A stretch of 64,000 bases of DNA from Maribacter aestuarii (GTDB taxonomy: Bacteria; Bacteroidota; Bacteroidia; Flavobacteriales; Flavobacteriaceae), in contig NZ_CP107031.2 of the NCBI RefSeq assembly GCF_027474845.2, positions 2,680,501-2,744,500 on the forward strand, written 5' to 3'. The translations under genes were made by a program, and so were the position numbers. Shown here in pieces: positions 1 through 64,000 of this stretch; the stretch's first letter is position 1, and the number at the start of each line of letters is the position of its first letter. A model generated the notes under the pieces. It saw only the letters and a list, made by a program, of their open reading frames with translations. It was not told where the DNA came from and searched no databases.

Positions 1-36
1 ACCAACTAAACTGGCATTATTACGTAACTTTGTATC

Positions 37-1788
37 GTGGAGCGTTATCTACCTTTTTTACAATGGCTTACCAATTATAAAAAAGCCTACTTCCTAAAGG
101 ACCTCATGGCCGGGCTTACTGTTGGAATCGTCTTGATTCCACAGGGTATGGCCTACGCCATGATTGCAGGTTTACCACCCGTTTATGGCCTTTACGCCTC
201 ATTGTTTCCGGTTCTTGTTTACGCTATCCTAGGTACATCTAGAAAAGTTGGGGTTGGACCGGTAGCCATGGATTCTCTTTTGGTAGCTGCGGGGTTGGGT
301 ACCTTGACGATAACCGGCATAGAAAACTATATTGCTATGGTAGCGGTGCTTACCTTAATGGTAGGCATGATGCAATTTGTGTTTGGGGTGCTGCGAATGG
401 GATTTTTGGTAAATTTCCTTTCCAAACCTGTCATCAGCGGCTTTACTTCCGCTGCAGCTCTCATAATTATGTTAAGCCAGTTAAAACATCTTCTGGGGAC
501 TTCTATTCCCGGTAGTAATCGTTTTCATCAATTGTTCATAAACGCCATAGGCCAGCTAGGGAATATCAATTTTTACGATTTTGCCATAGGCGCCATTGGT
601 ATCTTGATACTTATCGGGTTAAAAAAATGGAACAAGAATATTCCGGGAATACTAATAATAGTTGTTTTGGGTATACTTGGTGTATATGCTTTCGACTTAG
701 AGCAATATGGCGCAAAATTAGTGGGCGAAATACCTTTGGGCCTTCCCTCATTGGTCGTACCTAGCGTGCAACTGGAAGATATTCAAAAATTATGGCCCAT
801 AGCTTTAGCTTTAGCTTTGGTTGGCTATTTAGAAGCTATTTCAATCGGAAAGGCCTTGGAGGAAAAAAGCGGACAAGAAACCATACAACCCAATCAAGAG
901 TTAATAGCCTTGGGAAGCGCAAATATGGTGGGCTCCTTTTTACAGGCTTTCCCTGTAACGGCAAGTTTTTCACGTTCCGCGATAAACCAAGAATCAGGGG
1001 CCAGAACAAATTTAGCAGCTATTTTTAGTGTGGTTTTAGTCCTAGTGACGCTACTTTTTTTCACCTTCTTTTTCAGTAGCTTGCCCAATGCGATCCTCGC
1101 AAGTATAATTATGGTTTCAGTTTACGGGCTTATCGATATTGAATATGCCAAGAATCTTTGGAAGAGCCGAAAGGACGAGTTTTTGATTCTGCTTGTAACT
1201 TTTTTGATTACGCTTTTCATAGGAATTACGGAGGGAATTCTAATTGGTGTACTTTGCTCATTATTACTTATGGTTTATAGAACTTCTAAACCGCATTTTG
1301 CAGAGTTAGGAAATATAAAGAATTCGGACTATTACAAAAATGTTTTACGGTTTGGGGATGAGGTTGAAGTCAGGGAAGATTTGTTGATTGTGCGTTTTGA
1401 TTCACAATTGTATTTTGGAAATGCTTCATTCTTTAAAAGAGAATTATTCAATTACATAAAGGAAAAAGGCCCAAAACTCAAAGGAGTCATATTGAATGCG
1501 GAGGCCATAAATTATGTTGATGCAACTGGCGTCGATGTTTTAACCAAGTCCATACGCGAAATTCATAATTTAGGATTACAGTTTTACATTGCTGGGGCTA
1601 TAGGACCTACAAGGGATGTCATTTTTAGTACGGGTATTATTGAAGAATTGGATAAAAAGAACTTATTTGTGAAAACTAAAGAAGCGGTTGCCTGCTTTGA
1701 GAATCCTGAAATCGAATCAACGGTAGGGTCGTGGGTAGCCTATGAGAATAGTCGTAAAAAGAACGTAGCTCCTCTCGAAAAAGAGTAG
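37..1788 (+). CDS. SulP/SLC26-family anion transporter with STAS domain
   Basis: Inner-membrane transporter of 583 residues that probably moves sulfate or another small anion. Residues about 1-415 are highly hydrophobic with the SulP start (LKDLMAGLTVGIVLIPQGMA) and the PPVYGLYAS stretch near residue 47. A cytoplasmic STAS domain covers about 440-555, including a VDATGVD turn. The start is GTG at 37; an in-frame TAA lies at 25-27, so the gene cannot begin further upstream. It lies 35 bp before a CstB-like persulfide dioxygenase gene on the same strand, so a role in sulfite, thiosulfate or sulfate movement linked to sulfide oxidation is plausible; that link is inference. Bicarbonate transport is the main alternative for this family. 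Confidence 0.9.
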   Translation: MERYLPFLQWLTNYKKAYFLKDLMAGLTVGIVLIPQGMAYAMIAGLPPVYGLYASLFPVLVYAILGTSRKVGVGPVAMDSLLVAAGLGTLTITGIENYIAMVAVLTLMVGMMQFVFGVLRMGFLVNFLSKPVISGFTSAAALIIMLSQLKHLLGTSIPGSNRFHQLFINAIGQLGNINFYDFAIGAIGILILIGLKKWNKNIPGILIIVVLGILGVYAFDLEQYGAKLVGEIPLGLPSLVVPSVQLEDIQKLWPIALALALVGYLEAISIGKALEEKSGQETIQPNQELIALGSANMVGSFLQAFPVTASFSRSAINQESGARTNLAAIFSVVLVLVTLLFFTFFFSSLPNAILASIIMVSVYGLIDIEYAKNLWKSRKDEFLILLVTFLITLFIGITEGILIGVLCSLLLMVYRTSKPHFAELGNIKNSDYYKNVLRFGDEVEVREDLLIVRFDSQLYFGNASFFKRELFNYIKEKGPKLKGVILNAEAINYVDATGVDVLTKSIREIHNLGLQFYIAGAIGPTRDVIFSTGIIEELDKKNLFVKTKEAVACFENPEIESTVGSWVAYENSRKKNVAPLEKE

Positions 1789-1823
1789 TACAGGCAATAT
1801 TTAAGTAAAGAACATAATACAAT

Positions 1824-3233
1824 ATGAAGATAGAACAGATATATACAGGTTGTTTGGCACAAGGTGCCTATTACATTGAAAGTGACGGTGAAGTCGCTAT
1901 AATTGATCCATTGCGTGAAGTAACACCTTACATAAAAAGGGCGGAAATGGATAATGCGGAAATTAAATACATATTTGAAACACATTTTCATGCTGACTTT
2001 GTAAGCGGTCACGTTACTTTGTCCAAAGAGACTGGTGCACCTATCGTTTACGGACCTACTGCAAATCCCTCCTTTGATGCAATTATTGCCGAGGATGGGC
2101 AGGAATTTAAATTGGGTAAACTTACGATCAAAGCCTTGCACACACCTGGTCATACCATGGAAAGCACCACCTATCTATTGAAGGATGAAAATGGAAAGGA
2201 TCATGCTATTTTTTCTGGTGATACCTTGTTTTTGGGTGATGTCGGCCGGCCTGACTTGGCCCAAAAAGCAGCACATTTAACACAGGAGCAGCTGGCGGAA
2301 ACCTTGTACGATAGCCTTCGAAATAAGATAATGCCGCTTGCGGATGATGTTATCGTTTATCCTGCGCATGGAGCAGGTTCAGCTTGTGGTAAGAATATGA
2401 TGAAGGAGACTGTGGACACATTGGGGAACCAGAAAAAGATGAACTATGCTTTGCGTGCGGATATGACCAAAGAGGAATTCGTGAAGGAGGTAACGGATGG
2501 GCTTTTGCCACCACCGAAATACTTTCCGTTGAACGTAAAGATGAACAAAGAGGGTTACGAGGATATAGCGGACGTATTGGATAGAGGTACTACCGCTCTT
2601 AATCCCGATGAATTTGAATTAGCGGCTAATGAGACCGAAGCTTTGGTGCTGGACGTTCGTCATCAAAATGACTTTGTAAAGGAACACATCCCTCGTTCCA
2701 TTTTTATAGGGCTCAACGGGGATTTTGCCCCGTGGGTGGGAGCCCTGATCGCCGATACCAAACAGCCCTTACTTTTAATAATCCCAAAGGGTCAAGAAGA
2801 GGAAGCCATTACCAGGTTGTCCAGAGTAGGTTTTGATGGTACAATTGGATATCTAAAAGGAGGTCTTGATGCGTGGAAAAAAGCTGGAAAGGAAACGGAT
2901 AGCATAGCATCTATCCCCGCTTCGGAAGCCAAGGAGAAGTTAGAATCGGAATCCATACCGGTCTTTGATGTTCGAAAGGAAAGTGAATATCTATCGGAAC
3001 ACGTAGAAAGTGCTGAAAATACACCGTTGAGCGAATTGAATAGGCATTTGGCCAAGTTCCCCGAAAAAGAGGATTTTTTAGTACATTGTGCGGGAGGCTA
3101 CCGATCTGTAATTGCGGCCTCAATTCTTAAGAGTAGGGGTATCCATAATTTGATTGATGTCGCGGGTGGATTCGGAGCTTTGAAAAAAGAGGGGGCCAAG
3201 GTAACGGATTATGTTTGTCCAACTACATTGTAA
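1824..3233 (+). CDS. CstB-like persulfide dioxygenase with pseudo-rhodanese and rhodanese domains
   Basis: A 469-residue three-domain protein. Residues 1-230 are a metallo-beta-lactamase fold with the THFHADF metal motif near residue 52, then a histidine at GHT and an aspartate at SGDTLF, which resemble the mono-iron ligands of ETHE1-type persulfide dioxygenases. Residues about 255-350 are rhodanese-like, but the active-site loop reads IIPKGQE and has no cysteine. Residues about 355-469 form a second rhodanese with an intact CAGGYRS loop. Dioxygenase, pseudo-rhodanese, rhodanese is the layout known for staphylococcal CstB, which turns persulfides into thiosulfate. No signal peptide, so cytoplasmic. 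It probably forms a sulfur module with the SulP gene just upstream. Confidence 0.88.
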   Translation: MKIEQIYTGCLAQGAYYIESDGEVAIIDPLREVTPYIKRAEMDNAEIKYIFETHFHADFVSGHVTLSKETGAPIVYGPTANPSFDAIIAEDGQEFKLGKLTIKALHTPGHTMESTTYLLKDENGKDHAIFSGDTLFLGDVGRPDLAQKAAHLTQEQLAETLYDSLRNKIMPLADDVIVYPAHGAGSACGKNMMKETVDTLGNQKKMNYALRADMTKEEFVKEVTDGLLPPPKYFPLNVKMNKEGYEDIADVLDRGTTALNPDEFELAANETEALVLDVRHQNDFVKEHIPRSIFIGLNGDFAPWVGALIADTKQPLLLIIPKGQEEEAITRLSRVGFDGTIGYLKGGLDAWKKAGKETDSIASIPASEAKEKLESESIPVFDVRKESEYLSEHVESAENTPLSELNRHLAKFPEKEDFLVHCAGGYRSVIAASILKSRGIHNLIDVAGGFGALKKEGAKVTDYVCPTTL

Positions 3234-3403
3234 TATGGGTTTTTCTTCAATTTTATTTAGCTAAAAACTCAAGGAGAGAGGTGTTGGAAATTGTGCTAAT
3301 TTTACAATTTATTAAGAAATTGTTAAGTGTTAAAAAAAACTTAAGAAAATCTTAAATCGAAATAAAATAATTAATACCTTTAAGTAGGATTTGTATTACG
3401 GAG

Positions 3404-3586
3404 ATGATTAAAAATTTTATTGAGCGTGTTGGAGTTATGAACTGCATCATGCTATTGGTAGTGCTATCCATTATTATAGTATCTGAAGTTTTGTTTTTAA
3501 GCGGAAAAAAGCTGGATGCCATATTCATCGCTTTTTGGGCTCCAACAATTCTCGGGTTCATGAATTATTTAAAGTATAAGAAGTAG
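3404..3586 (+). CDS. Small two-helix membrane protein, unknown function
   Basis: A 60-residue protein with two predicted membrane segments (about residues 13-32 and 38-55) and a basic C-terminus (YLKYKK). A GGAG sequence lies just before the ATG, a better ribosome site than most genes here have. An AT-rich 170 bp leader separates it from the CstB-like gene. Its stop codon overlaps the GTG start of a 31-residue hydrophobic ORF, which suggests the two are made together. I do not recognise the family. It is short enough for chance to be a concern, but the coherent hydrophobic profile and ribosome site favour a real gene. Confidence 0.6.
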   Translation: MIKNFIERVGVMNCIMLLVVLSIIIVSEVLFLSGKKLDAIFIAFWAPTILGFMNYLKYKK

Positions 3587-3681
3587 TGGATTTTATTTTA
3601 ATATACTCGATTATAGTTGCAGTCATCTTTATGATCTGGCTACTGTTCGTGCTTAAAATGTATCGTAAATTGAACGATTAG
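3586..3681 (+). CDS. Possible 31-residue single-helix membrane microprotein
   Basis: Begins with GTG in the overlap TAGTG at the end of the preceding 60-residue gene and ends at TAG 3679-3681. Translation gives one strongly hydrophobic helix (ILIYSIIVAVIFMIWLLFVL) followed by a charged tail, KMYRKLND. The one-base overlap is typical of translational coupling, and the positive-inside tail is typical of small inner-membrane proteins. It stops 2 bp before the end of the convergent nuclease gene. No family is recognised; coding status is inferred from overlap and composition only. Confidence 0.45.
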   Translation: MDFILIYSIIVAVIFMIWLLFVLKMYRKLND

Positions 3682-3683
3682 AT

Positions 3684-5072
3684 TCAATTGGAATCCATCA
3701 TTTCTTTTTCCAGACCTATTACAGAATTAGGATTTTTGCGCAGGTAAGTCGCTATAAGCCGCTGTGTTTCCAAGGTGTTTTTTCTAGGTTTCAAAAAGGT
3801 ATCCAACTCCTCTAACTGTTGAATGTTTTCAGACGTTGGTATGAATCCATAACCTACGTAGTAATTTTCCCGTATGAGTACAAAAGCCTCCTCTTCCACT
3901 GTTCTCCCTTTTAGGCGAATGGCATAATCGGTTTTCTGATTTTGCAGGGATAAGACGGCTTCCCTTACCCGAGCATTGTATTCTTTCAAATGTCCTAGGC
4001 TAGAGCAAATACCTAAGCACTGTTTTATCTTGTAATGCGAGCAAGTCGCTATATTTTCCTGTAAATGGCAGTATTTTGGACAAAGCTCAAAAGTTGAGCA
4101 GAGACTTTCCAAAAATTGTCTACAATCGGTGATACTATAAAAAATGGCCAGGGGATTTGGAACCATTTTTAATTTATTATGGGCCAAGTGTACTATCCCG
4201 TTTCTGTCCTCGTAAGAGAAAATACCGTACTGTTGAATATTTCTTTTTTGGGCTCTATTGTGTATTGGGAAATACTTTTTAATCTCTTCCGATTCTTCCA
4301 ATAAGGCAATCAACTCACTGCCGGTTTCCTCAAAATCCAAATGAACGGTTTCCCTACACAAATTCAGCTCCTTGCTACTCTTGTCATAAAAGTGACTTAA
4401 TACTCTTTTCTTAATGTTGATAGCCTTGCCGACGTAAATGATTTTGCCTTGCGCGTTTTTAAAATAATACACTCCCGGAGTTGATGGTAATTTGTCAAAC
4501 TCGCTTTTGGGCAAAGAAGGGGGTAAGGTGGCTTCTTGAGATTTTGCGTTCAGAAATTGCTTGAAAACTGCGGATGCCCCCTCGGCGCGCAACAACTTAT
4601 GAAATAAGAGAACTGTTGCGTGTGCGTCTCCGCGTGCCCTATGTCTATTTTGCAAAGGAATGTCAATGGCAGAACACAGTTTACCAAGACTATAAGAATT
4701 ATAGCCTGGAAATAATCTTCTGGATAGGCGGACGGTACAAAGTTTTTTCCGAACAAAATTAAGGCCGAGCAGACGGAGCTCATTTTTTATGACGTTGTAG
4801 TCAAAATTTACACTATGGGCCACAAAGATGCTATCTTGGGTAAATCTTATGATTTTAGGCGCTATAACTTCGAGTAACGGTGCATCCCTTACCATATCAT
4901 TATCAATACCGGTAAGTCCGGTGATAAAGTAGGGTATCTCACATAGTGGATTGACCAAGGAAGTAAATTCGTCCACCACCTCATGCCCATCATATTTAAA
5001 AATGGAAATCTCGGTAATACGGTTTCCTTTGATTCCGTTTCCAGTGGTTTCTATGTCAACGATGCAGTACAA
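3684..5072 (-). CDS. DnaQ-like exonuclease fused to GIY-YIG (UvrC-type) nuclease domain
   Basis: A 462-residue cytoplasmic nuclease. Residues 1-165 are a DEDD-type 3'-5' exonuclease like DNA polymerase III epsilon, with VDIETTG at residues 5-11, NFDYN near 105 and HRARGDAHAT near 143-152. Residues about 195-275 are a GIY-YIG domain (PGVYYF, IYVGKA, then KKRV) as in the N-terminus of UvrC. A cysteine-bearing region follows near 330-355. The same exonuclease plus GIY-YIG pairing is known in several bacterial groups and relates to Cho-type repair nucleases. The real polymerase proofreading subunit is a separate gene, so a role in DNA repair is the best guess. Stands alone and converges on the small membrane genes. 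Confidence 0.85.
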   Translation of the reverse strand: MYCIVDIETTGNGIKGNRITEISIFKYDGHEVVDEFTSLVNPLCEIPYFITGLTGIDNDMVRDAPLLEVIAPKIIRFTQDSIFVAHSVNFDYNVIKNELRLLGLNFVRKKLCTVRLSRRLFPGYNSYSLGKLCSAIDIPLQNRHRARGDAHATVLLFHKLLRAEGASAVFKQFLNAKSQEATLPPSLPKSEFDKLPSTPGVYYFKNAQGKIIYVGKAINIKKRVLSHFYDKSSKELNLCRETVHLDFEETGSELIALLEESEEIKKYFPIHNRAQKRNIQQYGIFSYEDRNGIVHLAHNKLKMVPNPLAIFYSITDCRQFLESLCSTFELCPKYCHLQENIATCSHYKIKQCLGICSSLGHLKEYNARVREAVLSLQNQKTDYAIRLKGRTVEEEAFVLIRENYYVGYGFIPTSENIQQLEELDTFLKPRKNTLETQRLIATYLRKNPNSVIGLEKEMMDSN

Positions 5073-5923
5073 TTACTATTCTTAGGTTTGTGGTTTAAAG
5101 TTACTTCAATTTATAGAATTATCTATTGTTGGATGTACTGAAATGGGATAAGTGAAATTGCTTGCCTTACAGTCTAAAGATCATGCCACACCTAACATGA
5201 TTAATATGAAATCTTTATGATTTACTTTGCTTCTTTATACATTTTCTAAACGGCTATGGCTACTTTGAAAACAATCGAAGTGGTATCGGGTTTGAATCTT
5301 GTTAGTCGGAATTACTAATGGTGATATGGTCAGTTCCAGTGATTTTCGGCAGAAAATAGTATCGAGAACCTATTCATAGGTCGCCTCCCTAGACAATTTT
5401 AAACTGGCAGTATACTCTTAAATTCCATCAAAACATCAAACTCGATGAATTTCGGATACCCTCTCAACCATTTTTTTCATTCTCCATTGAAGAAATTCTC
5501 TGGCTAAATGGATTGAAATATGGGCTTTTTACTTAAAATTAAAATTGTACTATCCTTATTCCGTTTCAGTCTTTTTTCAGGAATTCTCAATCTCGTCTGT
5601 ATATTTTTTCTTTTTGTCAAAAAAACATGTAACCAGCGCTTTTTTACAAACAATTCTTGGAAAAGTCGTTAATAACAATTCATCGAGTATATTAGTTTTA
5701 GCCCTTAAAATCTATATTTTTGATTAAATTAGTAGTAAGAACCCCACAAACGAGAATAATGTTATTGAAAAGAAAAAGTAATTGTAATAATAAAGAGTGA
5801 GGTTGGTTTAATTCGTTTTATAGTCTAAAATTTTCCCCAAAAATGAGTAAAAACCACAAGTAACTTCGTTGAGCATCTAAGGAATAAATTAAGAATAATC
5901 CTTTTATTTTTTGCTTTCCGTAG
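5073..5923. other. 851 bp gene-free region upstream of the polysaccharide locus
   Basis: No convincing gene. A 60-codon ORF at 5545-5727 exists but its composition looks like translated AT-rich spacer and it has no ribosome site. A short perfect hairpin, ACCTAT-TC-ATAGGT, lies at 5368-5381. The last 150 bp before the WecA-like gene should hold the promoter of the capsule locus, but I see no clean TAnnTTTG element there. The length suggests long leader transcription or a decayed gene. Confidence 0.5.
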
Positions 5924-7312
5924 TTGTTGAAAACCAACCTAGAAATGACCTACATTTCAAATGTATTTAACAATCTATACGTTCTTAGCGGAATAGCTGT
6001 TCTGGCAGCTTACCTTTTCTCCGCAAGAATATACCCTGTGATTATTCATCTTAGCCATAAAAAGGATTTGATGGATGAGCCCGGTGAGCGCAGTATGCAC
6101 TTGGATAAGACCCCCACTTTAGGAGGGGTTGGTCTTTTCATAACCTTTGCCTTAGGAATTATTTTGATGAGTATTTTTACCGAATTGGAACGTTCAGATT
6201 TGGTAAAAGTATTGGCCTTGGTAGGTTCCACTATCTTGTTATTATTTTTGGGCCTTAAGGATGATTTACTGGTCATATCTCCCAAGAAAAAATTTAGTGG
6301 TCAGTTGTTAGCGTCCGCTATTGTTGTTTTTGCTTCGGATTTAAGAATTCTGGGAATGGATGGCGTTTTCGGGGTGGGGGAGCTACCCTACTGGATTTCC
6401 GTCCTATTTACCATTTTCGTTTTTATCCTCATTATCAACGCTTTTAACCTTATAGACGGAATCGATGGCCTTGCTGGCGGAATTGGTATTCTAACCAGCG
6501 CTTTTTTTGGACTTTATTTTGCCCTGAACGGAAACGCTTTTATGGCCTTGGCTTCATTTTTATTGATCGGGGCGCTCATTGGTTTTTTGGTTCACAACTT
6601 TTCCAAGGAACAAAAACTCTTTATGGGCGATTCGGGTTCCTTGTTCACCGGCTTCATTATGGCCTATTTGGCCGTAGCATTTTTAAATCTCAACTTTTTA
6701 GGAGAGAATCTGGAATTTCCATTGGAAAATGCACCTATCATCGCAATAGCTGTGCTTTCCTATCCTATGATGGATGTGCTCCGTGTTTTCATCATACGAA
6801 TTCGAGAAGGAAGAAGTCCCTTTAGTGCAGATCGCAACCACATACACCATCGCTTTTTAGACCTGGGCTCAAGTCACAAAATGGCAAGTTTGACCATTGC
6901 GGTAACCAATTTAACCGTCATCGCTTTTGCCTTGGTGACCCAAAATCTTTACATCCATTTTCAACTTTTTTGTTGTTTGGTATTTGGAATCGCATTATAC
7001 CTAATTCCATTCATGCTAAATGCTAATAAAAATCTCGAAGCCATGGAGGTTCCTTTATCAAACGAAGCCTTGGAAGTTGAATTTGAGGGTATGTATGCTA
7101 AAGCAAGGCATTTAAATAAGACTGTTTCCTCGGATAACTATTCCATTATCGAGAAGGAGAAAAAAAATCGGCCCGCCAAGATTTTAAACACGGCTACCAA
7201 GAAACAAAATGATACCGAATCCTATTTTCAAAAAAAGGTACTTCATAGACTTCGAATATTTCAAAAGGTAAAGGAAAAATACCCAAAGAAAGTTCCACAA
7301 GAAAATAGTTAG
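5924..7312 (+). CDS. WecA/TagO-like undecaprenyl-phosphate N-acetylhexosamine-1-phosphate transferase
   Basis: Polytopic inner-membrane enzyme that should start the polysaccharide repeat unit by loading a sugar-1-phosphate (usually GlcNAc) from UDP-sugar onto undecaprenyl phosphate. Family motifs are all visible: an N-terminal DEPGERSMH segment, GLKDDL (the Asp-Asp pair near 106-107 counted from ATG 5945), NLIDGIDGLAGG, FMGDSGS and HIHHR. The open frame begins at TTG 5924; the ATG at 5945 is at least as likely. At 455-462 residues it is longer than the usual 330-380 because of a roughly 95-residue hydrophilic Lys/Glu-rich cytoplasmic tail. First gene of the locus; a WecG-type second transferase at 17.4 kb fits this initiation chemistry. 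Confidence 0.9.
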   Translation: MLKTNLEMTYISNVFNNLYVLSGIAVLAAYLFSARIYPVIIHLSHKKDLMDEPGERSMHLDKTPTLGGVGLFITFALGIILMSIFTELERSDLVKVLALVGSTILLLFLGLKDDLLVISPKKKFSGQLLASAIVVFASDLRILGMDGVFGVGELPYWISVLFTIFVFILIINAFNLIDGIDGLAGGIGILTSAFFGLYFALNGNAFMALASFLLIGALIGFLVHNFSKEQKLFMGDSGSLFTGFIMAYLAVAFLNLNFLGENLEFPLENAPIIAIAVLSYPMMDVLRVFIIRIREGRSPFSADRNHIHHRFLDLGSSHKMASLTIAVTNLTVIAFALVTQNLYIHFQLFCCLVFGIALYLIPFMLNANKNLEAMEVPLSNEALEVEFEGMYAKARHLNKTVSSDNYSIIEKEKKNRPAKILNTATKKQNDTESYFQKKVLHRLRIFQKVKEKYPKKVPQENS

Positions 7313-7471
7313 AAAACTCAAGATGGTATTTTGAAATCTACACAAAACTTCAGAGAATATTTGAATTGTACTATATTGCAATTCTCACCTATATACGATG
7401 CGTTCGTTTTCTCGGTCAAATAGTTTGTAAAAGTTTAAAGCGCCGCAACAAATTTGCGCATAAGTGTAATT

Positions 7472-8590
7472 ATGAAAAATAAAATAGCGTTTATAACCGG
7501 AGTTACAGGGCAAGATGGGGCCTACTTAAGCGAATTCCTCCTCAAAAAGGGATATATCGTCCATGGGTTAAAAAGGAGGTCTTCTTTGTTCAATACGGAT
7601 CGCGTTGATCATTTGTACCAGGACCCACATGTGGAGGATAGAAACTTTGTACTGCATTATGGGGATATGACAGATAGTACCAATCTTATCCGGTTAATTA
7701 AGGAAATACAACCGGATGAAATCTACAATTTGGCAGCAATGAGCCACGTGCACGTTTCTTTTGAAGTGCCCGAGTATACCGCCAATGCTGATGGAATTGG
7801 AACGCTGCGGATTTTGGATGCGGTGCGTCTGTTGGGTATGGAGAAGAAAACGAGGATATACCAAGCCTCAACATCAGAATTGTATGGCAAGGTACAGGAA
7901 GTCCCTCAATCGGAGACCACTCCGTTTTATCCCAGAAGCCCTTACGGGGTGGCCAAACTATATGCCTATTGGATTACGGTAAACTATAGGGAGGCCTACG
8001 GCATGTTTGCCTGCAATGGCATCCTCTTTAATCACGAATCGCCCATTCGTGGGGAAACCTTTGTATCCCGAAAAATTACCCGTGCAGTATCGCGCATGGC
8101 CCTGGGTTTACAGGACAAATTGTATTTGGGTAATCTGGACGCGCAACGGGATTGGGGTCACGCCAAGGATTATGTACGCATGATGTGGATGATTTTACAG
8201 GCCGATAAAGCCGAAGATTGGGTCATTGCTACTGGTAAGACCACCAAGGTGCGCGATTTTGTAAAAATGGCATTTGCAGAAATAGGCGTAGAACTGGAAT
8301 TCAGCGGACAGGGAGAAGATGAAAAGGGTTATGTGAAAGCTTGCAACCTACCCCAATATCAAATGGAAATAGGTAAGGAAGTTCTAAATATAGACCCAAA
8401 GTACTATCGGCCTACGGAAGTAGAACTGCTGATTGGGGATCCTACGAAAGCTAAAGAAAAACTAGGCTGGGAAGCTACATATGATGTCACGGCCTTGGTA
8501 AAGGAAATGATGGAGAGCGATTTGAACCTGATGGAAAAAGACCAGCACTTGCACCAAGGTGGTTTTGATACCTTGAACTATTATGAATAA
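7472..8590 (+). CDS. gmd: GDP-mannose 4,6-dehydratase
   Basis: Makes GDP-4-keto-6-deoxy-mannose from GDP-mannose in the cytoplasm. The N-terminal nucleotide-binding loop reads [11 protein letters not shown], the catalytic region has STSELYG near residue 131 and YGVAK near 158-162 (the YxxxK pair), and the product is 372 residues, the normal length for Gmd. ATG 7472 is the likely start; the frame stays open back to TTG 7454. The stop overlaps the next gene by 8 bp, the usual gmd-fcl coupling, so GDP-L-fucose is the expected end product. Confidence 0.96.
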
Positions 8591-9512
8591 AGATTCTAAA
8601 ATTTATATCGCAGGGCACAAAGGTATGGTCGGTTCCGCCGTTTGGAGGGCGTTACTTGGTTTGGGCTATACCAATCTTATAGGGAGGTCTAGCAAAGAAT
8701 TGGATTTGCGGAACCAAGAGGCGGTCACCCAATTTTATAGGGAAGAAAAACCGGAAGTGGTAGTAGACGCAGCGGCGCGGGTAGGAGGTATATTGGCCAA
8801 TAAGAGAGATCAGTACGGGTTCTTGATGGATAATATGCGTATTCAGAACAATTTGATTCAAGGCGCACAAGAGCATAATGTTACCAAATTTATCTTTTTG
8901 GGCAGCTCTTGTATTTACCCTAAAATGGCACCACAGCCTTTAAAGGAAGAGTATTTGCTGACCGGACCGTTGGAACCCACTAATGAGGGCTATGCCATCG
9001 CTAAGATTTCTGGGGTTAAGTTGTGCCAAGCCTTACGGGAACAACATGGCAAGTACTTTGTGAGTTTAATGCCGACCAATCTGTACGGCCCAAATGATAA
9101 TTTTGATTTGGAAAGCTCCCATGTGTTGCCGGCCATGCTTCGTAAATTTCATGAAGCTAAGGAAAATGGAAATGTACCTGTCACCCTCTGGGGCAGCGGC
9201 ACCCCGCTACGGGAGTTCATGCATGTAGATGATATGGCACAAGCGGTGGTCTTTGCGTTGGAAAACGAATTGCCGGGATACTTGTACAATGTGGGGACTG
9301 GAGTTGATTTGACTATAAAGGATTTGGCACTGCTCATTCAAAAAACGGTGGGGCATACCGGCGACATAATTTGGGATAGTAACAAACCCAATGGCACCCC
9401 ACGTAAGTTGATGGATGTTACCCAATTAAAAAAATTGGGGTGGGAAGCTTCAATTGGTTTCGAAGTTGGGATTAAAGAGACCTATAATTGGTTTATACAA
9501 AAACAATGTTGA
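8583..9512 (+). CDS. fcl: GDP-L-fucose synthase
   Basis: Epimerase/reductase that turns GDP-4-keto-6-deoxy-mannose into GDP-L-fucose. The Rossmann loop GHKGMVGSA is at residues 11-19, SSCIYP near 110, and the catalytic YAIAK at 137-141. Length 309 is standard. It overlaps gmd by 8 bp and ends at 9512 inside a perfect 12-base palindrome, TGACAATTGTCA (9510-9521), whose TGA is its stop codon. With gmd it implies an L-fucose-containing (or related 6-deoxyhexose) polysaccharide. Confidence 0.96.
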
Positions 9513-9571
9513 CAATTGTCATTTAGGAGTTTTGATATTTATATCTACTTCATACCTTAAAATAATACTCT

Positions 9572-10825
9572 TTGAATTTCAATTCCATTATCCAAATCAA
9601 GAATTCAAAAGAACTACCGAAATTGTTTAGTGTTCTATTGGACCAATTCTTTATGAGTGTTACCACATTTGCAACTACTATAATTCTGGCTAGAACTTAT
9701 GATGTTTTGGTATATGCTGATTTTGTTCTACTAATCACGCTTACTGTCTTTGTATTGGGCTTACAAAGTGCTCTCATTTCAAAACCCTACGCTATTAACC
9801 TTAATGATTACAAGGATTCCAAAAGAAGTATAGATTATTTTCAATTCGCACTAAACAGCAAATTAATTTTTACGGTAATTATTTTGTTGCTTTTTCCAAT
9901 TATATACTTTTTCTCTTTTAAGGAGTGGAATGGTCCAGATGTGCTTATATTTTCCTTCTTTATCATTTCATACAGTTCATATTATTTCGTGAGAGAATTA
10001 CTTTTGAGCGAAAGAAGGACAAGGCAAAACATGATTTATGGTCTACTATGTTCAGGATTTTTAATTGTCTTATTGGGATATATATGGTTTTTTAATGTAA
10101 GTGATATTTTTGTGTATTTAGTTTCTGCATCCACTATATATTTTGGACTTTCATTAGTATATTATGTTAAAAATTACAGATTTATTAAGTATACATTTTC
10201 TAATCAAGTTCATTTTTGGAAGGCAAATTGGCATGTGGGTAAATGGCTAGTAGGCGGTAATTTTCTTTTTCATATATCCTCAAATATTTATCCATGGTTG
10301 TTATTGTTTATAGTAGATAAAAAAGATGTTGCAATTTTAGGTGTTCTATTAAGTATTGGAAGTATAATATCCCCTTTGTTGAAAGCATTTGGCTCATATC
10401 TACTGCCATTGTTCGTAAGGCTGAATACGGATTTCAATAAGGTAAGTGATTTAGTAAAGCAGTGTTTTTGGTTCTTTGGCATGATGAGTATAATTGTTCT
10501 TGCAACAGGCTTTTTATTTGGAGAGAACTTAATGAATTTATTTTTTGGCGAAAAATATGCCAATTTAGGTTTGTTGGTAATATTTCCGTTTATAATACAA
10601 AGCGTAATTATATTTTTTCAACCTATAAAAATTGCCTTAACGGCTATTAAACGTACGGATGTTGATTTTTGGGTATATATTCCGCGTAGTATTATAGCAG
10701 TAGTTTTAGGATATTTTATGGTAAGTAGCTATGGCATTTATGGAGTATTTTATACAATGTTTTTGGAAAACATTTTTTATCAGGTTACGCAATACCTGAT
10801 TTATAGAAGAATAGTTTCAATCTAA
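9572..10825 (+). CDS. Wzx-like polysaccharide repeat-unit flippase
   Basis: A 417-residue membrane protein with about 12 hydrophobic segments in the pattern of the MOP/PST flippase superfamily, which moves lipid-linked repeat units across the inner membrane. The N-terminal amphipathic stretch and TTIILARTYDVLVYADFVLL match the family start. Start is TTG at 9572; the first ATG (about 9653) would cut the first helix. From here to about 14.2 kb the DNA is clearly more AT-rich than gmd/fcl, suggesting a different origin. The low sequence conservation of Wzx means the call rests on topology and context. Confidence 0.78.
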   Translation: MNFNSIIQIKNSKELPKLFSVLLDQFFMSVTTFATTIILARTYDVLVYADFVLLITLTVFVLGLQSALISKPYAINLNDYKDSKRSIDYFQFALNSKLIFTVIILLLFPIIYFFSFKEWNGPDVLIFSFFIISYSSYYFVRELLLSERRTRQNMIYGLLCSGFLIVLLGYIWFFNVSDIFVYLVSASTIYFGLSLVYYVKNYRFIKYTFSNQVHFWKANWHVGKWLVGGNFLFHISSNIYPWLLLFIVDKKDVAILGVLLSIGSIISPLLKAFGSYLLPLFVRLNTDFNKVSDLVKQCFWFFGMMSIIVLATGFLFGENLMNLFFGEKYANLGLLVIFPFIIQSVIIFFQPIKIALTAIKRTDVDFWVYIPRSIIAVVLGYFMVSSYGIYGVFYTMFLENIFYQVTQYLIYRRIVSI

Positions 10826-10875
10826 GAGTTCATTTGCGTATGCACATGTTTGAGAGGTAACTGAAAAGGAATTTA

Positions 10876-12030
10876 ATGTTTTACATATTCTTTACTTTGT
10901 TGTTTTTATTATCCCCATTAACCGGCGTTATAAGTACTTACTTTTATTTGGTTTTTCAAAAACAATTTGATTCAAAAAAAATTACCTTTTTTATAGTAAT
11001 TGCTTCTGTCTTATTAGGGATTATTAATTCCGGTAAAACTATAGAAAGTGATTTAGAATTATATGAAATTTGGTACCAGGATGTACCTAATTATAATCTT
11101 ATTAATTATCTTTTTTATTTAGGTAAAGAACCTGTATTTTTTCTATACAATTACATACTATTTTACTTTTCGTTTGGGTTCTTTGAAGTGTATTTAATCA
11201 TCCATACTACTTTATGCTATGGCATAATGGGCATTGCGATGTTGCGCATGCATAATGCTTTCAAAGTATCCAAAGAAATATTATTTATAAGTCTATTATC
11301 ACTATTTCTCTTTCCAAACCTTTTTTCATTATCGGCACATTTATTACGTCAATTTTTAGCAGCTACTATTCTTCTTTTATTTATAATAGATGTTGCCTTT
11401 TACAATAAGAGAAGATTAATTTTGTTTATTTCAGCTGTTTTTACTCATACCAGTTCCTTTTTATATGTGCTGGTCTACCTTTTTAGAAGACTGAGACCTA
11501 CTAAAACTGTATTGCTTATTCTTATTGCATGTTTTGGTTTCTTTGGATTGCTACTGTTTCAATTCTCTAATTTGTTCGTATTACAATATTCTGATGATAG
11601 CGTACTCTCTTATGGAATAGAGAGAATTCAAAATAGGGATAGCGATCTCAATTTTGAAAATTTGGGTATACTTAATTATTTATTGTTTCTTTTTATTGTT
11701 GGGGTGTTTTATATTCTGCGATTGAAACTGAGATCAAAAAATAGGGCATTACTTTTATATATCAGTTTGCTTTTCCTAATTTTTATAACATTCAATTATA
11801 ATGATACGGAAATAGCATTAAGATTTTCATTTTATTTATATTTTCTATTTCCTTTGGCGGTTTACTTTTTTACTAAGTTCATAGAGGTAAATAATTTTTT
11901 CAAAAAAAATAGAATCGTCATCATTTTCGCTTTTTTAAGTTTTGCCTCGTGGTTTGTATTTGAATTTTATGATAGTATTTGGCATTACAATAACATGGAG
12001 AAAATCTTATTTATTGGTTTTTGGGAATAG
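10876..12030 (+). CDS. EpsG/Wzy-like polysaccharide polymerase
   Basis: A 384-residue protein with around 10 membrane helices. The N-terminal region contains a SGKTIESDLELYEIWYQDV segment like the first periplasmic loop of EpsG-family proteins (D-x-x-x-Y-x-x-x-Y). EpsG/Wzy proteins join repeat units on the periplasmic side. It sits directly after the flippase gene and before glycosyltransferases, the expected place for Wzy. AT-rich. Chain-length control would come from the Wzc-type gene at 19.3 kb. Confidence 0.75.
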   Translation: MFYIFFTLLFLLSPLTGVISTYFYLVFQKQFDSKKITFFIVIASVLLGIINSGKTIESDLELYEIWYQDVPNYNLINYLFYLGKEPVFFLYNYILFYFSFGFFEVYLIIHTTLCYGIMGIAMLRMHNAFKVSKEILFISLLSLFLFPNLFSLSAHLLRQFLAATILLLFIIDVAFYNKRRLILFISAVFTHTSSFLYVLVYLFRRLRPTKTVLLILIACFGFFGLLLFQFSNLFVLQYSDDSVLSYGIERIQNRDSDLNFENLGILNYLLFLFIVGVFYILRLKLRSKNRALLLYISLLFLIFITFNYNDTEIALRFSFYLYFLFPLAVYFFTKFIEVNNFFKKNRIVIIFAFLSFASWFVFEFYDSIWHYNNMEKILFIGFWE

Positions 12031-12111
12031 TATTAAGGGATTTTTGTGATTATGTGTCGGAACACTCTTATTGATTTTAATAAAAAATTTGGTCATACTA
12101 AATTAAAATAA

Positions 12112-13041
12112 TTGAAAGATATTGCACCAATAGTACTTTTTACCTATAATCGGATTTATGAAACCAAACAAACGATATTAGCATTACAACGGAATTTTTT
12201 AGCACCATATAGTAATTTAATAATATTTTCAGATGGGCCAAAAAATGATATGGAATATCAGAAAGTGAAAATGGTTCGCGAATATTTGAAAACTATAGAC
12301 GGTTTCCAATCCATTGAAATCCATGAGTCTGAAGAAAATAATGGGTTAGCCAATTCTATTGTTAGTGGTGTTAAACAAGTTTTAAAGAAGTATGATAGCC
12401 TAATTGTTTTAGAGGATGATTTGCTTACTTCTCCTAACTTTCTGAACTTTATGAATCAAGCCCTAGAGTTTTATGAAACACACCCTAAAGTAATGTCTAT
12501 TTCAGGGTATACAATGAATTTGCCTAGCTTAAAAAATTATGATAAGGATTTCTATGTGGGATTAAGGGCATCTTCTTGGGGTTGGGGTACATGGAGCAAT
12601 AAATGGGAGCATATTGATTGGGAAGTAAGAGACTATTCAACTTTTAAGAAAAGTCCGTTGAAAAGATATAAGTTCTTCAGTATTTCTAGTGACTTGCCTT
12701 ATATGTTACACAATCAAATGAGTGGTAAAATAGATTCTTGGGCCATAAGATGGTGCTATCACCAATTTAAAGAGGGATTAATTACAGTATTTCCCAGCAA
12801 TTCAAAAGTTAATAGTATTGGTCTTTCAGAGTCAGCGACTCATACTTCTGGTGCATTCAAATTTATCTCTCCCTTGGATCAAAGCCTTAAAACGGAATTT
12901 GAATTTGAAAAGGAGTTGCATATAAATAAGAATATTATAAAGGATTTTAAAAGGAAGTTTTCGATAACAAAAAGGCTATGTGACAAAGCTCGGCGCGCTT
13001 TTAGAATTCTTAAGAATAAGTTTGGTTTGGTTATAGTTTAA
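12112..13041 (+). CDS. GT-A (family 2-like) glycosyltransferase
   Basis: A 309-residue cytoplasmic transferase. The N-terminus APIVLFTYNR and a metal-binding LEDDLL at about residue 101 are typical of GT-A folds that use a nucleotide sugar and a divalent cation. A second conserved region, SSWGWGTW, lies near 160. The start is TTG at 12112; no ATG is available upstream. The last base of its stop is the first base of the next ATG (TAATG at 13041), so the two transferases are translationally coupled. The sugar transferred cannot be told from the sequence. Confidence 0.8.
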   Translation: MKDIAPIVLFTYNRIYETKQTILALQRNFLAPYSNLIIFSDGPKNDMEYQKVKMVREYLKTIDGFQSIEIHESEENNGLANSIVSGVKQVLKKYDSLIVLEDDLLTSPNFLNFMNQALEFYETHPKVMSISGYTMNLPSLKNYDKDFYVGLRASSWGWGTWSNKWEHIDWEVRDYSTFKKSPLKRYKFFSISSDLPYMLHNQMSGKIDSWAIRWCYHQFKEGLITVFPSNSKVNSIGLSESATHTSGAFKFISPLDQSLKTEFEFEKELHINKNIIKDFKRKFSITKRLCDKARRAFRILKNKFGLVIV

Positions 13042-14168
13042 TGAAACATAAAAACAAAATACTAGTTTTTCACCCTTCCTTAGCTCCATACCGCATAGAT
13101 TTTTTTAACGAACTAGCAACGCGTTTCGAACCCTCTTTTTACTTTTATTATCCTTGGCAAGCGTATCATAGCTTTTCAAAAAACTATTTGAGTGATAAGT
13201 GTAATTTTGAGATAAATTACTTAAAGAACGGGTTTACCTTTCTAAAACGTTTTTTTGTTTTTGGTTTAGGTAATTTGCTGAAACAAGAACGACCTAATGT
13301 AGTATTGTGCTGTGAGTTTAATCAAGTTACCCTTTCCACTTTCATTTATTATTGGCTTTGGGGTAAGAAATTTAAACTATATACCATTTGTGATGATAGC
13401 TTGGAAAATATTAAGGAAAGAAAAGGATACCGTTTGATTCTTCGAAATCTTATTGCTAAAAGAATAGATGGTGTAATCTATCCGAGTAAATTAGTTGGTG
13501 AATGGGTTAAGCAAAACATTTCTTCTCAAATAAACTCCTTAGAATTGCCTATTATCCATAGCGATATACGTTTTAGAGCGCTATTGGACCAAAGCTTGGA
13601 GCTATCCAATAGTTTAATAAAAAAATATAGTTTGGCGAACTATAAAATTATTCTTTATGTTGGTCGTTTGGCCGAAGTTAAGAATCTTTCTCTTTTACTT
13701 GAAGCTTGCTCTTCATTAAAGACATCTGATTGGAAGCTAATTCTTGTTGGTGCTGGACCCCTGGAAGAAACGTTAAATGAAGAAGTTGCTAGCCTAAATT
13801 TATCCGACAATATTCATTTTTTAGGTAGCAAAGAGGGATTAGATTTGCTAGCATGGTATAATATCTCTCAAGTCTTTGTATTGCCAAGCATACACGAGCC
13901 ATTTGGTGCGGTCGTAAACGAAGCCTTGTTAGCAGGGAGCAAAGTTCTGTGCTCAGAGCTGGCTGGAGCTGCAACTTTGGTTACTAAAGAGAATGGTGAC
14001 TTATTTAATCCCTATAATGTTCATGAGTTGATCAAGAAATTAGAAGCCATACTTATAAAAACGGATGTGTTAGAAAGTTCCATAAAAAATGTTAGAAACA
14101 ATTATATGCCTTTTAGTTTTGATGAAAAAGTAAATACCCTACTATCAAAATTAAAAAATACACGTTGA
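13041..14168 (+). CDS. GT-B (family 4) glycosyltransferase
   Basis: A 375-residue GT-B transferase. The C-terminal half has ILYVGRLAEVKN near 210 and the EX7E motif as EPFGAVVNE near 290, which bind the nucleotide sugar. The N-terminal half carries acceptor-side residues and FHPSLAPYR at the start. It overlaps the preceding gene by one base. Its place in the repeat-unit order is unknown. Confidence 0.85.
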   Translation: MKHKNKILVFHPSLAPYRIDFFNELATRFEPSFYFYYPWQAYHSFSKNYLSDKCNFEINYLKNGFTFLKRFFVFGLGNLLKQERPNVVLCCEFNQVTLSTFIYYWLWGKKFKLYTICDDSLENIKERKGYRLILRNLIAKRIDGVIYPSKLVGEWVKQNISSQINSLELPIIHSDIRFRALLDQSLELSNSLIKKYSLANYKIILYVGRLAEVKNLSLLLEACSSLKTSDWKLILVGAGPLEETLNEEVASLNLSDNIHFLGSKEGLDLLAWYNISQVFVLPSIHEPFGAVVNEALLAGSKVLCSELAGAATLVTKENGDLFNPYNVHELIKKLEAILIKTDVLESSIKNVRNNYMPFSFDEKVNTLLSKLKNTR

Positions 14169-14187
14169 TTAACTGTTATTATGTATT

Positions 14188-15087
14188 ATGAATACCAAAG
14201 AAAGTCCGTTAAAAACGAGTATAAAAAGAGCAGCGCTAAAGTGTTTACGCAAAATTACTACTGATAAGCAGTACTACCAAATCCGATATTTTATCACTTT
14301 TAAACGCTGTTTAAATTTGAGAGCTCCAGACACTTTAATGGCTAAGATAATTTGGCAAAATTTATACGATCGTGCGCCTATATATACCAAGCTGGTAGAT
14401 AAATTTGCGGTTAGGGAATACGTAACTACCAAAATAGGAGGTCAGTATTTAAATACCCTATACGGTGTTTATGAAAACGTAGAAGCCATTGATTTTGAGA
14501 ATTTACCGGCATCTTTTGTGCTAAAAGGTACTCATGGGGCAGACATGATCCTTATATGTAGGGATAAATCCCAGTTTGATATTGCGAACGCCAAACAAAC
14601 CATGAATAAATGGTTAAAAACTAACTTTTATGAACGTTGGGGAGAACACGCCTATAAAAATGTACCACCACGTATTATTTGTGAACAATATTTGGAAAAT
14701 GAGAACGAGAGTGCGGTGGTGGATTACAAATTTCATTGCTTCCATGGCGAACCCAAACATATACAAATAGACCGCGATCGCTTTATTAACCACACCCTCA
14801 ACTTTTACGATCACGATTGGAATAGACTACCTTTTGGGCTTTGGTATCCGCAATCTGATGAGGATTTGCCTAAACCCAAAAACTTGGAGGTTATGGTAGA
14901 ATTGGCAAGAACCTTATCAAATGAATTTAAGTTCGTAAGGGTAGACTTTTACAACGTGGACGGCAAGATTTACTTTGGTGAGATGACTTTTTACCCTTGT
15001 AATGGTTTTGGTGTTTTTTATCCAGAGGAAAAGGATTTTGAGTTCGGCAGTTGGGTAGAATTGAATATAAATCACGAAAAAAATTGA
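14188..15087 (+). CDS. TupA-like ATP-grasp protein
   Basis: A 299-residue protein with the layout of the TupA-like ATP-grasp family: FVLKGTHGAD near 111-120 (nucleotide loop), PRIICEQYL near 160, DYKFHCFHGEP near 178-188 and RVDFYNVDGKIYFGEMTF near 250-267 (metal-binding Asp and Glu). TupA adds amino-acid or peptide groups to teichuronic-type polymers in Gram-positives; relatives in capsule loci are usually annotated only as ATP-grasp. Here it may attach an amino-acid substituent to a sugar acid. It overlaps the next gene by 4 bp if that gene begins at TTG 15084. A second ATP-grasp protein lies at 18.1 kb. Confidence 0.75.
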   Translation: MNTKESPLKTSIKRAALKCLRKITTDKQYYQIRYFITFKRCLNLRAPDTLMAKIIWQNLYDRAPIYTKLVDKFAVREYVTTKIGGQYLNTLYGVYENVEAIDFENLPASFVLKGTHGADMILICRDKSQFDIANAKQTMNKWLKTNFYERWGEHAYKNVPPRIICEQYLENENESAVVDYKFHCFHGEPKHIQIDRDRFINHTLNFYDHDWNRLPFGLWYPQSDEDLPKPKNLEVMVELARTLSNEFKFVRVDFYNVDGKIYFGEMTFYPCNGFGVFYPEEKDFEFGSWVELNINHEKN

Positions 15088-17354
15088 AGATTCTCTTTAT
15101 TCATAATAATTATGCCAGTAATAATTCCGGGGAGGAACATGCTGCGGAGTCCTTGAAAGAGATACTAGAATCTAATGGGCACCAGGTAAAATGGTTTAGA
15201 CGATTTTCCGATGTGATCAATAATTCCACCACAAAAAAGATTCAAGCTTTTTTTTCAGGGGTGTATAATCCTAGTGCGGTCAAAGAACTTAAAATTTTAC
15301 TGGATGATTTTGAACCGGATATTGTACAAGTTCAAAACCTGTATCCGTTTATTTCACCCGGTATAGTAAAAAGTATAAAAAGTAGGGGTATTCCTTTGGT
15401 CATGCGCTGCCCCAATTATCGGTTGTTCTGTCCTACGGGATTGCATTTAGACGGACAAGGGAATATTTGCGAAAAGTGTTTAAGTGGCGTCAGGGAATTA
15501 AACTGTATTTCAAAAAATTGCGAGAATGATGTGCCCAAAAGTGTTGGGTATGCTCTGCGTAATTTTATAGCCCGTGCATTCTGGGGCGTCACCAAGAATA
15601 TGGATGCCTACATCGTACAAAGTGTTTTTCAGCGGCAAAAGTTTATTGATAACGGTATACCGGCACATAAACTATTTATACTTCCCGGTCTCCTGCCCAA
15701 GACTACATTAATACAAAGACCAATTACCCCAAAATACGTATCGTTTATAGGAAGGGTCAGTGAAGAAAAAGGTATTCGAGAATTTCTGAAAGCGGCCAGT
15801 CTTTTACCCGAAATACCATTTGTTGTCGCGGGAAGTGTAAACAGCAACGTGTCCCATCTTAAAACAAATGCTCCCAAAAATGTGCTCTGGAAAGGTTTTG
15901 TTGCCGGCAAAGCTTTGGATGAGTTGTATGAAGAATCCAAGATTGTTGTAGCGCCAAGCAAGTGGTATGAAGGTTTTCCGAATGTAATAACCACTGCGAT
16001 GAAGTTTGCAAAACCGGTAATTACAAGTAATCTAGGGGCCATGGCCGACATTATAGATCATCAGGAAAATGGAATACTCGTAGAGCCGGGTGATGCTGTA
16101 GCCTTGGCCAAGGCCATAAAGAATTTATTTTATTACGATGAGAAATGCGTATTCTTAGGTAAAAATGCCAAGATTAAAGCCGATACGTTATATACTGAGA
16201 AAAAGATTTACCAAAATCTAATAGACCTATACTTGATACTGCTTGACGAAAAAGCAAGAAAAACCAAAAGTATCCTTTCTATTTTACATTATCCGCCTCC
16301 TGTTCACGGGGCGGCCATGGTGGGACAGTATATCATGGGAAATAAGCGCATAAACACCACATTTAATATGCAGTATATTAATTTAGGAACCTCCGTTCGT
16401 GTGGATGAGATTGGACGTGCTGGATGGTTGAAGGTAAAACGCTATTTCATGATTCTTAGGACATCCTTCAATCGTTTAATTTCCGCCAAGCCCAAGCTCG
16501 TCTATTTTACCTTGACTGCCTCTGGAGCAGGTTTTTATAAGGATGCGCTTATTGTGTTGTTGGTAAAGCTATTCGGCTGTAAAGTGGTATTTCATTTTCA
16601 CAACAAAGGGGTAAGTAAAAGACAGCACAGATGGTTGGATCATTTCCTATACAAAGTAGTTTTCAAAAAAACAAGGGTAATTCTGCTCTCCGAACACTTA
16701 TATTCGGACATAGAGAAATACGTGCCCAAAGGAAGGGTTTATATTTGTCCAAATGGTATACCTGAAAACATCAATGAAAGAATAGATAAACAGGAAAGCA
16801 AAGAAAGGGTTCAATTATTGTTTTTATCTAACCTTATTGTTTCTAAAGGAGTATACGTTTTATTAAAGGCTTGCCAGTTACTGGTTCAGAAAAACGTAAT
16901 TTTTCATTGCAACTTTATAGGAAATACAGGCGATATCGATGTGGAGAGATTCCAAGAGGAAGTTAGCTCTTTAGGTTTACAAGATTACGTAACCTATGAA
17001 GGGCCAAAATATGGTTTGGATAAAGAAAAGGCTTACGCGAAAAATGAAATTTTTGTATTCCCAACTTATAATGAATGTTTTCCTCTGGTTTTATTAGAAG
17101 CCATGCAATCTGGTCTGCCCCTAATCTCAACATTTGAAGGAGGAATACGGGATATCGTTAAAGACGGAGAAACAGGATTTTTAGTAGAAAAGGAAAATGA
17201 GGTTGCTCTTGCAGATAAAATGGAGATTTTAATAAAGAATCCAGAATTACGGAAAAAAATGGGAGAAGCAGGTAGAAAGCATTATGAAGCAAATTTTACG
17301 TTAGAAGCGTTTGAGACCCGTTTTCATGAAATACTAGAAGATTTAGTACAATGA
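15084..17354 (+). CDS. Double glycosyltransferase: two fused GT-B (family 4) domains
   Basis: A protein of about 756 residues, twice the usual length. The N-terminal unit (about 1-400) has a cysteine cluster (CPNYRLFC, then CEKC, then two more Cys), a sugar-binding FIGRVSEEKGIREF stretch, and an EX7E-like EGFPNVITT in which the second Glu is Thr. A new start, ILHYPPPVHGAAMVG, begins the second unit near residue 410, which has FLSNLIVSKGVY and an intact ECFPLVLLE. The frame opens at TTG 15051, but TTG 15084 overlaps the TGA of the previous gene (TTGA), starts directly on the LKILFIHNN strand, and is preferred. The two halves could add successive sugars; the altered EX7E may mean the first half differs in donor or activity. 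Confidence 0.85.
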   Translation: MKILFIHNNYASNNSGEEHAAESLKEILESNGHQVKWFRRFSDVINNSTTKKIQAFFSGVYNPSAVKELKILLDDFEPDIVQVQNLYPFISPGIVKSIKSRGIPLVMRCPNYRLFCPTGLHLDGQGNICEKCLSGVRELNCISKNCENDVPKSVGYALRNFIARAFWGVTKNMDAYIVQSVFQRQKFIDNGIPAHKLFILPGLLPKTTLIQRPITPKYVSFIGRVSEEKGIREFLKAASLLPEIPFVVAGSVNSNVSHLKTNAPKNVLWKGFVAGKALDELYEESKIVVAPSKWYEGFPNVITTAMKFAKPVITSNLGAMADIIDHQENGILVEPGDAVALAKAIKNLFYYDEKCVFLGKNAKIKADTLYTEKKIYQNLIDLYLILLDEKARKTKSILSILHYPPPVHGAAMVGQYIMGNKRINTTFNMQYINLGTSVRVDEIGRAGWLKVKRYFMILRTSFNRLISAKPKLVYFTLTASGAGFYKDALIVLLVKLFGCKVVFHFHNKGVSKRQHRWLDHFLYKVVFKKTRVILLSEHLYSDIEKYVPKGRVYICPNGIPENINERIDKQESKERVQLLFLSNLIVSKGVYVLLKACQLLVQKNVIFHCNFIGNTGDIDVERFQEEVSSLGLQDYVTYEGPKYGLDKEKAYAKNEIFVFPTYNECFPLVLLEAMQSGLPLISTFEGGIRDIVKDGETGFLVEKENEVALADKMEILIKNPELRKKMGEAGRKHYEANFTLEAFETRFHEILEDLVQ

Positions 17355-18067
17355 AGCTTTTAAACTACACTATAGCCTCGTCCTACCCCGAAATTTCTTT
17401 CAAGGGAAAGATGATCATTAATACTATAAATCCACATAGTTACTGTATTGCGAAAAAGGATAGTGTTTTTAAAAGGGCCTTAACGGAAGCCGATGTATTA
17501 TTACCTGATGGTATAGGCATTGTTTGGGCAGCACGAGTATTGGAACAGCGCAAAATCAAAAAAATAGCCGGCTATGACATTTTCATATACCTAATGGAAC
17601 ATCTAAATAGCGTGCAAGGGTCTTGTTTTTTTTTGGGAGCCTCAGAAGAAACATTGGAATTAATAAGGGATAGGGCCAAGAAAGACTTTCCACGTGTAAC
17701 CATAGCCACACATTCACCGCCGTATAAAACTGAGTTTACGCAAGCCGATAGCGAAAAAATGTACGGCCAGGTAAATAAAAGCGATGCGCAAGTGCTTTTT
17801 GTTGGGATGACGGCCCCAAAACAGGAAAAATGGGTATATCTTAATAAAGAATTCCTCTCTCCGCCTATAATTTGCTCTATTGGTGCGGTATTTGATTTTT
17901 ACGCCGGTACTGTAAAGCGCTCGCATCCCTTTTGGATAAAGTTAGGCTTAGAATGGCTGCCACGTTTTATAAAAGACCCCAAACGTTTGGCAGAACGTAA
18001 TTTAGTGTCTACCCCTAAGTTTATAGCAGAAGTTTTTAATTACAAGCTTTTAAAGAAAAACCATTGA
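17351..18067 (+). CDS. WecG/TagA/CpsF-family glycosyltransferase
   Basis: A 238-residue GT26-family enzyme. Diagnostic segments are INPHSYCIA near 26, LLPDGIGIVWAAR near 50, GYDIF, FFLGASEE near 95 and FVGMTAPKQEKW near 150. Family members (WecG, TagA) transfer ManNAc or ManNAcA to GlcNAc-PP-undecaprenol, so this should be the second sugar step after the WecA-like enzyme at 5.9 kb. The ATG overlaps the stop of the double transferase (ATGA at 17351). Confidence 0.9.
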   Translation: MKLLNYTIASSYPEISFKGKMIINTINPHSYCIAKKDSVFKRALTEADVLLPDGIGIVWAARVLEQRKIKKIAGYDIFIYLMEHLNSVQGSCFFLGASEETLELIRDRAKKDFPRVTIATHSPPYKTEFTQADSEKMYGQVNKSDAQVLFVGMTAPKQEKWVYLNKEFLSPPIICSIGAVFDFYAGTVKRSHPFWIKLGLEWLPRFIKDPKRLAERNLVSTPKFIAEVFNYKLLKKNH

Positions 18068-18121
18068 AATTGGAGTATAAATGAAATTATTTCTCTTTCA
18101 ACCATGTTCAATTGCTCTTAT

Positions 18122-19177
18122 ATGAGAACCATCCAAATTATAAAATCGGCTTTTCAAAAGGTAGAAAATAAGAGATATCACTACTTACACAAAAAAGAAG
18201 CCAATTCAATTTTAACTCAAATTGGATTGACCAGGGGTAAACTCTCCGCTCAAAATAGGAAAATGGCAGATGACTATGCCGTGGACGTTTTTGGTTCCAA
18301 ACGCTATGCGCCTTGGCTTTATGTGTATACGTTATGGGCCGGGGTGTTTAAGGAAGGTTGGATTCCAGATAATTATTATGGGGAAATCGTAGTTCCCAAA
18401 TTACAGGGCGACTACGGGAAAATATCTTTCAATAATATGTTTACAAATGCTGTTTTTGGTACGGATAAGTTTCCAGATCTCGCCTATTATGTCAATAGAA
18501 AATGGCTTTCGAAGAATCGACAAATAATGTCTCCTGAAATGTTAGAAGAATTTCTTTTCAAAAATCATAATGAGATTTTCTTCAAATTAGACAATTCTTT
18601 GAAAGGCAGAGGAATTTATACTTTTAATAAAGCAAACTTTTCCTTGGACAAAATAAAATCTTTGGGAAATGGTGTTTTTCAATCAAGGGTAAGACACCAT
18701 AGTTTCTTTGAGAATTTTAGTTCTGAAGCTTTAGCCACTTTGCGCGTAACAACGGTTATTGATACGAATAATGATGTTTCAGCGCGTGCTGCTTATGCTA
18801 AATTAGGTAGGTTGGGTGAAACTTATATCAATGCCAAAGCACAAGTAATTGTACCTATAGAACTCAGAACAGGAGTTTTTGAAAATCAGGGTCATTTACA
18901 GAACTGGTCAGTTTTGACCTCCCATCCCGATAGCAGCGTCTCGTTTGAGCATAAGAAAATACCAAAATTCAACGAGATAGTTGAACTGTGCACCAACTTA
19001 CACAGTAAGATACCTTATGTAGGTTGTATTGGCTGGGATATTGCGATAGACCAAAATGAGGAGCTTCACGTATTAGAATGGAATGGCTTTCATAACGATA
19101 TTAAGTATGCGGAGATGACGCAAGGACCTTGTTTTGCAGATTTAGGATGGGAAAATCTGTGGAAAGAAAGAGATTAG
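18122..19177 (+). CDS. Sugar-transfer-associated ATP-grasp protein
   Basis: A protein of about 351 residues resembling the ATP-grasp group found next to sugar transferases. FFKLDNSLKGRGIYTF (about 160-175) is the Lys-bearing nucleotide region, a loop with ATLRVTTV follows near 205, and IGWDIAIDQNEELHVLEWNG near 305-325 carries the acidic metal ligands. ATG 18122 is preferred; ATG 18104 is six codons upstream in frame. Role unknown: proteins of this type may activate a carboxylate to decorate the polymer. It follows WecG by 54 bp and precedes wzc. Confidence 0.7.
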   Translation: MRTIQIIKSAFQKVENKRYHYLHKKEANSILTQIGLTRGKLSAQNRKMADDYAVDVFGSKRYAPWLYVYTLWAGVFKEGWIPDNYYGEIVVPKLQGDYGKISFNNMFTNAVFGTDKFPDLAYYVNRKWLSKNRQIMSPEMLEEFLFKNHNEIFFKLDNSLKGRGIYTFNKANFSLDKIKSLGNGVFQSRVRHHSFFENFSSEALATLRVTTVIDTNNDVSARAAYAKLGRLGETYINAKAQVIVPIELRTGVFENQGHLQNWSVLTSHPDSSVSFEHKKIPKFNEIVELCTNLHSKIPYVGCIGWDIAIDQNEELHVLEWNGFHNDIKYAEMTQGPCFADLGWENLWKERD

Positions 19178-19250
19178 CTACCCTCATGTCCTAAGATTAA
19201 CGAATGATTAATTAAATTTACCCCTGTTTGGTTCAATTGATGATATAGCT

Positions 19251-21554
19251 ATGAAAGACGCCCCCTTTACCTTGGATATCAGCGATGATGGAGATTCATT
19301 TAATCTTAAGGAAACGCTGTCCAAGTACTTACGTTACTGGCCGTGGTTTTTAGTAAGTCTATTACTCTGCATTATACTAGGGATTATTTATTTGAGATAT
19401 GCTCCCAATACCTATGAGTCTACGGCAAAAATCAAGATTATTGACGAGACCAAAGAAATGAACGTCACTACCGATCCACTTTCCTTGTTGAATGGTTCAG
19501 GCCAAATTAATATGGACAATGAGATAGAGATATTAACGTCTTATCGTCTGTTGAGCGAGGTAAGTGATACACTACGTTTAGATGTTTCCTATTACGAAAA
19601 GGGGAATATTAAAACAACCCAAATTTGGAATCCCCCCTTTAGAGTGACCAAGGATGTTTCCGAGGATAGTTTGGTGGAGCCAAAAACATTCGGGGTGCGC
19701 TTAGCGATAGACCATATAGCTGTTACAGATGAACAAGATCGTTCTTGGAAAGTTAATTTTTTTGAATTGGACACGACGTTGAGCCAATTACCATTTCAAA
19801 TTTCGTTAGCACCTACAACGGATATTAATGAACATCTGGAAATCGATTATGAGATAGTTTTAAAATCCAAACAGCAGGCGGTAGAGGATTTGGAAGAAGA
19901 CTTACAGCTGCAACCTACTAGTAAAAATAGCGAAATTGTTGCATTGGCTTTAAAAGGGGAAAGTTATAAACGCTCGGAGGCCATTCTAAATACCCTGATA
20001 ACCGTATACAACCAAGACGGTATTCTGGATAGACAACAGGTTTCTAAACGAACATTGGATTTTATAGACGAGCGGTTTTTGTACCTCTCCACGGAACTGG
20101 ATTCCATCGAAGGGGGCAAGGAAAGTTTTAAACGCACGAACAACCTCTCCTATATTGAGGCGGACGCAGGAATTTCCTTAGAGCGCAAATCCGAGACCGA
20201 AAATCAGGTGGCCGACTTGGAGACCCAACTTTCCCTATCTGACCTATTGAAGGAAACCGTGGTCAACCAATCTGCCTATAGTCTGTTGCCGGTAGATATT
20301 GGATTGGATAACAGCAGCTTAAGTACTTTGGTGTCCAATTACAATGAAATGGCGTTGGAGCGCGAAAAATTGGGAATGACCATTGGGGATGGGCATCCTA
20401 GTATGGTGGCGCTTTCCGAGCAGCTGGAACGAGCGAAAGTTAATATTCTAAAAACGGTAAATGTTTACCAAAGACAATTGCGAACTTCCCTTGGCCGTCT
20501 CAATTCGGAGCGATCCAAGGCCAGCTCTGCTTTTGCAGGTTTACCGGAGAAGGAAAAGATGCTACGTTCCATTGAGCGCCAACAGAGTATAAAAGAAAAT
20601 TTATTTCTCTTATTATTACAAAAAAGGGAGGAAGCGGCCATAAACTTTGCAGTAACCGCGCCATCGGTAAAAGTCGTGGATTATGCAGAAACCAGTAACA
20701 AACCGGTAGCACCAAAAAAATTGGTCGTATTGGGAATTGCTGGGCTTTTAGGGCTATTCCTGCCTTTCGCAGTTATTTTCGCTAAAAATACATTGGACAC
20801 CCAAATCAATACCAAAGCGGATTTGGAGAAGCTTCTGCCTACTATTCCTATTATTGCAGAAATTCCACATTTAAAGAACCATAAAGTCTTTGTGGATATC
20901 AACGACCGGTCCCTTATGGCAGAATCGTTTCGCATATTGGCGAGTAACCTCAAATATTTGTTACCAAAAAATAAGAGTGATGGCAAGGTGATATATGTTT
21001 CTTCCGCAATGGAGGGTGAGGGTAAAAGTTTGTTAGCCTATAACCTTTCTGTGGCTTTGGCCAGCTTGAACAAAAAAGTACTGTTGGTAGGGGCGGATTT
21101 AAGAAACCCAAAATTGCATGATTTTTTTGGTATGGGGAAATCAACGAAGGGCCTGTCCGACTTTCTAAGCGAGCCAAACCGTAGTACAAAGGAATTCATA
21201 TATCCAGGTTTAGAAAAAGCCACTAATCACAAAGTTTGTCTTAGCGGACCTGTACCCCCCAACGCACCATTATTATTAAGTAGTGAAGGCTTTGAAGTGT
21301 TTATTACGGATGTAAAGAAATCCTATGAATATATTATCGTGGATACTGCCCCAATGATGTTGGTTACCGATACTTCGCTTATTTCAGAATATGCGGATAT
21401 AATGCTCTTGATAGCGCGCGCAGGTCTATCGGAGAGGGCCACCTTAGAAAATTTAGGTAATAGTAAACTCTCTGATAATTTTAAGAATCTTGCCTTAATA
21501 TTGAACGATTCTAAACTTAGCATTAAAGCCTCTTATTCTTACGGAGCTGTATAA
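19251..21554 (+). CDS. wzc: Wzc-type polysaccharide co-polymerase / tyrosine autokinase
   Basis: A 767-residue inner-membrane protein. A first membrane helix lies near 32-52, a Wzz/GNVR periplasmic region with coiled coils covers about 60-485, a second helix is near 490-512, and a cytoplasmic BY-kinase domain occupies about 550-767. Walker A reads SSAMEGEGKS near 585-594, the next strand reads LLVGADLRNP (usual D replaced by G), and Walker B is YIIVDTAP. The C-terminal Tyr tail is short (ASYSYGAV, two tyrosines) compared with the long Tyr runs of many homologues. It controls polymer length together with Wzy and the Wza channel. The wza-like gene is convergent, 100 bp away, which is unusual. 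Confidence 0.92.
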   Translation: MKDAPFTLDISDDGDSFNLKETLSKYLRYWPWFLVSLLLCIILGIIYLRYAPNTYESTAKIKIIDETKEMNVTTDPLSLLNGSGQINMDNEIEILTSYRLLSEVSDTLRLDVSYYEKGNIKTTQIWNPPFRVTKDVSEDSLVEPKTFGVRLAIDHIAVTDEQDRSWKVNFFELDTTLSQLPFQISLAPTTDINEHLEIDYEIVLKSKQQAVEDLEEDLQLQPTSKNSEIVALALKGESYKRSEAILNTLITVYNQDGILDRQQVSKRTLDFIDERFLYLSTELDSIEGGKESFKRTNNLSYIEADAGISLERKSETENQVADLETQLSLSDLLKETVVNQSAYSLLPVDIGLDNSSLSTLVSNYNEMALEREKLGMTIGDGHPSMVALSEQLERAKVNILKTVNVYQRQLRTSLGRLNSERSKASSAFAGLPEKEKMLRSIERQQSIKENLFLLLLQKREEAAINFAVTAPSVKVVDYAETSNKPVAPKKLVVLGIAGLLGLFLPFAVIFAKNTLDTQINTKADLEKLLPTIPIIAEIPHLKNHKVFVDINDRSLMAESFRILASNLKYLLPKNKSDGKVIYVSSAMEGEGKSLLAYNLSVALASLNKKVLLVGADLRNPKLHDFFGMGKSTKGLSDFLSEPNRSTKEFIYPGLEKATNHKVCLSGPVPPNAPLLLSSEGFEVFITDVKKSYEYIIVDTAPMMLVTDTSLISEYADIMLLIARAGLSERATLENLGNSKLSDNFKNLALILNDSKLSIKASYSYGAV

Positions 21555-21653
21555 TATTTTTGAACCGGACATTCAAAATAATACCAAGAAACCGAAGTAA
21601 AAGTCAAGTTTCACGAATTGTAGTTAATGAAGCAATCAGAAAAATTGCTTTTA

Positions 21654-22474
21654 TTACAAATTAGTTATGGCAATGATGGCTAGGGATAAGGAGCTTAAAA
21701 TGACGGTGAACCATTGTGGGGTATTTGATGTTGTCCGGACCTTTCGTTTATTTGGTTGTACATACACAATGTCATTGGATTTCAAATAATAATTAGGCGA
21801 GGTAAAAAGTTCATCGGTGGTCAAATCAATTCTCTTCGTAGTTTTGACACCGTCGTTTTCGCTAATTAAAAAGACATTGTCCCTTTGCGCATATATGGTC
21901 ATATCGCCCGCTAATCCCAGGGCTTCCAATAAGGTGACTTTTTCGCTAGGAATGGTGAAAACCGAAGGGTTATTTACCTCACCCAGAACCGACACCTTGA
22001 AATTAAGATACCTAACGTCTACAATGGGTTCTAAAAGAAGTTTCCTAATAATCAATTCTTTGGTTATATATTGGCGTAAATCCTTTTTAGTGAGTCCGGC
22101 TGCCATAATACTTCCTATGAATGGAAACTGAATATTGCCATCTTGATCAATTAAATATCCCGAGGTGGGCAATGGTCTTCCATTTGTGGCGCCATTGAGT
22201 GTTGAGGTCTTGTTAGCGACATTGAACATTTCAGCGGCTTCTACGTTTAAACTGCTTACGGTAATGCTGAGGATGTCATTTTTTTGAAGCACCGGCTCCA
22301 AGGTTTCGCCAATTTCTTCAAATTGGGCATCACCCAAGTCATTAAAATAGGTTACTTTTTTCACGTTCGTGCAGGAAAAAAAGCTGCGGTAAACAGAAGA
22401 ACGAGAGTGTATGTTACAAAATTGTTCAGAGAAAACAATCCAGAAAAAAATACCTGCCTTTTTCTATTTTTCAT
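21654..22474 (-). pseudogene. wza: Wza-type polysaccharide export lipoprotein, frameshifted in its signal peptide
   Basis: Residues encoded by 22364-21654 form a complete outer-membrane export protein: the poly-export domain (QKNDILSITVSS and GYLIDQDGNIQFPFIG), an SLBB-like part (VLGEVNNPSVFTIP) and a C-terminal hydrophobic anchor. The signal peptide is encoded upstream from ATG 22474 in another frame (MKNRKRQ, then LVLLFTAAFF). At a seven-base run (A on the plus strand, 22376-22382) the frame shifts. One extra base would give AAFFSCTN, a perfect lipobox, and an uninterrupted protein of 273 residues. As written, no exported lipoprotein would form; translation from GTG 22364 would give a cytoplasmic form. 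It may be a true mutation, a phase-variable run, or a homopolymer sequencing error. Confidence 0.85.
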
Positions 22475-22519
22475 AAGTATCATGTTTTTTAAATGAGATC
22501 GAGGGTAAATTTAAAAATT

Positions 22520-22549
22520 CAAAGTTATAGGTATTAAGCTCAAAACAAA
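22520..22549 (-). promoter_or_regulatory. Bacteroidota-type promoter for wza
   Basis: On the minus strand TTTG (complement of 22546-22549) is followed after 18 bases by TAACTTTG (complement of 22520-22527). Both match the flavobacterial consensus TTTG / TAnnTTTG with normal spacing, and transcription would begin about 38 bases before ATG 22474. This supports 22474 rather than 22364 as the real start of wza. Confidence 0.65.
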
Positions 22550-22761
22550 TATAATCTTATAATTTATGGGAATGAACATACCTCTATTTGTTTTGTTTAA
22601 GCACAATAGGATCTTGAAGGTTATGGTTTTGAAGTTAAGGGATGGTAGGCTTTCGCTCATAATAGGTACGAGGTCCTTTATCAATAAAAAGTCTCCAGTT
22701 TTAAATTGCATTCTTTATTTTAGTCCAGTTTTCCAGCTAAACCAGAAACCAATAAACCAAG

Positions 22762-24216
22762 GTGCTTTTTAACTCACTTGAATTTGCAATTTTTCTTCCC
22801 TTGGTCTTTGGGCTTTATTGGATGCTATCCAAGGCACGCCTGCAAATTCAAAACCTATTCCTAATTCTTATTTCCTACATTTTTTATGGTTGGTGGGATT
22901 GGCGTTTTCTTTTCTTGATTGTTCTTAGCACTGTGGTGGATTATACGATAGGACATTACATTCATAAAAATCGTACCGATAAGAAAAAGGCAAAGGCTTG
23001 GCTTACACTAAGTGTAATGGTCAATATTGGCCTCTTAGGTTTTTTCAAATACTACAATTTCTTTGCGGATTCCCTTGTAGAGAGTTTGGAACTGCTTGGT
23101 TATACCGTCAAAAGTACCTGGACACTACAAATTATTTTACCCGTGGGGATATCCTTTTATACTTTTCAAACTTTATCGTATTCCTTTGATATTTATTACG
23201 AAAAACTTAAGCCCACCAAGAATTTTATCGCTTTTGCAGCCTTTGTATCCTTTTTTCCGCAGTTAGTTGCCGGCCCCATTGAACGCGCTTCCAACCTCTT
23301 GAAACAGATAGAACAGCGGAGGATTTTTAATTACGTACAGGCTAGTGATGGTGTAAAATTGATATTGTGGGGCTTGTTCAAAAAAATAGCAATAGCCGAT
23401 TCGTTGGCGCCCATGGTAGATGATATATTTCTTAATTATGACACCTACCCCAGTTCAACCCTGATTCTTGGCGTAGTCTTCTTTAGTTTTCAGGTGTATG
23501 GTGATTTTAGTGGGTACTCCGATATCGCTATAGGGACTGCAAAGCTTTTCGGTATCGAATTAATGTCCAATTTTAAGTTCCCGAATTTTTCGCGAAATGT
23601 AGCGGAATATTGGCAACGGTGGCATGTTTCCTTATCTACTTGGTTCAGGCATTACCTCTATATTCCCATGGGAGGTTCGCGCGCAAGCAAACAACGTTCG
23701 GTATTCAATATCATCGTCATTTTTGTCGTAAGTGGTTTATGGCATGGGGCGAATTGGACTTTCGTCTTTTGGGGCGCTTTTCATGCAATGCTATACATCC
23801 CGGTATTTCTGATGGGGAGAAATCGAATGTATAAGGGCAATGTAATAGGTCAAAACTCGTATTTACCCTCCTTAACGGAGGTCGGGCAGGTACTATTGAC
23901 TTTTGGACTGGTTACTTTTTCCCGCATTTTCTTTAGGTCAAATTCCATTTCAAACGCATTTGGTTATATTGATTCGATATTCACAGATTTTCAATTTGAC
24001 TGGTATGCCCATCCCATGGGATACCGTATGATTGATTTCTATATCTTAATAGGATGTTTTGTAGTATATGAATATATTATTCGAAAGGATGAGCGTAGGC
24101 CTTTTGCCTTTAAATCGGCTTTAGTTCGGTTTTCATTATATGCCGTAATTGCTTTTAGTATTTTATTATTTTATGACGATGGGGTGAACCGATCATTTAT
24201 CTATTTTCAATTCTAA
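22762..24216 (+). CDS. MBOAT-family O-acyltransferase (AlgI-like)
   Basis: A 484-residue polytopic membrane protein of the MBOAT family. Visible motifs include YFIFYGWWDWRF-like text near 35-50 (SYIFYGWWDWRF), FPQLVAGPIERA near 167, YWQRWHVSLSTWFRHYLYIP near 286-305 and LWHGANW with the conserved His near 329. Such proteins pass acetyl groups across the inner membrane for O-acetylation of alginate-type polymers. Start is GTG at 22762. Followed after 6 bp by an SGNH-type partner gene, so the pair likely acetylates the exopolysaccharide made by this locus. Confidence 0.9.
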   Translation: MLFNSLEFAIFLPLVFGLYWMLSKARLQIQNLFLILISYIFYGWWDWRFLFLIVLSTVVDYTIGHYIHKNRTDKKKAKAWLTLSVMVNIGLLGFFKYYNFFADSLVESLELLGYTVKSTWTLQIILPVGISFYTFQTLSYSFDIYYEKLKPTKNFIAFAAFVSFFPQLVAGPIERASNLLKQIEQRRIFNYVQASDGVKLILWGLFKKIAIADSLAPMVDDIFLNYDTYPSSTLILGVVFFSFQVYGDFSGYSDIAIGTAKLFGIELMSNFKFPNFSRNVAEYWQRWHVSLSTWFRHYLYIPMGGSRASKQRSVFNIIVIFVVSGLWHGANWTFVFWGAFHAMLYIPVFLMGRNRMYKGNVIGQNSYLPSLTEVGQVLLTFGLVTFSRIFFRSNSISNAFGYIDSIFTDFQFDWYAHPMGYRMIDFYILIGCFVVYEYIIRKDERRPFAFKSALVRFSLYAVIAFSILLFYDDGVNRSFIYFQF

Positions 24217-24222
24217 GTAGCG

Positions 24223-25182
24223 GTGAAGAAATTTATTTTGAAATTTTTCATATATCTAGGTCTCGTTCTTTTGGTAATGGAGGCCTTGGTTAGGATATTC
24301 CATTTATACGCGGACGACCCACCAAAAATGATTGATGAATATGGAGTAGAGAAGCGAGTGCCAGGTTCCACGGGCTATTATGTAACGGGTAATCGCCGGC
24401 AGAATTTTTCAGAATACGCTATTAACGACTCGGGATTTAATTCGTATAGGGAATTTTCACCAACGAAAGACACCTATGAAGTGGCGCTTATTGGAGATTC
24501 TTTTATAGAAGGATTTCACCAAGATTATTCAGCTTCTCTAGGTAAGAAAATAGAGGAATTGATGCCTGGAATTCAGGTTTATGAATATGGTTATACCGGG
24601 TCGTCTATGGCATATCAAATGCATTTGGTAGATGCTTACCAGGAAACACTAATAGATGTAGATAAAATTATACTCTACATGAAGTTTAAAAATGATTTTG
24701 ATTCCGCTCAACACAAGGCAGACTATGCCTTAATTGACAAACTGAATTCTCCACTTTTCCAAATCAGAAAGGAATGTAAACTTTGGGTTTATGGGTCTAG
24801 ACACGGATTAGTAGCTCCCATTAAAAAAGTGGCCAGTGGTATATTATATGGAATTAATTATTTGAGAGGTAGAAGCGAAGTGGAGATACCACCCTACCAA
24901 CCAAGTCCGGTAAGCGCAAGAATAGCTAATTTCCAAAAATTGATGGAGACGTATGGTTTTAATAAAGAAAAAACGGTATTGCTTTTAGATAGTAGGGTTA
25001 CCGACACAAAATTCCTTGATTTTTGTATCTCCAATGGCATAGAGTACATAGATTTTTCTAAAGGTTTTAAAAGGGCAAAAAAACCGGTCACTTTAATTTA
25101 TGACATGCATTGGAACGATTATGGGAGAAGTCTTATAGCCGAGGACATTGCCAACTTTTTAAAGCAGGATTTTAAAAAATGA
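24223..25182 (+). CDS. SGNH/AlgJ-like partner of the MBOAT acyltransferase
   Basis: A 319-residue protein with an N-terminal signal anchor (LKFFIYLGLVLLVMEALV) and an SGNH-type hydrolase fold: the nucleophile block reads IGDSFIEGFH near 88-97 and the C-terminal catalytic pair reads DMHWNDYG near 295. This is the arrangement of periplasmic O-acetyltransferase partners that take the acyl group delivered by an MBOAT protein. GTG start at 24223, six bases after the MBOAT stop. The alternative is an esterase that removes acetyl groups. Confidence 0.78.
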   Translation: MKKFILKFFIYLGLVLLVMEALVRIFHLYADDPPKMIDEYGVEKRVPGSTGYYVTGNRRQNFSEYAINDSGFNSYREFSPTKDTYEVALIGDSFIEGFHQDYSASLGKKIEELMPGIQVYEYGYTGSSMAYQMHLVDAYQETLIDVDKIILYMKFKNDFDSAQHKADYALIDKLNSPLFQIRKECKLWVYGSRHGLVAPIKKVASGILYGINYLRGRSEVEIPPYQPSPVSARIANFQKLMETYGFNKEKTVLLLDSRVTDTKFLDFCISNGIEYIDFSKGFKRAKKPVTLIYDMHWNDYGRSLIAEDIANFLKQDFKK

Positions 25183-25196
25183 AAAACTTACTGAAT

Positions 25197-25220
25197 GCAA
25201 GAAGTTACAATCTTGCTTTT
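25197..25220 (+). terminator. Rho-independent terminator after the polysaccharide locus
   Basis: Stem GCAAGA (25197-25202) pairs with TCTTGC (25211-25216) across an eight-base loop, followed by TTTT. It lies 15 bp after the SGNH gene and marks the end of the locus. Confidence 0.6.
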
Positions 25221-25331
25221 GGAAAACCTTATTAAATTAAAAGCTACCTTATGTACGAATTTCTATACGGAGTGGGTGTATTTGCCAAAAGTCAAATACC
25301 ATTCAGATAAAAGGGTGCACCGTAATTAGTA

Positions 25332-25766
25332 TTACCGATTCTTTTCCATATACTTTTCATACTCATCGGCTAATTTTCCCTTGTTATTTTCTGAGAGCAC
25401 TTTACCGGCCATTTGAAAAACTTCGTGTTCCTCTTCTTCTAAATGATGCTCCACTTTTTCTTGCAAGTCTTTTGCAATTTTCAGCCAAGCGGAGGAATCA
25501 TAATCCGTTTCTTCCAGTTTCTCGATTAATTCGTCAATTTCATGATGTTCAGCGATGCTGTGCCTAGCCTTCTGCTGGGTTTTATCGCTATCGATTAGGG
25601 GTTTGTAGAAAAAACGCTCCTCACCATCGGCATGTGTTTCCAATTCATTCTTCAAACTTTTAAAGATGTTGTCCCTTAGCTTAGTGTCACCAGAAGTCTG
25701 CACTAATTTTTTAAGAAGTTCTCTTTGGATGTCGTGATCTTTACGCAATGCCTCAAATATGTTCAT
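25332..25766 (-). CDS. Hemerythrin-like HHE domain protein
   Basis: A 144-residue cytoplasmic four-helix protein. Metal-ligand candidates appear in order: KDHD near residue 10, ETHADGEE near 43-50, AEHHEID near 72-79 and EHHLEEEEHEVF near 109-120. This matches HHE/hemerythrin proteins with a di-iron site that bind oxygen or respond to oxidative, iron or nitrosative stress. Single gene on the minus strand with no obvious partner; it converges on the polysaccharide locus. Confidence 0.88.
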   Translation of the reverse strand: MNIFEALRKDHDIQRELLKKLVQTSGDTKLRDNIFKSLKNELETHADGEERFFYKPLIDSDKTQQKARHSIAEHHEIDELIEKLEETDYDSSAWLKIAKDLQEKVEHHLEEEEHEVFQMAGKVLSENNKGKLADEYEKYMEKNR

Positions 25767-25913
25767 GGTTCTACTTGTTTTGGGTTAATGATTTTATTGA
25801 CCGATGATAAAGATAAAAGTATATGGCATTCAGTTTTTGCTCTAAAAAAAGCATTATTAACGCATTGTTCCCGATTATCACATGGTTCCAACTATCATTT
25901 CCCAGAAGTATTG

Positions 25914-28900
25914 TTATTTATCGGCAAGCACCGGATTCTTAGTATCAGCCGTTTCAGAAACATCCACTTCCCTTACGGTTCTTCCCTTTACCATCAAAAG
26001 ACGTAAATCTTCCAAAGTCAGATACAGGCAAGGCACAATAACGAGAATAATGGCCGTGGCAAAAACAATACCGAATCCCAAGGAAATTGCCATCGGAATT
26101 AGGTAAAATGCCTGACTGGAAGTTTCTAGAATAATGGGTGCAAGACCTCCAAAGGTCGTCATAGTGGTTAAAATAATGGGGCGAAACCTTCGTAATCCTG
26201 CCTCATGAATGGACTGGTAAATGGGGTCGCCTTCTTTTCTCCGTTTATTGGCATAATCGATCATGATGAGGGAATCGTTTACCACTACGCCCGACAAAGC
26301 AATAACCCCCATTAAACTGACCAGCGATAGGTCATATCCTAATAAGATATGGCCGATGACCGCTCCCACAATCCCAAACGGAATGGCGGTCATCACAATT
26401 AACGGTTGTAAGTAACTACTAAAAGCGATGGCCAATAACGCATAAATCAATAGCATCGCAATGGAAAAACCAGCTTTCAACGTATTTGTGCTTTCGCGCA
26501 TATCGGCTTGGCTACCTTCAAAACTCCAAGTAATTCCGGGGAAGTCGGCTCTTAATTGAGGTAAGGTTTCCTCCTGCACCGAGGCTATGACCCGGCCTAC
26601 GGCATTGGCAGGTTCAACATCCATACCTACGTTCACTACCCTTCGGCCGTCTCTTCTGTTAATACTGCTAAAGGCTTCCCGTTCCTCAATTTCTACCACA
26701 TCCATCAGGGGAACTTCAACGCCACTAGGAGTGCGAATGAGAAATTTTTCGAGGTTCTTTATATCTTTCCGTTCTTCCAAAGGCAGTTTTACCCGTACCT
26801 CTATTTCGTTCATGCCCCGTAACTGTCGCATGGCCAAAGCACCGAAAAACCCATTCCGCACTTGGCGCCCCACTTCATCGGAAGTAAGGCCAAGATTACG
26901 TCCTTGTGGTAACAACTTAAAGTCGTACTGCATTTTTCCCTTGTTGTAATTGTCGGTAACATCACGGGTGTTTGAAAAAGCCTTCATCCGTTCTACAAAA
27001 GCTGAACTAGCGCGCGCTAACACCTCGATATCGGAATGGCTTAAATCAATACTGATATCTTGCCTAGCACCACCGGGTCCACGTTCGGCCTCAAAGGTAA
27101 TTTGGTCTACCCCCTCAATATCACCGATATTATCGCGCCATAAGGCGATAACTTCTGCGGCGGTAATGTCTCTTTGGTCGGGCGGAAGCATCACGATTTC
27201 GACATCGATAAAATTCTGTCCCCGTACATTGGTTTTTATCCCTTCCGCGACTTCATAGAGATTATGTTCCTCGAACATACGTTGTGTGGATTCCGAGATG
27301 TCATGAGCTACTTTTGCGGCTTGATCAGGAGTGGTACCTACAGGTAAGCGAACCCCGGCTTCAATTTCGTCTGCAGCAACCTCGGGCATCATGATCATTC
27401 CCATGTGCCCGCTATAGCCATATCCCCCGACAATAAGTAATAGCGTAACAGCGGCACTCAACGTGATATACCTATATTTCAGACAGATATCAAGAAATGG
27501 ACGGTATCGCTTGTCTATGAACCGGTCAAATCCGTTAGCAAAAGAACGTTGCCATCCTTCTAGCTTCAGCACCCATTTATTTTTCGTTTCTTTCTTTTTG
27601 ATGTGGGCCAAATGGGAGGGAAGTATAAAAAGGGCTTCGAGCAGAGAAACGGCCAAAATAACAATAACCACCGCAGGGAGCGGCTGCCAGAATTTTCCGG
27701 TTTCTCCGGGCATGAAAAGCAGGGGAACAAAAGCAATTATTGTGGTGACAATACTGAACACTACGGGCATGGAGACATCTTTTGTGCCCGCAATGGCCGC
27801 CTGCATGGGACTTAGTCCTTTTTGGCGGTATTCATAGACATTTTCGCCCACCACAATGGCATCATCTACAACAATACCAAGGACCACTAGAAAACCGAAC
27901 ATGGAAATCATATTAACGCTGATGCCGATAAGTGGCAAAAAAATCATTCCTCCGATAAAGGAGACCGTCATCCCCATCATCACCCAAAAAGCTAAACGAT
28001 ATTCTAGAAACAGCGTCAAAATAATCAATACAATAACGATGGCAAGAATCCCATTTTCTGTCAGTAACGAAAGACGTTCCCTATAGTCTGCCGCACGGTT
28101 GCTATCGGTACGGAACTTAATGCCTGGTGGTAGCTGAAAATCTTCTAAAATACCATTTGTGATATCGGCGATTTTTAAGGGCGATTGGTCACCGATTCGA
28201 AAAATTCGTAATTCCACATAGTTCTCTTGGTTAAATTGCCCATGGAATCCTGTTTCTTCAAAACCATCGGTAATCGTTGCGATATCATTTAGGGTAACTT
28301 TTGCACCTTCTTCAGAGGATACGATGGTAATATCACCATACTCTTTTGCCCATTGCTTACGTTCCTGCATACGGAGTAAAATTTCACCACTCTGCGTTTG
28401 TACGGAACCTGCTGGTACATCATTGCTACTCTGACGAATGATATCCGCCACTTGACCCAAGGTGAGATTATACTTCTGTAGCGTGCGTCTTGGGATTTCT
28501 ATTCGGGTCTCATAGTCCGGTACGTTGCCCAATTCTACCTGGGTGATTTCCGGATTGTTCAAAAGGATGGTACGAAGACGTTCTGCAAGCTGCCTTAATG
28601 TCCAGATATCCGCGGCCCCGTAAAGTCCAATTTGTAATACATCCCGTTGGCGGGACTGTAAGCGCACCTCGGGTCGTTCAATATCATCTGGAAAAGTCTG
28701 GATACGGTTAATGGCCTGGTCTATGTCCTGAAACGCTGTCATCCGTTCGGAACCTGCAACCAGTTCTATGCTAATTTGTCCCGACCCTTCATTGGCTTCG
28801 GATACAATTTCTTTAATTCCCTGTACGCCGCGTACGGCCTCCTCCACGGGTTGCAGCACACCTTGTTCTACCTCTGCGGGAGACGCACCGGGGTAGGCCA

Positions 28901-29090
28901 CGGAAACTTCAACAAAATCCAGCTGAAATTCAGGAAATACCTCCTTTTGTATCGTATACATGGTAAATAGCCCACCACCGAGTAATATCAACATCAATAG
29001 GTTCGTAGCAATGGAATTTCTGGCCATATAAGCAATGGCGCCTTCTTTTCTTCTTGTTTTCTGAGTTTCTTTCTTTTCCATCTCGGCCAT
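25914..29090 (-). CDS. RND-family efflux pump inner-membrane permease (AcrB-like)
   Basis: A 1058-residue RND permease with the standard two-fold repeat: twelve membrane helices and two large periplasmic loops. Helix 4 carries the proton-relay Asp pair in [14 protein letters not shown] near residue 400, and the multidrug-type helix 1 starts near residue 28 ([14 protein letters not shown]). The second half has [15 protein letters not shown] near 960. Last gene of an operon OMF-MFP-RND; the adaptor gene stops 2 bp upstream. Substrate cannot be predicted, but the class is the multidrug (HAE1-like) one rather than the heavy-metal one. Confidence 0.93.
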
Positions 29091-29092
29091 TT

Positions 29093-30301
29093 TTATTGCT
29101 CTGTTTCCGACTCCTGTTTATCGGACGCTGTTCGCAAACCAATACCATTACTTACCGTACTTAAATCGGTAATGACAACTTTTTCCTCATCATCCAACCC
29201 ACTTCGTATGTAGGCATATATATCATCCGTAAGTACGATTTCGACTTTTCTTATTTCCAATTTACCATCTTTCATGACCCAGACGGTTTCATTGCTCCTG
29301 ACGTAATCCCTATTAAGGCGCACCACATCGGGTATCGCATCCGCTTGTATGTTGACTTCCACAAAGGTACCGATCATCAATTTCGGTTTTCCTTTCATCT
29401 CTTCGGTAGTCGCCAATGGATCCGTTACTTTGACCAAAACACGGGCTAACCGTGTTTGACCGTCAAGTGCACCTATCTGTCTATCCAGATATCCTTCGCG
29501 GTAGGCGTCATCCGGCCACGCTGAAGGATTCTCAATTCGGACGGGTGCTCCTTTTTCAGAATTGCTGTTCGGAAAACTCAACCACTGCAATTTGGAAACT
29601 GGTACCGTAGCAACTACCCAGTATTCTTTTGTGCCTACGATACGCCCTAATATATCGCCCTGAGCGACTAGAGAGCCTTTGGTCACATTTTGACTGAGTA
29701 TATGGGCATCAAATGGCGCCCGAATGGTTGTTCGTTCAAGATTTAAGCGTGCTTGGTCTACGGAGGCTTTCGCCGCACCTATGGTAGCTTTTACGGCATT
29801 GAGCTGTGGTTTTCTGAGTACCAGCTGTCGCTCTTCTTCAGACAGTGGATTATCTCCAAATAGGGAATCATCGGCGATAAGTTGTAAATCTTGTTCCGCA
29901 ATCTGTTGTCGTCCCATTTCCGTATCCAAGGTGGTCTGGGATTGCATAAATTCGCTCTTACGAAGCTCCAGTGTATTGCGGTAATCGGCGGGATCAATCT
30001 GTAACAAAACTTGGTTCCTTTTAACAAAGCCACCTGGGGTAAAGGAAGGGTCTCTGCGAATGACCTGCCCCGAAACTAACGGACTCAAATTAACGTCCTC
30101 AACAGGTTGTACGGTCCCAGTAGCCACTATTACAGGCTCAAAAGTGTCTTTCTTTACCGTCATTATGTCAACCAACATAGCGGTTTCAATTGATGCACCT
30201 TCCCGTTGGGCTTCCGGCTCTGTTGAAAAAATGAGTGCCATGATGATTAAACCACCACCAAGAATGGCCAAGCAAATCAAAAGTATTTTTTTGTTATTCA
30301 T
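29093..30301 (-). CDS. RND efflux periplasmic adaptor (membrane fusion protein)
   Basis: A 402-residue adaptor with an N-terminal hydrophobic anchor ([20 protein letters not shown]), a split lipoyl/barrel-sandwich region ([18 protein letters not shown] near 65 and [11 protein letters not shown] near 190), a central coiled-coil hairpin at about 105-180, and beta-barrel domains after 220. It links the outer-membrane channel encoded just upstream with the RND permease downstream. Separated from both by 2-20 bp, so one transcript. Confidence 0.92.
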
Positions 30302-30320
30302 AATATGCTGTTCCTTTTAC

Positions 30321-31712
30321 TCAATTCTCCAATGTCCTCCCAGTTTCAAAACCACCGGCCAAAGCCCTGTACAATCCAATGCGTACTTGAACCTGCCGCA
30401 GCTGTGCGGATACATAATCGCGGCGTAACTGTTGTTCTTGATCTAAGCCAATAAGGACATCCAAATAAGGGCTAAAACCATTCAAGAATTCCACCCGAAG
30501 CTGCTTATTGCTTTTGGCGGCCAGTTCCAATTGACGTTCAATGTTTTCTGACCGCTGTTTTTGCATCATATCCTGCACCAGACCGTCCTCCACTTCTTGA
30601 AAGGCTACCAATGTGGTTTGGCCATATTCATAGAGTCTTTGTTGTTTTATGGCTTCTGTCCTATTGACCTCGGCACTCAGTTGCCCTCCGTAGAACAAGG
30701 GAGCCAATAAATTTCCTGCAATGGAATAGGCCCAATTATCAAAGAGGTTGGCAAAATTGTTAGATCGGAGTTGGCCCCGGGTATTAATAGAAATTCTGGG
30801 GTACTTGTTTCTTACGGCCGAGGCCATGTCACGGTCTGCCGCAAGTAATAGGGCATAGGACTGTTGCAAATCGGGCCTACGGCGCACTAATTCTAAAGGA
30901 AGTCCGGTTTCCGGTAGCTCGGGTAAAATAGGCAAATAAGTGTACTCAAATGTACTATTTTCTTGGGGTTGCCTTCCTAGTAATACGGCTAGTTGATTTT
31001 CCAAAAGGCTGACACTCGTACTGAATATAATTTGTTGTTCTTTGGTACTTTCCAACAGTTGCGCCTGTCTTAGGATGTCCACGGCCCTAATTTGACCGCC
31101 CACAAAACGAGAGCGTATGAGCTTGATGATATCTTCGTTGGTAGCAATCTGTTCCTCCGTTATTTTTAACTGTTGTTTGGCAGCCTGTAATTGGTACCAA
31201 GTGGAAGCAATTTCTGCAGAAAGTGATATGGCCGCGGTGCGGTAATCGAAAAGATTGGCTTCAGCCCTAAATTTTTCAGCTTGCACTGCGGTTCGTATAC
31301 GGCCCCATAGATCCACCTCGTAGGAGGCCGATAGCCCCAATTGTGTATTTTCACCACCTCTAAAATCGTTAACTGGAAAATTTTCCGCAGTTTGCGCCGA
31401 AGCTTGTATTTGCGGCCATTTATCAGCGGCTTCCCTAGATACGGTAGCTTTGGCGGCCAAGAATTGCTGCCACGTGGCGGCCAAATCAAAATTCGATTGC
31501 AATGCACTATCTATCAATACGTTCAGGTCCTCGTCTTCAAAGGCTGTCCACCACTTATCTTCTAAGACACCAGTGCCAGTATACGAGAATTCTTTTAGAT
31601 CTTCTATGGGAAGGTCAACGTTTGAAAATTTGGGAGAACATCCTAAAACAAACAGTAATATACCACCTGAAAAAGTCAGGAATTTGAAGTTTTTTCTAAG
31701 TTCAGAGTACAT
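30321..31712 (-). CDS. TolC/NodT-family outer-membrane efflux lipoprotein
   Basis: A 463-residue outer-membrane factor. The signal peptide ends in a lipobox (FVLGCSP near residue 25), as in NodT-type channels. Two TolC-like repeats follow, with long helices (AEIASTWYQLQAAKQQL near 160; RRRPDLQQSYALLLAADRDM near 270-290) and a YEVDLWGR strand. First gene of the OMF-MFP-RND operon. No -7 element of the TAnnTTTG type is visible directly upstream. Confidence 0.92.
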   Translation of the reverse strand: MYSELRKNFKFLTFSGGILLFVLGCSPKFSNVDLPIEDLKEFSYTGTGVLEDKWWTAFEDEDLNVLIDSALQSNFDLAATWQQFLAAKATVSREAADKWPQIQASAQTAENFPVNDFRGGENTQLGLSASYEVDLWGRIRTAVQAEKFRAEANLFDYRTAAISLSAEIASTWYQLQAAKQQLKITEEQIATNEDIIKLIRSRFVGGQIRAVDILRQAQLLESTKEQQIIFSTSVSLLENQLAVLLGRQPQENSTFEYTYLPILPELPETGLPLELVRRRPDLQQSYALLLAADRDMASAVRNKYPRISINTRGQLRSNNFANLFDNWAYSIAGNLLAPLFYGGQLSAEVNRTEAIKQQRLYEYGQTTLVAFQEVEDGLVQDMMQKQRSENIERQLELAAKSNKQLRVEFLNGFSPYLDVLIGLDQEQQLRRDYVSAQLRQVQVRIGLYRALAGGFETGRTLEN

Positions 31713-32062
31713 TTTAAAAAAGTTGGTTTGTCAGCTATGGCCGCTGCTCCATTTGCCACTTTCTAATATAAATTTTTTATGGTATTTATTTCCTAAGGAA
31801 AACTTAATTATTTTATGGCGCTATCAATATATTCAATAGCACTTTGAATATGAGATTTTGAAGTAATATCCTGATTCAATCAAGATTATCTGGGCAGGTA
31901 TTCCTTTACTCCACGGTAATCTATGAAATAGAGGATTTCACTACTAGGTCCAATCTCGCCAATAAAAAATCCCAGTGACCTACTGGCCATTGGGATATTA
32001 CTTAATCGTAGAGCGAAGAGATTAACTACGTCCGAACAAGGAAATAATATGATTAATCGATA
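31713..32062. other. 350 bp spacer upstream of the efflux operon
   Basis: Holds no ORF with coding character. It contains the hairpin at 31969-31996 that ends the small membrane gene to its right. The rest is AT-rich and should include the efflux operon promoter; no repressor site could be identified. Confidence 0.5.
31969..31996 (-). terminator. Probable terminator hairpin
   Basis: ATCCCA (31969-31974) pairs with TGGGAT (31991-31996). On the minus strand the stem is followed by a T-run (complement of the A-run at 31964-31969), as expected for a terminator of the 95-residue membrane gene ending at 32063. The same ATCCCA/TGGGAT stem recurs at 32680-32710. Confidence 0.55.
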
Positions 32063-32350
32063 TTAAAAAATGGAATTTAGGATTAATAATATCGAACAAG
32101 CGATAACACTGGCAATCACAGACTTCAGCACTAATTTGGGTTTTTGAACCGTTAGAATAGACGTTAGTACAGCTGTGGAAACGACAATAATGACCAAAAG
32201 CTGCAGCATTTGAAAAAGTCCACTACCATGAGTAAAAATAGACATCACGGCAATTGCCCCTAAACAAGTCGAAAGTATAATTGAAAGGGCTGAATAGCCA
32301 ATATAATTATCATCCCAATCAGTGCTAAATTTTGAATATAAGGTATTCAT
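32063..32350 (-). CDS. Small membrane protein, unknown function
   Basis: A 95-residue protein with three hydrophobic helices (about 22-42, 45-66 and 73-94) after a polar N-terminus (STDWDDNY). No motif is recognised. It is bounded by a terminator hairpin downstream and by non-coding DNA upstream, so it is a single-gene unit. Coding status rests on length, hydrophobic pattern and terminator. Confidence 0.6.
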   Translation of the reverse strand: MNTLYSKFSTDWDDNYIGYSALSIILSTCLGAIAVMSIFTHGSGLFQMLQLLVIIVVSTAVLTSILTVQKPKLVLKSVIASVIACSILLILNSIF

Positions 32351-32589
32351 AATTGTAAGATTTTATGATTTATACCGTAAAATTAGGTTCAATGTTTAGG
32401 ATAAATCATGACAATTATCATGTAATCCAGAGAAGTGTTTTTGGCAATTGTTTTGGCTATGTTTTGATGAGCTAACCGCCAATTGTAAAGAAGGGGTTTG
32501 GGAGAACTTTTTTGTCCTCTTGCGAGCTTGTCGGTTGCGGATTAAGACCTTCCAAAATATTAAAAGTCATTAAAGGGTACCTTTATTTG

Positions 32590-32609
32590 TAGTGGAGTCG
32601 GAGGATTGG
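32590..32609 (-). repeat. Degenerate copy of the ssrA 3' end (candidate att remnant)
   Basis: The plus strand reads TAGTGGAGTCGGAGGATTGG, close to the ssrA end TAGTGGAGCCGGAGGGATTC with one substitution and one missing base. Together with the copy at 32743 it makes a ladder of tmRNA-end fragments 150 bp apart. Confidence 0.45.
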
Positions 32610-32679
32610 ATATCCATATTGCTTCCTTTCTCCAAATACAATTTTCGAGGCTATAATCAGCCATGATTTCTAAAAGCAA

Positions 32680-32710
32680 AAATCCCAAACAAGCTAGCTT
32701 GATGGGATTT
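32680..32710. terminator. Strong hairpin, possible bidirectional terminator
   Basis: AAATCCCA (32680-32687) pairs with TGGGATTT (32703-32710), and the loop itself contains the perfect palindrome CAAGCTAGCTTG. Flanking A and T runs suit termination in either direction. No gene ends right next to it, so it may have belonged to a lost gene. Confidence 0.5.
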
Positions 32711-32742
32711 TATATTTTATCCACAACACAGTTGTGAGTAAT

Positions 32743-32759
32743 GTGGAGCCGGAGGGATT
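32743..32759 (-). repeat. 17 bp exact copy of the ssrA 3' end (candidate att site)
   Basis: GTGGAGCCGGAGGGATT is identical to the acceptor/T-arm end of the tmRNA gene at 32899-32915. Integrases of the tyrosine family often target ssrA and leave such a copy at the other end of the inserted element. Only about 140 bp now lie between the two copies, so any element is gone. Confidence 0.5.
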
Positions 32760-32836
32760 GGCTGACGCCTTGTCCTCCTTACCGTGGTTTAAAATCAAAA
32801 TTTCAATCCTATGGATTGTAAAATGCTCAGCTCTCA

Positions 32837-32864
32837 AAGCAAAAAGCGAACTTTTTATTTGCTT
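32837..32864 (-). terminator. Terminator of ssrA
   Basis: On the minus strand, 36 bases past the tmRNA 3' end, AAAAAG-TTCG-CTTTTT forms a perfect stem with a UUCG tetraloop, extended by AAGC/GCTT with a small bulge. Typical intrinsic terminator. Confidence 0.65.
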
Positions 32865-32899
32865 GCCTTTACATTCCATTTTTAAAATTTTGACTTTAG

Positions 32900-33296
32900 T
32901 GGAGCCGGAGGGATTCGAACCCTCGTCCAAACAAGCAACGCCAGTGCTTTCTACATGCTTAGTCCTTACTTGATTTTCGATGCACGACCGACCAAGAACT
33001 GCCTATCGTACACTTAGCTTCTTAAAGTTTTAGTGTCGTTACCAAAGCGAGCAACAACCTTATGTTGATTTTTCTGGTGCTCCTAAATGGGTCGCCATCA
33101 ACAAGGGCTACCCAGGAACATCTCGCTTCCCTACCTAGTAGGGACGAGGCATAATCCTACTATAATTCGGATTACGCGGCAAGAGCGTAATTATTATCGC
33201 CAATTAAAAGTGTGAAGTATGATATTAACGAGCTGTACCCCAGCGCTCGGCATGCTTACAATGCCATTGGTCTCGCTGTCAAAACCAGTCGGCCCC
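32900..33296 (-). ncRNA. ssrA: tmRNA (transfer-messenger RNA)
   Basis: About 397 nt. The 5' end GGGGCCGACTGGTTTTGAC pairs through GGGGCCG with the 3' CGGCTCC, and the T-arm GGTTCGAATCC precedes it; the CCA end is not encoded. The tag frame on the complement of 33201-33172 starts at resume codon GGC and encodes GDNNYALAA then TAA, close to the tags of other Bacteroidota. It rescues ribosomes stalled on broken mRNAs together with SmpB and targets the peptides for degradation. Fragments of its 3' end lie downstream at 32590 and 32743. Confidence 0.95.
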
Positions 33297-33655
33297 ATAA
33301 TGAGATAAGTAAGTATTACTTACTTTGATCGAATTATGTCCTGAATTCATTTCAGGACCTCATTCTGCTCATTGTTTTTTCAAAGAACTTATTGTAATTA
33401 ATATTAGCGTTCCCCTCCAAATGAAGGGTCGGGCTATCGGCCGTACACGGTACTTGCCTCTATCCCTAACGCGCCCGTCCGCCTTTGGAGGAGGCAGCAA
33501 AGCTAACACTTCTCTCCGAAAGGAAGAAATAGTTTGCGTACCGCTACAAATCAACTTAATTTTAGACAAATTTAATGCCATACCCAATTTTGGCAGAAAG
33601 TTTTAACAAGCTATTACCATAAAGAAAATAAGCTTCTAAAATCCATTGATTTTCC
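33297..33655. other. 359 bp gene-free stretch rich in inverted repeats
   Basis: Contains a 19-base palindrome (AAGTAAGTA-T-TACTTACTT, 33307-33325), an 8 bp hairpin GTCCTGAA/TTCAGGAC (33338-33358) and the large nested hairpin at 33414-33491. The ssrA promoter must lie at the left end, reading leftward. Reading frames in it are not judged coding. Confidence 0.5.
33414..33491. repeat. Nested GC-rich hairpin, REP-like element
   Basis: Outer arms CCTCCAAA (33414-33421) and TTTGGAGG (33484-33491) enclose inner arms CGGGC (33430-33434) and GCCCG (33473-33477), all perfect. The element is clearly more GC-rich than its surroundings. The text GGGTCGGGCTATC...ATCCCTAACGC resembles intergenic repeats I recall from other flavobacterial genomes, but I cannot verify this here. 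Confidence 0.5.
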
Positions 33656-34858
33656 ATGAAATTCGGAATTATAAGAGAACGTAAAAACCCGCCGGATAGG
33701 CGCGTTGTACTATCCCCGGCCGCCTGCCAACAAATCCTTTCAAATCATAAAGAAGCCGCAATTATTGTAGAACCCTCACCGATTCGAACTTTCTCCGATT
33801 CGGAATATAGGGCTGCAGGTATTACGGTAGCCGATTCTATGGAAGAATGCGATGTGCTACTGGGAGTAAAGGAAGTTCCAATCAAAAATCTTATTGCCAA
33901 CAAACAATACTTTTTCTTTTCTCATACCATAAAAGAACAACCCTACAATAGGGAGTTACTCCAGGCAATTCTAGAAAAGAATATCGAGCTGTACGACCAC
34001 GAGGTCATTACGGACCAGAAAGGGCAACGTTTGGTAGCCTTTGGTAGATATGCCGGTATTGTTGGGGCTTACAATGGTTTTAGGGCCTACGGACTCAAAT
34101 TTGGCCTTTTCCAGTTACCAAAAGCGGAGAATCTAGCGGACCAAAAGGAACTTATTTCCAAGCTAAAAAAGCTTCAACTCCCCAATATAAAAGTACTGCT
34201 CACGGGTAGGGGAAGGGTAGGCAACGGTTCTAGGGAAATGTTGGATGGTATGGGCCTACGACGGGTAACGGTGACCGAGTATTTGGAAGAAGAATTTGAT
34301 GAACCGGTCTACTGTCAGATAGATGCGGGTGAATATAATAAACGCAAAGACGGGGTTCGTGGAAACAAAGCCGATTTTTTCGCAAATCCTGAAGCATATA
34401 AATCCAATTTCTTTCGCTTTGCAAAAGTAACCGACTATTATATCGCGGGTCATTTTTATGGTCAAGGGGCACCTTACCTCTACACACGTGAGGACGCCAA
34501 ACATCCCGATTTTAAAATCAGTGTTGTGGCGGATGTAAGCTGCGATATTGATGGTCCCGTGGCAAGTACCATTCGTCCATCAACGATTGCCGATCCAATT
34601 TATGGGTATGACCCACAAACAGAATCGGAAACTGATTTTAAAAATCCAGAAGCGATAGCGGTAATGGCAGTGGACAATTTGCCCTGTGAATTACCACGGG
34701 ACGCCAGCTTGGGCTTTGGAGATGCCTTCTTAAAGAATGTGATACCCGCCTTTTTCAATGGAGATAAGGAAGGTGTCCTTGAGCGGGCCAGAATGACCAA
34801 AAATGGCAAGTTGACAAAGCGGTATAGTTATTTACAGGATTATGTAGACGGTAAATGA
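33656..34858 (+). CDS. Saccharopine dehydrogenase-like / AlaDH-PNT family NAD(P) oxidoreductase
   Basis: A 400-residue cytoplasmic enzyme. The N-terminus FGIIRERKNPPDRRVVLSP is the alanine dehydrogenase/transhydrogenase N-terminal domain as in Lys1-type saccharopine dehydrogenase; SHTIKEQ near 96 and a YDHEVI segment near 117 carry family polar residues; the nucleotide loop is TGRGRVGNGS near 182-191. A VVADVSCDIDGP segment near 285 also matches Lys1-like proteins. Lysine/saccharopine metabolism is the best guess; an amino-acid dehydrogenase of other specificity is possible. Single gene, ATG start. Confidence 0.8.
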   Translation: MKFGIIRERKNPPDRRVVLSPAACQQILSNHKEAAIIVEPSPIRTFSDSEYRAAGITVADSMEECDVLLGVKEVPIKNLIANKQYFFFSHTIKEQPYNRELLQAILEKNIELYDHEVITDQKGQRLVAFGRYAGIVGAYNGFRAYGLKFGLFQLPKAENLADQKELISKLKKLQLPNIKVLLTGRGRVGNGSREMLDGMGLRRVTVTEYLEEEFDEPVYCQIDAGEYNKRKDGVRGNKADFFANPEAYKSNFFRFAKVTDYYIAGHFYGQGAPYLYTREDAKHPDFKISVVADVSCDIDGPVASTIRPSTIADPIYGYDPQTESETDFKNPEAIAVMAVDNLPCELPRDASLGFGDAFLKNVIPAFFNGDKEGVLERARMTKNGKLTKRYSYLQDYVDGK

Positions 34859-34894
34859 AACTTTGTAAAAAAGAGTATTCACCTCGAAAATACC

Positions 34895-34920
34895 GTCCAA
34901 TTATCCAATCAGATTTGGAC
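34895..34920. terminator. Hairpin between convergent genes
   Basis: GTCCAA (34895-34900) pairs with TTGGAC (34915-34920), followed by CGCCTTTT. It lies between the dehydrogenase stop and the end of the convergent PHP gene and could serve both. Confidence 0.4.
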
Positions 34921-34943
34921 CGCCTTTTAACTACAATAGAAAT

Positions 34944-36062
34944 TTACCTATTCACAGGAATATTCCACTCGATCACAGGTTGTACTTTTGGAGCGGTATA
35001 AGCTCCTAAGGCTTTGAACCTAAGTGACAGGGTCTGGATTTCCTCGAGCGTCTTAACATGAAGCATTTTGGTCTCCCCAGCAGCTATGGTGAAAACCGGA
35101 GAGCTATCATAAAAAGTAAACTCCATGACATTCTCGAACATCAGGTCACTACTGGAATTATTCTTCAGCTCTAATTTTAAAACAGTAGTTTCAGGAACAT
35201 AGCTCACGGACAATACTTCTATACTGGCTTTGATAAGTGGTTTCAAATAGTCCTCTTTTCCTACTAACAAATCATTGTAAACTGCAACGGTTCTTCCGGC
35301 AAATAAAGCCTCTTGCATACTTTCTAAGGTTTTTTCCTTGGCAAAAACCAAGGTTATGGGCCTATGGTTTCCCTTTTCGGTATAGTCCCAGTCGATAAGA
35401 CCGTGAATATCGCTCGTACCCATAATCGTCAAGTTATGCTCCAAAGCTAAGGCCAAGGATTCTTCGGCATAATCAAAGGTGTTGATGACTTCAATGCCAT
35501 GGAGTTCACCATTTTTAATACGCTCTTTTTGAAAGTTAGACAAAACGGGATTCCCTTTAGGCGCCTGTGCATACCAGGCCGGATGATTCCAGAATACAAA
35601 GGCATTCTGCTTTTTCGCTTCTGCGAAAGCATCGGCCGCATCTTCTTGCAAAATAGGATTTACATCCTTAATGAAAACCGCGTTATTGTGTCCCATTGGG
35701 GTGCTACGCGTAATTTCCGAACCATGAACGATCAGTAATTCATGTTCTTTGGCTTCTTCCATAGCCAGTACAAAGGAACGGTTACGGTCTGGATGTGGAA
35801 TGTCTGCCAGATGAGGTTGATATTCCAAATGCTCGGTCAGCGAAATGGCATCCAAGTTTTCCCGTAATGCCTCTTGAACGCGAATGTTTGGCCAAACATT
35901 TCCGTCAGAAAATACGGTGTGCATGTGCAAATCCGTCTTGAGGGTCTTATAGCCTTCAATATCCGGATAGTTCATGGGTTTAGCACCCATATGCGAATGG
36001 GTTTGGGCGTAGCATAGTATTAAGGGTAATAGTAGGAATAACGTGAGTAGTCTATATTTCAT
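34944..36062 (-). CDS. Exported PHP-domain phosphodiesterase (Sb-PDE-like)
   Basis: A 372-residue protein with a signal peptide (LLTLFLLLPLILCYAQ) and a PHP domain: KTDLHMHTVFSDG near 41-53, SLTEHLEYQPH near 73, HGSEIT near 114, NHPAW near 157 and GTSDIHG near 212. The histidines and acids form the PHP metal cluster. The length and C-terminal beta-rich extension (about 280-372) match the Sb-PDE group of bacterial phosphodiesterases, some of which cleave organophosphates. The natural substrate is unknown. A lone TAnnTTTG element (complement of 36079-36086) lies just upstream. Confidence 0.82.
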   Translation of the reverse strand: MKYRLLTLFLLLPLILCYAQTHSHMGAKPMNYPDIEGYKTLKTDLHMHTVFSDGNVWPNIRVQEALRENLDAISLTEHLEYQPHLADIPHPDRNRSFVLAMEEAKEHELLIVHGSEITRSTPMGHNNAVFIKDVNPILQEDAADAFAEAKKQNAFVFWNHPAWYAQAPKGNPVLSNFQKERIKNGELHGIEVINTFDYAEESLALALEHNLTIMGTSDIHGLIDWDYTEKGNHRPITLVFAKEKTLESMQEALFAGRTVAVYNDLLVGKEDYLKPLIKASIEVLSVSYVPETTVLKLELKNNSSSDLMFENVMEFTFYDSSPVFTIAAGETKMLHVKTLEEIQTLSLRFKALGAYTAPKVQPVIEWNIPVNR

Positions 36063-36078
36063 GGTACTAGTGTTTTGT

Positions 36079-36086
36079 CAAATGTA
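36079..36086 (-). promoter_or_regulatory. Possible -7 element for the PHP phosphodiesterase
   Basis: TACATTTG on the minus strand fits TAnnTTTG and lies about 16 bases before the ATG at 36062. No clear TTTG partner is found at the right distance, so this is a weak call. Confidence 0.35.
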
Positions 36087-36141
36087 TGAAAATCAACTTT
36101 TCTAAGAAATAAGTTTATTAAGTGTTGAATTAAGGAATTTA

Positions 36142-37047
36142 TCAATTTATCAAAGATACCCCTACACCAAAGGTCGTTTGCCTGTGATTGTAATCAATTA
36201 GTGTTTCTCCGTAACCATCGAATAATTGCAAATGGCCATTAAAATTTTCAAAAATCGGGAAAGACCAATTTAATCGAATGCTACCCCTACTTTTAGTACC
36301 AAAGTTGAGGGAATGTCTTGCTACTGCCCTAAATCGTTGTCTCCCCCAATCGTAAACTACGTCAGCTTCCCCTCTCCCTATGAAGTCGGATATATTTTCA
36401 TTATCATCTACTTTACTGTCTATTCTAATCCAGGGTTTAAGTACAATCTGCCAATTATTACGCTCAAAGCCGGCGTGCAGGGCAATACGGTTCCAACTTC
36501 TTGAAATAGGGTCTGAACGTCCGTTGGATTCGTGAATGATGGATAGGCCCACCATCTTTGTTTCAAAACCTAACAACGGAAACTTAACTGGAACATTAGC
36601 GATGATTTCCGGTTGGTAGTTAAGTTCCCTGAACGGTCTTGAGAGTTTTTTGTTGTAAATCTGCCAAAACGCAGTTTGAGAATATGCGACCCATAAATCT
36701 AAATGGCCTTTTAGCATTTTATGAAAGATCTTGGTCTTGAGACTAAGCTGAAATTTAGCCTCTATCGGGTCTAAATTCACCGGTGCCTCCAAGGCCATAT
36801 CAGAATTTTCGGATTGCGGAAACTTATTGGTGTTAGAAGAATATTTAGCTAGACTAAAATAAATTGGTTTATACGAAGTAATCAGAAAAGTACCCCGATG
36901 GTGTTCATCATCCAATTCCCAAAGTTCGGACAGATCTTTGCTGTTATTAAAAATCCAATTTTACTCCTCATTGTCCTGTCCCTCAGCATTTAGCGTTATT
37001 GCAAAAATTAGGGGTATACTTATTAAAATCCTTAATTTGTTAAGCAT
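36142..37047 (-). pseudogene. pldA: Outer-membrane phospholipase A with in-frame stop after the signal peptide
   Basis: From ATG at 37047 one frame reads a signal peptide (LRILISIPLIFAITLNAEGQ), then DNEE, then TAA at 36961-36963, then continues in the same frame through FNNSKDLSELWELDDEHHRG into a beta-barrel. The barrel has HESNGRSDPISRSWNR (catalytic His and Ser of OMPLA, residues near 160-176) and ends in alternating strands with YGETLIDYNHRQ. Ignoring the stop, the product would be about 301 residues, the normal OMPLA size. The stop leaves only an unexported barrel if translation restarts at TTG 36915. A nonsense mutation from a sense codon is the simplest reading. The enzyme would hydrolyse outer-membrane phospholipids. 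Confidence 0.82.
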
Positions 37048-37066
37048 TATTGGTATATTGATTTCG

Positions 37067-37074
37067 CAAAACTA
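37067..37074 (-). promoter_or_regulatory. Possible -7 element for pldA
   Basis: TAGTTTTG on the minus strand fits TAnnTTTG and lies about 20 bases upstream of ATG 37047, supporting that ATG as the original start. No good TTTG box is seen further upstream. Confidence 0.4.
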
Positions 37075-37221
37075 AACATTCGATAGCTCACCTATTAGTA
37101 ATATAGGATTTAATGGTAGTTCAATTAAAAACCTTCTTTTTATGAACTTTAACCGCTATTTTTTAGTTTTACAACCTATTGAAAAACAAGTAGTTATTAA
37201 ATATATTTTTACTGTATTAGT

Positions 37222-37253
37222 GTAAACCGTATACGCTACCGTATACGGTTTAC
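37222..37253. repeat. Perfect 14 bp inverted repeat with 4-base loop
   Basis: GTAAACCGTATACG (37222-37235), CTAC, CGTATACGGTTTAC (37240-37253). Both arms contain the palindrome GTATAC. No gene end is within 170 bp. It could be an operator, a processing site in a long transcript, or a mobile-element end. Confidence 0.7.
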
Positions 37254-37341
37254 TTTATAAAAATATTGAACTTCTATAAATTTTCCTAATAATATTTGTA
37301 ATGTGCACAATATTAAATAAGAGAAGATTAGTAATAGATAG

Positions 37342-37365
37342 GGGTTCGAATCCTGCTAACTCTAT
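37342..37365 (+). other. tRNA 3'-end-like fragment
   Basis: GGGGTTCGAATCCTGCTAAC followed by TCTA resembles a T-loop (GGTTCGAATCC) and acceptor end, but no D-arm, anticodon arm or pairing 5' acceptor can be found upstream. It may be an attachment-site remnant or a decayed tRNA. Confidence 0.35.
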
Positions 37366-37739
37366 TTTAATATTTCTTAACATTTAAAACCTAATAATTA
37401 ATTGATTTTAAAAGGTTTTATCTTTTGGTCTTTTCTTAAAAATGCTTTTTTGACCGGATAATTCTTTTAAGAGGTAAACAAATCGGTCAAAACAACATTC
37501 TCAAATTTTAATTCCATTGTAAGCGGGGGAATCCAGAAAAAGGTTTATCGCGTAAAAGGGATTAGAGGTAAAAAGAATCTGTAATGATAAATTGAAATTG
37601 TTCTTACACTAGGTGACCTTCATAAAAGATAGAATTTGTAGAAAAAGGAAGTTATAAAAAACAATAAGAATAAAATGAAACGGTACTTGGAATTACGTTA
37701 TGTGAAAACCTTGAATTAATAGCTAAGCTTTTTAACGGA

Positions 37740-39791
37740 TTATAGCAAGCCTTCTTCATCCAGAGATATTTTTAACTCGGCCTGATTTTTCCAAAATCTA
37801 TCCTTAATTTTCTGCATAATTTCCTCAAAATCTGGATGGCTCTTTAATGGTTTTATCAATGGTTCATCTTCGATTAATAAAAACCAATACAGATAATTCT
37901 CTGTTTCGGAAAATATTCTAAGCTGTTCGATAGCCTCATTGATTTTTCCTTCATAAGCGTATTTCCAAACCAGATTCACACTTCTATAAATGGATTGATC
38001 TCCTTCGCAATATTCAGAGAAATCATTAAATAGTTTCTCAGCTTCCTTGTCCAATCCCATCTCTTTATAGACCAGTGCAATTTTGACATTTTCCTGTAAA
38101 TAAATATCCAGACTATTTGCTTCCCTGGTTTCCACAAATTTTTTAAAATAGAAGTAGGCACTGTCATAATTTTCCTCGATGTAGTACAACTTCCCTATGT
38201 CCTGTAAAATATCAAGCCGAGTCGTATCTTTCTTCCATTCCTTTATCAACAAATTCCTTGTACGCTCAATATTACCGTCCTTGGCGAACAGTATAAATGC
38301 CTTTAAATGTGGAGCATAAAAATTTTCAGCATTATAATCCAACGAACTGTTAATATATTTTAAAGCTTCATCTGCAAATCCTGACGATACAAGCGCATTA
38401 CTTAGTTGTAAATACGTATAGCTCTGAGTAATGGAATCACTAGCAACGGTTAGCTGAACCCCTTTTAATGCGTACTCTAGGTATTTATCAGTATTGGGCA
38501 GCATATGCGAATAAAATTCCGCAAGCATTTGTACTGCCAACGATGAATTAGGATTATACTCCAGTGCCTTATTAAGATGTGGTAAGGCTAATTTGTACTC
38601 CTTAGTTTGTATATAGTAGAAGGCCTTTGCGACCAAGCTTTCGGCGGATTTTGAATCGTAAAGCAAGGCCTTATCCGCAAAGCTGTTAATCTTTTCGGTG
38701 TACTGTTTCTCTATTTGCGACATTTCTAGAAGATAGTATGAGATAGCGATGTTGGCATAGGCGAGGGCAAATTCTGGATCCTGTTCTATAGCTTTTTCGA
38801 ATAATGAAATGGCCTTTTCCAAGCCTTCTTCTGAGCGAGAATAATAAGGGTCCAATGCCTGTAGGTAGTAATCATAGGCCAATAGGTTTTCAGTTGGTTT
38901 TTTTTCAATTTGCTCCAGTTCTGTCGGTGTTACGACGGCTGCAATGGCATCTGCAATTTTCTTGGCCACGTCGTTTTGCAATTCAAAAATGTCCTCAACT
39001 TCCCGACTGTACTGTTCTACCCAAATAGGGGTGTCCGTAGAAGCGTTGATCAATTGTATGTTGAGCAACACCTGATCACCGACACGCTGACCGCTACCTT
39101 CTACCAAGTAGTTCACATGCAGCTCCTCGGCAATCTCTGGAATACCCTTGTCCGTTTTTCTATATTTCTCTACCGAGGTTCTACTGATGACCCGCAGGTC
39201 TTCAATCTTCTGAATGTTGTTCAAAGCAGATTCCATCAGTCCGTTTACAAAATAAAGATTGGTGGAATCGCTGCTCTCATTCTTAAAGGGCAATACTGCA
39301 ATGGATTTTTCAATTTTCGGTTCATTTATAGCATCCTTTTTATTGAACAGTATTATGGCTACAAGTATCAGTGCTAAGGATGTTGCAGCAATAATCGGCC
39401 ATTGGTATAGTTTCAAATAGTTTGGTTTAATCTGTTCGATTTCAACTTCTACATCACTTTTTCCAAGCTCCCCAGGAGAATATCCGTACTGTTCTCGAAA
39501 GCATTTAATGAAATAGGAAGTGCTTCCAAAACCTACTTGATATGAAATTTCGGAAACCGTTGAAGAATCTTCCTTTAGCAGTTTCATTGATTCCTTAAGA
39601 CGGACTTGACGTATAAACTGGCTTGCAGAAAGCTGTGTCTGTTTCTTGATCTTCCGGAGCAGGTTGGATCGGCTCATGTGCAGAGCTTCCGCAAGTTCGG
39701 ACACCCCAAATTGTTCGTTGGCCAAATTTTCCAGAATTAGGGCTTCCGCTTGTTCTATAAAGTTTGGTTTTTTGGCCGATGGATTTGACAT
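37740..39791 (-). CDS. Membrane-bound regulator: N-terminal AraC HTH, TolB-like domain, TPR repeats
   Basis: A 683-residue protein. Residues about 10-115 are an AraC-type double helix-turn-helix (FGVSELAEALHMSRSNLLRK; then VSEISYQVGFGSTSYFIKCF). One membrane helix lies near 132-152. A TolB/FlgO-like segment (KSIAVLPFKNES near 163, then VNYLVEGSGQRVGDQV near 226) follows, then TPR repeats from about 300 to 650. The HTH is cytoplasmic while TPRs would lie outside, so it may pass an envelope signal to DNA. It is divergent from the small-peptide/leader-repeat cluster at 40.0 kb, its likeliest target. A second regulator with the same domains in reversed order lies at 57.5 kb. Confidence 0.85.
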   Translation of the reverse strand: MSNPSAKKPNFIEQAEALILENLANEQFGVSELAEALHMSRSNLLRKIKKQTQLSASQFIRQVRLKESMKLLKEDSSTVSEISYQVGFGSTSYFIKCFREQYGYSPGELGKSDVEVEIEQIKPNYLKLYQWPIIAATSLALILVAIILFNKKDAINEPKIEKSIAVLPFKNESSDSTNLYFVNGLMESALNNIQKIEDLRVISRTSVEKYRKTDKGIPEIAEELHVNYLVEGSGQRVGDQVLLNIQLINASTDTPIWVEQYSREVEDIFELQNDVAKKIADAIAAVVTPTELEQIEKKPTENLLAYDYYLQALDPYYSRSEEGLEKAISLFEKAIEQDPEFALAYANIAISYYLLEMSQIEKQYTEKINSFADKALLYDSKSAESLVAKAFYYIQTKEYKLALPHLNKALEYNPNSSLAVQMLAEFYSHMLPNTDKYLEYALKGVQLTVASDSITQSYTYLQLSNALVSSGFADEALKYINSSLDYNAENFYAPHLKAFILFAKDGNIERTRNLLIKEWKKDTTRLDILQDIGKLYYIEENYDSAYFYFKKFVETREANSLDIYLQENVKIALVYKEMGLDKEAEKLFNDFSEYCEGDQSIYRSVNLVWKYAYEGKINEAIEQLRIFSETENYLYWFLLIEDEPLIKPLKSHPDFEEIMQKIKDRFWKNQAELKISLDEEGLL

Positions 39792-40027
39792 GTTGTTTTT
39801 TGCTGGCTCTAAATTAGGGAAAATATAGAGAATTATGCGTTATCGCCAACGGCCATCGATTTAGAGGAAAAAGCATCTTTTGCGTCATAAGTTACATTGC
39901 CGCGCCATAATTTTTATGCCCTCCTGAAACTTTACATAGTTCTGCGCATAGCTCCTACAGGTTGCTGCAAGTTCTATAGCACCTTTGTAACATCAAAAAT
40001 CATAACGAACAATTTAAAACAATAATT

Positions 40028-40141
40028 ATGAAAGCATCAATCACAAGAACAGCAACGGAGTCAAGAACAGGACAGTACTTCTCATCCTTTAGCGCAAGCA
40101 AAAGAACCCAATGGGCACAGTACAGAAACTTTAACCGCTAA
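40028..40141 (+). CDS. Small protein, 37 residues, paralogue of the ORF at 40228
   Basis: ATG 40028 to TAA 40139-40141. The product aligns without gaps to the 41-residue ORF at 40228: the shared pattern is T-E-S-R, then F at +5 and F at +8, then S-K-R, W and R at equal spacing, with identity at about 11 positions. It is basic and contains no membrane segment. Two neighbouring ORFs with such a shared pattern are unlikely by chance, so I judge both real. The function is unknown; a regulator or modified-peptide precursor are only guesses. It begins about 236 bp from the divergent AraC/TPR regulator. Confidence 0.6.
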   Translation: MKASITRTATESRTGQYFSSFSASKRTQWAQYRNFNR

Positions 40142-40179
40142 TCACGATCAATATGAAAAAATCAAAAAACAACACAGTC

Positions 40180-40238
40180 ATGAAATCGAAGATTCACGAA
40201 TACCTATAAAAATTAAATAACAAAGCCATGAGTAAAAC
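40180..40238 (+). repeat. Leader repeat, copy 1 (with stop)
   Basis: Encodes MKSKIHEYL then TAA. It differs from copy 2 (40440-40498) at only 3 of 59 positions, ending in the first codons of the following small ORF (ATGAGTAAAAC). One of the differences, CTATTA to CTATAA, makes the stop, after which the next ATG follows 18 bases later. It may also be read from ATG 40153 in the same frame. Confidence 0.7.
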
Positions 40239-40353
40239 GGGCATCAATCAATCGCCAACGGAATCTAGAAGGTTCACTTTCTTTACCCATTTTGAGGACA
40301 GCAAGAGAATCCGTTGGTCACATTCCAGACCTTACCTTCATTTAGAAGCCTAG
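40228..40353 (+). CDS. Small protein, 41 residues, paralogue of the ORF at 40028
   Basis: ATG 40228 to TAG 40351-40353, placed right after leader repeat copy 1. Aligns gaplessly with the 37-residue ORF at 40028 (shared TESR, two Phe, SKR, Trp, Arg). Its first codons (ATG AGT AAA AC) are the same as those of the signal-peptide start of the OMP gene at 40488, showing that the leader plus start was duplicated as a block. Function unknown. Coding is inferred from paralogy and placement. Confidence 0.6.
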   Translation: MSKTGINQSPTESRRFTFFTHFEDSKRIRWSHSRPYLHLEA

Positions 40354-40439
40354 TTTGTTGGTTTGAAAAAAGGGGTAGGCCCTAATCAAAGTCTATCCCT
40401 TACCATAACAAAATTATAACAATAATTAAAAATGTAATT

Positions 40440-40498
40440 ATGAAATCAAAGATTCACGAATACCTATTAAAATTAAATAACAAAGACATGAGTAAAAC
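40440..40498 (+). repeat. Leader repeat, copy 2
   Basis: Encodes MKSKIHEYLLKLNNKD in frame with the next gene. The first 43 bases are identical to copy 3 at 41236-41278, and 56 of 59 bases match copy 1 at 40180. Copy spacings are 260 and 796 bp. Confidence 0.85.
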
Positions 40499-41096
40499 AA
40501 TCAAAAAACAAGCTAAGTTAAAAGTGGCGTGTGCTGCCTTTACTTTAATATCTGCACTAGCATTTGCACAAAACATTTCTAACACTCAAAACAGCTTTAA
40601 CCGAGATGGTTTTATCTTCGAATTTGGTCTAGGTGGCGGTATAATCAGTATAGAAGATAGTGCTGGAACCCAAAGTTTTGATGATACCCAAGGCGGTGGC
40701 ACTTTTCCTGAATTAAAGTTTGGCTATATGCTGAACAACCGTTTAGCCGTTACCGTTTCTGCACCTGGAATGATTTACACGCTTAATGATAACGACAGGC
40801 ACTTTGGAGGCATTATACCTTCTGTTCAGTACTGGGTAAAAGACCGGTGGTGGATACATGGTGGTGCCGGTTTAGCCATAGATGGCCCTGCATTATATGA
40901 TATTGAAGATAACATAAATGAAGATTGGAATACGGGTTTAGCTGTTATGGCGAGCACGGGTTACGAAGTGTACAGAAAAAACAAATTTGCCTTAAACGTC
41001 CAATCCAAATTACTCCTGGGTGGTGTAAAGCTAGATAATAATAATGACAGAGAGGTGGTGCAATTTAGTTTAGGAATTGGCTTTAGCTGGTTTTAA
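40440..41096 (+). CDS. Outer-membrane beta-barrel protein preceded by leader repeat copy 2
   Basis: The open frame is 218 residues. The first 16 (MKSKIHEYLLKLNNKD) are the leader repeat; ATG 40488 then begins an ordinary signal peptide (MSKTIKKQAKLKVACAAF, then cleavage after ALAFAQ). The mature part has alternating strands and ends in an aromatic residue (GIGFSWF), as needed for barrel insertion. I favour 40488 as the start of the exported protein, because an extra hydrophilic N-terminus of 16 residues is tolerable but unusual. The barrel is of OmpW/OmpA size (about 170 residues); ligand unknown. Confidence 0.75.
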   Translation: MKSKIHEYLLKLNNKDMSKTIKKQAKLKVACAAFTLISALAFAQNISNTQNSFNRDGFIFEFGLGGGIISIEDSAGTQSFDDTQGGGTFPELKFGYMLNNRLAVTVSAPGMIYTLNDNDRHFGGIIPSVQYWVKDRWWIHGGAGLAIDGPALYDIEDNINEDWNTGLAVMASTGYEVYRKNKFALNVQSKLLLGGVKLDNNNDREVVQFSLGIGFSWF

Positions 41097-41129
41097 TCAT
41101 TTGCACCGCCAAAGGGTATAATATCCCAA

Positions 41130-41185
41130 GGCTTGCCTCGAAATTAAAAGTCCGTTTCCTACGAATGCATTGCGGGCTTGCCCCG
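41130..41185. repeat. Short direct repeats GGCTTGCC(T/C)CG
   Basis: GGCTTGCCTCG (41130-41140) and GGCTTGCCCCG (41175-41185) start 45 bp apart in the spacer between the barrel gene and leader copy 3. They are more GC-rich than the surroundings; meaning unknown. Confidence 0.4.
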
Positions 41186-41235
41186 AGGTCGTTTACTAAA
41201 GAAAAAATAATAGCAATAATCAAAAAAATATAATC

Positions 41236-41278
41236 ATGAAATCAAAGATTCACGAATACCTATTAAAATTAAATAACA
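41236..41278 (+). repeat. Leader repeat, copy 3
   Basis: Forty-three bases identical to the start of copy 2, then divergence. As in the other copies, an ATG follows a few bases on and starts the real secretion signal of the downstream gene. Confidence 0.85.
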
Positions 41279-41886
41279 TAATCATGAATAAACCATTTAG
41301 AATTAACACATTAAGAACCTTGGGATACATGTCATTAGGCCTTCTTTTACTTACGACCGCATGTGGTCAAACAAGCAGTAAATCAAAAACCGAAGTAACC
41401 ACCAGTACCGAAACCAAGTCGGTAGTTGATGCACCAGAAATGGATATTCAAACAGCGATACTATCGGACAATCTTGAAGCCGTTAAACAGCATATTTCGG
41501 CAGGAACAGATTTGAACAAAAAAGACCCTATGACCGGGGCCACACCACTAATCACTGCCGCGAGCTTTGGAAAGCATAAAATTGCGCAAGCCCTTATTGA
41601 TGCCGGTGCGGATTTATCGGCTAAAAATAACGATGGTGCAACAGCTTTGCATACGGCCGCATTCTTTTGTAGAGTCGAAGTCGTACAGTCACTTATTGAT
41701 GCCAAAGCCGATAAGACCGCTAAAAACAACTTTGGTATGACACCAAGGGAAAGTGTTATGGGGCCATTTGCAGAAATAAAACCCATTTATGAAATGCTAC
41801 AGCAGCAATTAGGGCCGATAGGTTTACAAATTGAGTTGACCGAAATCGAAAAAACCCGCCCGGTCATAGCAATGATGTTGCAATAA
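41236..41886 (+). CDS. Ankyrin-repeat lipoprotein preceded by leader repeat copy 3
   Basis: The open frame is 216 residues; the first 16 are leader repeat (MKSKIHEYLLKLNN plus II). ATG 41284 then begins a lipoprotein signal peptide (MNKPFRINTLRTLGYMSLG) with the lipobox LLTTACGQ. Three ankyrin repeats follow (for example GATPLITAASFGKHKIAQAL and GATALHTAAFFCRVEVVQSL, about residues 75-175). Likely a membrane-anchored binding protein facing the periplasm. It ends 18 bp before an acyltransferase gene. The true start is either ATG; the lipobox position favours 41284. Confidence 0.82.
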   Translation: MKSKIHEYLLKLNNIIMNKPFRINTLRTLGYMSLGLLLLTTACGQTSSKSKTEVTTSTETKSVVDAPEMDIQTAILSDNLEAVKQHISAGTDLNKKDPMTGATPLITAASFGKHKIAQALIDAGADLSAKNNDGATALHTAAFFCRVEVVQSLIDAKADKTAKNNFGMTPRESVMGPFAEIKPIYEMLQQQLGPIGLQIELTEIEKTRPVIAMMLQ

Positions 41887-41904
41887 TCGATTTTAAAATT
41901 AAAC

Positions 41905-43017
41905 ATGATGAAAACTGAAAGAAGATATGATATTGATTGGTTAAGGGTTATTGCCATTGGCTTGCTGCTCATTTATCACATCGCCATTGTATTTCAACCT
42001 TGGGCCATGTTCATTGGCTTTATCAGAAGCGATGAATTTCTAGAAGGTTTATGGAAACCAATGACCATGTTAAACGTCTGGCGGATTCCACTTTTGTTCT
42101 ACGTCTCGGGAATGGGGCTCTATTTTGCCATGCGCAAGAGAAACTGGAAACAATTGCTTCTGGAACGGACAAAGCGTATTCTTTTACCCTTCGTCTTTGG
42201 CTTTATAGCCATAACCACCTTACACATGTATATTTTTCAGACGTATTATGATATGCCGTTGGGCTATTATCCGCATGTAGGGCATTTATGGTTTCTAGGG
42301 AATATTTTTGCATACGTCCTGCTGTTACTGCCCTTATTTTTCTATCTGAAAAAGAACGAGAATGGAAGATTTAAAAACGGCTTGTCCAAATTCATGGGTA
42401 ATCCTGTTGGGCCTTTGTCGATTTCTATATTTTTTGTGCTTGAAGCATTACTGGTAAAACCCCAGCTATTCGCCCTATATGCGGAGACTTGGCATGGCTT
42501 TTTTATTGGATTTTTGGCCTTCTTTTTCGGCTTTCTTTTCGTGTACAGTGGTAAAACATTCTGGCAGACCGTTTTAAAATGGCGCTGGTTATATATTGGT
42601 TTGGCCGCCGTGCTGTTCGGCATAAGATATTTTAATTACGCGACGGAAGCACCCGGTTATCTTACGGCTATCGAATCCAATTGTTGGATTTTCGGCGTTT
42701 TCGGCCTCGGATATAAGTACTTGAACAAACCAAGTAAAATCCTGAGTTATTTGAGCCAAGCAGCGTATCCTGTTTATATCATACACATGTTTGTTTTGTA
42801 CGCAGGGGCTATGTTCATATTGCCATTGGAAATACCTATCTTATTGAAATTCGTAGGTATTGTAGCTTTTACAGGTTTAGCCTGCTATCTCATTTATGAA
42901 TTTATTATTAAAAGGATTGGATTCTTAAAGCCATTGTTTGGACTTAAATGGAAATCCAATAAAGCAAAAAAGCTCATGAAAATGTATCATCTAAAAATTA
43001 AGGACTCTTCAAATTAG
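41905..43017 (+). CDS. Acyltransferase family 3 membrane protein
   Basis: A 370-residue protein with about 10 membrane helices. The N-terminal YDIDWLRVIAIGLLLIYHI is the acyltransferase-3 signature with the conserved His in YHI near residue 25. Family members acylate sugars or glucans on the membrane. FYVSGMGLYF near 65 and HVGHLWFLGNI near 125 are further family segments. It follows the ankyrin lipoprotein by 18 bp and may be co-transcribed. The substrate is unknown. Confidence 0.85.
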   Translation: MMKTERRYDIDWLRVIAIGLLLIYHIAIVFQPWAMFIGFIRSDEFLEGLWKPMTMLNVWRIPLLFYVSGMGLYFAMRKRNWKQLLLERTKRILLPFVFGFIAITTLHMYIFQTYYDMPLGYYPHVGHLWFLGNIFAYVLLLLPLFFYLKKNENGRFKNGLSKFMGNPVGPLSISIFFVLEALLVKPQLFALYAETWHGFFIGFLAFFFGFLFVYSGKTFWQTVLKWRWLYIGLAAVLFGIRYFNYATEAPGYLTAIESNCWIFGVFGLGYKYLNKPSKILSYLSQAAYPVYIIHMFVLYAGAMFILPLEIPILLKFVGIVAFTGLACYLIYEFIIKRIGFLKPLFGLKWKSNKAKKLMKMYHLKIKDSSN

Positions 43018-43143
43018 TTCCAATTTAAAAAACCGAACGATTGGTCACACTTTTTAAGATACTTTAATGTTACTTTTTTGATAGTCTTGAAAGTTGAAAT
43101 GTAACAAGCCTCGGTTTATTAAGTGTTCTTTAAAAATATTAAA

Positions 43144-43998
43144 ATGTCGGAAAAATTAAGCCATCCCAAAGAAGTCCGGAAAACGATACTGTTGTTTTTG
43201 GGTATTTTGACCCTGCTAAGTACTATCTGTTATTACGCAATACTCAAGCTGAACCCTACAAGCATCTATGTCGGGGCTTTAATGATGAGCCCTGCATTAT
43301 CCGCCTTTATTACATTAAAGCTACTGAAAAGACCGATTTCAAGTCTTCCATGGGGTCTGAAAAGTTTGAAAAATTTACGCCTATCCTATTTGATTCCGGT
43401 AGCCTATATTATGATTGCCTATGTATTGATTTGGGTTTTCGGTTTTGGAAATGTGCTCAATCAGGAAACTATCACCGAGTGGTCGCAAGAATTAGGCATG
43501 GAAGGTTTCAGTAGTACAATTATACTATTGACTATGATTGTTCTCTTATCTATTGTTGGTGTTGTAAAGAACATTGGTTCGACATTGGGCGAGGAAATAG
43601 GATGGCGGGGATTCTTCAACTACGAACTTCGGAAACTATTTTCCTTTGGTGGTGTTTCCATGATTAGCGGATTGATTTGGGCGATATGGCATTGGCCAAT
43701 TATCTTTTTGATATACAAGGGAAGTGGAAACCTGTTGCTACACATTACAGCTTTTACCGTAATGATAGTTGCAATTTCGGTCATTTTGGCCTACTATACT
43801 TTTAAATCCAACAGCTTGTGGCCTGCGGCCCTATTTCATTCCGTACACAATATATTCATACAGAAGATTTTCACGCCGTTGACGATAACAAATAACTGCA
43901 CGACTTTTTGGATAGATGAATACGGACTCATGCTACCGATTATTACGACGCTATTTGCCATCTATTTTTGGCGAAAGGCGAAAGTTGAGAACCTATAG
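43144..43998 (+). CDS. CPBP-family intramembrane metalloprotease
   Basis: A protein of about 284 residues with around 8 membrane helices. The family motif GEEIGWRGF near residues 151-159 has the catalytic Glu pair and Arg, and the second motif WAIWHWPI near 180 and HSVHNIF near 240 carry metal-binding His. CPBP (CAAX/Abi) proteases cleave prenylated or bacteriocin-type substrates, or serve in self-immunity. ATG 43144 is favoured over GTG 43123. Next to the acyltransferase and a beta-lactamase-family gene. Confidence 0.88.
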   Translation: MSEKLSHPKEVRKTILLFLGILTLLSTICYYAILKLNPTSIYVGALMMSPALSAFITLKLLKRPISSLPWGLKSLKNLRLSYLIPVAYIMIAYVLIWVFGFGNVLNQETITEWSQELGMEGFSSTIILLTMIVLLSIVGVVKNIGSTLGEEIGWRGFFNYELRKLFSFGGVSMISGLIWAIWHWPIIFLIYKGSGNLLLHITAFTVMIVAISVILAYYTFKSNSLWPAALFHSVHNIFIQKIFTPLTITNNCTTFWIDEYGLMLPIITTLFAIYFWRKAKVENL

Positions 43999-44037
43999 GT
44001 TTTAAGACAATAAAATGAAAAAACAAACAATCGTATT

Positions 44038-45081
44038 ATGGCAAAGAAACAATCAAAACGAATACTCAAAATCATATTAATTATGGCAAGCATCAGCTCA
44101 CTATTCTTTGTGCCATGGATTTTGCTAAGATTACTGTTAACACCATTACCAGATACGGTTCAGGAACAGGTCAATGATGCCATTGGATACGGTTTGGACG
44201 GCATGATTGTTTATGTAGACCAAGCTGGAAAGCCACCTGAGTTTTATGCCGCTGGCTGGCAGGATCGAAAAAATAAGATTCCTGCCAACCCAAAAGCTTT
44301 ATTCCGGATTGCCAGCATTAGCAAGTTGTATGTTGCTGTTGCCGTAGCAAAATTAGTTAATGACAATCAGTTGTCTTTAGACAAAACGCTCGCTGATTAT
44401 ATGCCGGAACTGGTGGGACGAATTGAAAATGCCGATAAAATCACCTTGAGAATGATGGTGCAACATCGGTCTGGTATTCCGAACTACACGGACTTTCCAG
44501 GTTTTTGGGTAAACGATTATTCTAAAAACACTAAAGAATCGCTCGATTTGGTCCTCGATACTCCTGCCGATTTTAAACCGGATAAAAAATATAGGTACTC
44601 AAATACCAATTATCTGTTGATTGGCGAAATCTTGGATAAAACATTGGGATACAGTCATCACCAATTTATCAAAAAGGAAGTTTTAATGCCCCTTGGGCTC
44701 AACGATACCTACAGTTTGCTAAGTGAAGTGAATTTAGACGATGTTATGAGCGGATATGCCGTAGACTATGAGCCAGACCTAAAGCCCAATGATTTTGTAA
44801 GCCCTGCCGGCTCCATGGTGGCTACAGCACAGGATGTGGGTATATTCTTGAGGGCGTTGAACGACGGCTCCTTGCTAAATGATAAGGAACAAGCTATTTA
44901 TACATCAATCTATGTATATGAACATACAGGATTATTACCAGGTTACAGCAGTATTGCCAAGTATCACAAGGATATTGATGCTGTGGTTGTTCAATTTGTA
45001 AATACTAGTGGCGGATACTCTTGGAACGTATCAGAAAAAATTAATAATAGAATTGTAAAAATCCTGAAAAGCAGAAAGTAA
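44038..45081 (+). CDS. Serine hydrolase of the beta-lactamase class C / PBP4-like family
   Basis: A 347-residue protein with one N-terminal membrane anchor (IILIMASISSLFFVPWILLR). The SxxK motif is SISK at residues 93-96 (FRIASISKLY), the YxN motif is YSN in KYRYSNTNYLLIGE near 181, and a third block, HTGLLPGY, near 305 takes the place of KTG. Such proteins range from beta-lactamases to D-aminopeptidases and esterases; antibiotic resistance cannot be assumed. It probably acts at the outer face of the inner membrane. Confidence 0.87.
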   Translation: MAKKQSKRILKIILIMASISSLFFVPWILLRLLLTPLPDTVQEQVNDAIGYGLDGMIVYVDQAGKPPEFYAAGWQDRKNKIPANPKALFRIASISKLYVAVAVAKLVNDNQLSLDKTLADYMPELVGRIENADKITLRMMVQHRSGIPNYTDFPGFWVNDYSKNTKESLDLVLDTPADFKPDKKYRYSNTNYLLIGEILDKTLGYSHHQFIKKEVLMPLGLNDTYSLLSEVNLDDVMSGYAVDYEPDLKPNDFVSPAGSMVATAQDVGIFLRALNDGSLLNDKEQAIYTSIYVYEHTGLLPGYSSIAKYHKDIDAVVVQFVNTSGGYSWNVSEKINNRIVKILKSRK

Positions 45082-45112
45082 CCAATACCTTAAAATTAAA
45101 ATCAAATCATTT

Positions 45113-45799
45113 ATGATCGGAAATACAGAACAAAAACAATTGATTAAAACTGCAAGAATAACTGGAGTGTGGTATTTAATGATGGCTATTTCAGGGATTT
45201 TAGGGTTTATGGTCTTTCATTCTCAAATATTTGTTTCTGGAAACCCCGAACAAACGCTAACGAATTTGGTAGAATTAGAATCCACCGCAAGAATTAGGTT
45301 GCTCTTTGAGTTTGCTATCGTAATATCTCAAGCACTTACCGCAGTTTGGTTTTACAAATTGTTTAAAGATAGTTATGAATTGGAAGCTTGGACTTTAGGT
45401 ATATGGGGAATGGTAAATGCTTTAGCGATTATGATAAGTGCAATTTCAATCGCCTCTGCAATAGGTGTTGCTAATTCTGACATAAGTGTTATGGAAGATA
45501 AGGTTGTACTAATTCAGGTTTTTCAAAATATAATTTCAAATGCTTGGGGTATTGGTGGTCTTTTCTTTGGGCTTTGGCTGTTTCCCATGGGTTATATCGT
45601 CATTAAATCTAAAAGGATGCCCGTCTGGTTAGGGAGAGTTATTATTTTAGGGGGTATAGGCTATCTAATTACCACCTTTATCCGCTACGCAGGAATTGAT
45701 TTTAGCTACAATAGATTCCTTATTCTACCAGCAACCATCGGAGAATTTTGGATGATAGGTTATTTATTAATGTTTGGCATAAGACCTAGCAACGAGTAA
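45113..45799 (+). CDS. DUF4386 family membrane protein
   Basis: A 228-residue protein with six or seven membrane helices and the ARITGVWYLMMAISGILGF start typical of DUF4386 proteins. No catalytic motif is seen. It follows the serine hydrolase gene by 31 bp on the same strand. The function of the family is unknown. Confidence 0.8.
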   Translation: MIGNTEQKQLIKTARITGVWYLMMAISGILGFMVFHSQIFVSGNPEQTLTNLVELESTARIRLLFEFAIVISQALTAVWFYKLFKDSYELEAWTLGIWGMVNALAIMISAISIASAIGVANSDISVMEDKVVLIQVFQNIISNAWGIGGLFFGLWLFPMGYIVIKSKRMPVWLGRVIILGGIGYLITTFIRYAGIDFSYNRFLILPATIGEFWMIGYLLMFGIRPSNE

Positions 45800-45821
45800 A
45801 ATTAAATTAAAAAGGCATACA

Positions 45822-45906
45822 ACAAAGAGAGTATTACTCCCGAAGCTTTGGGATTATCGAAGTTTTAAGCTTCACCTTAATTACTAACCTTAAAGCTCTC
45901 TTTTGT
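45822..45906. terminator. Large nested hairpin between convergent genes
   Basis: Outer arms ACAAAGAGAG (45822-45831) and CTCTCTTTTGT (45896-45906, one bulged T) enclose a perfect inner pair GAAGCTT (45842-45848) and AAGCTTC (45867-45873). It lies between the DUF4386 gene and the convergent LytTR gene and likely ends both transcripts. Confidence 0.5.
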
Positions 45907-46097
45907 TCTTTCTTATTATACAATCAATTTAAAAAGAATCAAACTTAAGAGGTCTATAAGAACTAGTGATTTGAGTTCTAATTCAAATCGCTATTATTTT
46001 TTATTTTGTAAATTACTTTTTGAAAGTTAGTGTTTCTAAATTCGCTACTACACATACACAAAACAGTTGGCAACTTACTGTTAGAACAAACAATTAC

Positions 46098-46797
46098 TTA
46101 TTTCAATAATTGAATGATATTTGTTTTATACAGTTTACCAATAGGCACAATATGATCTCCAATGTAAATTCTGTTGCCTTCTACACTACGTATATGCTTT
46201 TTTGCAACGGCAAAAGACTTATGAACTTGAAGAAAATCATTGTCTGAAAATAATTGTATCGTATCCGATATTTTTTTCTCGAATGCTGATGATGCCATCA
46301 GTAGTAACAACTTTGGTATAGTTGCCAGAAGCTTCAATAAATAGTATGGAATCTATAGCTAACTGAACATGACTATTATTTTGCTTTAAAAAAATATGTT
46401 GTCCTTCAGGCTTTATATTCTGCTGCCTTGCCATACTTATTGTACTAATGGTCGAAGACGTTACTTTATTAATAGCACTCAAAAAACGTTCTAAACTAAA
46501 AGGTTTTAACAGGTAATCTACAACGTTTAATTCGTAGCCTTCAATTGCGAATTCACTATAGGCTGTCGTGACAATAACTTTAGGAGGTGATGATAAGGTT
46601 CTTAAAAATTCAAATCCTTTTAATTTGGGCATATTTATATCTAAAAAGATTAAGTCAACTTGATGTGTATTCAAATACTCAAGCGCTTCCAAAGCGCTAT
46701 AACAGTTTTTCTGCAACTTCATATGCGGAAGCATTTCACAATATTCCATGATAATCTTGTGGGCTATATGTTCATCATCTATGATTAGATATCTCAT
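46098..46797 (-). pseudogene. LytTR-family response regulator, frameshifted in the DNA-binding domain
   Basis: Residues 1-120 are a receiver domain (LIIDDEHIA at the start, LIFLDINMP with the phospho-accepting Asp near 54, VVDYLLKPF near 93-101). The LytTR domain begins near 130 (HIFLKQNNSHVQLAIDSILFIEASGNYTKV cut at the usual place) and reads to ISIREKN, then runs out of frame to a stop at 46237. The missing part lies in the next frame as KISDTIQLFSDNDFLQVHKS down to TAA 46098. The shift is at a seven-base run (T on the plus strand, 46271-46277); six bases would restore REKISDTIQLF and a 232-residue protein of standard length. Its kinase gene ends one base into its ATG (TAATG), so the pair is coupled. 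Confidence 0.85.
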
Positions 46798-47588
46798 TAT
46801 TTTAATTTTAGAGATAGTTTAACTTTATAACTATTGGCGGTTACGTCAAAAGAAAGAGAATGCTTATTGGAGTAAACTAGCTCTAATCTTCTCTTTAAGT
46901 TTTTTAAACCAATACCTTCTGTATTGGGTGTTTGTTGTAATTCAAAATTATTTTCAATTGTGAAGTTTACGTTATTATCCTTTTCGGTTAAATTAATATG
47001 GATATACGCGTCTTTTTCTAAATTTTCCAAGCCATGCTTAAACGCATTCTCTACTAGAATAATAAATAGTAAAGGCATAATTTTAACTTGCGGATGCTCA
47101 ATTTCAGAATTAAATTGAACATCAGACTTTTTATGATAGCGTATTCCTTGAAGTTCAATATAGTTTTTTAAGTAATCTAATTCTTGTTTGAGGCTAACCC
47201 GATCTTTTTGGCCCTCATAAATACTATATCGCATCATATCAGAAAGTTTAAGTACCATTTCCCTTTCCTTAGAATCTTTTTCCATTAATCCATACAAATT
47301 GTTGAGTGTATTGAAGAAGAAATGTGGGTTTACCTGACTTTTTAAATGCAGTAATTCTGTTTTTTCTTTTTCATTCTTTAATCGAATAATTGATTTGATC
47401 TGTTTAAAAACCCAGTGGGCAATTGTAATGATTAAGAGAATAAAGTACAATACAACAAACTCAGCAAACCCTTCTAATTTACCAAAAGTGTCATTAAAGA
47501 TTACAATGACTAAACCTATAATTACAAGGGATATCTTATAAACCCTGTTTATAATTTTCTTTTTTCTATCTGATATTTTCAACTTCAT
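46797..47588 (-). CDS. LytS-type sensor histidine kinase
   Basis: A 263-residue kinase with two N-terminal membrane helices (about 17-35 and 42-60), then the HisKA-like block KSQVNPHFFFNTLNNLYGLM with the phospho-accepting His near residue 90, and a GHKL ATPase with LVENAFKHGL near 180 and TEGIGLKNLKRRLEL near 225. No separate sensing domain. It overlaps the LytTR regulator gene by one base and is divergent from the ABC transporter operon, the likely target. In its present form its partner regulator is frameshifted. Confidence 0.9.
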   Translation of the reverse strand: MKLKISDRKKKIINRVYKISLVIIGLVIVIFNDTFGKLEGFAEFVVLYFILLIITIAHWVFKQIKSIIRLKNEKEKTELLHLKSQVNPHFFFNTLNNLYGLMEKDSKEREMVLKLSDMMRYSIYEGQKDRVSLKQELDYLKNYIELQGIRYHKKSDVQFNSEIEHPQVKIMPLLFIILVENAFKHGLENLEKDAYIHINLTEKDNNVNFTIENNFELQQTPNTEGIGLKNLKRRLELVYSNKHSLSFDVTANSYKVKLSLKLK

Positions 47589-47649
47589 AGGTCAAGATTA
47601 ATTAAATAAAATTCCTCCTACAAATTAGTTGACAAACAATAGATACAGA

Positions 47650-47687
47650 GGGATAAACACCTACTTAGTAGGGATAAAGTACGTTTG
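47650..47687 (+). promoter_or_regulatory. Candidate LytTR binding site and promoter of the ABC operon
   Basis: GGGATAAA occurs at 47650-47657 and again at 47671-47678, exactly 21 bp apart, the spacing known for direct-repeat sites of LytTR regulators. The second copy is followed by TACGTTTG (47680-47687), a perfect TAnnTTTG element. A small palindrome CCTAC-TTA-GTAGG lies between the copies (47660-47672). No TTTG box is present upstream, fitting an activator-dependent promoter. Confidence 0.5.
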
Positions 47688-47796
47688 CACCCTTCTTAAG
47701 GTCTTGTATCACGCCTAACATGAGATGTGTCACTTTTTGTTTTTTACAATTAAGGCCCACCATAAGTTTGCCTCAATCAATCAAAAAACGAACAGT

Positions 47797-48684
47797 ATGG
47801 AACTTAGAATTGACAATCTATCAAAAACGTATTCAAACGGAATCAAAGCTTTACAAAACATTTCACTAGATATACCGACAGGCATGTTTGGTCTATTAGG
47901 CCCAAATGGTGCAGGCAAGTCTACGTTAATGCGAACTATTGCAACACTGCAAGAAGCCGATGCTGGTTCCATTATTCTTGGAGACATCGATGTATTAAAA
48001 CAAAAAAATGAATTGCGGCAGGTATTAGGTTATTTACCGCAACAGTTTGGTTTGTATCCAAAAATATCTGCCGAGGTATTACTCAATCATTTCGCAGTGC
48101 TTAAAGGCATCACTAATAAAAACGAACGCAAAGAATTGGTGAAAGCGCTATTGTATAAAACCAATTTATATGAGGTGCGACAACAAAATCTTAAAGGATT
48201 TTCTGGTGGGATGAAGCAACGTTTTGGTATTGCACAAGCCTTACTTAACAATCCGAAGTTACTTATTGTAGATGAACCAACAGCAGGATTGGATCCTGTA
48301 GAACGCAATCGATTTTACAATGTTCTAAGCGAGCTTGGGGAACATACCGTGGTTATTTTATCCACACACATTGTTGACGATGTCAAAGAACTCTGCACAA
48401 ATATGGCCATTATTAATAAAGGGCAAGTTTGTTTAAAAGGAAAGCCTCTAAAGATTCTAGAAAGTTTAAAAGGTAGAGTTTATCAAAAAACAATCGAAAA
48501 ATCAGAATTGAACCTATATAAAGAAAATTATCAGGTCATCAGTGAACGATTATTTCTTGGAAAACCAACCATTCATATCGTAAGTGATACGAATCCAGGA
48601 GACGGCTTTTCGCTTATTAATGCCGAATTAGAGGATGTCTATTTTTCGGAAATATTCAATAATACTAACCTTAAATCTAATTAG
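47797..48684 (+). CDS. ABC transporter ATP-binding protein
   Basis: A 296-residue ATPase from ATG 47797; the frame is open back to 47725 but the extension is unlike the family. Walker A GPNGAGKST near residue 36, Q-loop LPQQFG near 80, signature FSGGMKQR near 132, Walker B LLIVDEPTAG near 151, and a switch His in STHIVDD near 187. Classified with ABC-2 (export) systems. The next gene starts 2 bp after its stop and encodes the permease, so the two form one transporter. Confidence 0.93.
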   Translation: MELRIDNLSKTYSNGIKALQNISLDIPTGMFGLLGPNGAGKSTLMRTIATLQEADAGSIILGDIDVLKQKNELRQVLGYLPQQFGLYPKISAEVLLNHFAVLKGITNKNERKELVKALLYKTNLYEVRQQNLKGFSGGMKQRFGIAQALLNNPKLLIVDEPTAGLDPVERNRFYNVLSELGEHTVVILSTHIVDDVKELCTNMAIINKGQVCLKGKPLKILESLKGRVYQKTIEKSELNLYKENYQVISERLFLGKPTIHIVSDTNPGDGFSLINAELEDVYFSEIFNNTNLKSN

Positions 48685-48686
48685 TT

Positions 48687-51600
48687 ATGTGGTATACTAT
48701 TTTTAAGTTCGAAATACAATACCGAATTAAACGACCGGACACCTATGTATTCTTCCTTTTTCTATTTCTATTTTCAATTGTTGGTGTTGACTTTATTTTT
48801 CAAGGTTCAGACATGGGGTTGATGAAAAATAATTCACCCATAGTGATTGCAAAAACTATGGGAGCCATTACCGGTATATTTATGATTTTAGCGTCAATGA
48901 TAATGGGCGTTTCCGTACTAAGGGATTTTGAATACAATATTGAATCATTGCTATTTTCTGCACCAATCAACAAAAAAGATTATTTACAAGGTCGATTTTT
49001 AGGATCGTTTGCAGTTTTGCTATTTGCATTTACAGGTATTTTATTTGGCATGATGCTAAGCGAATTTATGCCATGGCATAATCCAGAAGATCTATTAGGG
49101 TTTAATGCCATTGTTTATATAAAGACATTTTTAATGGTAACGTTACCAACGTTGTTTTTTGGAGCTTCGTTATTTTTTGTTACAGGTGCTTTAAGCAGAA
49201 ACCTGGTGGTAGTCTATACACAAGGTATTATTTTATTTGTGATTTTTATGCTAACCAAAGCTATCACTCATGAATTTTGGCAAGCCATTCTAGATCCATT
49301 TTCGCTAACAACAACCACTTTTGCGACAAAGTCTTGGTCAGCGTTAGAAAAAAGTACACAAGAACTAACTTTTTTAGGGGTATTGATGTATAACAAACTG
49401 TTTTGGGTAACTCTAGGAATACTTGCGCTAATCTATGGTTATAAAAAATTCAATTTTAATGTTGTTAAAGAAAAGCAATCAAAGCGAAAACGAATTCAAA
49501 AATTGGCAGCTAAAAGTGCCTATGTAAATACTGATATAGAAATCCCTAAAGTTAAAAAACAATATGGTTTACCATCTAAATGGACACAGTTAAAAGAGTT
49601 TTCGTGGTTTTACTTTATCAGTATTTGCAAGCAAGCATCATTTTGGGGAATTGTTATTTGTGGGATGATTATCATCCTCATTAATTCCGTAAATCTCGGT
49701 ACGGTATATGGCGTTGATAGCTATCCGGCAACCTACTTTATTGTTGAAGAACTTCAAGAAACATCCATTTATTTCTTTATCATCGTTTTGGTCTTTTATT
49801 CCGGAGAATTGGTCTGGAAGGAGAGGAGTGCAAAGCTCAATCTAATTTATGATGCAACACCCATGTCTAGCTTTTTAAAATTAGCCGGTAAGTACATTGG
49901 GTTGAACTTAATTTATGTTGTACTCATGCTCGCTTTAATTGGGTCGGGAATTATATTTCAAACATTAAGAGGGTATTACAAATATGAATTCCAAGTCTAT
50001 TTTTATGGTTTCTTCTTAGAGATTTTACCGTTTTTAGCACTGTATACATGCATTGCATTTTTTATTCAATCTATGGTAAACCATAAGTTTGTAGGCATAA
50101 TGTTGGTGATTGTATTTTTTATTGCCAATGTTGCTTTAGGTTTATTCGGGTTTGATCACGATTTATATTTTTTCGGAGGCAGTGCTTTAGGAACGTATTC
50201 TGATATGAATGGTTATGGTCATTTTTTAAAACCCTATCTGTTAATTAAATTGTATTGGTTTCTCTTCGGAATACTATTACTAATTATTGGGTCTTTAGTA
50301 AACGTAAGAGGTACTGAAACCAATTTAATGCAACGCATAAGAGCTAGCAAAAACAGATTGAGCAAGCCGCTTTTTATAGTTGCTTCTATGGTCTTTTTAG
50401 TATTTATACTAATGGGAAGTTTAATCTTTTACAATACGAATATTTTAAACACCTATTGGACCAATACTAAAGCAACTGAATTTAGAGTAGCTTATGAAAA
50501 AGAACTCAAACAGTTTGAATATGTACCACAGCCCAAAATAGTAGATGTGAATTTAAAAGTGGAATTGTATCCTTCATCAAGAGATTATACTGTGGAAGGG
50601 TATTATATATTAAAAAACACCAATGCGCAACCCATTAATGAGATTCATATTCAGAAACTAATTGAAGAGAATATCACATTAGATGCTGTCACTTTTGATG
50701 GAGGCGCAACAGAAAATAATACATACGCTACCTACGATTATACTATCTATCAGTTGCATAGCTCTTTGAATCCTGGAGATTCAATTAAAATGAACTTTAA
50801 GCAATCATTCACTACGAATGGATTTGAAGCAGGTAATTCAAATGCTAATATTGTTGAAAATGGAACATTCTTTAACAATAAAGACTTTCCAACATTAGGC
50901 TACAACAGAAAATATGAGCTAAGTGATAGGGATGAACGTTCAGAATATAATTTATCTGAAAGAACAAATAGAGCAAATAGAAATGACCCTAAAGAATTAG
51001 TTAATGCAAGATCTGGTAGTGATTCTGACGGTATTCATTTTGAAATGGTCATAGGAACAGAAATTAACCAAACAGCTTTAGTTCCTGGGAATTTATTGAG
51101 GGAGTGGACAGAAAATAATCGTAATTATTTTCATTATAAAATGGAAATTCCAATGATTGATTTTTACTCAATTGTTTCAGCAAGGTATGACATAAAAAAA
51201 GACCAATGGATTTCAAAATCTGATGCTATTTCGAAACAAGTAGATTTAGAAGTTTACTATCATAAAGGTCATGAGTATAACATAGATAGAATGATGATGG
51301 CTATGAAAGCCTCATTGGATTACTATAGCACAAATTTCAGTCCGTATCAATATGAACAGTTACGTATCATGGAGTTTCCGCGTTATGCGCAATTTGCACA
51401 ATCATTTCCGGGCACTGTTCCATTCTCAGAATCTATAGGTTTTGTTTTAGATATTGATGATGAAACCGATGTAGATATGGCATTTTATGTAACTGCACAC
51501 GAAATTGCCCACCAATGGTTTGCTATGCAAGTAGAAGCCGCAAATGTAAAAGGGCAATACTTTATTTTGGAAACACTTTCTCAATATGCAGCCATGATGG

Positions 51601-51977
51601 TTTTAAAAGCGCACTATCCAAAAGAAAAGGTTCATCAATTTTTAGAGTTGCAATTAGAGAAATACGAAGAAGGCAAACTCAGAGAATCTGGAGCAGAACC
51701 AACGCTAGCATTAGTAGATAATCAAGACTATATTTATTATGCTAAAGGTGCCATTAACATGTATCAATTTCAAAAGGCAATAGGCGAGGAGCAGGTCAAT
51801 AAAGCTTTAAGACGCTTTTTGGAAAATTGGAATACCACTAACGGTAAGCTTAAAATGAAAACCAATCGCTATGCCACCAGTCAAGACTTGTTAGGCTATT
51901 TTAGAGCGGTTACACCAGATTCGTTACAGCATATACTAGTTGATCAATTTGAAAGTGTTAAGCCTGTAGAATTGTAA
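48687..51977 (+). CDS. ABC-2 permease fused to an M1-family aminopeptidase
   Basis: A 1096-residue protein. The first 570 residues hold about 12 membrane helices in two ABC-2 permease units (VSVLRDFEYNIESLLFSAPI near 72-91; VWKERSAKLNLIYDATP near 375). The last 520 residues are an M1 peptidase: a long N-terminal beta region, then the zinc motif HEIAHQW (His 938, His 942) and Glu 962 in ILETLSQY. The gap from the second His to the third ligand is one residue longer than in classical M1, but I recall the same gap in other proteins of this fused type. The peptidase probably faces the periplasm. Together with the ATPase it may export and trim peptides. Confidence 0.9.
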   Translation: MWYTIFKFEIQYRIKRPDTYVFFLFLFLFSIVGVDFIFQGSDMGLMKNNSPIVIAKTMGAITGIFMILASMIMGVSVLRDFEYNIESLLFSAPINKKDYLQGRFLGSFAVLLFAFTGILFGMMLSEFMPWHNPEDLLGFNAIVYIKTFLMVTLPTLFFGASLFFVTGALSRNLVVVYTQGIILFVIFMLTKAITHEFWQAILDPFSLTTTTFATKSWSALEKSTQELTFLGVLMYNKLFWVTLGILALIYGYKKFNFNVVKEKQSKRKRIQKLAAKSAYVNTDIEIPKVKKQYGLPSKWTQLKEFSWFYFISICKQASFWGIVICGMIIILINSVNLGTVYGVDSYPATYFIVEELQETSIYFFIIVLVFYSGELVWKERSAKLNLIYDATPMSSFLKLAGKYIGLNLIYVVLMLALIGSGIIFQTLRGYYKYEFQVYFYGFFLEILPFLALYTCIAFFIQSMVNHKFVGIMLVIVFFIANVALGLFGFDHDLYFFGGSALGTYSDMNGYGHFLKPYLLIKLYWFLFGILLLIIGSLVNVRGTETNLMQRIRASKNRLSKPLFIVASMVFLVFILMGSLIFYNTNILNTYWTNTKATEFRVAYEKELKQFEYVPQPKIVDVNLKVELYPSSRDYTVEGYYILKNTNAQPINEIHIQKLIEENITLDAVTFDGGATENNTYATYDYTIYQLHSSLNPGDSIKMNFKQSFTTNGFEAGNSNANIVENGTFFNNKDFPTLGYNRKYELSDRDERSEYNLSERTNRANRNDPKELVNARSGSDSDGIHFEMVIGTEINQTALVPGNLLREWTENNRNYFHYKMEIPMIDFYSIVSARYDIKKDQWISKSDAISKQVDLEVYYHKGHEYNIDRMMMAMKASLDYYSTNFSPYQYEQLRIMEFPRYAQFAQSFPGTVPFSESIGFVLDIDDETDVDMAFYVTAHEIAHQWFAMQVEAANVKGQYFILETLSQYAAMMVLKAHYPKEKVHQFLELQLEKYEEGKLRESGAEPTLALVDNQDYIYYAKGAINMYQFQKAIGEEQVNKALRRFLENWNTTNGKLKMKTNRYATSQDLLGYFRAVTPDSLQHILVDQFESVKPVEL

Positions 51978-52302
51978 TTTCTTGGCTTATGGCACTTTAC
52001 CAGGTTGCGAAATTAAGTTTGAACATCTTATAAAAATTATAGTTTATTACGAGGGCCATGAATACCAAACTAAATAACTAACAATGAATATGCTGCAGCG
52101 GAAAGTCAGATAAGTATTATTTTAAAAAAAGTAATGACCCGAGTAAACACTAATTATAGGCCCTGGCCCAATAGCTATAGGGGGAGGGGAGGGTAATAGG
52201 TATGGGAGAAAAATTTATTTCGAATTACGTTTAAACCTTCAATCGTGCGTCTATGTATTTTTCCTTTCCGAATTTAAAATCAATGTGTTTCTTTGTATAT
52301 GA
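51978..52302. other. 325 bp spacer between the ABC operon and second LytS/LytTR pair
   Basis: No coding ORF. A GC-rich block with a polypurine run (AGGGGGAGGGGAGGG, about 52180-52195) stands out. The promoter for the LytS gene must be near its right end; no clean TAnnTTTG is visible. Confidence 0.45.
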
Positions 52303-53394
52303 ATGAATATCAGTACAAAAACACTCAAAAGTAATAGAACAAACGCCCTTTATTGGAAGTGCCAATTACTAGGATGGTGTACTGTTTCTGTTTATTGGGC
52401 ATACACGGTATACACAAGAGATGACTATGGGGTGTTTTACACTTTCTGTAATTATGTTTTAGATGTTGCCATTGGAATTTTCCTGACCCACATGTACAGA
52501 ACATATGCTTTAAAGGCAAATTGGAGTCAATTACCCATTAAAAAGCTGCTTGTTCGTGTAATTCCCAGTATACTTTTATTGGCTTTTTTATATGTGCTTT
52601 TAAACAATTTGAAGTGGTATGGCTATTGGACCTTGATAGCGGAAGAAGATAAGAATATATGGGTATCGCTTCTTTATTGGGATCCCATATTACTTACCGG
52701 TTTACGGTTAATGTCTATCTGGATTTTAGCGTATCATCTGTATCATTATTATCAAAAAGAAGTTGTAACGGCAAGAGAATATGCTCAACTTTCCTTAGTG
52801 GCGAAACAAGCACAATTAGATAATTTATCGGCTCAACTAAACCCACATTTTTTATTTAATTCCTTGAATTCCATAAAGTCCTTAATTGTTGAGAACCCTA
52901 ATGTAGCCAGACGTGGGATAGACTTATTGTCCGACTTATTACGTTCCTCTTTATATGAAAAAGATAAAGACTTAATTTCAGTAAAAAACGAATTAGCTTT
53001 AGTAAATGATTACATAGAGTTGGAAAAACTTCGTTTTGAAGAACGATTGGAAATAGACATCACTCTTGATAAGACGTTAGCCCATTTTAAAATTCCAACC
53101 TTGAGCATCCAATTATTGATAGAAAATGCCATTAAACACGGAATTGACAAAGTTATTGAAGGTGGGTTAATAACTTTGAAAATTGATAAGAACGGAGATC
53201 AAGTCTATATACAAGTTCAAAATCCAGGAAAATTAAATGATACTAAATCTGCAAATGGTTTAGGTTTAATGAACTTAAAGAAGCGCTTGGAGCTTCAATA
53301 TAATAAAGAGGCTTCTTTTACTTTAGAAGAAATAGCTAATAATATAGTACAAGCGACTATACTAGTACCCTACAGAGCAGATGAAAACATATAA
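52303..53394 (+). CDS. LytS-type sensor histidine kinase
   Basis: A 363-residue kinase with four membrane helices in the first 155 residues, then SAQLNPHFLFNSLNSIKSLI with the phospho-accepting His near 187 and a GHKL ATPase with LLIENAIKHGID near 277 and NGLGLMNLKKRLELQY near 322. Same family as the kinase at 46.8 kb but with more membrane segments. It overlaps the following LytTR regulator by 14 bp. Confidence 0.92.
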   Translation: MNISTKTLKSNRTNALYWKCQLLGWCTVSVYWAYTVYTRDDYGVFYTFCNYVLDVAIGIFLTHMYRTYALKANWSQLPIKKLLVRVIPSILLLAFLYVLLNNLKWYGYWTLIAEEDKNIWVSLLYWDPILLTGLRLMSIWILAYHLYHYYQKEVVTAREYAQLSLVAKQAQLDNLSAQLNPHFLFNSLNSIKSLIVENPNVARRGIDLLSDLLRSSLYEKDKDLISVKNELALVNDYIELEKLRFEERLEIDITLDKTLAHFKIPTLSIQLLIENAIKHGIDKVIEGGLITLKIDKNGDQVYIQVQNPGKLNDTKSANGLGLMNLKKRLELQYNKEASFTLEEIANNIVQATILVPYRADENI

Positions 53395-54103
53395 AGCGGT
53401 TATTATCGATGATGAACGTTTAGCGCGAGAAGAGGTAAAACGTGCTTTAAAAAAATATCCGGAATTTATCGTGGTTGGAGAGGCAAACAATGTGGATGCG
53501 GCTATAAAATTAGTAGCGGACGAAGATCCAGACCTATTGTTTTTGGACATACACATGCCTGAAAAGTCAGGATTTGATTTATTAGAAGAATTAACCACCG
53601 TTCCAGAAGTTGTTTTTACAACTGCGTATGACCAATACGCTGTAAAAGCTTTCGAATTAAACGCATTGGACTATTTGGTTAAACCTTTACGGGAAGAACG
53701 CTTTGCAAAAACCATAGAAAAAGTAAAACAGGAGTTGGCAGAGAAGGCAAAGGTGTCACAAGATGTTTTGCCCATGCATAAAAAGATTTTTATTAAAGAC
53801 GGCGAAAAATGTTATTTCATTCCAATTTCTGATATCTACTATATTGAATCGATGGATAATTATGCGCGCCTATACTTTGGTGGTAAAAAGGCTATGATCA
53901 AACGTTCATTAAATCTACTTGAAAAAAAGTTAGATACCACCGTGTTTTTTAGAGCCAATAGGAGTCAAATTATCAACACACATTTTATTAAAGAAATTCA
54001 CCCGCATTTTAATAATAAGCTACACATCATCTTGATTTCTGGTGAAAAGATTGAAGTTTCAAGCCGACAGTCTGTTAAGTTTAAAAACTGGAATAGCTTA
54101 TAA
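53381..54103 (+). CDS. LytTR-family response regulator
   Basis: A 240-residue regulator with an intact receiver (VIIDDERLA at the start, LLFLDIHMP with the phospho-Asp near 56, LDYLVKPL near 104) and an intact LytTR DNA-binding domain (FIPISDIYYIESMDNYARLYF near 145-165, ending FKNWNSL). Coupled to the kinase by a 14 bp overlap. Unlike the copy at 46.1 kb it is undamaged, and its REERFAKTI linker gives a useful comparison for that gene. The lipoprotein and CocE genes downstream are plausible targets. Confidence 0.93.
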   Translation: MKTYKAVIIDDERLAREEVKRALKKYPEFIVVGEANNVDAAIKLVADEDPDLLFLDIHMPEKSGFDLLEELTTVPEVVFTTAYDQYAVKAFELNALDYLVKPLREERFAKTIEKVKQELAEKAKVSQDVLPMHKKIFIKDGEKCYFIPISDIYYIESMDNYARLYFGGKKAMIKRSLNLLEKKLDTTVFFRANRSQIINTHFIKEIHPHFNNKLHIILISGEKIEVSSRQSVKFKNWNSL

Positions 54104-54125
54104 TTGATTGGTTTGTAAATTAATT

Positions 54126-54172
54126 TTACGCTTATTTTCTTTTATTCACGTTCCTGTACTTTCCCTTTACAC
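54126..54172 (+). promoter_or_regulatory. Three imperfect direct repeats upstream of the lipoprotein gene
   Basis: TTACGCTTA, TTCACGTTC and TTTACACAT follow one another with about 20-21 bp spacing in the short gap after the LytTR gene. Helical-phase direct repeats are what LytTR proteins bind, but the match is loose. Confidence 0.25.
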
Positions 54173-54232
54173 ATGTATATATTCATCATTTCTTTGCTTC
54201 AGAAATAAAATTTTAATTAAAAAAATAGAACG

Positions 54233-54841
54233 ATGTGTAACTTCAAAAATAATTATCACCTACCTGTAATTCTAATTGTTTTGATCATTATGGGACTATA
54301 TTCATGCACCAATGACACCTTAAAAATCGCTGCGCAACCTACTTTATCCGATTATTCCGTTGGAGAAAAATGGATCTGGAAGTATAAAGGTGTTACTACC
54401 GAAGGCGAGGTACGTTCAGAGGGAGAAGATACAAGAGAAGTAGTTATTGCAGATGGTGTTTTGGGGATGACAATGGGTAATGATACGATTCCAATAACAG
54501 ACATTGTAAAACCGGAAGAAAGCGAAACGCCAAGATATGACTGGCCTTTGGAAGTGGGTAAAAAGTGGAAATATGAAAAAAATTGGACAAGTCAAGATGG
54601 TACCACAGGAAAGCAAAGTCAAGATGTAGAGGTTTTATCCTTTAAGGAAGAAACAGTAGAAGCAGGAACATTCATGGCCTATACGATTCAATACAAAGGT
54701 GTAATTACAAATTCGAGAGGGTATAATGCCAAAACGGATGAAGTGTGGTTGTATGCTCCGGCTATAAAAAATTTCATAAAACTTATCCAAACCCAAGATG
54801 ATTTTTTATACGAAGAGGAGTTAAAACTGTATTCAAACTAA
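54233..54841 (+). CDS. Lipoprotein, unknown function
   Basis: A 202-residue protein with a lipoprotein signal peptide (LPVILIVLIIMGLYSC, Cys near residue 24). The rest is beta-rich and soluble, with repeated WKY/KWKYEKNW-type segments (GEKWIWKYKG near 45; KKWKYEKNW near 105), suggesting two related beta units. No enzyme motif. It sits between the LytTR pair and the CocE-type hydrolase and may be a surface binding or structural protein. Confidence 0.72.
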   Translation: MCNFKNNYHLPVILIVLIIMGLYSCTNDTLKIAAQPTLSDYSVGEKWIWKYKGVTTEGEVRSEGEDTREVVIADGVLGMTMGNDTIPITDIVKPEESETPRYDWPLEVGKKWKYEKNWTSQDGTTGKQSQDVEVLSFKEETVEAGTFMAYTIQYKGVITNSRGYNAKTDEVWLYAPAIKNFIKLIQTQDDFLYEEELKLYSN

Positions 54842-54886
54842 AATGAAAATTGAGCATTTTTCAATTGCACTTTTAAAAAGGAAACC

Positions 54887-57106
54887 ATGAAAAGAATATT
54901 GCTGATATTATTTCTAATTCATCTTACTTCTTTTGGACAAGGATTTGAATTTAAAACGGTACCAAAGTCCAATGCTAAGGCGCTTGCCAATCAAATGCAA
55001 GCTTTGGCTGTATCCTATCCGCTAAAAGAATTGGCAGGATTGGACTTAATCAAGGTTCAAATCGTAAGTGAAAAATATGACGATGCCATAGCAACTATCG
55101 AGAAAGAAACTAAGGACAAGCCAAAAACGGAACAGATCTATTTAGATTTATATCACCAGTATGCCAAAGCAAAACTCACACCTAACTTTCAAGTGGCCTT
55201 TAGAGAATTATATAAATCCTATGTGACAAAGGCCGATGATTTTCAGGCACTGAATTTAGATGACACATTAATTGCGAGAGATGGTACGGACTATTTTATT
55301 GCTGATTTTGAACGTACTTATGAAAATTTAACTACTGAAACGATTTCGAATGATACTGCACAAAATTTAATCCACAAATATTTCTTGAAAATGGTTTATG
55401 AATCCACAAGAGATCTGTTTTTTGAAGCAATAAAACAAGACCATAAACGCAGATATCGTATAAATGACAGTATAATAGTGCCCATGAAAGATGGGGCAGA
55501 GGTTTCCGTAGTAGTGGTTGAAAGAAAAGAATCTGTTAAAGCGAAGAAACCGGCCATCTTAATTGCTTCTATTTATGCAGGTACCAATGAGACTGGGGCA
55601 ATGTTATCCGCCTCAAAAGGCTATGTTGGAGTAATCGCCAATACAAGGGGGAAACGATTAAGCAAAGGAGCGGTAAAGCCTCTAGAACATGAAAATACAG
55701 ATGTTTATGAAGTGATTGATTGGATTAGCAAGCAGCCTTGGTCCAATCAAAAAGTAGGAATGTACGGTGGTAGTTATAACGGATTTACCCAATGGGCATC
55801 CATGAAATATAAAGTGCATCCAGCTTTAAAAACCATTGTTCCCATGGTAGCCATTGCACCAGGAATTGATTACCCAATGGAAAATAATATACTACATAAT
55901 TATTCCTATTCTTGGAATTTTTATGTAACCAATACTAAGTTTTTGGATTTTAAAGCCTCCCAAGATTTTACTCGATGGAATACCTTAAAAAATACGTGGT
56001 ATACCTCTGGAGTTGCCTTTAATAGATTAGATAGCTTGGATGGACACGTAAATAGATTATGGAATACCTATATGCAGCATCCTAGTTATGATGCTTATTG
56101 GAAGAAAATGATTCCTTATAAACAAGAATTTTCAAAAATCAACATTCCAATTTTGACCATAACAGGCTATTATGACGATTCTCAAAGAGGAGCCCTATAT
56201 TATTATGACCAGCATACTAAGTATGTAAAAAATCCAAATCACTATGTATTGGTTGGACCTTACGATCATTGGACGGCACAAACCCAACCTCAGGAGTTCT
56301 TAAGGAATTACAAATTAGATAAAACCGCCTTAATTGACATTAGATATGACTTGGTTTATCAATGGTTCGATTACATCTTAAAAGGTAAAGAAAAACCAAG
56401 TATTCTAAAGGATAAAGTGAATTTTCAGGTAATGGGAACCAATACATGGATGCACAAACCGAGTTTAAGTGCCATGACCAACGATACCTTGACTTTTCAT
56501 TTAAGTGATGCTAAATCGGATGAATTTTATGCGCTTAAATCGAAATCGAATGCTTCCAAAATTAACTTAACCGTTGATTTTAAAGATAGAGAAAGCATGA
56601 ATAACACAGGGTATTATCCTTGGCCTTTAGAAAAAGAAAACATCAATATAAAGGATGGATTGCTTTTTAAATCGGAACCCTTAGAGGAGGATGTGATTAT
56701 AAATGGATCCTTCCTCGGAAATCTTGAATTTACTATCAATAAAAAAGATGTGGATTATTCCGTTATCCTATATCACTTAACGCCAGAAGGGAACTACTTT
56801 CATTTAAGCTATTATATTGGTAGAGCGAGTTATGCTACAGATCGAGAACAAAGAAATTTATTGACACCGAATCAAAAAACGCAAGTGTCTTTCGACAATT
56901 CTAAACTAATCAGTAAAAAGCTACAAAAAGGAAGTAGGATGGTAGCTGTGGTCAATGTGAATAAAAACAATAATGCACAACTTAATTATGGAACGGGGAA
57001 GGATGTGAATGAAGAAAATATTAAAGATGCAGAAGTCCCGTTAAAAATTATATTTTCAGGTAATAGTAGTATTTCCTTACCGGTTTGGTATTCCCTAAAG
57101 GAATAA
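54887..57106 (+). CDS. CocE/NonD-family alpha/beta hydrolase (X-Pro dipeptidyl peptidase-like)
   Basis: A 739-residue exported protein with a short signal peptide (ILLILFLIHLTSFGQ). Residues about 30-185 are helical and not part of the core. The hydrolase has the nucleophile in MYGGSYNGF near residue 296, an acid in TGYYDDSQRG near 430 and a His in GPYDHW near 464, followed by a C-terminal jelly-roll region (after about 530). S15/CocE enzymes cleave X-Pro peptides or esters. The CocE label is by fold; a peptide substrate fits the neighbouring peptide-processing genes. Confidence 0.85.
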   Translation: MKRILLILFLIHLTSFGQGFEFKTVPKSNAKALANQMQALAVSYPLKELAGLDLIKVQIVSEKYDDAIATIEKETKDKPKTEQIYLDLYHQYAKAKLTPNFQVAFRELYKSYVTKADDFQALNLDDTLIARDGTDYFIADFERTYENLTTETISNDTAQNLIHKYFLKMVYESTRDLFFEAIKQDHKRRYRINDSIIVPMKDGAEVSVVVVERKESVKAKKPAILIASIYAGTNETGAMLSASKGYVGVIANTRGKRLSKGAVKPLEHENTDVYEVIDWISKQPWSNQKVGMYGGSYNGFTQWASMKYKVHPALKTIVPMVAIAPGIDYPMENNILHNYSYSWNFYVTNTKFLDFKASQDFTRWNTLKNTWYTSGVAFNRLDSLDGHVNRLWNTYMQHPSYDAYWKKMIPYKQEFSKINIPILTITGYYDDSQRGALYYYDQHTKYVKNPNHYVLVGPYDHWTAQTQPQEFLRNYKLDKTALIDIRYDLVYQWFDYILKGKEKPSILKDKVNFQVMGTNTWMHKPSLSAMTNDTLTFHLSDAKSDEFYALKSKSNASKINLTVDFKDRESMNNTGYYPWPLEKENINIKDGLLFKSEPLEEDVIINGSFLGNLEFTINKKDVDYSVILYHLTPEGNYFHLSYYIGRASYATDREQRNLLTPNQKTQVSFDNSKLISKKLQKGSRMVAVVNVNKNNNAQLNYGTGKDVNEENIKDAEVPLKIIFSGNSSISLPVWYSLKE

Positions 57107-57128
57107 CCAAATTCTTATTAGTATATCA

Positions 57129-57276
57129 TTGGCAAAAAAGGCCTATTCGATTCTCCTTTTGGCTATTTTTTTCCGTGGACAGGGGCTGCAGGGTTGCACC
57201 TATTGATCAAAGCAAAAGTAACGATGCGGTGAGTCCCATTGTAAAGATATTTGAGAAAACGAGCCCCATAGGCTAA
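57129..57276 (+). pseudogene. Remnant of an exported protein N-terminus
   Basis: From TTG 57129 the frame reads a signal-peptide-like KKAYSILLLAIFF followed by a lipobox-like QGC, then a stop; the other frame continues as PIDQSKSNDAVSPIVKIFEK to TAA 57274-57276. A single shift near 57205 would join them. It looks like the start of a lost lipoprotein gene. Confidence 0.35.
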
Positions 57277-57297
57277 TTTAATGGATTTGGTATCATC

Positions 57298-57447
57298 TCA
57301 CAAATAGTTATGGAATAGAGTGAAGTCCATGACCTTTACTTCCTGTTTTTCGGTATCTAGGTTTAAGGCCCTGAAAAAGTTATTTTGAAAAGGGGTATCA
57401 TTGATATACATAGAAGTAAATATGGAATCCAAATTGGTTACTTGTTT
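57298..57447 (-). pseudogene. Remnant of an unidentified gene (C-terminal fragment)
   Basis: On the minus strand 49 codons read open to TGA at 57298-57300 with protein-like composition (DSIFTSMYINDTPFQNNFFR then DTEKQEVKVMDF). No start codon or upstream continuation was found. Probably the tail of a gene lost by deletion; the family is not recognised. Confidence 0.35.
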
Positions 57448-57538
57448 CTATGGCATTTCAAGCTTTAGAAGTATTTGCAAGGTTCTCCCATATATCGTTA
57501 AATAAACTATATGGTTTTTGTAAATTTAGCTTTGAATA

Positions 57539-59335
57539 ATGCCTGTAATCGATAAGAAATCAATAGCTGTCTTGCCATTTGTTAATTTGAGTAATGATAT
57601 TAACAATGAATATTTCTGCGATGGCTTAACCGAAGAAATAATTAACGCCTTAGCATCTATAAAGGTATTATTAGTGACCTCTCGTACTTCTTCCTTCTAT
57701 TTTAAAAACAAAAAAGCAACCTCTAAAGAAATAAGGGAAAAACTAAAGGTAGCTACATTTATAGAAGGCAGTGTAAGGACATCCAAAAATAAAATGCGCA
57801 TTACTGTGCAAATGATAGATGCTTTGGATGACTTTCATTTCTGGTCAGAAACTTTTGATAGAAATCCTGAAAATATTTTTGAAATTCAAGATGAAATTAG
57901 TCTGTTTATCGCTGAAAAATTACGCGAACACATAGGGCATCTCGAAATCGAAGATAAGCTAGTAGAAGCTATTGATGTACCTGTAGCTATTTATAGAGAA
58001 TATTTGAAAGGAAGGTACTACATCATGAAACTAGATTATAAAAACTCTATAAAGGGTATCAATATCTTAAAAGAAGTAATACATAAATCACCCAATTTTT
58101 CAAATCCCTATTTAGATATAAATCTAGCCTATGTTAATATGGGAACTATGGGGCTTTTGCCCGCATTTGAAGCATACGAGAAGGCCCAACCTTATTTGTT
58201 AAAGGCATTAGAGCTAGACCCAAACTCATCAAGGTCACAATTGAATTTGGCTTGGATAGAATGCTGGCAAAACTGGAATCTTAAGAAAGCTTACGAACAT
58301 GCCAATAAGGCTTTGGAGATGCAACAAGCAGACGATATTTACTTAACCATTTCTAATTTTTTGACCGTAGAAGGAAAATTAGATGCGGCAAGTAATTATC
58401 TTGACAAAGCCTTACAGTTAGATCCTTATGCCGCTATAAATCATCATTACAAGGGTTTTTTATACTACTTGAAGGAAGATTATAAAACTGCGATACCTTA
58501 TCTAAAAAAGGCATTAGATTTAGACCCTAAGTTACCCTTTCCACCAATTTATATAGGGATTTGTTTATTGATGTCAGGCAAACCAAATGAAGCTTTGACA
58601 TATTTCGGTTCACTTGAAGGAGTTTCTGTGAAAGACCTCACCAAATTAGGAGGTGAAACCATGTGCTATGCAAAACTCAATGAAACGGAAAAGTGTAATG
58701 ATGGATTAAAAGAATTAGAGACGTATTTAAATACTGATCTTGTAGATAAGGCATTTACGTTTTTGATATTAGTAAATGCCTTGTTAGGTAATAACGAAAA
58801 GGTAATTGATTTAATAACTCAAGCATACAATAATCGTTTGCCCGTAATTTTATTACTTAATCCATCACCAATTCTTAAACCTGTTAAAAATCACAAAAGG
58901 TTTAAAGACATCATGCTAAAAGCCATTCCAGATAATTTAAATTATAAACAGAAAAAGAAGTATAAACAGGCTTTACTAGATTCCAACGAAATCAAAAAGT
59001 ACTGCAAGGAACTAGAGCAAATAATGATAGACTACAAACTGTATTTAAATCCAGACCTATCCTTAAAAGATTTAGCTTCTTACTTGGAACTTCCTGCCAA
59101 TTATGTCTCGCAATTATTAAACTTGGGGTTTCAAAAAAACTTCTCTGAGTATATCAATACCTTTAGGGTTAACGAATTTAAAGAGCGCGTTCTTCTAGAA
59201 GAAAACAAAGGATTAACCATAATGGCTGTGGCATACGATAGTGGTTTTAATTCTAAAACCGTATTTAATACGTTTTTTAAAAAAATAGAAGGCACAACAC
59301 CAAACACTTACCTAAAAAGTGTCCAAAAAAAGTAG
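57539..59335 (+). CDS. Soluble regulator: TolB-like domain, TPR repeats, C-terminal AraC HTH
   Basis: A 598-residue protein without a membrane helix. Residues 5-130 are the TolB/FlgO-like region (KKSIAVLPFVNLS, then VATFIEGSVRTSKNKM). TPR repeats fill about 165-400. Residues about 495-598 are an AraC double HTH (LKDLASYLELPANYVSQLL; then TIMAVAYDSGFNSKTVFNTF). The gene at 37.7 kb has the same three parts but with the HTH first and with a membrane helix, so the domain order is reversed. Start ATG 57539. It may control genes around it, including the sigma factor operon. Confidence 0.88.
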   Translation: MPVIDKKSIAVLPFVNLSNDINNEYFCDGLTEEIINALASIKVLLVTSRTSSFYFKNKKATSKEIREKLKVATFIEGSVRTSKNKMRITVQMIDALDDFHFWSETFDRNPENIFEIQDEISLFIAEKLREHIGHLEIEDKLVEAIDVPVAIYREYLKGRYYIMKLDYKNSIKGINILKEVIHKSPNFSNPYLDINLAYVNMGTMGLLPAFEAYEKAQPYLLKALELDPNSSRSQLNLAWIECWQNWNLKKAYEHANKALEMQQADDIYLTISNFLTVEGKLDAASNYLDKALQLDPYAAINHHYKGFLYYLKEDYKTAIPYLKKALDLDPKLPFPPIYIGICLLMSGKPNEALTYFGSLEGVSVKDLTKLGGETMCYAKLNETEKCNDGLKELETYLNTDLVDKAFTFLILVNALLGNNEKVIDLITQAYNNRLPVILLLNPSPILKPVKNHKRFKDIMLKAIPDNLNYKQKKKYKQALLDSNEIKKYCKELEQIMIDYKLYLNPDLSLKDLASYLELPANYVSQLLNLGFQKNFSEYINTFRVNEFKERVLLEENKGLTIMAVAYDSGFNSKTVFNTFFKKIEGTTPNTYLKSVQKK

Positions 59336-59406
59336 TCTTATATTTCTTACTTTACTTTTATAAGCTCTCTATCGATATAATTTTAGTTAGTTTTTTAAAA
59401 TAGTAT

Positions 59407-59414
59407 ATATTTGA
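59407..59414 (+). promoter_or_regulatory. Possible -7 element before the sigma factor gene
   Basis: TATATTTG at about 59407-59414 matches TAnnTTTG and lies about 96 bases before ATG 59510. No TTTG box is found at a good distance upstream, so the promoter may depend on an activator or be fortuitous. Confidence 0.3.
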
Positions 59415-59509
59415 AAAACAATGCCTTACGGATATTTTATAAAATTAAAACCACATTTTTTGTGATTTTTTAGACACTTCATAAACTAATAGAGTGTAAT
59501 AATCTTTAA

Positions 59510-59995
59510 ATGCATTCAAAAAAGAAATTCATTCAGGATATAAAAGAAAACGAAGGTATTATTTATAAAACTTCTAGAATTTATTCAAATAATACTGAAG
59601 ATCAAAAGGACCTATACCAAGAAATTGTGTATCAACTCTGGAAATCTTACGATTCTTTTAAAGAGCATTCTAAAATAAGTACTTGGATGTATCGTATTGC
59701 ACTAAATACCGCAATCAACAATTTGAAAAAAGAAAAAAGAAAAGGAACTCGAATATCCATTGACGATTTTCTTTTAAATAAAATAGACCATGTTGACACG
59801 GTTATGGAAGAACGGGTAACACTGTTATATGCGCATATAAAAAAACTCAGCATTGTAGAAAGAGGAATTATACTACTTTATTTGGAAGGTAAAAACTATG
59901 ATGAAATTGCTACAATAACTGGTTTTACAAATACCAATATTGGTACACGTTTAGGTAGGATTAAAAGCAAATTAAAATCTCAAATTAAGAAATAA
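59510..59995 (+). CDS. ECF-type RNA polymerase sigma factor
   Basis: A 161-residue sigma-70 family protein. Region 2 (about 18-75) contains DQKDLYQEIVYQLWKSYDSF and a KISTWMYRIALNTAINNLKK helix; region 4 (about 105-160) has RGIILLYLEGKNYDEIA and a final HTH NTNIGTRLGRIKSKLK. There is no region 1.1 or 3. The gene is followed after 7 bp by a membrane gene that could encode its anti-sigma partner. Targets unknown. Confidence 0.9.
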   Translation: MHSKKKFIQDIKENEGIIYKTSRIYSNNTEDQKDLYQEIVYQLWKSYDSFKEHSKISTWMYRIALNTAINNLKKEKRKGTRISIDDFLLNKIDHVDTVMEERVTLLYAHIKKLSIVERGIILLYLEGKNYDEIATITGFTNTNIGTRLGRIKSKLKSQIKK

Positions 59996-60002
59996 TAGAA
60001 TA

Positions 60003-60599
60003 ATGGAACTAGAAGAAATGAAATCCCAATGGGTAGATATGAGTCACAAAGTTGACCAACAAAAAATATTGACAGATCAATTGATTATAGATTTAACCAA
60101 GGAACGTTTTAATACTAAAATGCGGGCTATATCTGTCCCAGAATCAATATCAGCACTCATGTGTTTTGCTGCTGTACTGTTTATTATTAGCAATTTTAAT
60201 TCATTAGATGTATGGTACTTAAAGCTTTCAGGTGTATTTGCAATTATTGCTTGTTTGGTACTACCTGTGCTGTCTTTAAAATCAATTCAAAAAATGAAGT
60301 CTGTGCATATATCTAAAAGCACTTTTAAAGAAACTGTAGAAGCATATGCAAAAGGTAAATCAAAGTTTATGCAAATTCAAAAAATAAGTTTTTACACCAG
60401 CTTTTTAGTACTGGTAGCTTTGGTTATTGTATTTGGTAAAATCATAAAAGATATCGATGTATTTACAATGACAGAAAAGCTAAATTGGTTAGTCCCTTCT
60501 GGTATTGGGGTCTTGTTTATATTCTCACAATGGGTACTAAAAAAATACAAGAAGGCAACAGAGTCAGCAAATACCATATTGCAGGAACTAGAAGACTAG
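60003..60599 (+). CDS. Membrane protein, possible anti-sigma partner
   Basis: A 198-residue protein with a cytoplasmic N-terminus of about 45 residues (MELEEMKSQWVDMSHKVDQQ) and four membrane helices in two pairs (about 47-87 and 125-180). I recognise no anti-sigma zinc motif. The 7 bp gap to the sigma gene and the N-terminal soluble part make a sigma-binding role likely but unproven. Confidence 0.7.
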   Translation: MELEEMKSQWVDMSHKVDQQKILTDQLIIDLTKERFNTKMRAISVPESISALMCFAAVLFIISNFNSLDVWYLKLSGVFAIIACLVLPVLSLKSIQKMKSVHISKSTFKETVEAYAKGKSKFMQIQKISFYTSFLVLVALVIVFGKIIKDIDVFTMTEKLNWLVPSGIGVLFIFSQWVLKKYKKATESANTILQELED

Positions 60600-60630
60600 C
60601 CCTATCATAATCTAATAATCATAACTAGGT

Positions 60631-60679
60631 AACGTATTTATTTTAATTCTGAATGTTATTCGGATAGGAAAAATACGTT
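60631..60679. repeat. Inverted repeat AACGTATTT / AAATACGTT
   Basis: Perfect 9 bp arms at 60631-60639 and 60671-60679, centres 40 bp apart, in the gap before the alpha/beta hydrolase gene. It could be a regulator site or the stem of a weak terminator for the sigma operon. Confidence 0.4.
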
Positions 60680-60708
60680 CAAATTCTAACACATTTAAAC
60701 TTCATAAA

Positions 60709-62109
60709 ATGAAAAAAATACACATCACATGCGCTATACTTATGTACTCGGTTTTGAGTTTTTCTCAAGACATTACAGGCATATGGAACGGAACAGCAAA
60801 ATTAGGAGAAGACAAAGAAATCAGTTTTATTTTTAATATTAAAAACATTGAAAATGAATATGTTACGGAGTTTTCAATACCCAAGCAACGTGTTACTGCT
60901 CTAAAACCTCAAAAAACGACTTTTGAAAATGGTGTATTACTTATAGATGGTGCAAACTTAGGTGTAAAGTACGAAGGTAAATTCAATCAAACATTAAAAC
61001 AGTTTGAAGGCACATTTACCGAAGGTGTGAATCAACTTCCTTTAAACTTGAAAAAAGGAAAGCTAAAATTGGAAGCTAAAAATAATAGACCTCAAGAACC
61101 TGTTAAACCGTATCCCTATAATGAAGAAGAAGTAGTTTTTGAGAATAAGGAAGCTAATGTATCACTTGTTGGAACATTAACCATACCTAAAAAATCTGGA
61201 AAATCTCCAGCTGTTATTTTAATAAGTGGTAGTGGTCCACAAGATAGAGACGAAACATTTGCAAATCACAAACTTTTTTGGATAATTGCAGATCATTTAA
61301 CTCGCCAAGGTATTGCAGTTTTGCGTTTTGATGATCGTGGTGTAGGAAAATCGACAGGTAATTTTAGTAATGCTACTACAAAAGATTTTTCAACAGATGT
61401 AGTAAGTGCTGTAAAGTATCTAAAATCAAGAGCAGATATTGATGCTAATGATATCGGATTAATAGGTCATAGCGAAGGTGGTATTATTGCTCCTTTAGCA
61501 GCAAATCAAACAAAAGGCGTGTCTTTTATGGTTTTATTGGCTTCTACAGGAATTCCTGGGAGTGAAATATCATTAATGCAGTCTATATCAATGAGGCCTT
61601 TTCCTGTACCAAATGAAGCAGAATATGAACGAGCCATTAGAAAAGCAATTAAAATTGCGTCTTCAGACAACGAATTATCAATAATTAAAAAAGAATTGAC
61701 AAATCATTACAACAAAACGATTGCTCCTATATTAGAACCATTAGTTGGTAATGATGCCAAAGTGAATGAAATTATTGAAGGTTTAATCGAAACAAGAACT
61801 ACACCTTGGGTTCGCTATTTTTATAATTACAATCCTGCTACTGAAATCGAAAAATTAAAAATTCCTGTATTGTCCTTAAATGGTAGTAAAGATACCCAAG
61901 TAAAAGCCAAAATAAATCAAAATGGAATACGTCAAGCTTTGATTAAAGGAGGTAATCAAGATTATAAAATCATAGAATTAGAAAACTTAAACCACTTTTT
62001 TCAAGAGTGTGAAACTGGAAAGATGGACGAATATCAAAAGATAGAGCAAACGTTTTCCCCAATAGCATTAAAAGAAATTTCGAGTTGGATATTAGAGCAT
62101 GTAAATTAA
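60709..62109 (+). CDS. Exported alpha/beta hydrolase (serine aminopeptidase-like)
   Basis: A 466-residue protein with a signal peptide (ITCAILMYSVLSFSQ). Residues about 20-125 form a beta-rich N-terminal domain. The alpha/beta hydrolase core has LISGSGPQDRD near 171, the nucleophile in GHSEGG with Ser near residue 255, an acid in LNGSKDTQVKA near 393 and a His in NLNHFFQ near 428. Similar proteins are listed as exported S9-like or serine aminopeptidase S33 hydrolases. Substrate not known. Confidence 0.88.
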   Translation: MKKIHITCAILMYSVLSFSQDITGIWNGTAKLGEDKEISFIFNIKNIENEYVTEFSIPKQRVTALKPQKTTFENGVLLIDGANLGVKYEGKFNQTLKQFEGTFTEGVNQLPLNLKKGKLKLEAKNNRPQEPVKPYPYNEEEVVFENKEANVSLVGTLTIPKKSGKSPAVILISGSGPQDRDETFANHKLFWIIADHLTRQGIAVLRFDDRGVGKSTGNFSNATTKDFSTDVVSAVKYLKSRADIDANDIGLIGHSEGGIIAPLAANQTKGVSFMVLLASTGIPGSEISLMQSISMRPFPVPNEAEYERAIRKAIKIASSDNELSIIKKELTNHYNKTIAPILEPLVGNDAKVNEIIEGLIETRTTPWVRYFYNYNPATEIEKLKIPVLSLNGSKDTQVKAKINQNGIRQALIKGGNQDYKIIELENLNHFFQECETGKMDEYQKIEQTFSPIALKEISSWILEHVN

Positions 62110-62135
62110 TTCGTTCGGATTCATAAAACAGAATG

Positions 62136-62163
62136 GTTTAAGAATGGCTTAAACTTAGTTTTG
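62136..62163 (+). promoter_or_regulatory. Inverted repeat next to a -7 element before the DJ-1/PfpI gene
   Basis: GTTTAAG-AATGG-CTTAAAC (62136-62154, perfect 7 bp arms) is followed directly by TAGTTTTG (62156-62163), a perfect TAnnTTTG. The repeat occupies the region where the polymerase would contact the -33 box, so it may be an operator. The ATG is 22 bp beyond. Confidence 0.45.
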
Positions 62164-62184
62164 TCTAATAATAAATTTTAAATC

Positions 62185-63158
62185 ATGAGAAAATATATAA
62201 CTGTAGTTCTGTTATTGTTTACAATGATAACTTTTGCACAGTCTGCTTCCAAAAATCAAAAGAATGTGCTCATAATTGTAAGTAGTTACGGTAAAGATAA
62301 TGGTAAAACACGACCAGGATTTGAGTTTGAAGAGTTTGTAGATGCCTACAATATTTTTACTTCAAATAATAGTAAGGTTACCGTGGCTAGTCCTAAAGGT
62401 GGTAGTGTTGTGGCAGATAAATTTGACGCAACCAAAGAAAAAAATAATGCTTTTTTTACAAATAAGAATACAGCTTCCATACTTTCACAAACAGTAGCCA
62501 CTTCACAGGTAGACGCAGATGACTATGATGCTATCTATATTATTGGTGGTAAGGGTGCAATGTTCGATGTTCCATATGACCCTTCATTACAAGATATAAT
62601 ACTAAATCTATACAATCGAAAAGGTACAGTTTTGGCTTCTGTTTGTCATGGTACTTCTGCCTTTATTAATGTGAAACACCAAAACAATTATATTTTAGAT
62701 AATGAAAGGATTACAGGATTTTCTAATGAGGAAGAAAAAATTTTTAAGAGTAAATGGATAGATGAATTCCCATTTTTATTGGAAGATGCCGTAAAGTCTA
62801 GAGGTGCAAAATATCAAAAAAGTAGTTTTATGCTAGAAAACGTGGTCATTTCTGGCAAGTTTATAACAGGGCAGAATCCAGCTTCCACAAAAGTTTCGGC
62901 GGAAGCTGTGGTGAATGCTTTAGGAGTGAAGCCTGTGCAAAGAGCTAAGGATAGTAAAGAGAAGTTAGAAAAAGGGATGCGTTTAATCACTTTTGGTAAA
63001 CCTTATTTTTTCAATGAAAACTTTCAGTTATTAGTAGCAAAAACACAGCTGAATCTTCAAAACACAGAACAAGCAAAAAAACACTTGAAGAGCTAATTGA
63101 AAAAAATCTTTTAAAAGAGGAAGCTACAACGTTACTTAATGGGATTACTAAAAGCTAA
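62185..63158 (+). CDS. Exported DJ-1/PfpI-family protein, C-terminus probably frameshifted
   Basis: A type 1 glutamine-amidotransferase fold with a signal peptide (ITVVLLLFTMITFAQ). The nucleophile elbow is SVCHGTS with Cys near residue 154, preceded by IIGGKGAMFD near 127-136 and followed by EERITGF-like text (NERITGFSNEEEKIF) near 173. The frame as written stops at 63096 with AKKHLKS. One added base in the seven-A run 63075-63081 would change the end to AKKTLEELIEKNLLKEEATT and so on to TAA 63156-63158, only 3 bp before the next ATG. The longer helical end and tight spacing favour this. Function is not known; glyoxalase-III-type or chaperone activity is typical for the family. Confidence 0.83.
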
Positions 63159-63161
63159 ATA

Positions 63162-64000
63162 ATGAAGAAAAAAGTTTTATTTTTTTAAAAGTTAGTTGCG
63201 CATTAATTTCTATAGTAGTTATAGTTATGGCAACAGCTTATATATGGCCAACGAATACATTACAACCACCAAAATCTTTCGAAGAAACTATCATTAAAAA
63301 TGTAAGTATTGTCGATGTTAAAACAGGTAAAATAGCTAAGCATCAGTTTGTTTTAATTGAGCACTCTCGTATTACAAAAATTGATAGTACAAATATCATA
63401 GTTTCCGATGATGCTTTAATAATCGATGGCACCGATAAATTCCTAATTCCAGGTTTATGGGATATGCATACCCATTCCGATCAACATTCAGAATGGTTGC
63501 ATCATCCACTGTACATCGCAAATGGCATTACTGGGGTAAGAGATATGTCTGGTCAATTGAATGAAAAGGATAGTTATTGGGTGGGTAGTAAGGAACGTTT
63601 GCAATGGAATAAAGATTTAGAACTTAACACCAGGGTTACACCTAGATACGTATTACAAAGCAGTTACCAAATGGATGGTGTAAAAGCCATTCCTGAAGAT
63701 GCACCAGACTTTTTTAAACTGCAAAATCCATCCCAAGTAGATTCATTGCTACAATTCTATAAAAATGAAAAGGTGGATTTTATTAAGGTGTACCAACAGC
63801 TACCAAAGGACACCTATAAAACATTAGCATTAAAAGCACCAGAATATGGGTTGCATCTAGCAGGTCATAAACCCATGTTTCTAAGTTTGGAAGATGCGGT
63901 TAACCTAGGACAAAGAAGTTTTGAACACGGACGAATATTCATGTACGAATGTTTCCCGGAAACGGATAGTTTAAAGCATTCAACGAATTGGAAAGCCTAT
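63162..64000 (+). CDS. Amidohydrolase-family protein, partial, frameshifted near the start
   Basis: Runs off the window. The frame from ATG 63227 is open to the last base and reads SFEETIIKNVSIVDVKTGK, then LIPGLWDMHTHSDQHSEW with the paired His metal ligands, then NGITGVRDM and LHLAGHKP, all typical of the amidohydrolase superfamily. A signal-anchor would be encoded from ATG 63162 (MKKKVLFF then KVSCALISIVVIVMATAY), but the seven-T run at 63180-63186 is one base short for the frames to join. Either the gene is mutated or the run is miscalled. Placed just after the DJ-1 gene, likely co-transcribed. Substrate unknown. Confidence 0.8.

Follow-up and report, generated by a model that had tools for sequence, protein, structure and literature searches.

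A repeat of about 50 nucleotides, very probably mobile, lies behind the start codons of Flavobacteriales genes

The byps of yeast mitochondria are mobile inserts in coding sequence that have equal triplets on both sides and are skipped by the ribosome. Small inserts have also been described at bacterial genes. The Rickettsia palindromic elements (RPEs) are reported as small repeats inserted into unrelated protein genes, often in frame (PMC10969869). MITEs and other small mobile sequences, such as RU-1, RU-2 and RU-3 of enterobacteria, are described as non-autonomous, both intergenic and intragenic, and with ORFs able to fuse to genes (PMC2759123); for MITEs a size of 70-300 bp with terminal inverted repeats is given (PMC3733652). 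The same source presents REPs, tagged with GTAG or CGTC, as multicopy sequences of 20-40 bp, of which the CGTC type occurs in Bacteroidetes and some lie at the NH2 end of ORFs (PMC3733652).

Here we describe an element from Maribacter aestuarii, found in a stretch of 64,000 nt that was analysed as a whole and is called the window. By analogy, the element resembles RPEs and small mobile sequences, and differs in its size, its want of inverted repeats and its exact start-codon site. Like RPEs it lies in unrelated genes and is usually in phase with them (46 of 54 gene-start clusters). RPEs, however, are palindromic and about 150 bp long; the element measures 45-51 nt, has no evident palindrome and, where it occurs at genes, is placed just behind ATGAAA with a start codon of its own. 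It shares with MITEs and RU-1/2/3 an apparently non-autonomous nature, positions both intergenic and at genes, and an ORF fused to genes, but is far shorter than MITEs or RUs (103-168 bp) and no terminal inverted repeat was seen in it. It is short and multicopy like REPs, with some copies at the N-terminal end of ORFs; unlike them it has no tag or stable hairpin, and in several genomes it lands inside such palindromes. Byps are of similar size and likewise have equal triplets on both sides, but the byp insert is skipped, whereas the element has a new start codon at its end. We found no description of the element in the open-access literature.

Three near-identical blocks had been reported at 40180, 40440 and 41236 in a preliminary description of this DNA, and a pattern search of the 64 kb confirmed them. 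A degenerate pattern of the first eight codons, with up to three mismatches, matched at these three positions only; 0.03 matches were expected and none of 100 shuffles reached three. A fourth 5' box was sought in the window's genome and none was found, so that there are three copies only. The blocks lie in an operon-like row that is kept across Maribacter, with blocks present in part of it. The row begins with sm37 (40028..40141, +), a small basic protein that starts ATGAAAGC.., has no block and is kept in Maribacter loci. It continues with sm41, a gene for an outer-membrane protein (OMP) and an ankyrin lipoprotein, and then with an acyltransferase (Acyl_transf_3), a CAAX-type protease and a serine hydrolase of the beta-lactamase family (Pfam). 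The divergent neighbour, an AraC-type HTH/TPR regulator (37740..39791, -; Pfam HTH_18, 1.9e-20, and TPR matches), is outside the element. An Rfam search of window positions 36000-46000 gave one weak, unrelated match.

The original ATGAAA start of sm41 (40180..40185, +) is the left flank of element copy 1 (40186..40236, +, 51 nt), the ends of which are uncertain by 3 nt because AAA lies on both sides. The leader frame of this copy has a stop, as noted earlier, which lies at codon 10, and sm41 (40228..40353, +) is read from ATGAGTAAA, provided by the 3' box of the element. Copy 2 (40446..40496, +, 51 nt) follows the ATGAAA at 40440-40445 in frame with the OMP gene (40440..41096, +). The OMP, a small protein read by eye as outer-membrane-barrel-like and with no Pfam family above the cut-off, is 218 aa long from the first ATG and 202 aa from the element's ATG at 40488. 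Copy 3 (41242..41292, +, 51 nt) follows the ATGAAA at 41236-41241 in frame with the ankyrin-repeat lipoprotein (41236..41886, +; Pfam Ank_2, 4.4e-17; lipoprotein signal by eye), which is 216 aa long, or 200 aa if read from the element's ATG at 41284. Thus the claim that copies 2 and 3 run in frame into genes with their own ATG held, this ATG lying at +48 in both.

Copies 1 and 2 are 95% identical over 59 nt and copies 2 and 3 are 100% identical over 43 nt, and the similarity among the copies spans about 100 nt because the flanking A-rich 5' regions are alike. Since their linkers are almost the same, the three copies probably come from one source. The shared linker and the flank similarity over about 100 nt also mean that copy-to-copy spread in this operon may be gene conversion. 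Local duplication or gene conversion within one operon, without any mobile element, would explain this likeness but leaves unaccounted for at least 120 stretches in other genomes, as well as like elements at unrelated sites. It is contradicted as the whole explanation, for which we consider it highly improbable, and is possible for the last step in this operon.

We next give the distribution across genomes. A codon-degenerate pattern (1536 spellings) gave 34 matches in 26 of 397 genomes of the family and 24 of 237 genera, with none for the backward control. All 34 were spelled ATGAAATCRAAGATTCACGAATAC, in two spellings in total, with no synonymous change apart from one wobble G/A. A leader-peptide attenuator, for which a conserved peptide with synonymous variation had been looked for, is not supported by these 34 matches. 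When up to three mismatches were accepted anywhere and the ATG was optional, 78 of the 397 genomes had the element, in up to 8 copies each (backward control, 3 in all), and the flanks revealed multicopy intergenic copies. A gapped two-box pattern without ATG was found in 32 of 395 genomes of the order, with up to 9 copies in one and none in the control. Across the phylum this pattern was found in 8 of 228 genomes, all in the window's family, and in none of 200 outside the order. In a scan of one genome per species the ATG form gave at least 120 stretches. Among the matches listed, 79 of 80 were titled Bacteroidota, in which we take their genera to belong, and one was titled as a Nitrotoga MAG, which is probably misbinned. 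On these patterns the element is spread through Flavobacteriales. Viral contigs contained no stretch of the ATG form and six of the gapped form, five of them one chance-like sequence and the other (L408) a gene-start copy. One 60-nt query gave no match in plasmid records.

The genes behind the copies included, by eye, TraI-like conjugation proteins and a histidine-rich lipoprotein and, in a Pfam scan of seven, OmpH, HlyD, a short-chain dehydrogenase, DUF2807 and a glyoxalase, with two having no family. They have no evident common function. The divergent AraC/TPR regulator had been put forward as the likely controller; the element's other sites fall in unrelated operons. The earlier proposal that the block was copied as a start cassette is supported, and the suggested look for it ahead of unrelated genes did find it there. 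Secreted proteins probably dominate among the element-bearing genes because many signal peptides of the family start with MKK or MKT, that is, with ATGAAA.

We grouped 173 contexts by their flanks into 77 clusters. ATG stood directly before AAATC in 56 of the 77, a share that is biased upward, as two of the contributing searches required ATG. In the ATG-free search, we read 20 of the first 30 loci as gene starts and 10 as other sites; 17 of these gene starts had ATG (including the window locus and its copy in G249) and 3 had an altered first codon. Copies also sat in intergenic palindromes: a stem of at least 7 bp across the element was present in 5 of 21 non-ATG clusters versus 1 of 56 ATG clusters with the wider geometry, and one of at least 6 bp in 3 of 21 and 0 of 56 with a tighter geometry, which was too tight for CTGAAA/TTCAG repeats. 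Some of the host palindromes end in GACG, matching the CGTC tag described for REPs (PMC3733652).

We aligned representatives of 76 of the 77 clusters, omitting L225, where the 3' box was misplaced. In this alignment the element is about 45-51 nt long and reads AAA, TCNNNGATTCAYGAANNC (the nearly invariant 5' box), a variable A/T-rich linker and the 3' box RTGARTAAA, so that AAA flanks it on both sides. A mismatch-tolerant sample of 39 distinct sites comprised 36 with a 3' box shortly behind and 3 without, which looked degenerate. In this sample positions 4-8, 13-15, 17, 19-21 and 24 of the 24-mer were invariant, positions 3, 11, 12 and 16 had one or two variants each, and positions 1-2, 9-10, 18 and 22-23 varied freely; no longer, self-sufficient version of the element was seen among the 39 sites. 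Linkers at unrelated sites were mostly more alike than shuffled ones, with a mean best identity of 0.74 versus 0.60 (35 sites of one length), and in one length class of 4 sites their likeness equalled that of shuffled ones (0.54 versus 0.53).

Terminal inverted repeats were absent from the alignment, the 5' end being TCNNNGATTC and the 3' end TGARTAAA; the sole inverted match in the element was an inner ATTCA/TGART, off-centre. RNAalifold predicted 0 pairs for the 76 element sequences. Single-stranded DNA folds were predicted for the three window copies, including both strands of one, and were no better than those of shuffles (z 0.37 to 0.83). A helix of positions 13-18 and 49-54 was paired in 88.2% of cells, exactly as in shuffles, with no covariation beyond them. 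These folds bear on the REP/RAYT class, in which a hairpin repeat is moved by a Y1 tyrosine transposase. The size of the element, its intergenic multicopy habit, the copies inside REP-like palindromes and a possible AATC-NNN-GATT hairpin, in which two of the three middle bases vary and the arms are nearly fixed, would agree with this class. However, we saw no GTAG or CGTC tag on the element and no stable fold, and Y1_Tnp is absent from the window's genome (G000) and from the multicopy genomes G386 and G214. Y1_Tnp does occur in 9 of 12 element-bearing genomes, yet the element lies in none of the 19 Y1 loci examined. A Y1 (RAYT/IS200) transposase is not supported as the mover, and we regard membership of this class as unlikely.

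To compare sites with and without the element, we examined orthologous loci. In traI, L316 reads ATATTATGAAA-ACAAAAATC where L068 has 45 more nucleotides. Identity between the two is 100% over 100 nt on each side of the gap, with 99.8% downstream (1476 nt) and 95.7% upstream (1503 nt), and this pair seems to leave little room for a diverged donor. A 45-nt gap was found in 6 of 8 filled/empty traI pairs; of the remaining two, one had no gap within the size range and the other gave no clean alignment. Within Maribacter, the sm41 site is filled in L042, L049, L050 and the window and empty in L047 and L041, and the empty L047 reads GTC-ATGAAA-ACATTC at the point where L049 and L050 hold the element. 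Of the OMP loci, 9 of 26 were filled and 17 were without the element, and the 5' flank cgaacaatcATGAAA is common to the empty L382 and L383 and the filled L384, L390, L393 and L400. The second OMP copy of the window's genome (L397) has no element; a 15-nt stretch that opens it was considered as a scar and rejected, because it repeats the first five codons in tandem (compare L385). The ankyrin loci (n = 23) comprised 9 filled ones, some decayed, and 14 without; L361 reads ATGAAA-ACACTTAAAATCAATTC, and at this point L359 has the element, followed by AAAACATTTAAAATCAATTC. One locus of one genome also contains both a filled and an empty palindromic (REP-like) repeat, with like flanks.

In these comparisons the insertion behind ATGAAA is exact: the insert follows AAA and ends in AAA. 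At gene starts, the element thus sits precisely between ATGAAA and the remainder of the gene. The AAA (2-3 A) is found on both sides of the insert and singly in empty sites, a pattern in which a duplication and an element end are indistinguishable, and it may be either a target duplication or part of the element. The idea that the block is a recombination target that swaps secreted proteins behind one leader did not hold, as filled and empty orthologues share their flanks and the cassette enters resident genes.

Presence and absence of the element are scattered. On a maximum-likelihood tree of 59 traI sequences (33 filled and 26 scored empty, the latter including L321, which has a divergent insert-like stretch) at least 17 presence changes were needed, and at least 15 were forced by well-supported branches. 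The presence label was nearly as scattered as when shuffled (mean 19.4; 91 of 500 shuffles as low). Recombination between conjugative elements may be a source of part of these changes. An identical whole element of 46 nt was found at two sites with unrelated flanks, and elements 1-2 nt apart were found in 15 pairs of site clusters, a few of them within one genome. Identical or near-identical elements at unrelated sites indicate that whole elements were copied. A tentative reading, which we hold to be somewhat less probable than its opposite, is that throughout Flavobacteriales an unseen recombinase inserts and removes a 45-51 nt cassette with precision, both at ATGAAA starts and in palindrome loops, so that genes switch between two N-termini.

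We then considered the reading frames. In all but two of the 56 ATG clusters the 3' box provides the start of an ORF (54 clusters: ATG in 45, GTG in 8 and TTG in 1); the exceptions are L059 and L268, the latter with no usable start in its 3' box. The old start is in phase in 46 of the 54, and 44 of these are stop-free and so fused; all 8 out-of-phase clusters carry ATG in the 3' box. The in-phase excess relative to the other clusters (11 of 21) gave a Fisher p of 0.0056, in a test made after seeing the data. The 3' box begins with ATG, GTG or TTG in 19 of the 21 non-ATG clusters too; the start codon is therefore a property of the element and not a result of selection at genes. In the gene family of L090 (titled Chryseobacterium), the first ATG is no longer present in L279 and is directly followed by a stop in L282, and both keep the ATG of the 3' box. 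These lesions indicate that the second start must work in those genes. For the OMP and the ankyrin protein, either ATG would be usable, and the choice between them would decide whether the signal peptide has a 16-residue extension.

The second start also bears on whether ribosomes bypass the insert, from one AAA to the other, in the manner of the byps of yeast mitochondria, leaving the original protein unchanged. The AAA on both sides would suit such a bypass, as would L286, two diverged paralogous genes in which the 3' box has no usable ATG, GTG or TTG. In the contexts examined, however, coding copies lie at starts, and with a usable start in the 3' box of 54 of 56 ATG-preceded clusters skipping would be unneeded; we find a bypass scarcely credible.

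The same data can be set against a functional regulatory leader, either a coupled upstream ORF or an RNA that controls translation, which selection would maintain before certain genes. The gene-start position and near-invariant sequence are what such a leader would show. Several out-of-phase cases also have their leader stop at the second ATG or close to it, an arrangement already suspected from the window and present in some copies. Yet several genomes carry this sequence as an intergenic repeat in multiple copies, close orthologues have no element at the identical site, the target genes are without evident common function, and the box decays in some Maribacter ankyrin orthologues. We judge such a leader improbable; the leader-peptide or RNA-control reading was dropped when the 24-mer was found without ATG as an intergenic multicopy repeat.

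We consider it very likely that the blocks are copies of a non-autonomous mobile repeat, about 45-51 nt long, that is moved in trans. The putative trans-acting enzyme would recognise the invariant 5' box together with the 3' box and would place the repeat at a short A-run, giving AAA on both sides; no mobilising enzyme was found. Insertion at a gene start would be tolerated because the 3' box RTGAGTAAA brings a new start codon in the frame of the gene, and because the usual stop-free lengths of 45, 48 or 51 nt would also allow read-through from the old start. Within this Maribacter operon, the repeat would have entered, or been copied between, three successive genes, those for sm41, the OMP and the ankyrin lipoprotein.

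A piece of about 50 nt that has its own start codon and is tolerated at the very beginning of genes would be an unusually small mobile element, and would illustrate how such an element lands on a start codon and stays harmless by bringing another. If the mobile-repeat reading is true, a parasite-like repeat of about 50 nt created the N-termini of some secreted proteins and conjugation genes of Flavobacteriales, and automatic gene calling may put the starts of element-bearing genes in the wrong place. If the in-and-out recombinase reading is true, the cassette would count as one of the smallest known mobile elements and as the first to target start codons, its own start and usually stop-free leader fitting almost any gene front. 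The frequent and precise presence and absence in traI offers a natural system in which to seek the enzyme.

Finally, we examined the two small proteins. As described before, the 37- and 41-residue ORFs align without internal gaps, and E, S, K and R are invariant over 13 family members. Proteins of the 41 type are 30-35% identical to sm37, and the two look like paralogues. The pN/pS ratio was 0.17 over 9 genes for sm37 and 0.43 over 7 genes for sm41 (equal-length pairs only), so that both are coding genes under purifying selection. With these values, and with relatives that carry the block, a local accident, in which the block would occur nowhere else and the small ORFs would be unconserved, does not describe the locus. 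As far as the sequence tells, translation of sm41 must begin at the element's ATG and its first residues would derive from the insertion, and sm37 probably shows what its paralogue looked like before the insertion. A relative of sm41 in Pricia is 81% identical over 78%.

Tandem and inverted copies of the element were found at some of the fetched loci, in which positions are numbered locally. At L284:5785-5900 two elements stand in tandem, 64 nt apart, within a Flavobacterium-like palindromic repeat region that contains several further copies within about 6 kb. Elements of a second subfamily, with GATTCAGCGAA as the 5' box (box A) and GTGAGCTAAA as the 3' box (box B), were detected at L284:3667 and in L287 and L288. 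They occupy the stem of these palindromic repeats and are preceded by GGCAAA or GACAAA. A stretch of about 2.3 kb in L299 lies between two elements that are almost identical and point in opposite directions.

Further copies lie in genes or at their starts. One, at L408:6236 on the reverse strand of a contig from a viral collection, opens a gene whose product has a signal-peptide-like N-terminus. Another marks the start of a small gene (L079:654-769), a putative antitoxin-like gene of helix-turn-helix appearance that is among the targets without a signal peptide. Genome G762 carries one identical element in each of two diverged paralogous genes (L286:1894-1940 and L286:4381-4427), and in both copies the leader contains a stop and the 3' box has no usable start codon.

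The element-free gene sm37, which encodes a small basic protein of 37 residues, is duplicated in two Maribacter species (L041:5757-6029; L042:5411-5800), with drift in one of the L042 copies. In element-free paralogues of the outer-membrane-barrel-like protein (L385, L387, L388, L394, L395, L398, L399 and L397, the second copy in the window's genome), the initial five codons are repeated in tandem at the start of the gene, which reads MK.IKMKTIK.

Among the matches listed, the sole carrier with a non-Bacteroidota title is a Candidatus Nitrotoga MAG (L129), whose element-bearing contig is probably misbinned. G249, a genome placed in another genus, has the window's three-copy locus (L065, L086) with seemingly identical sequence.
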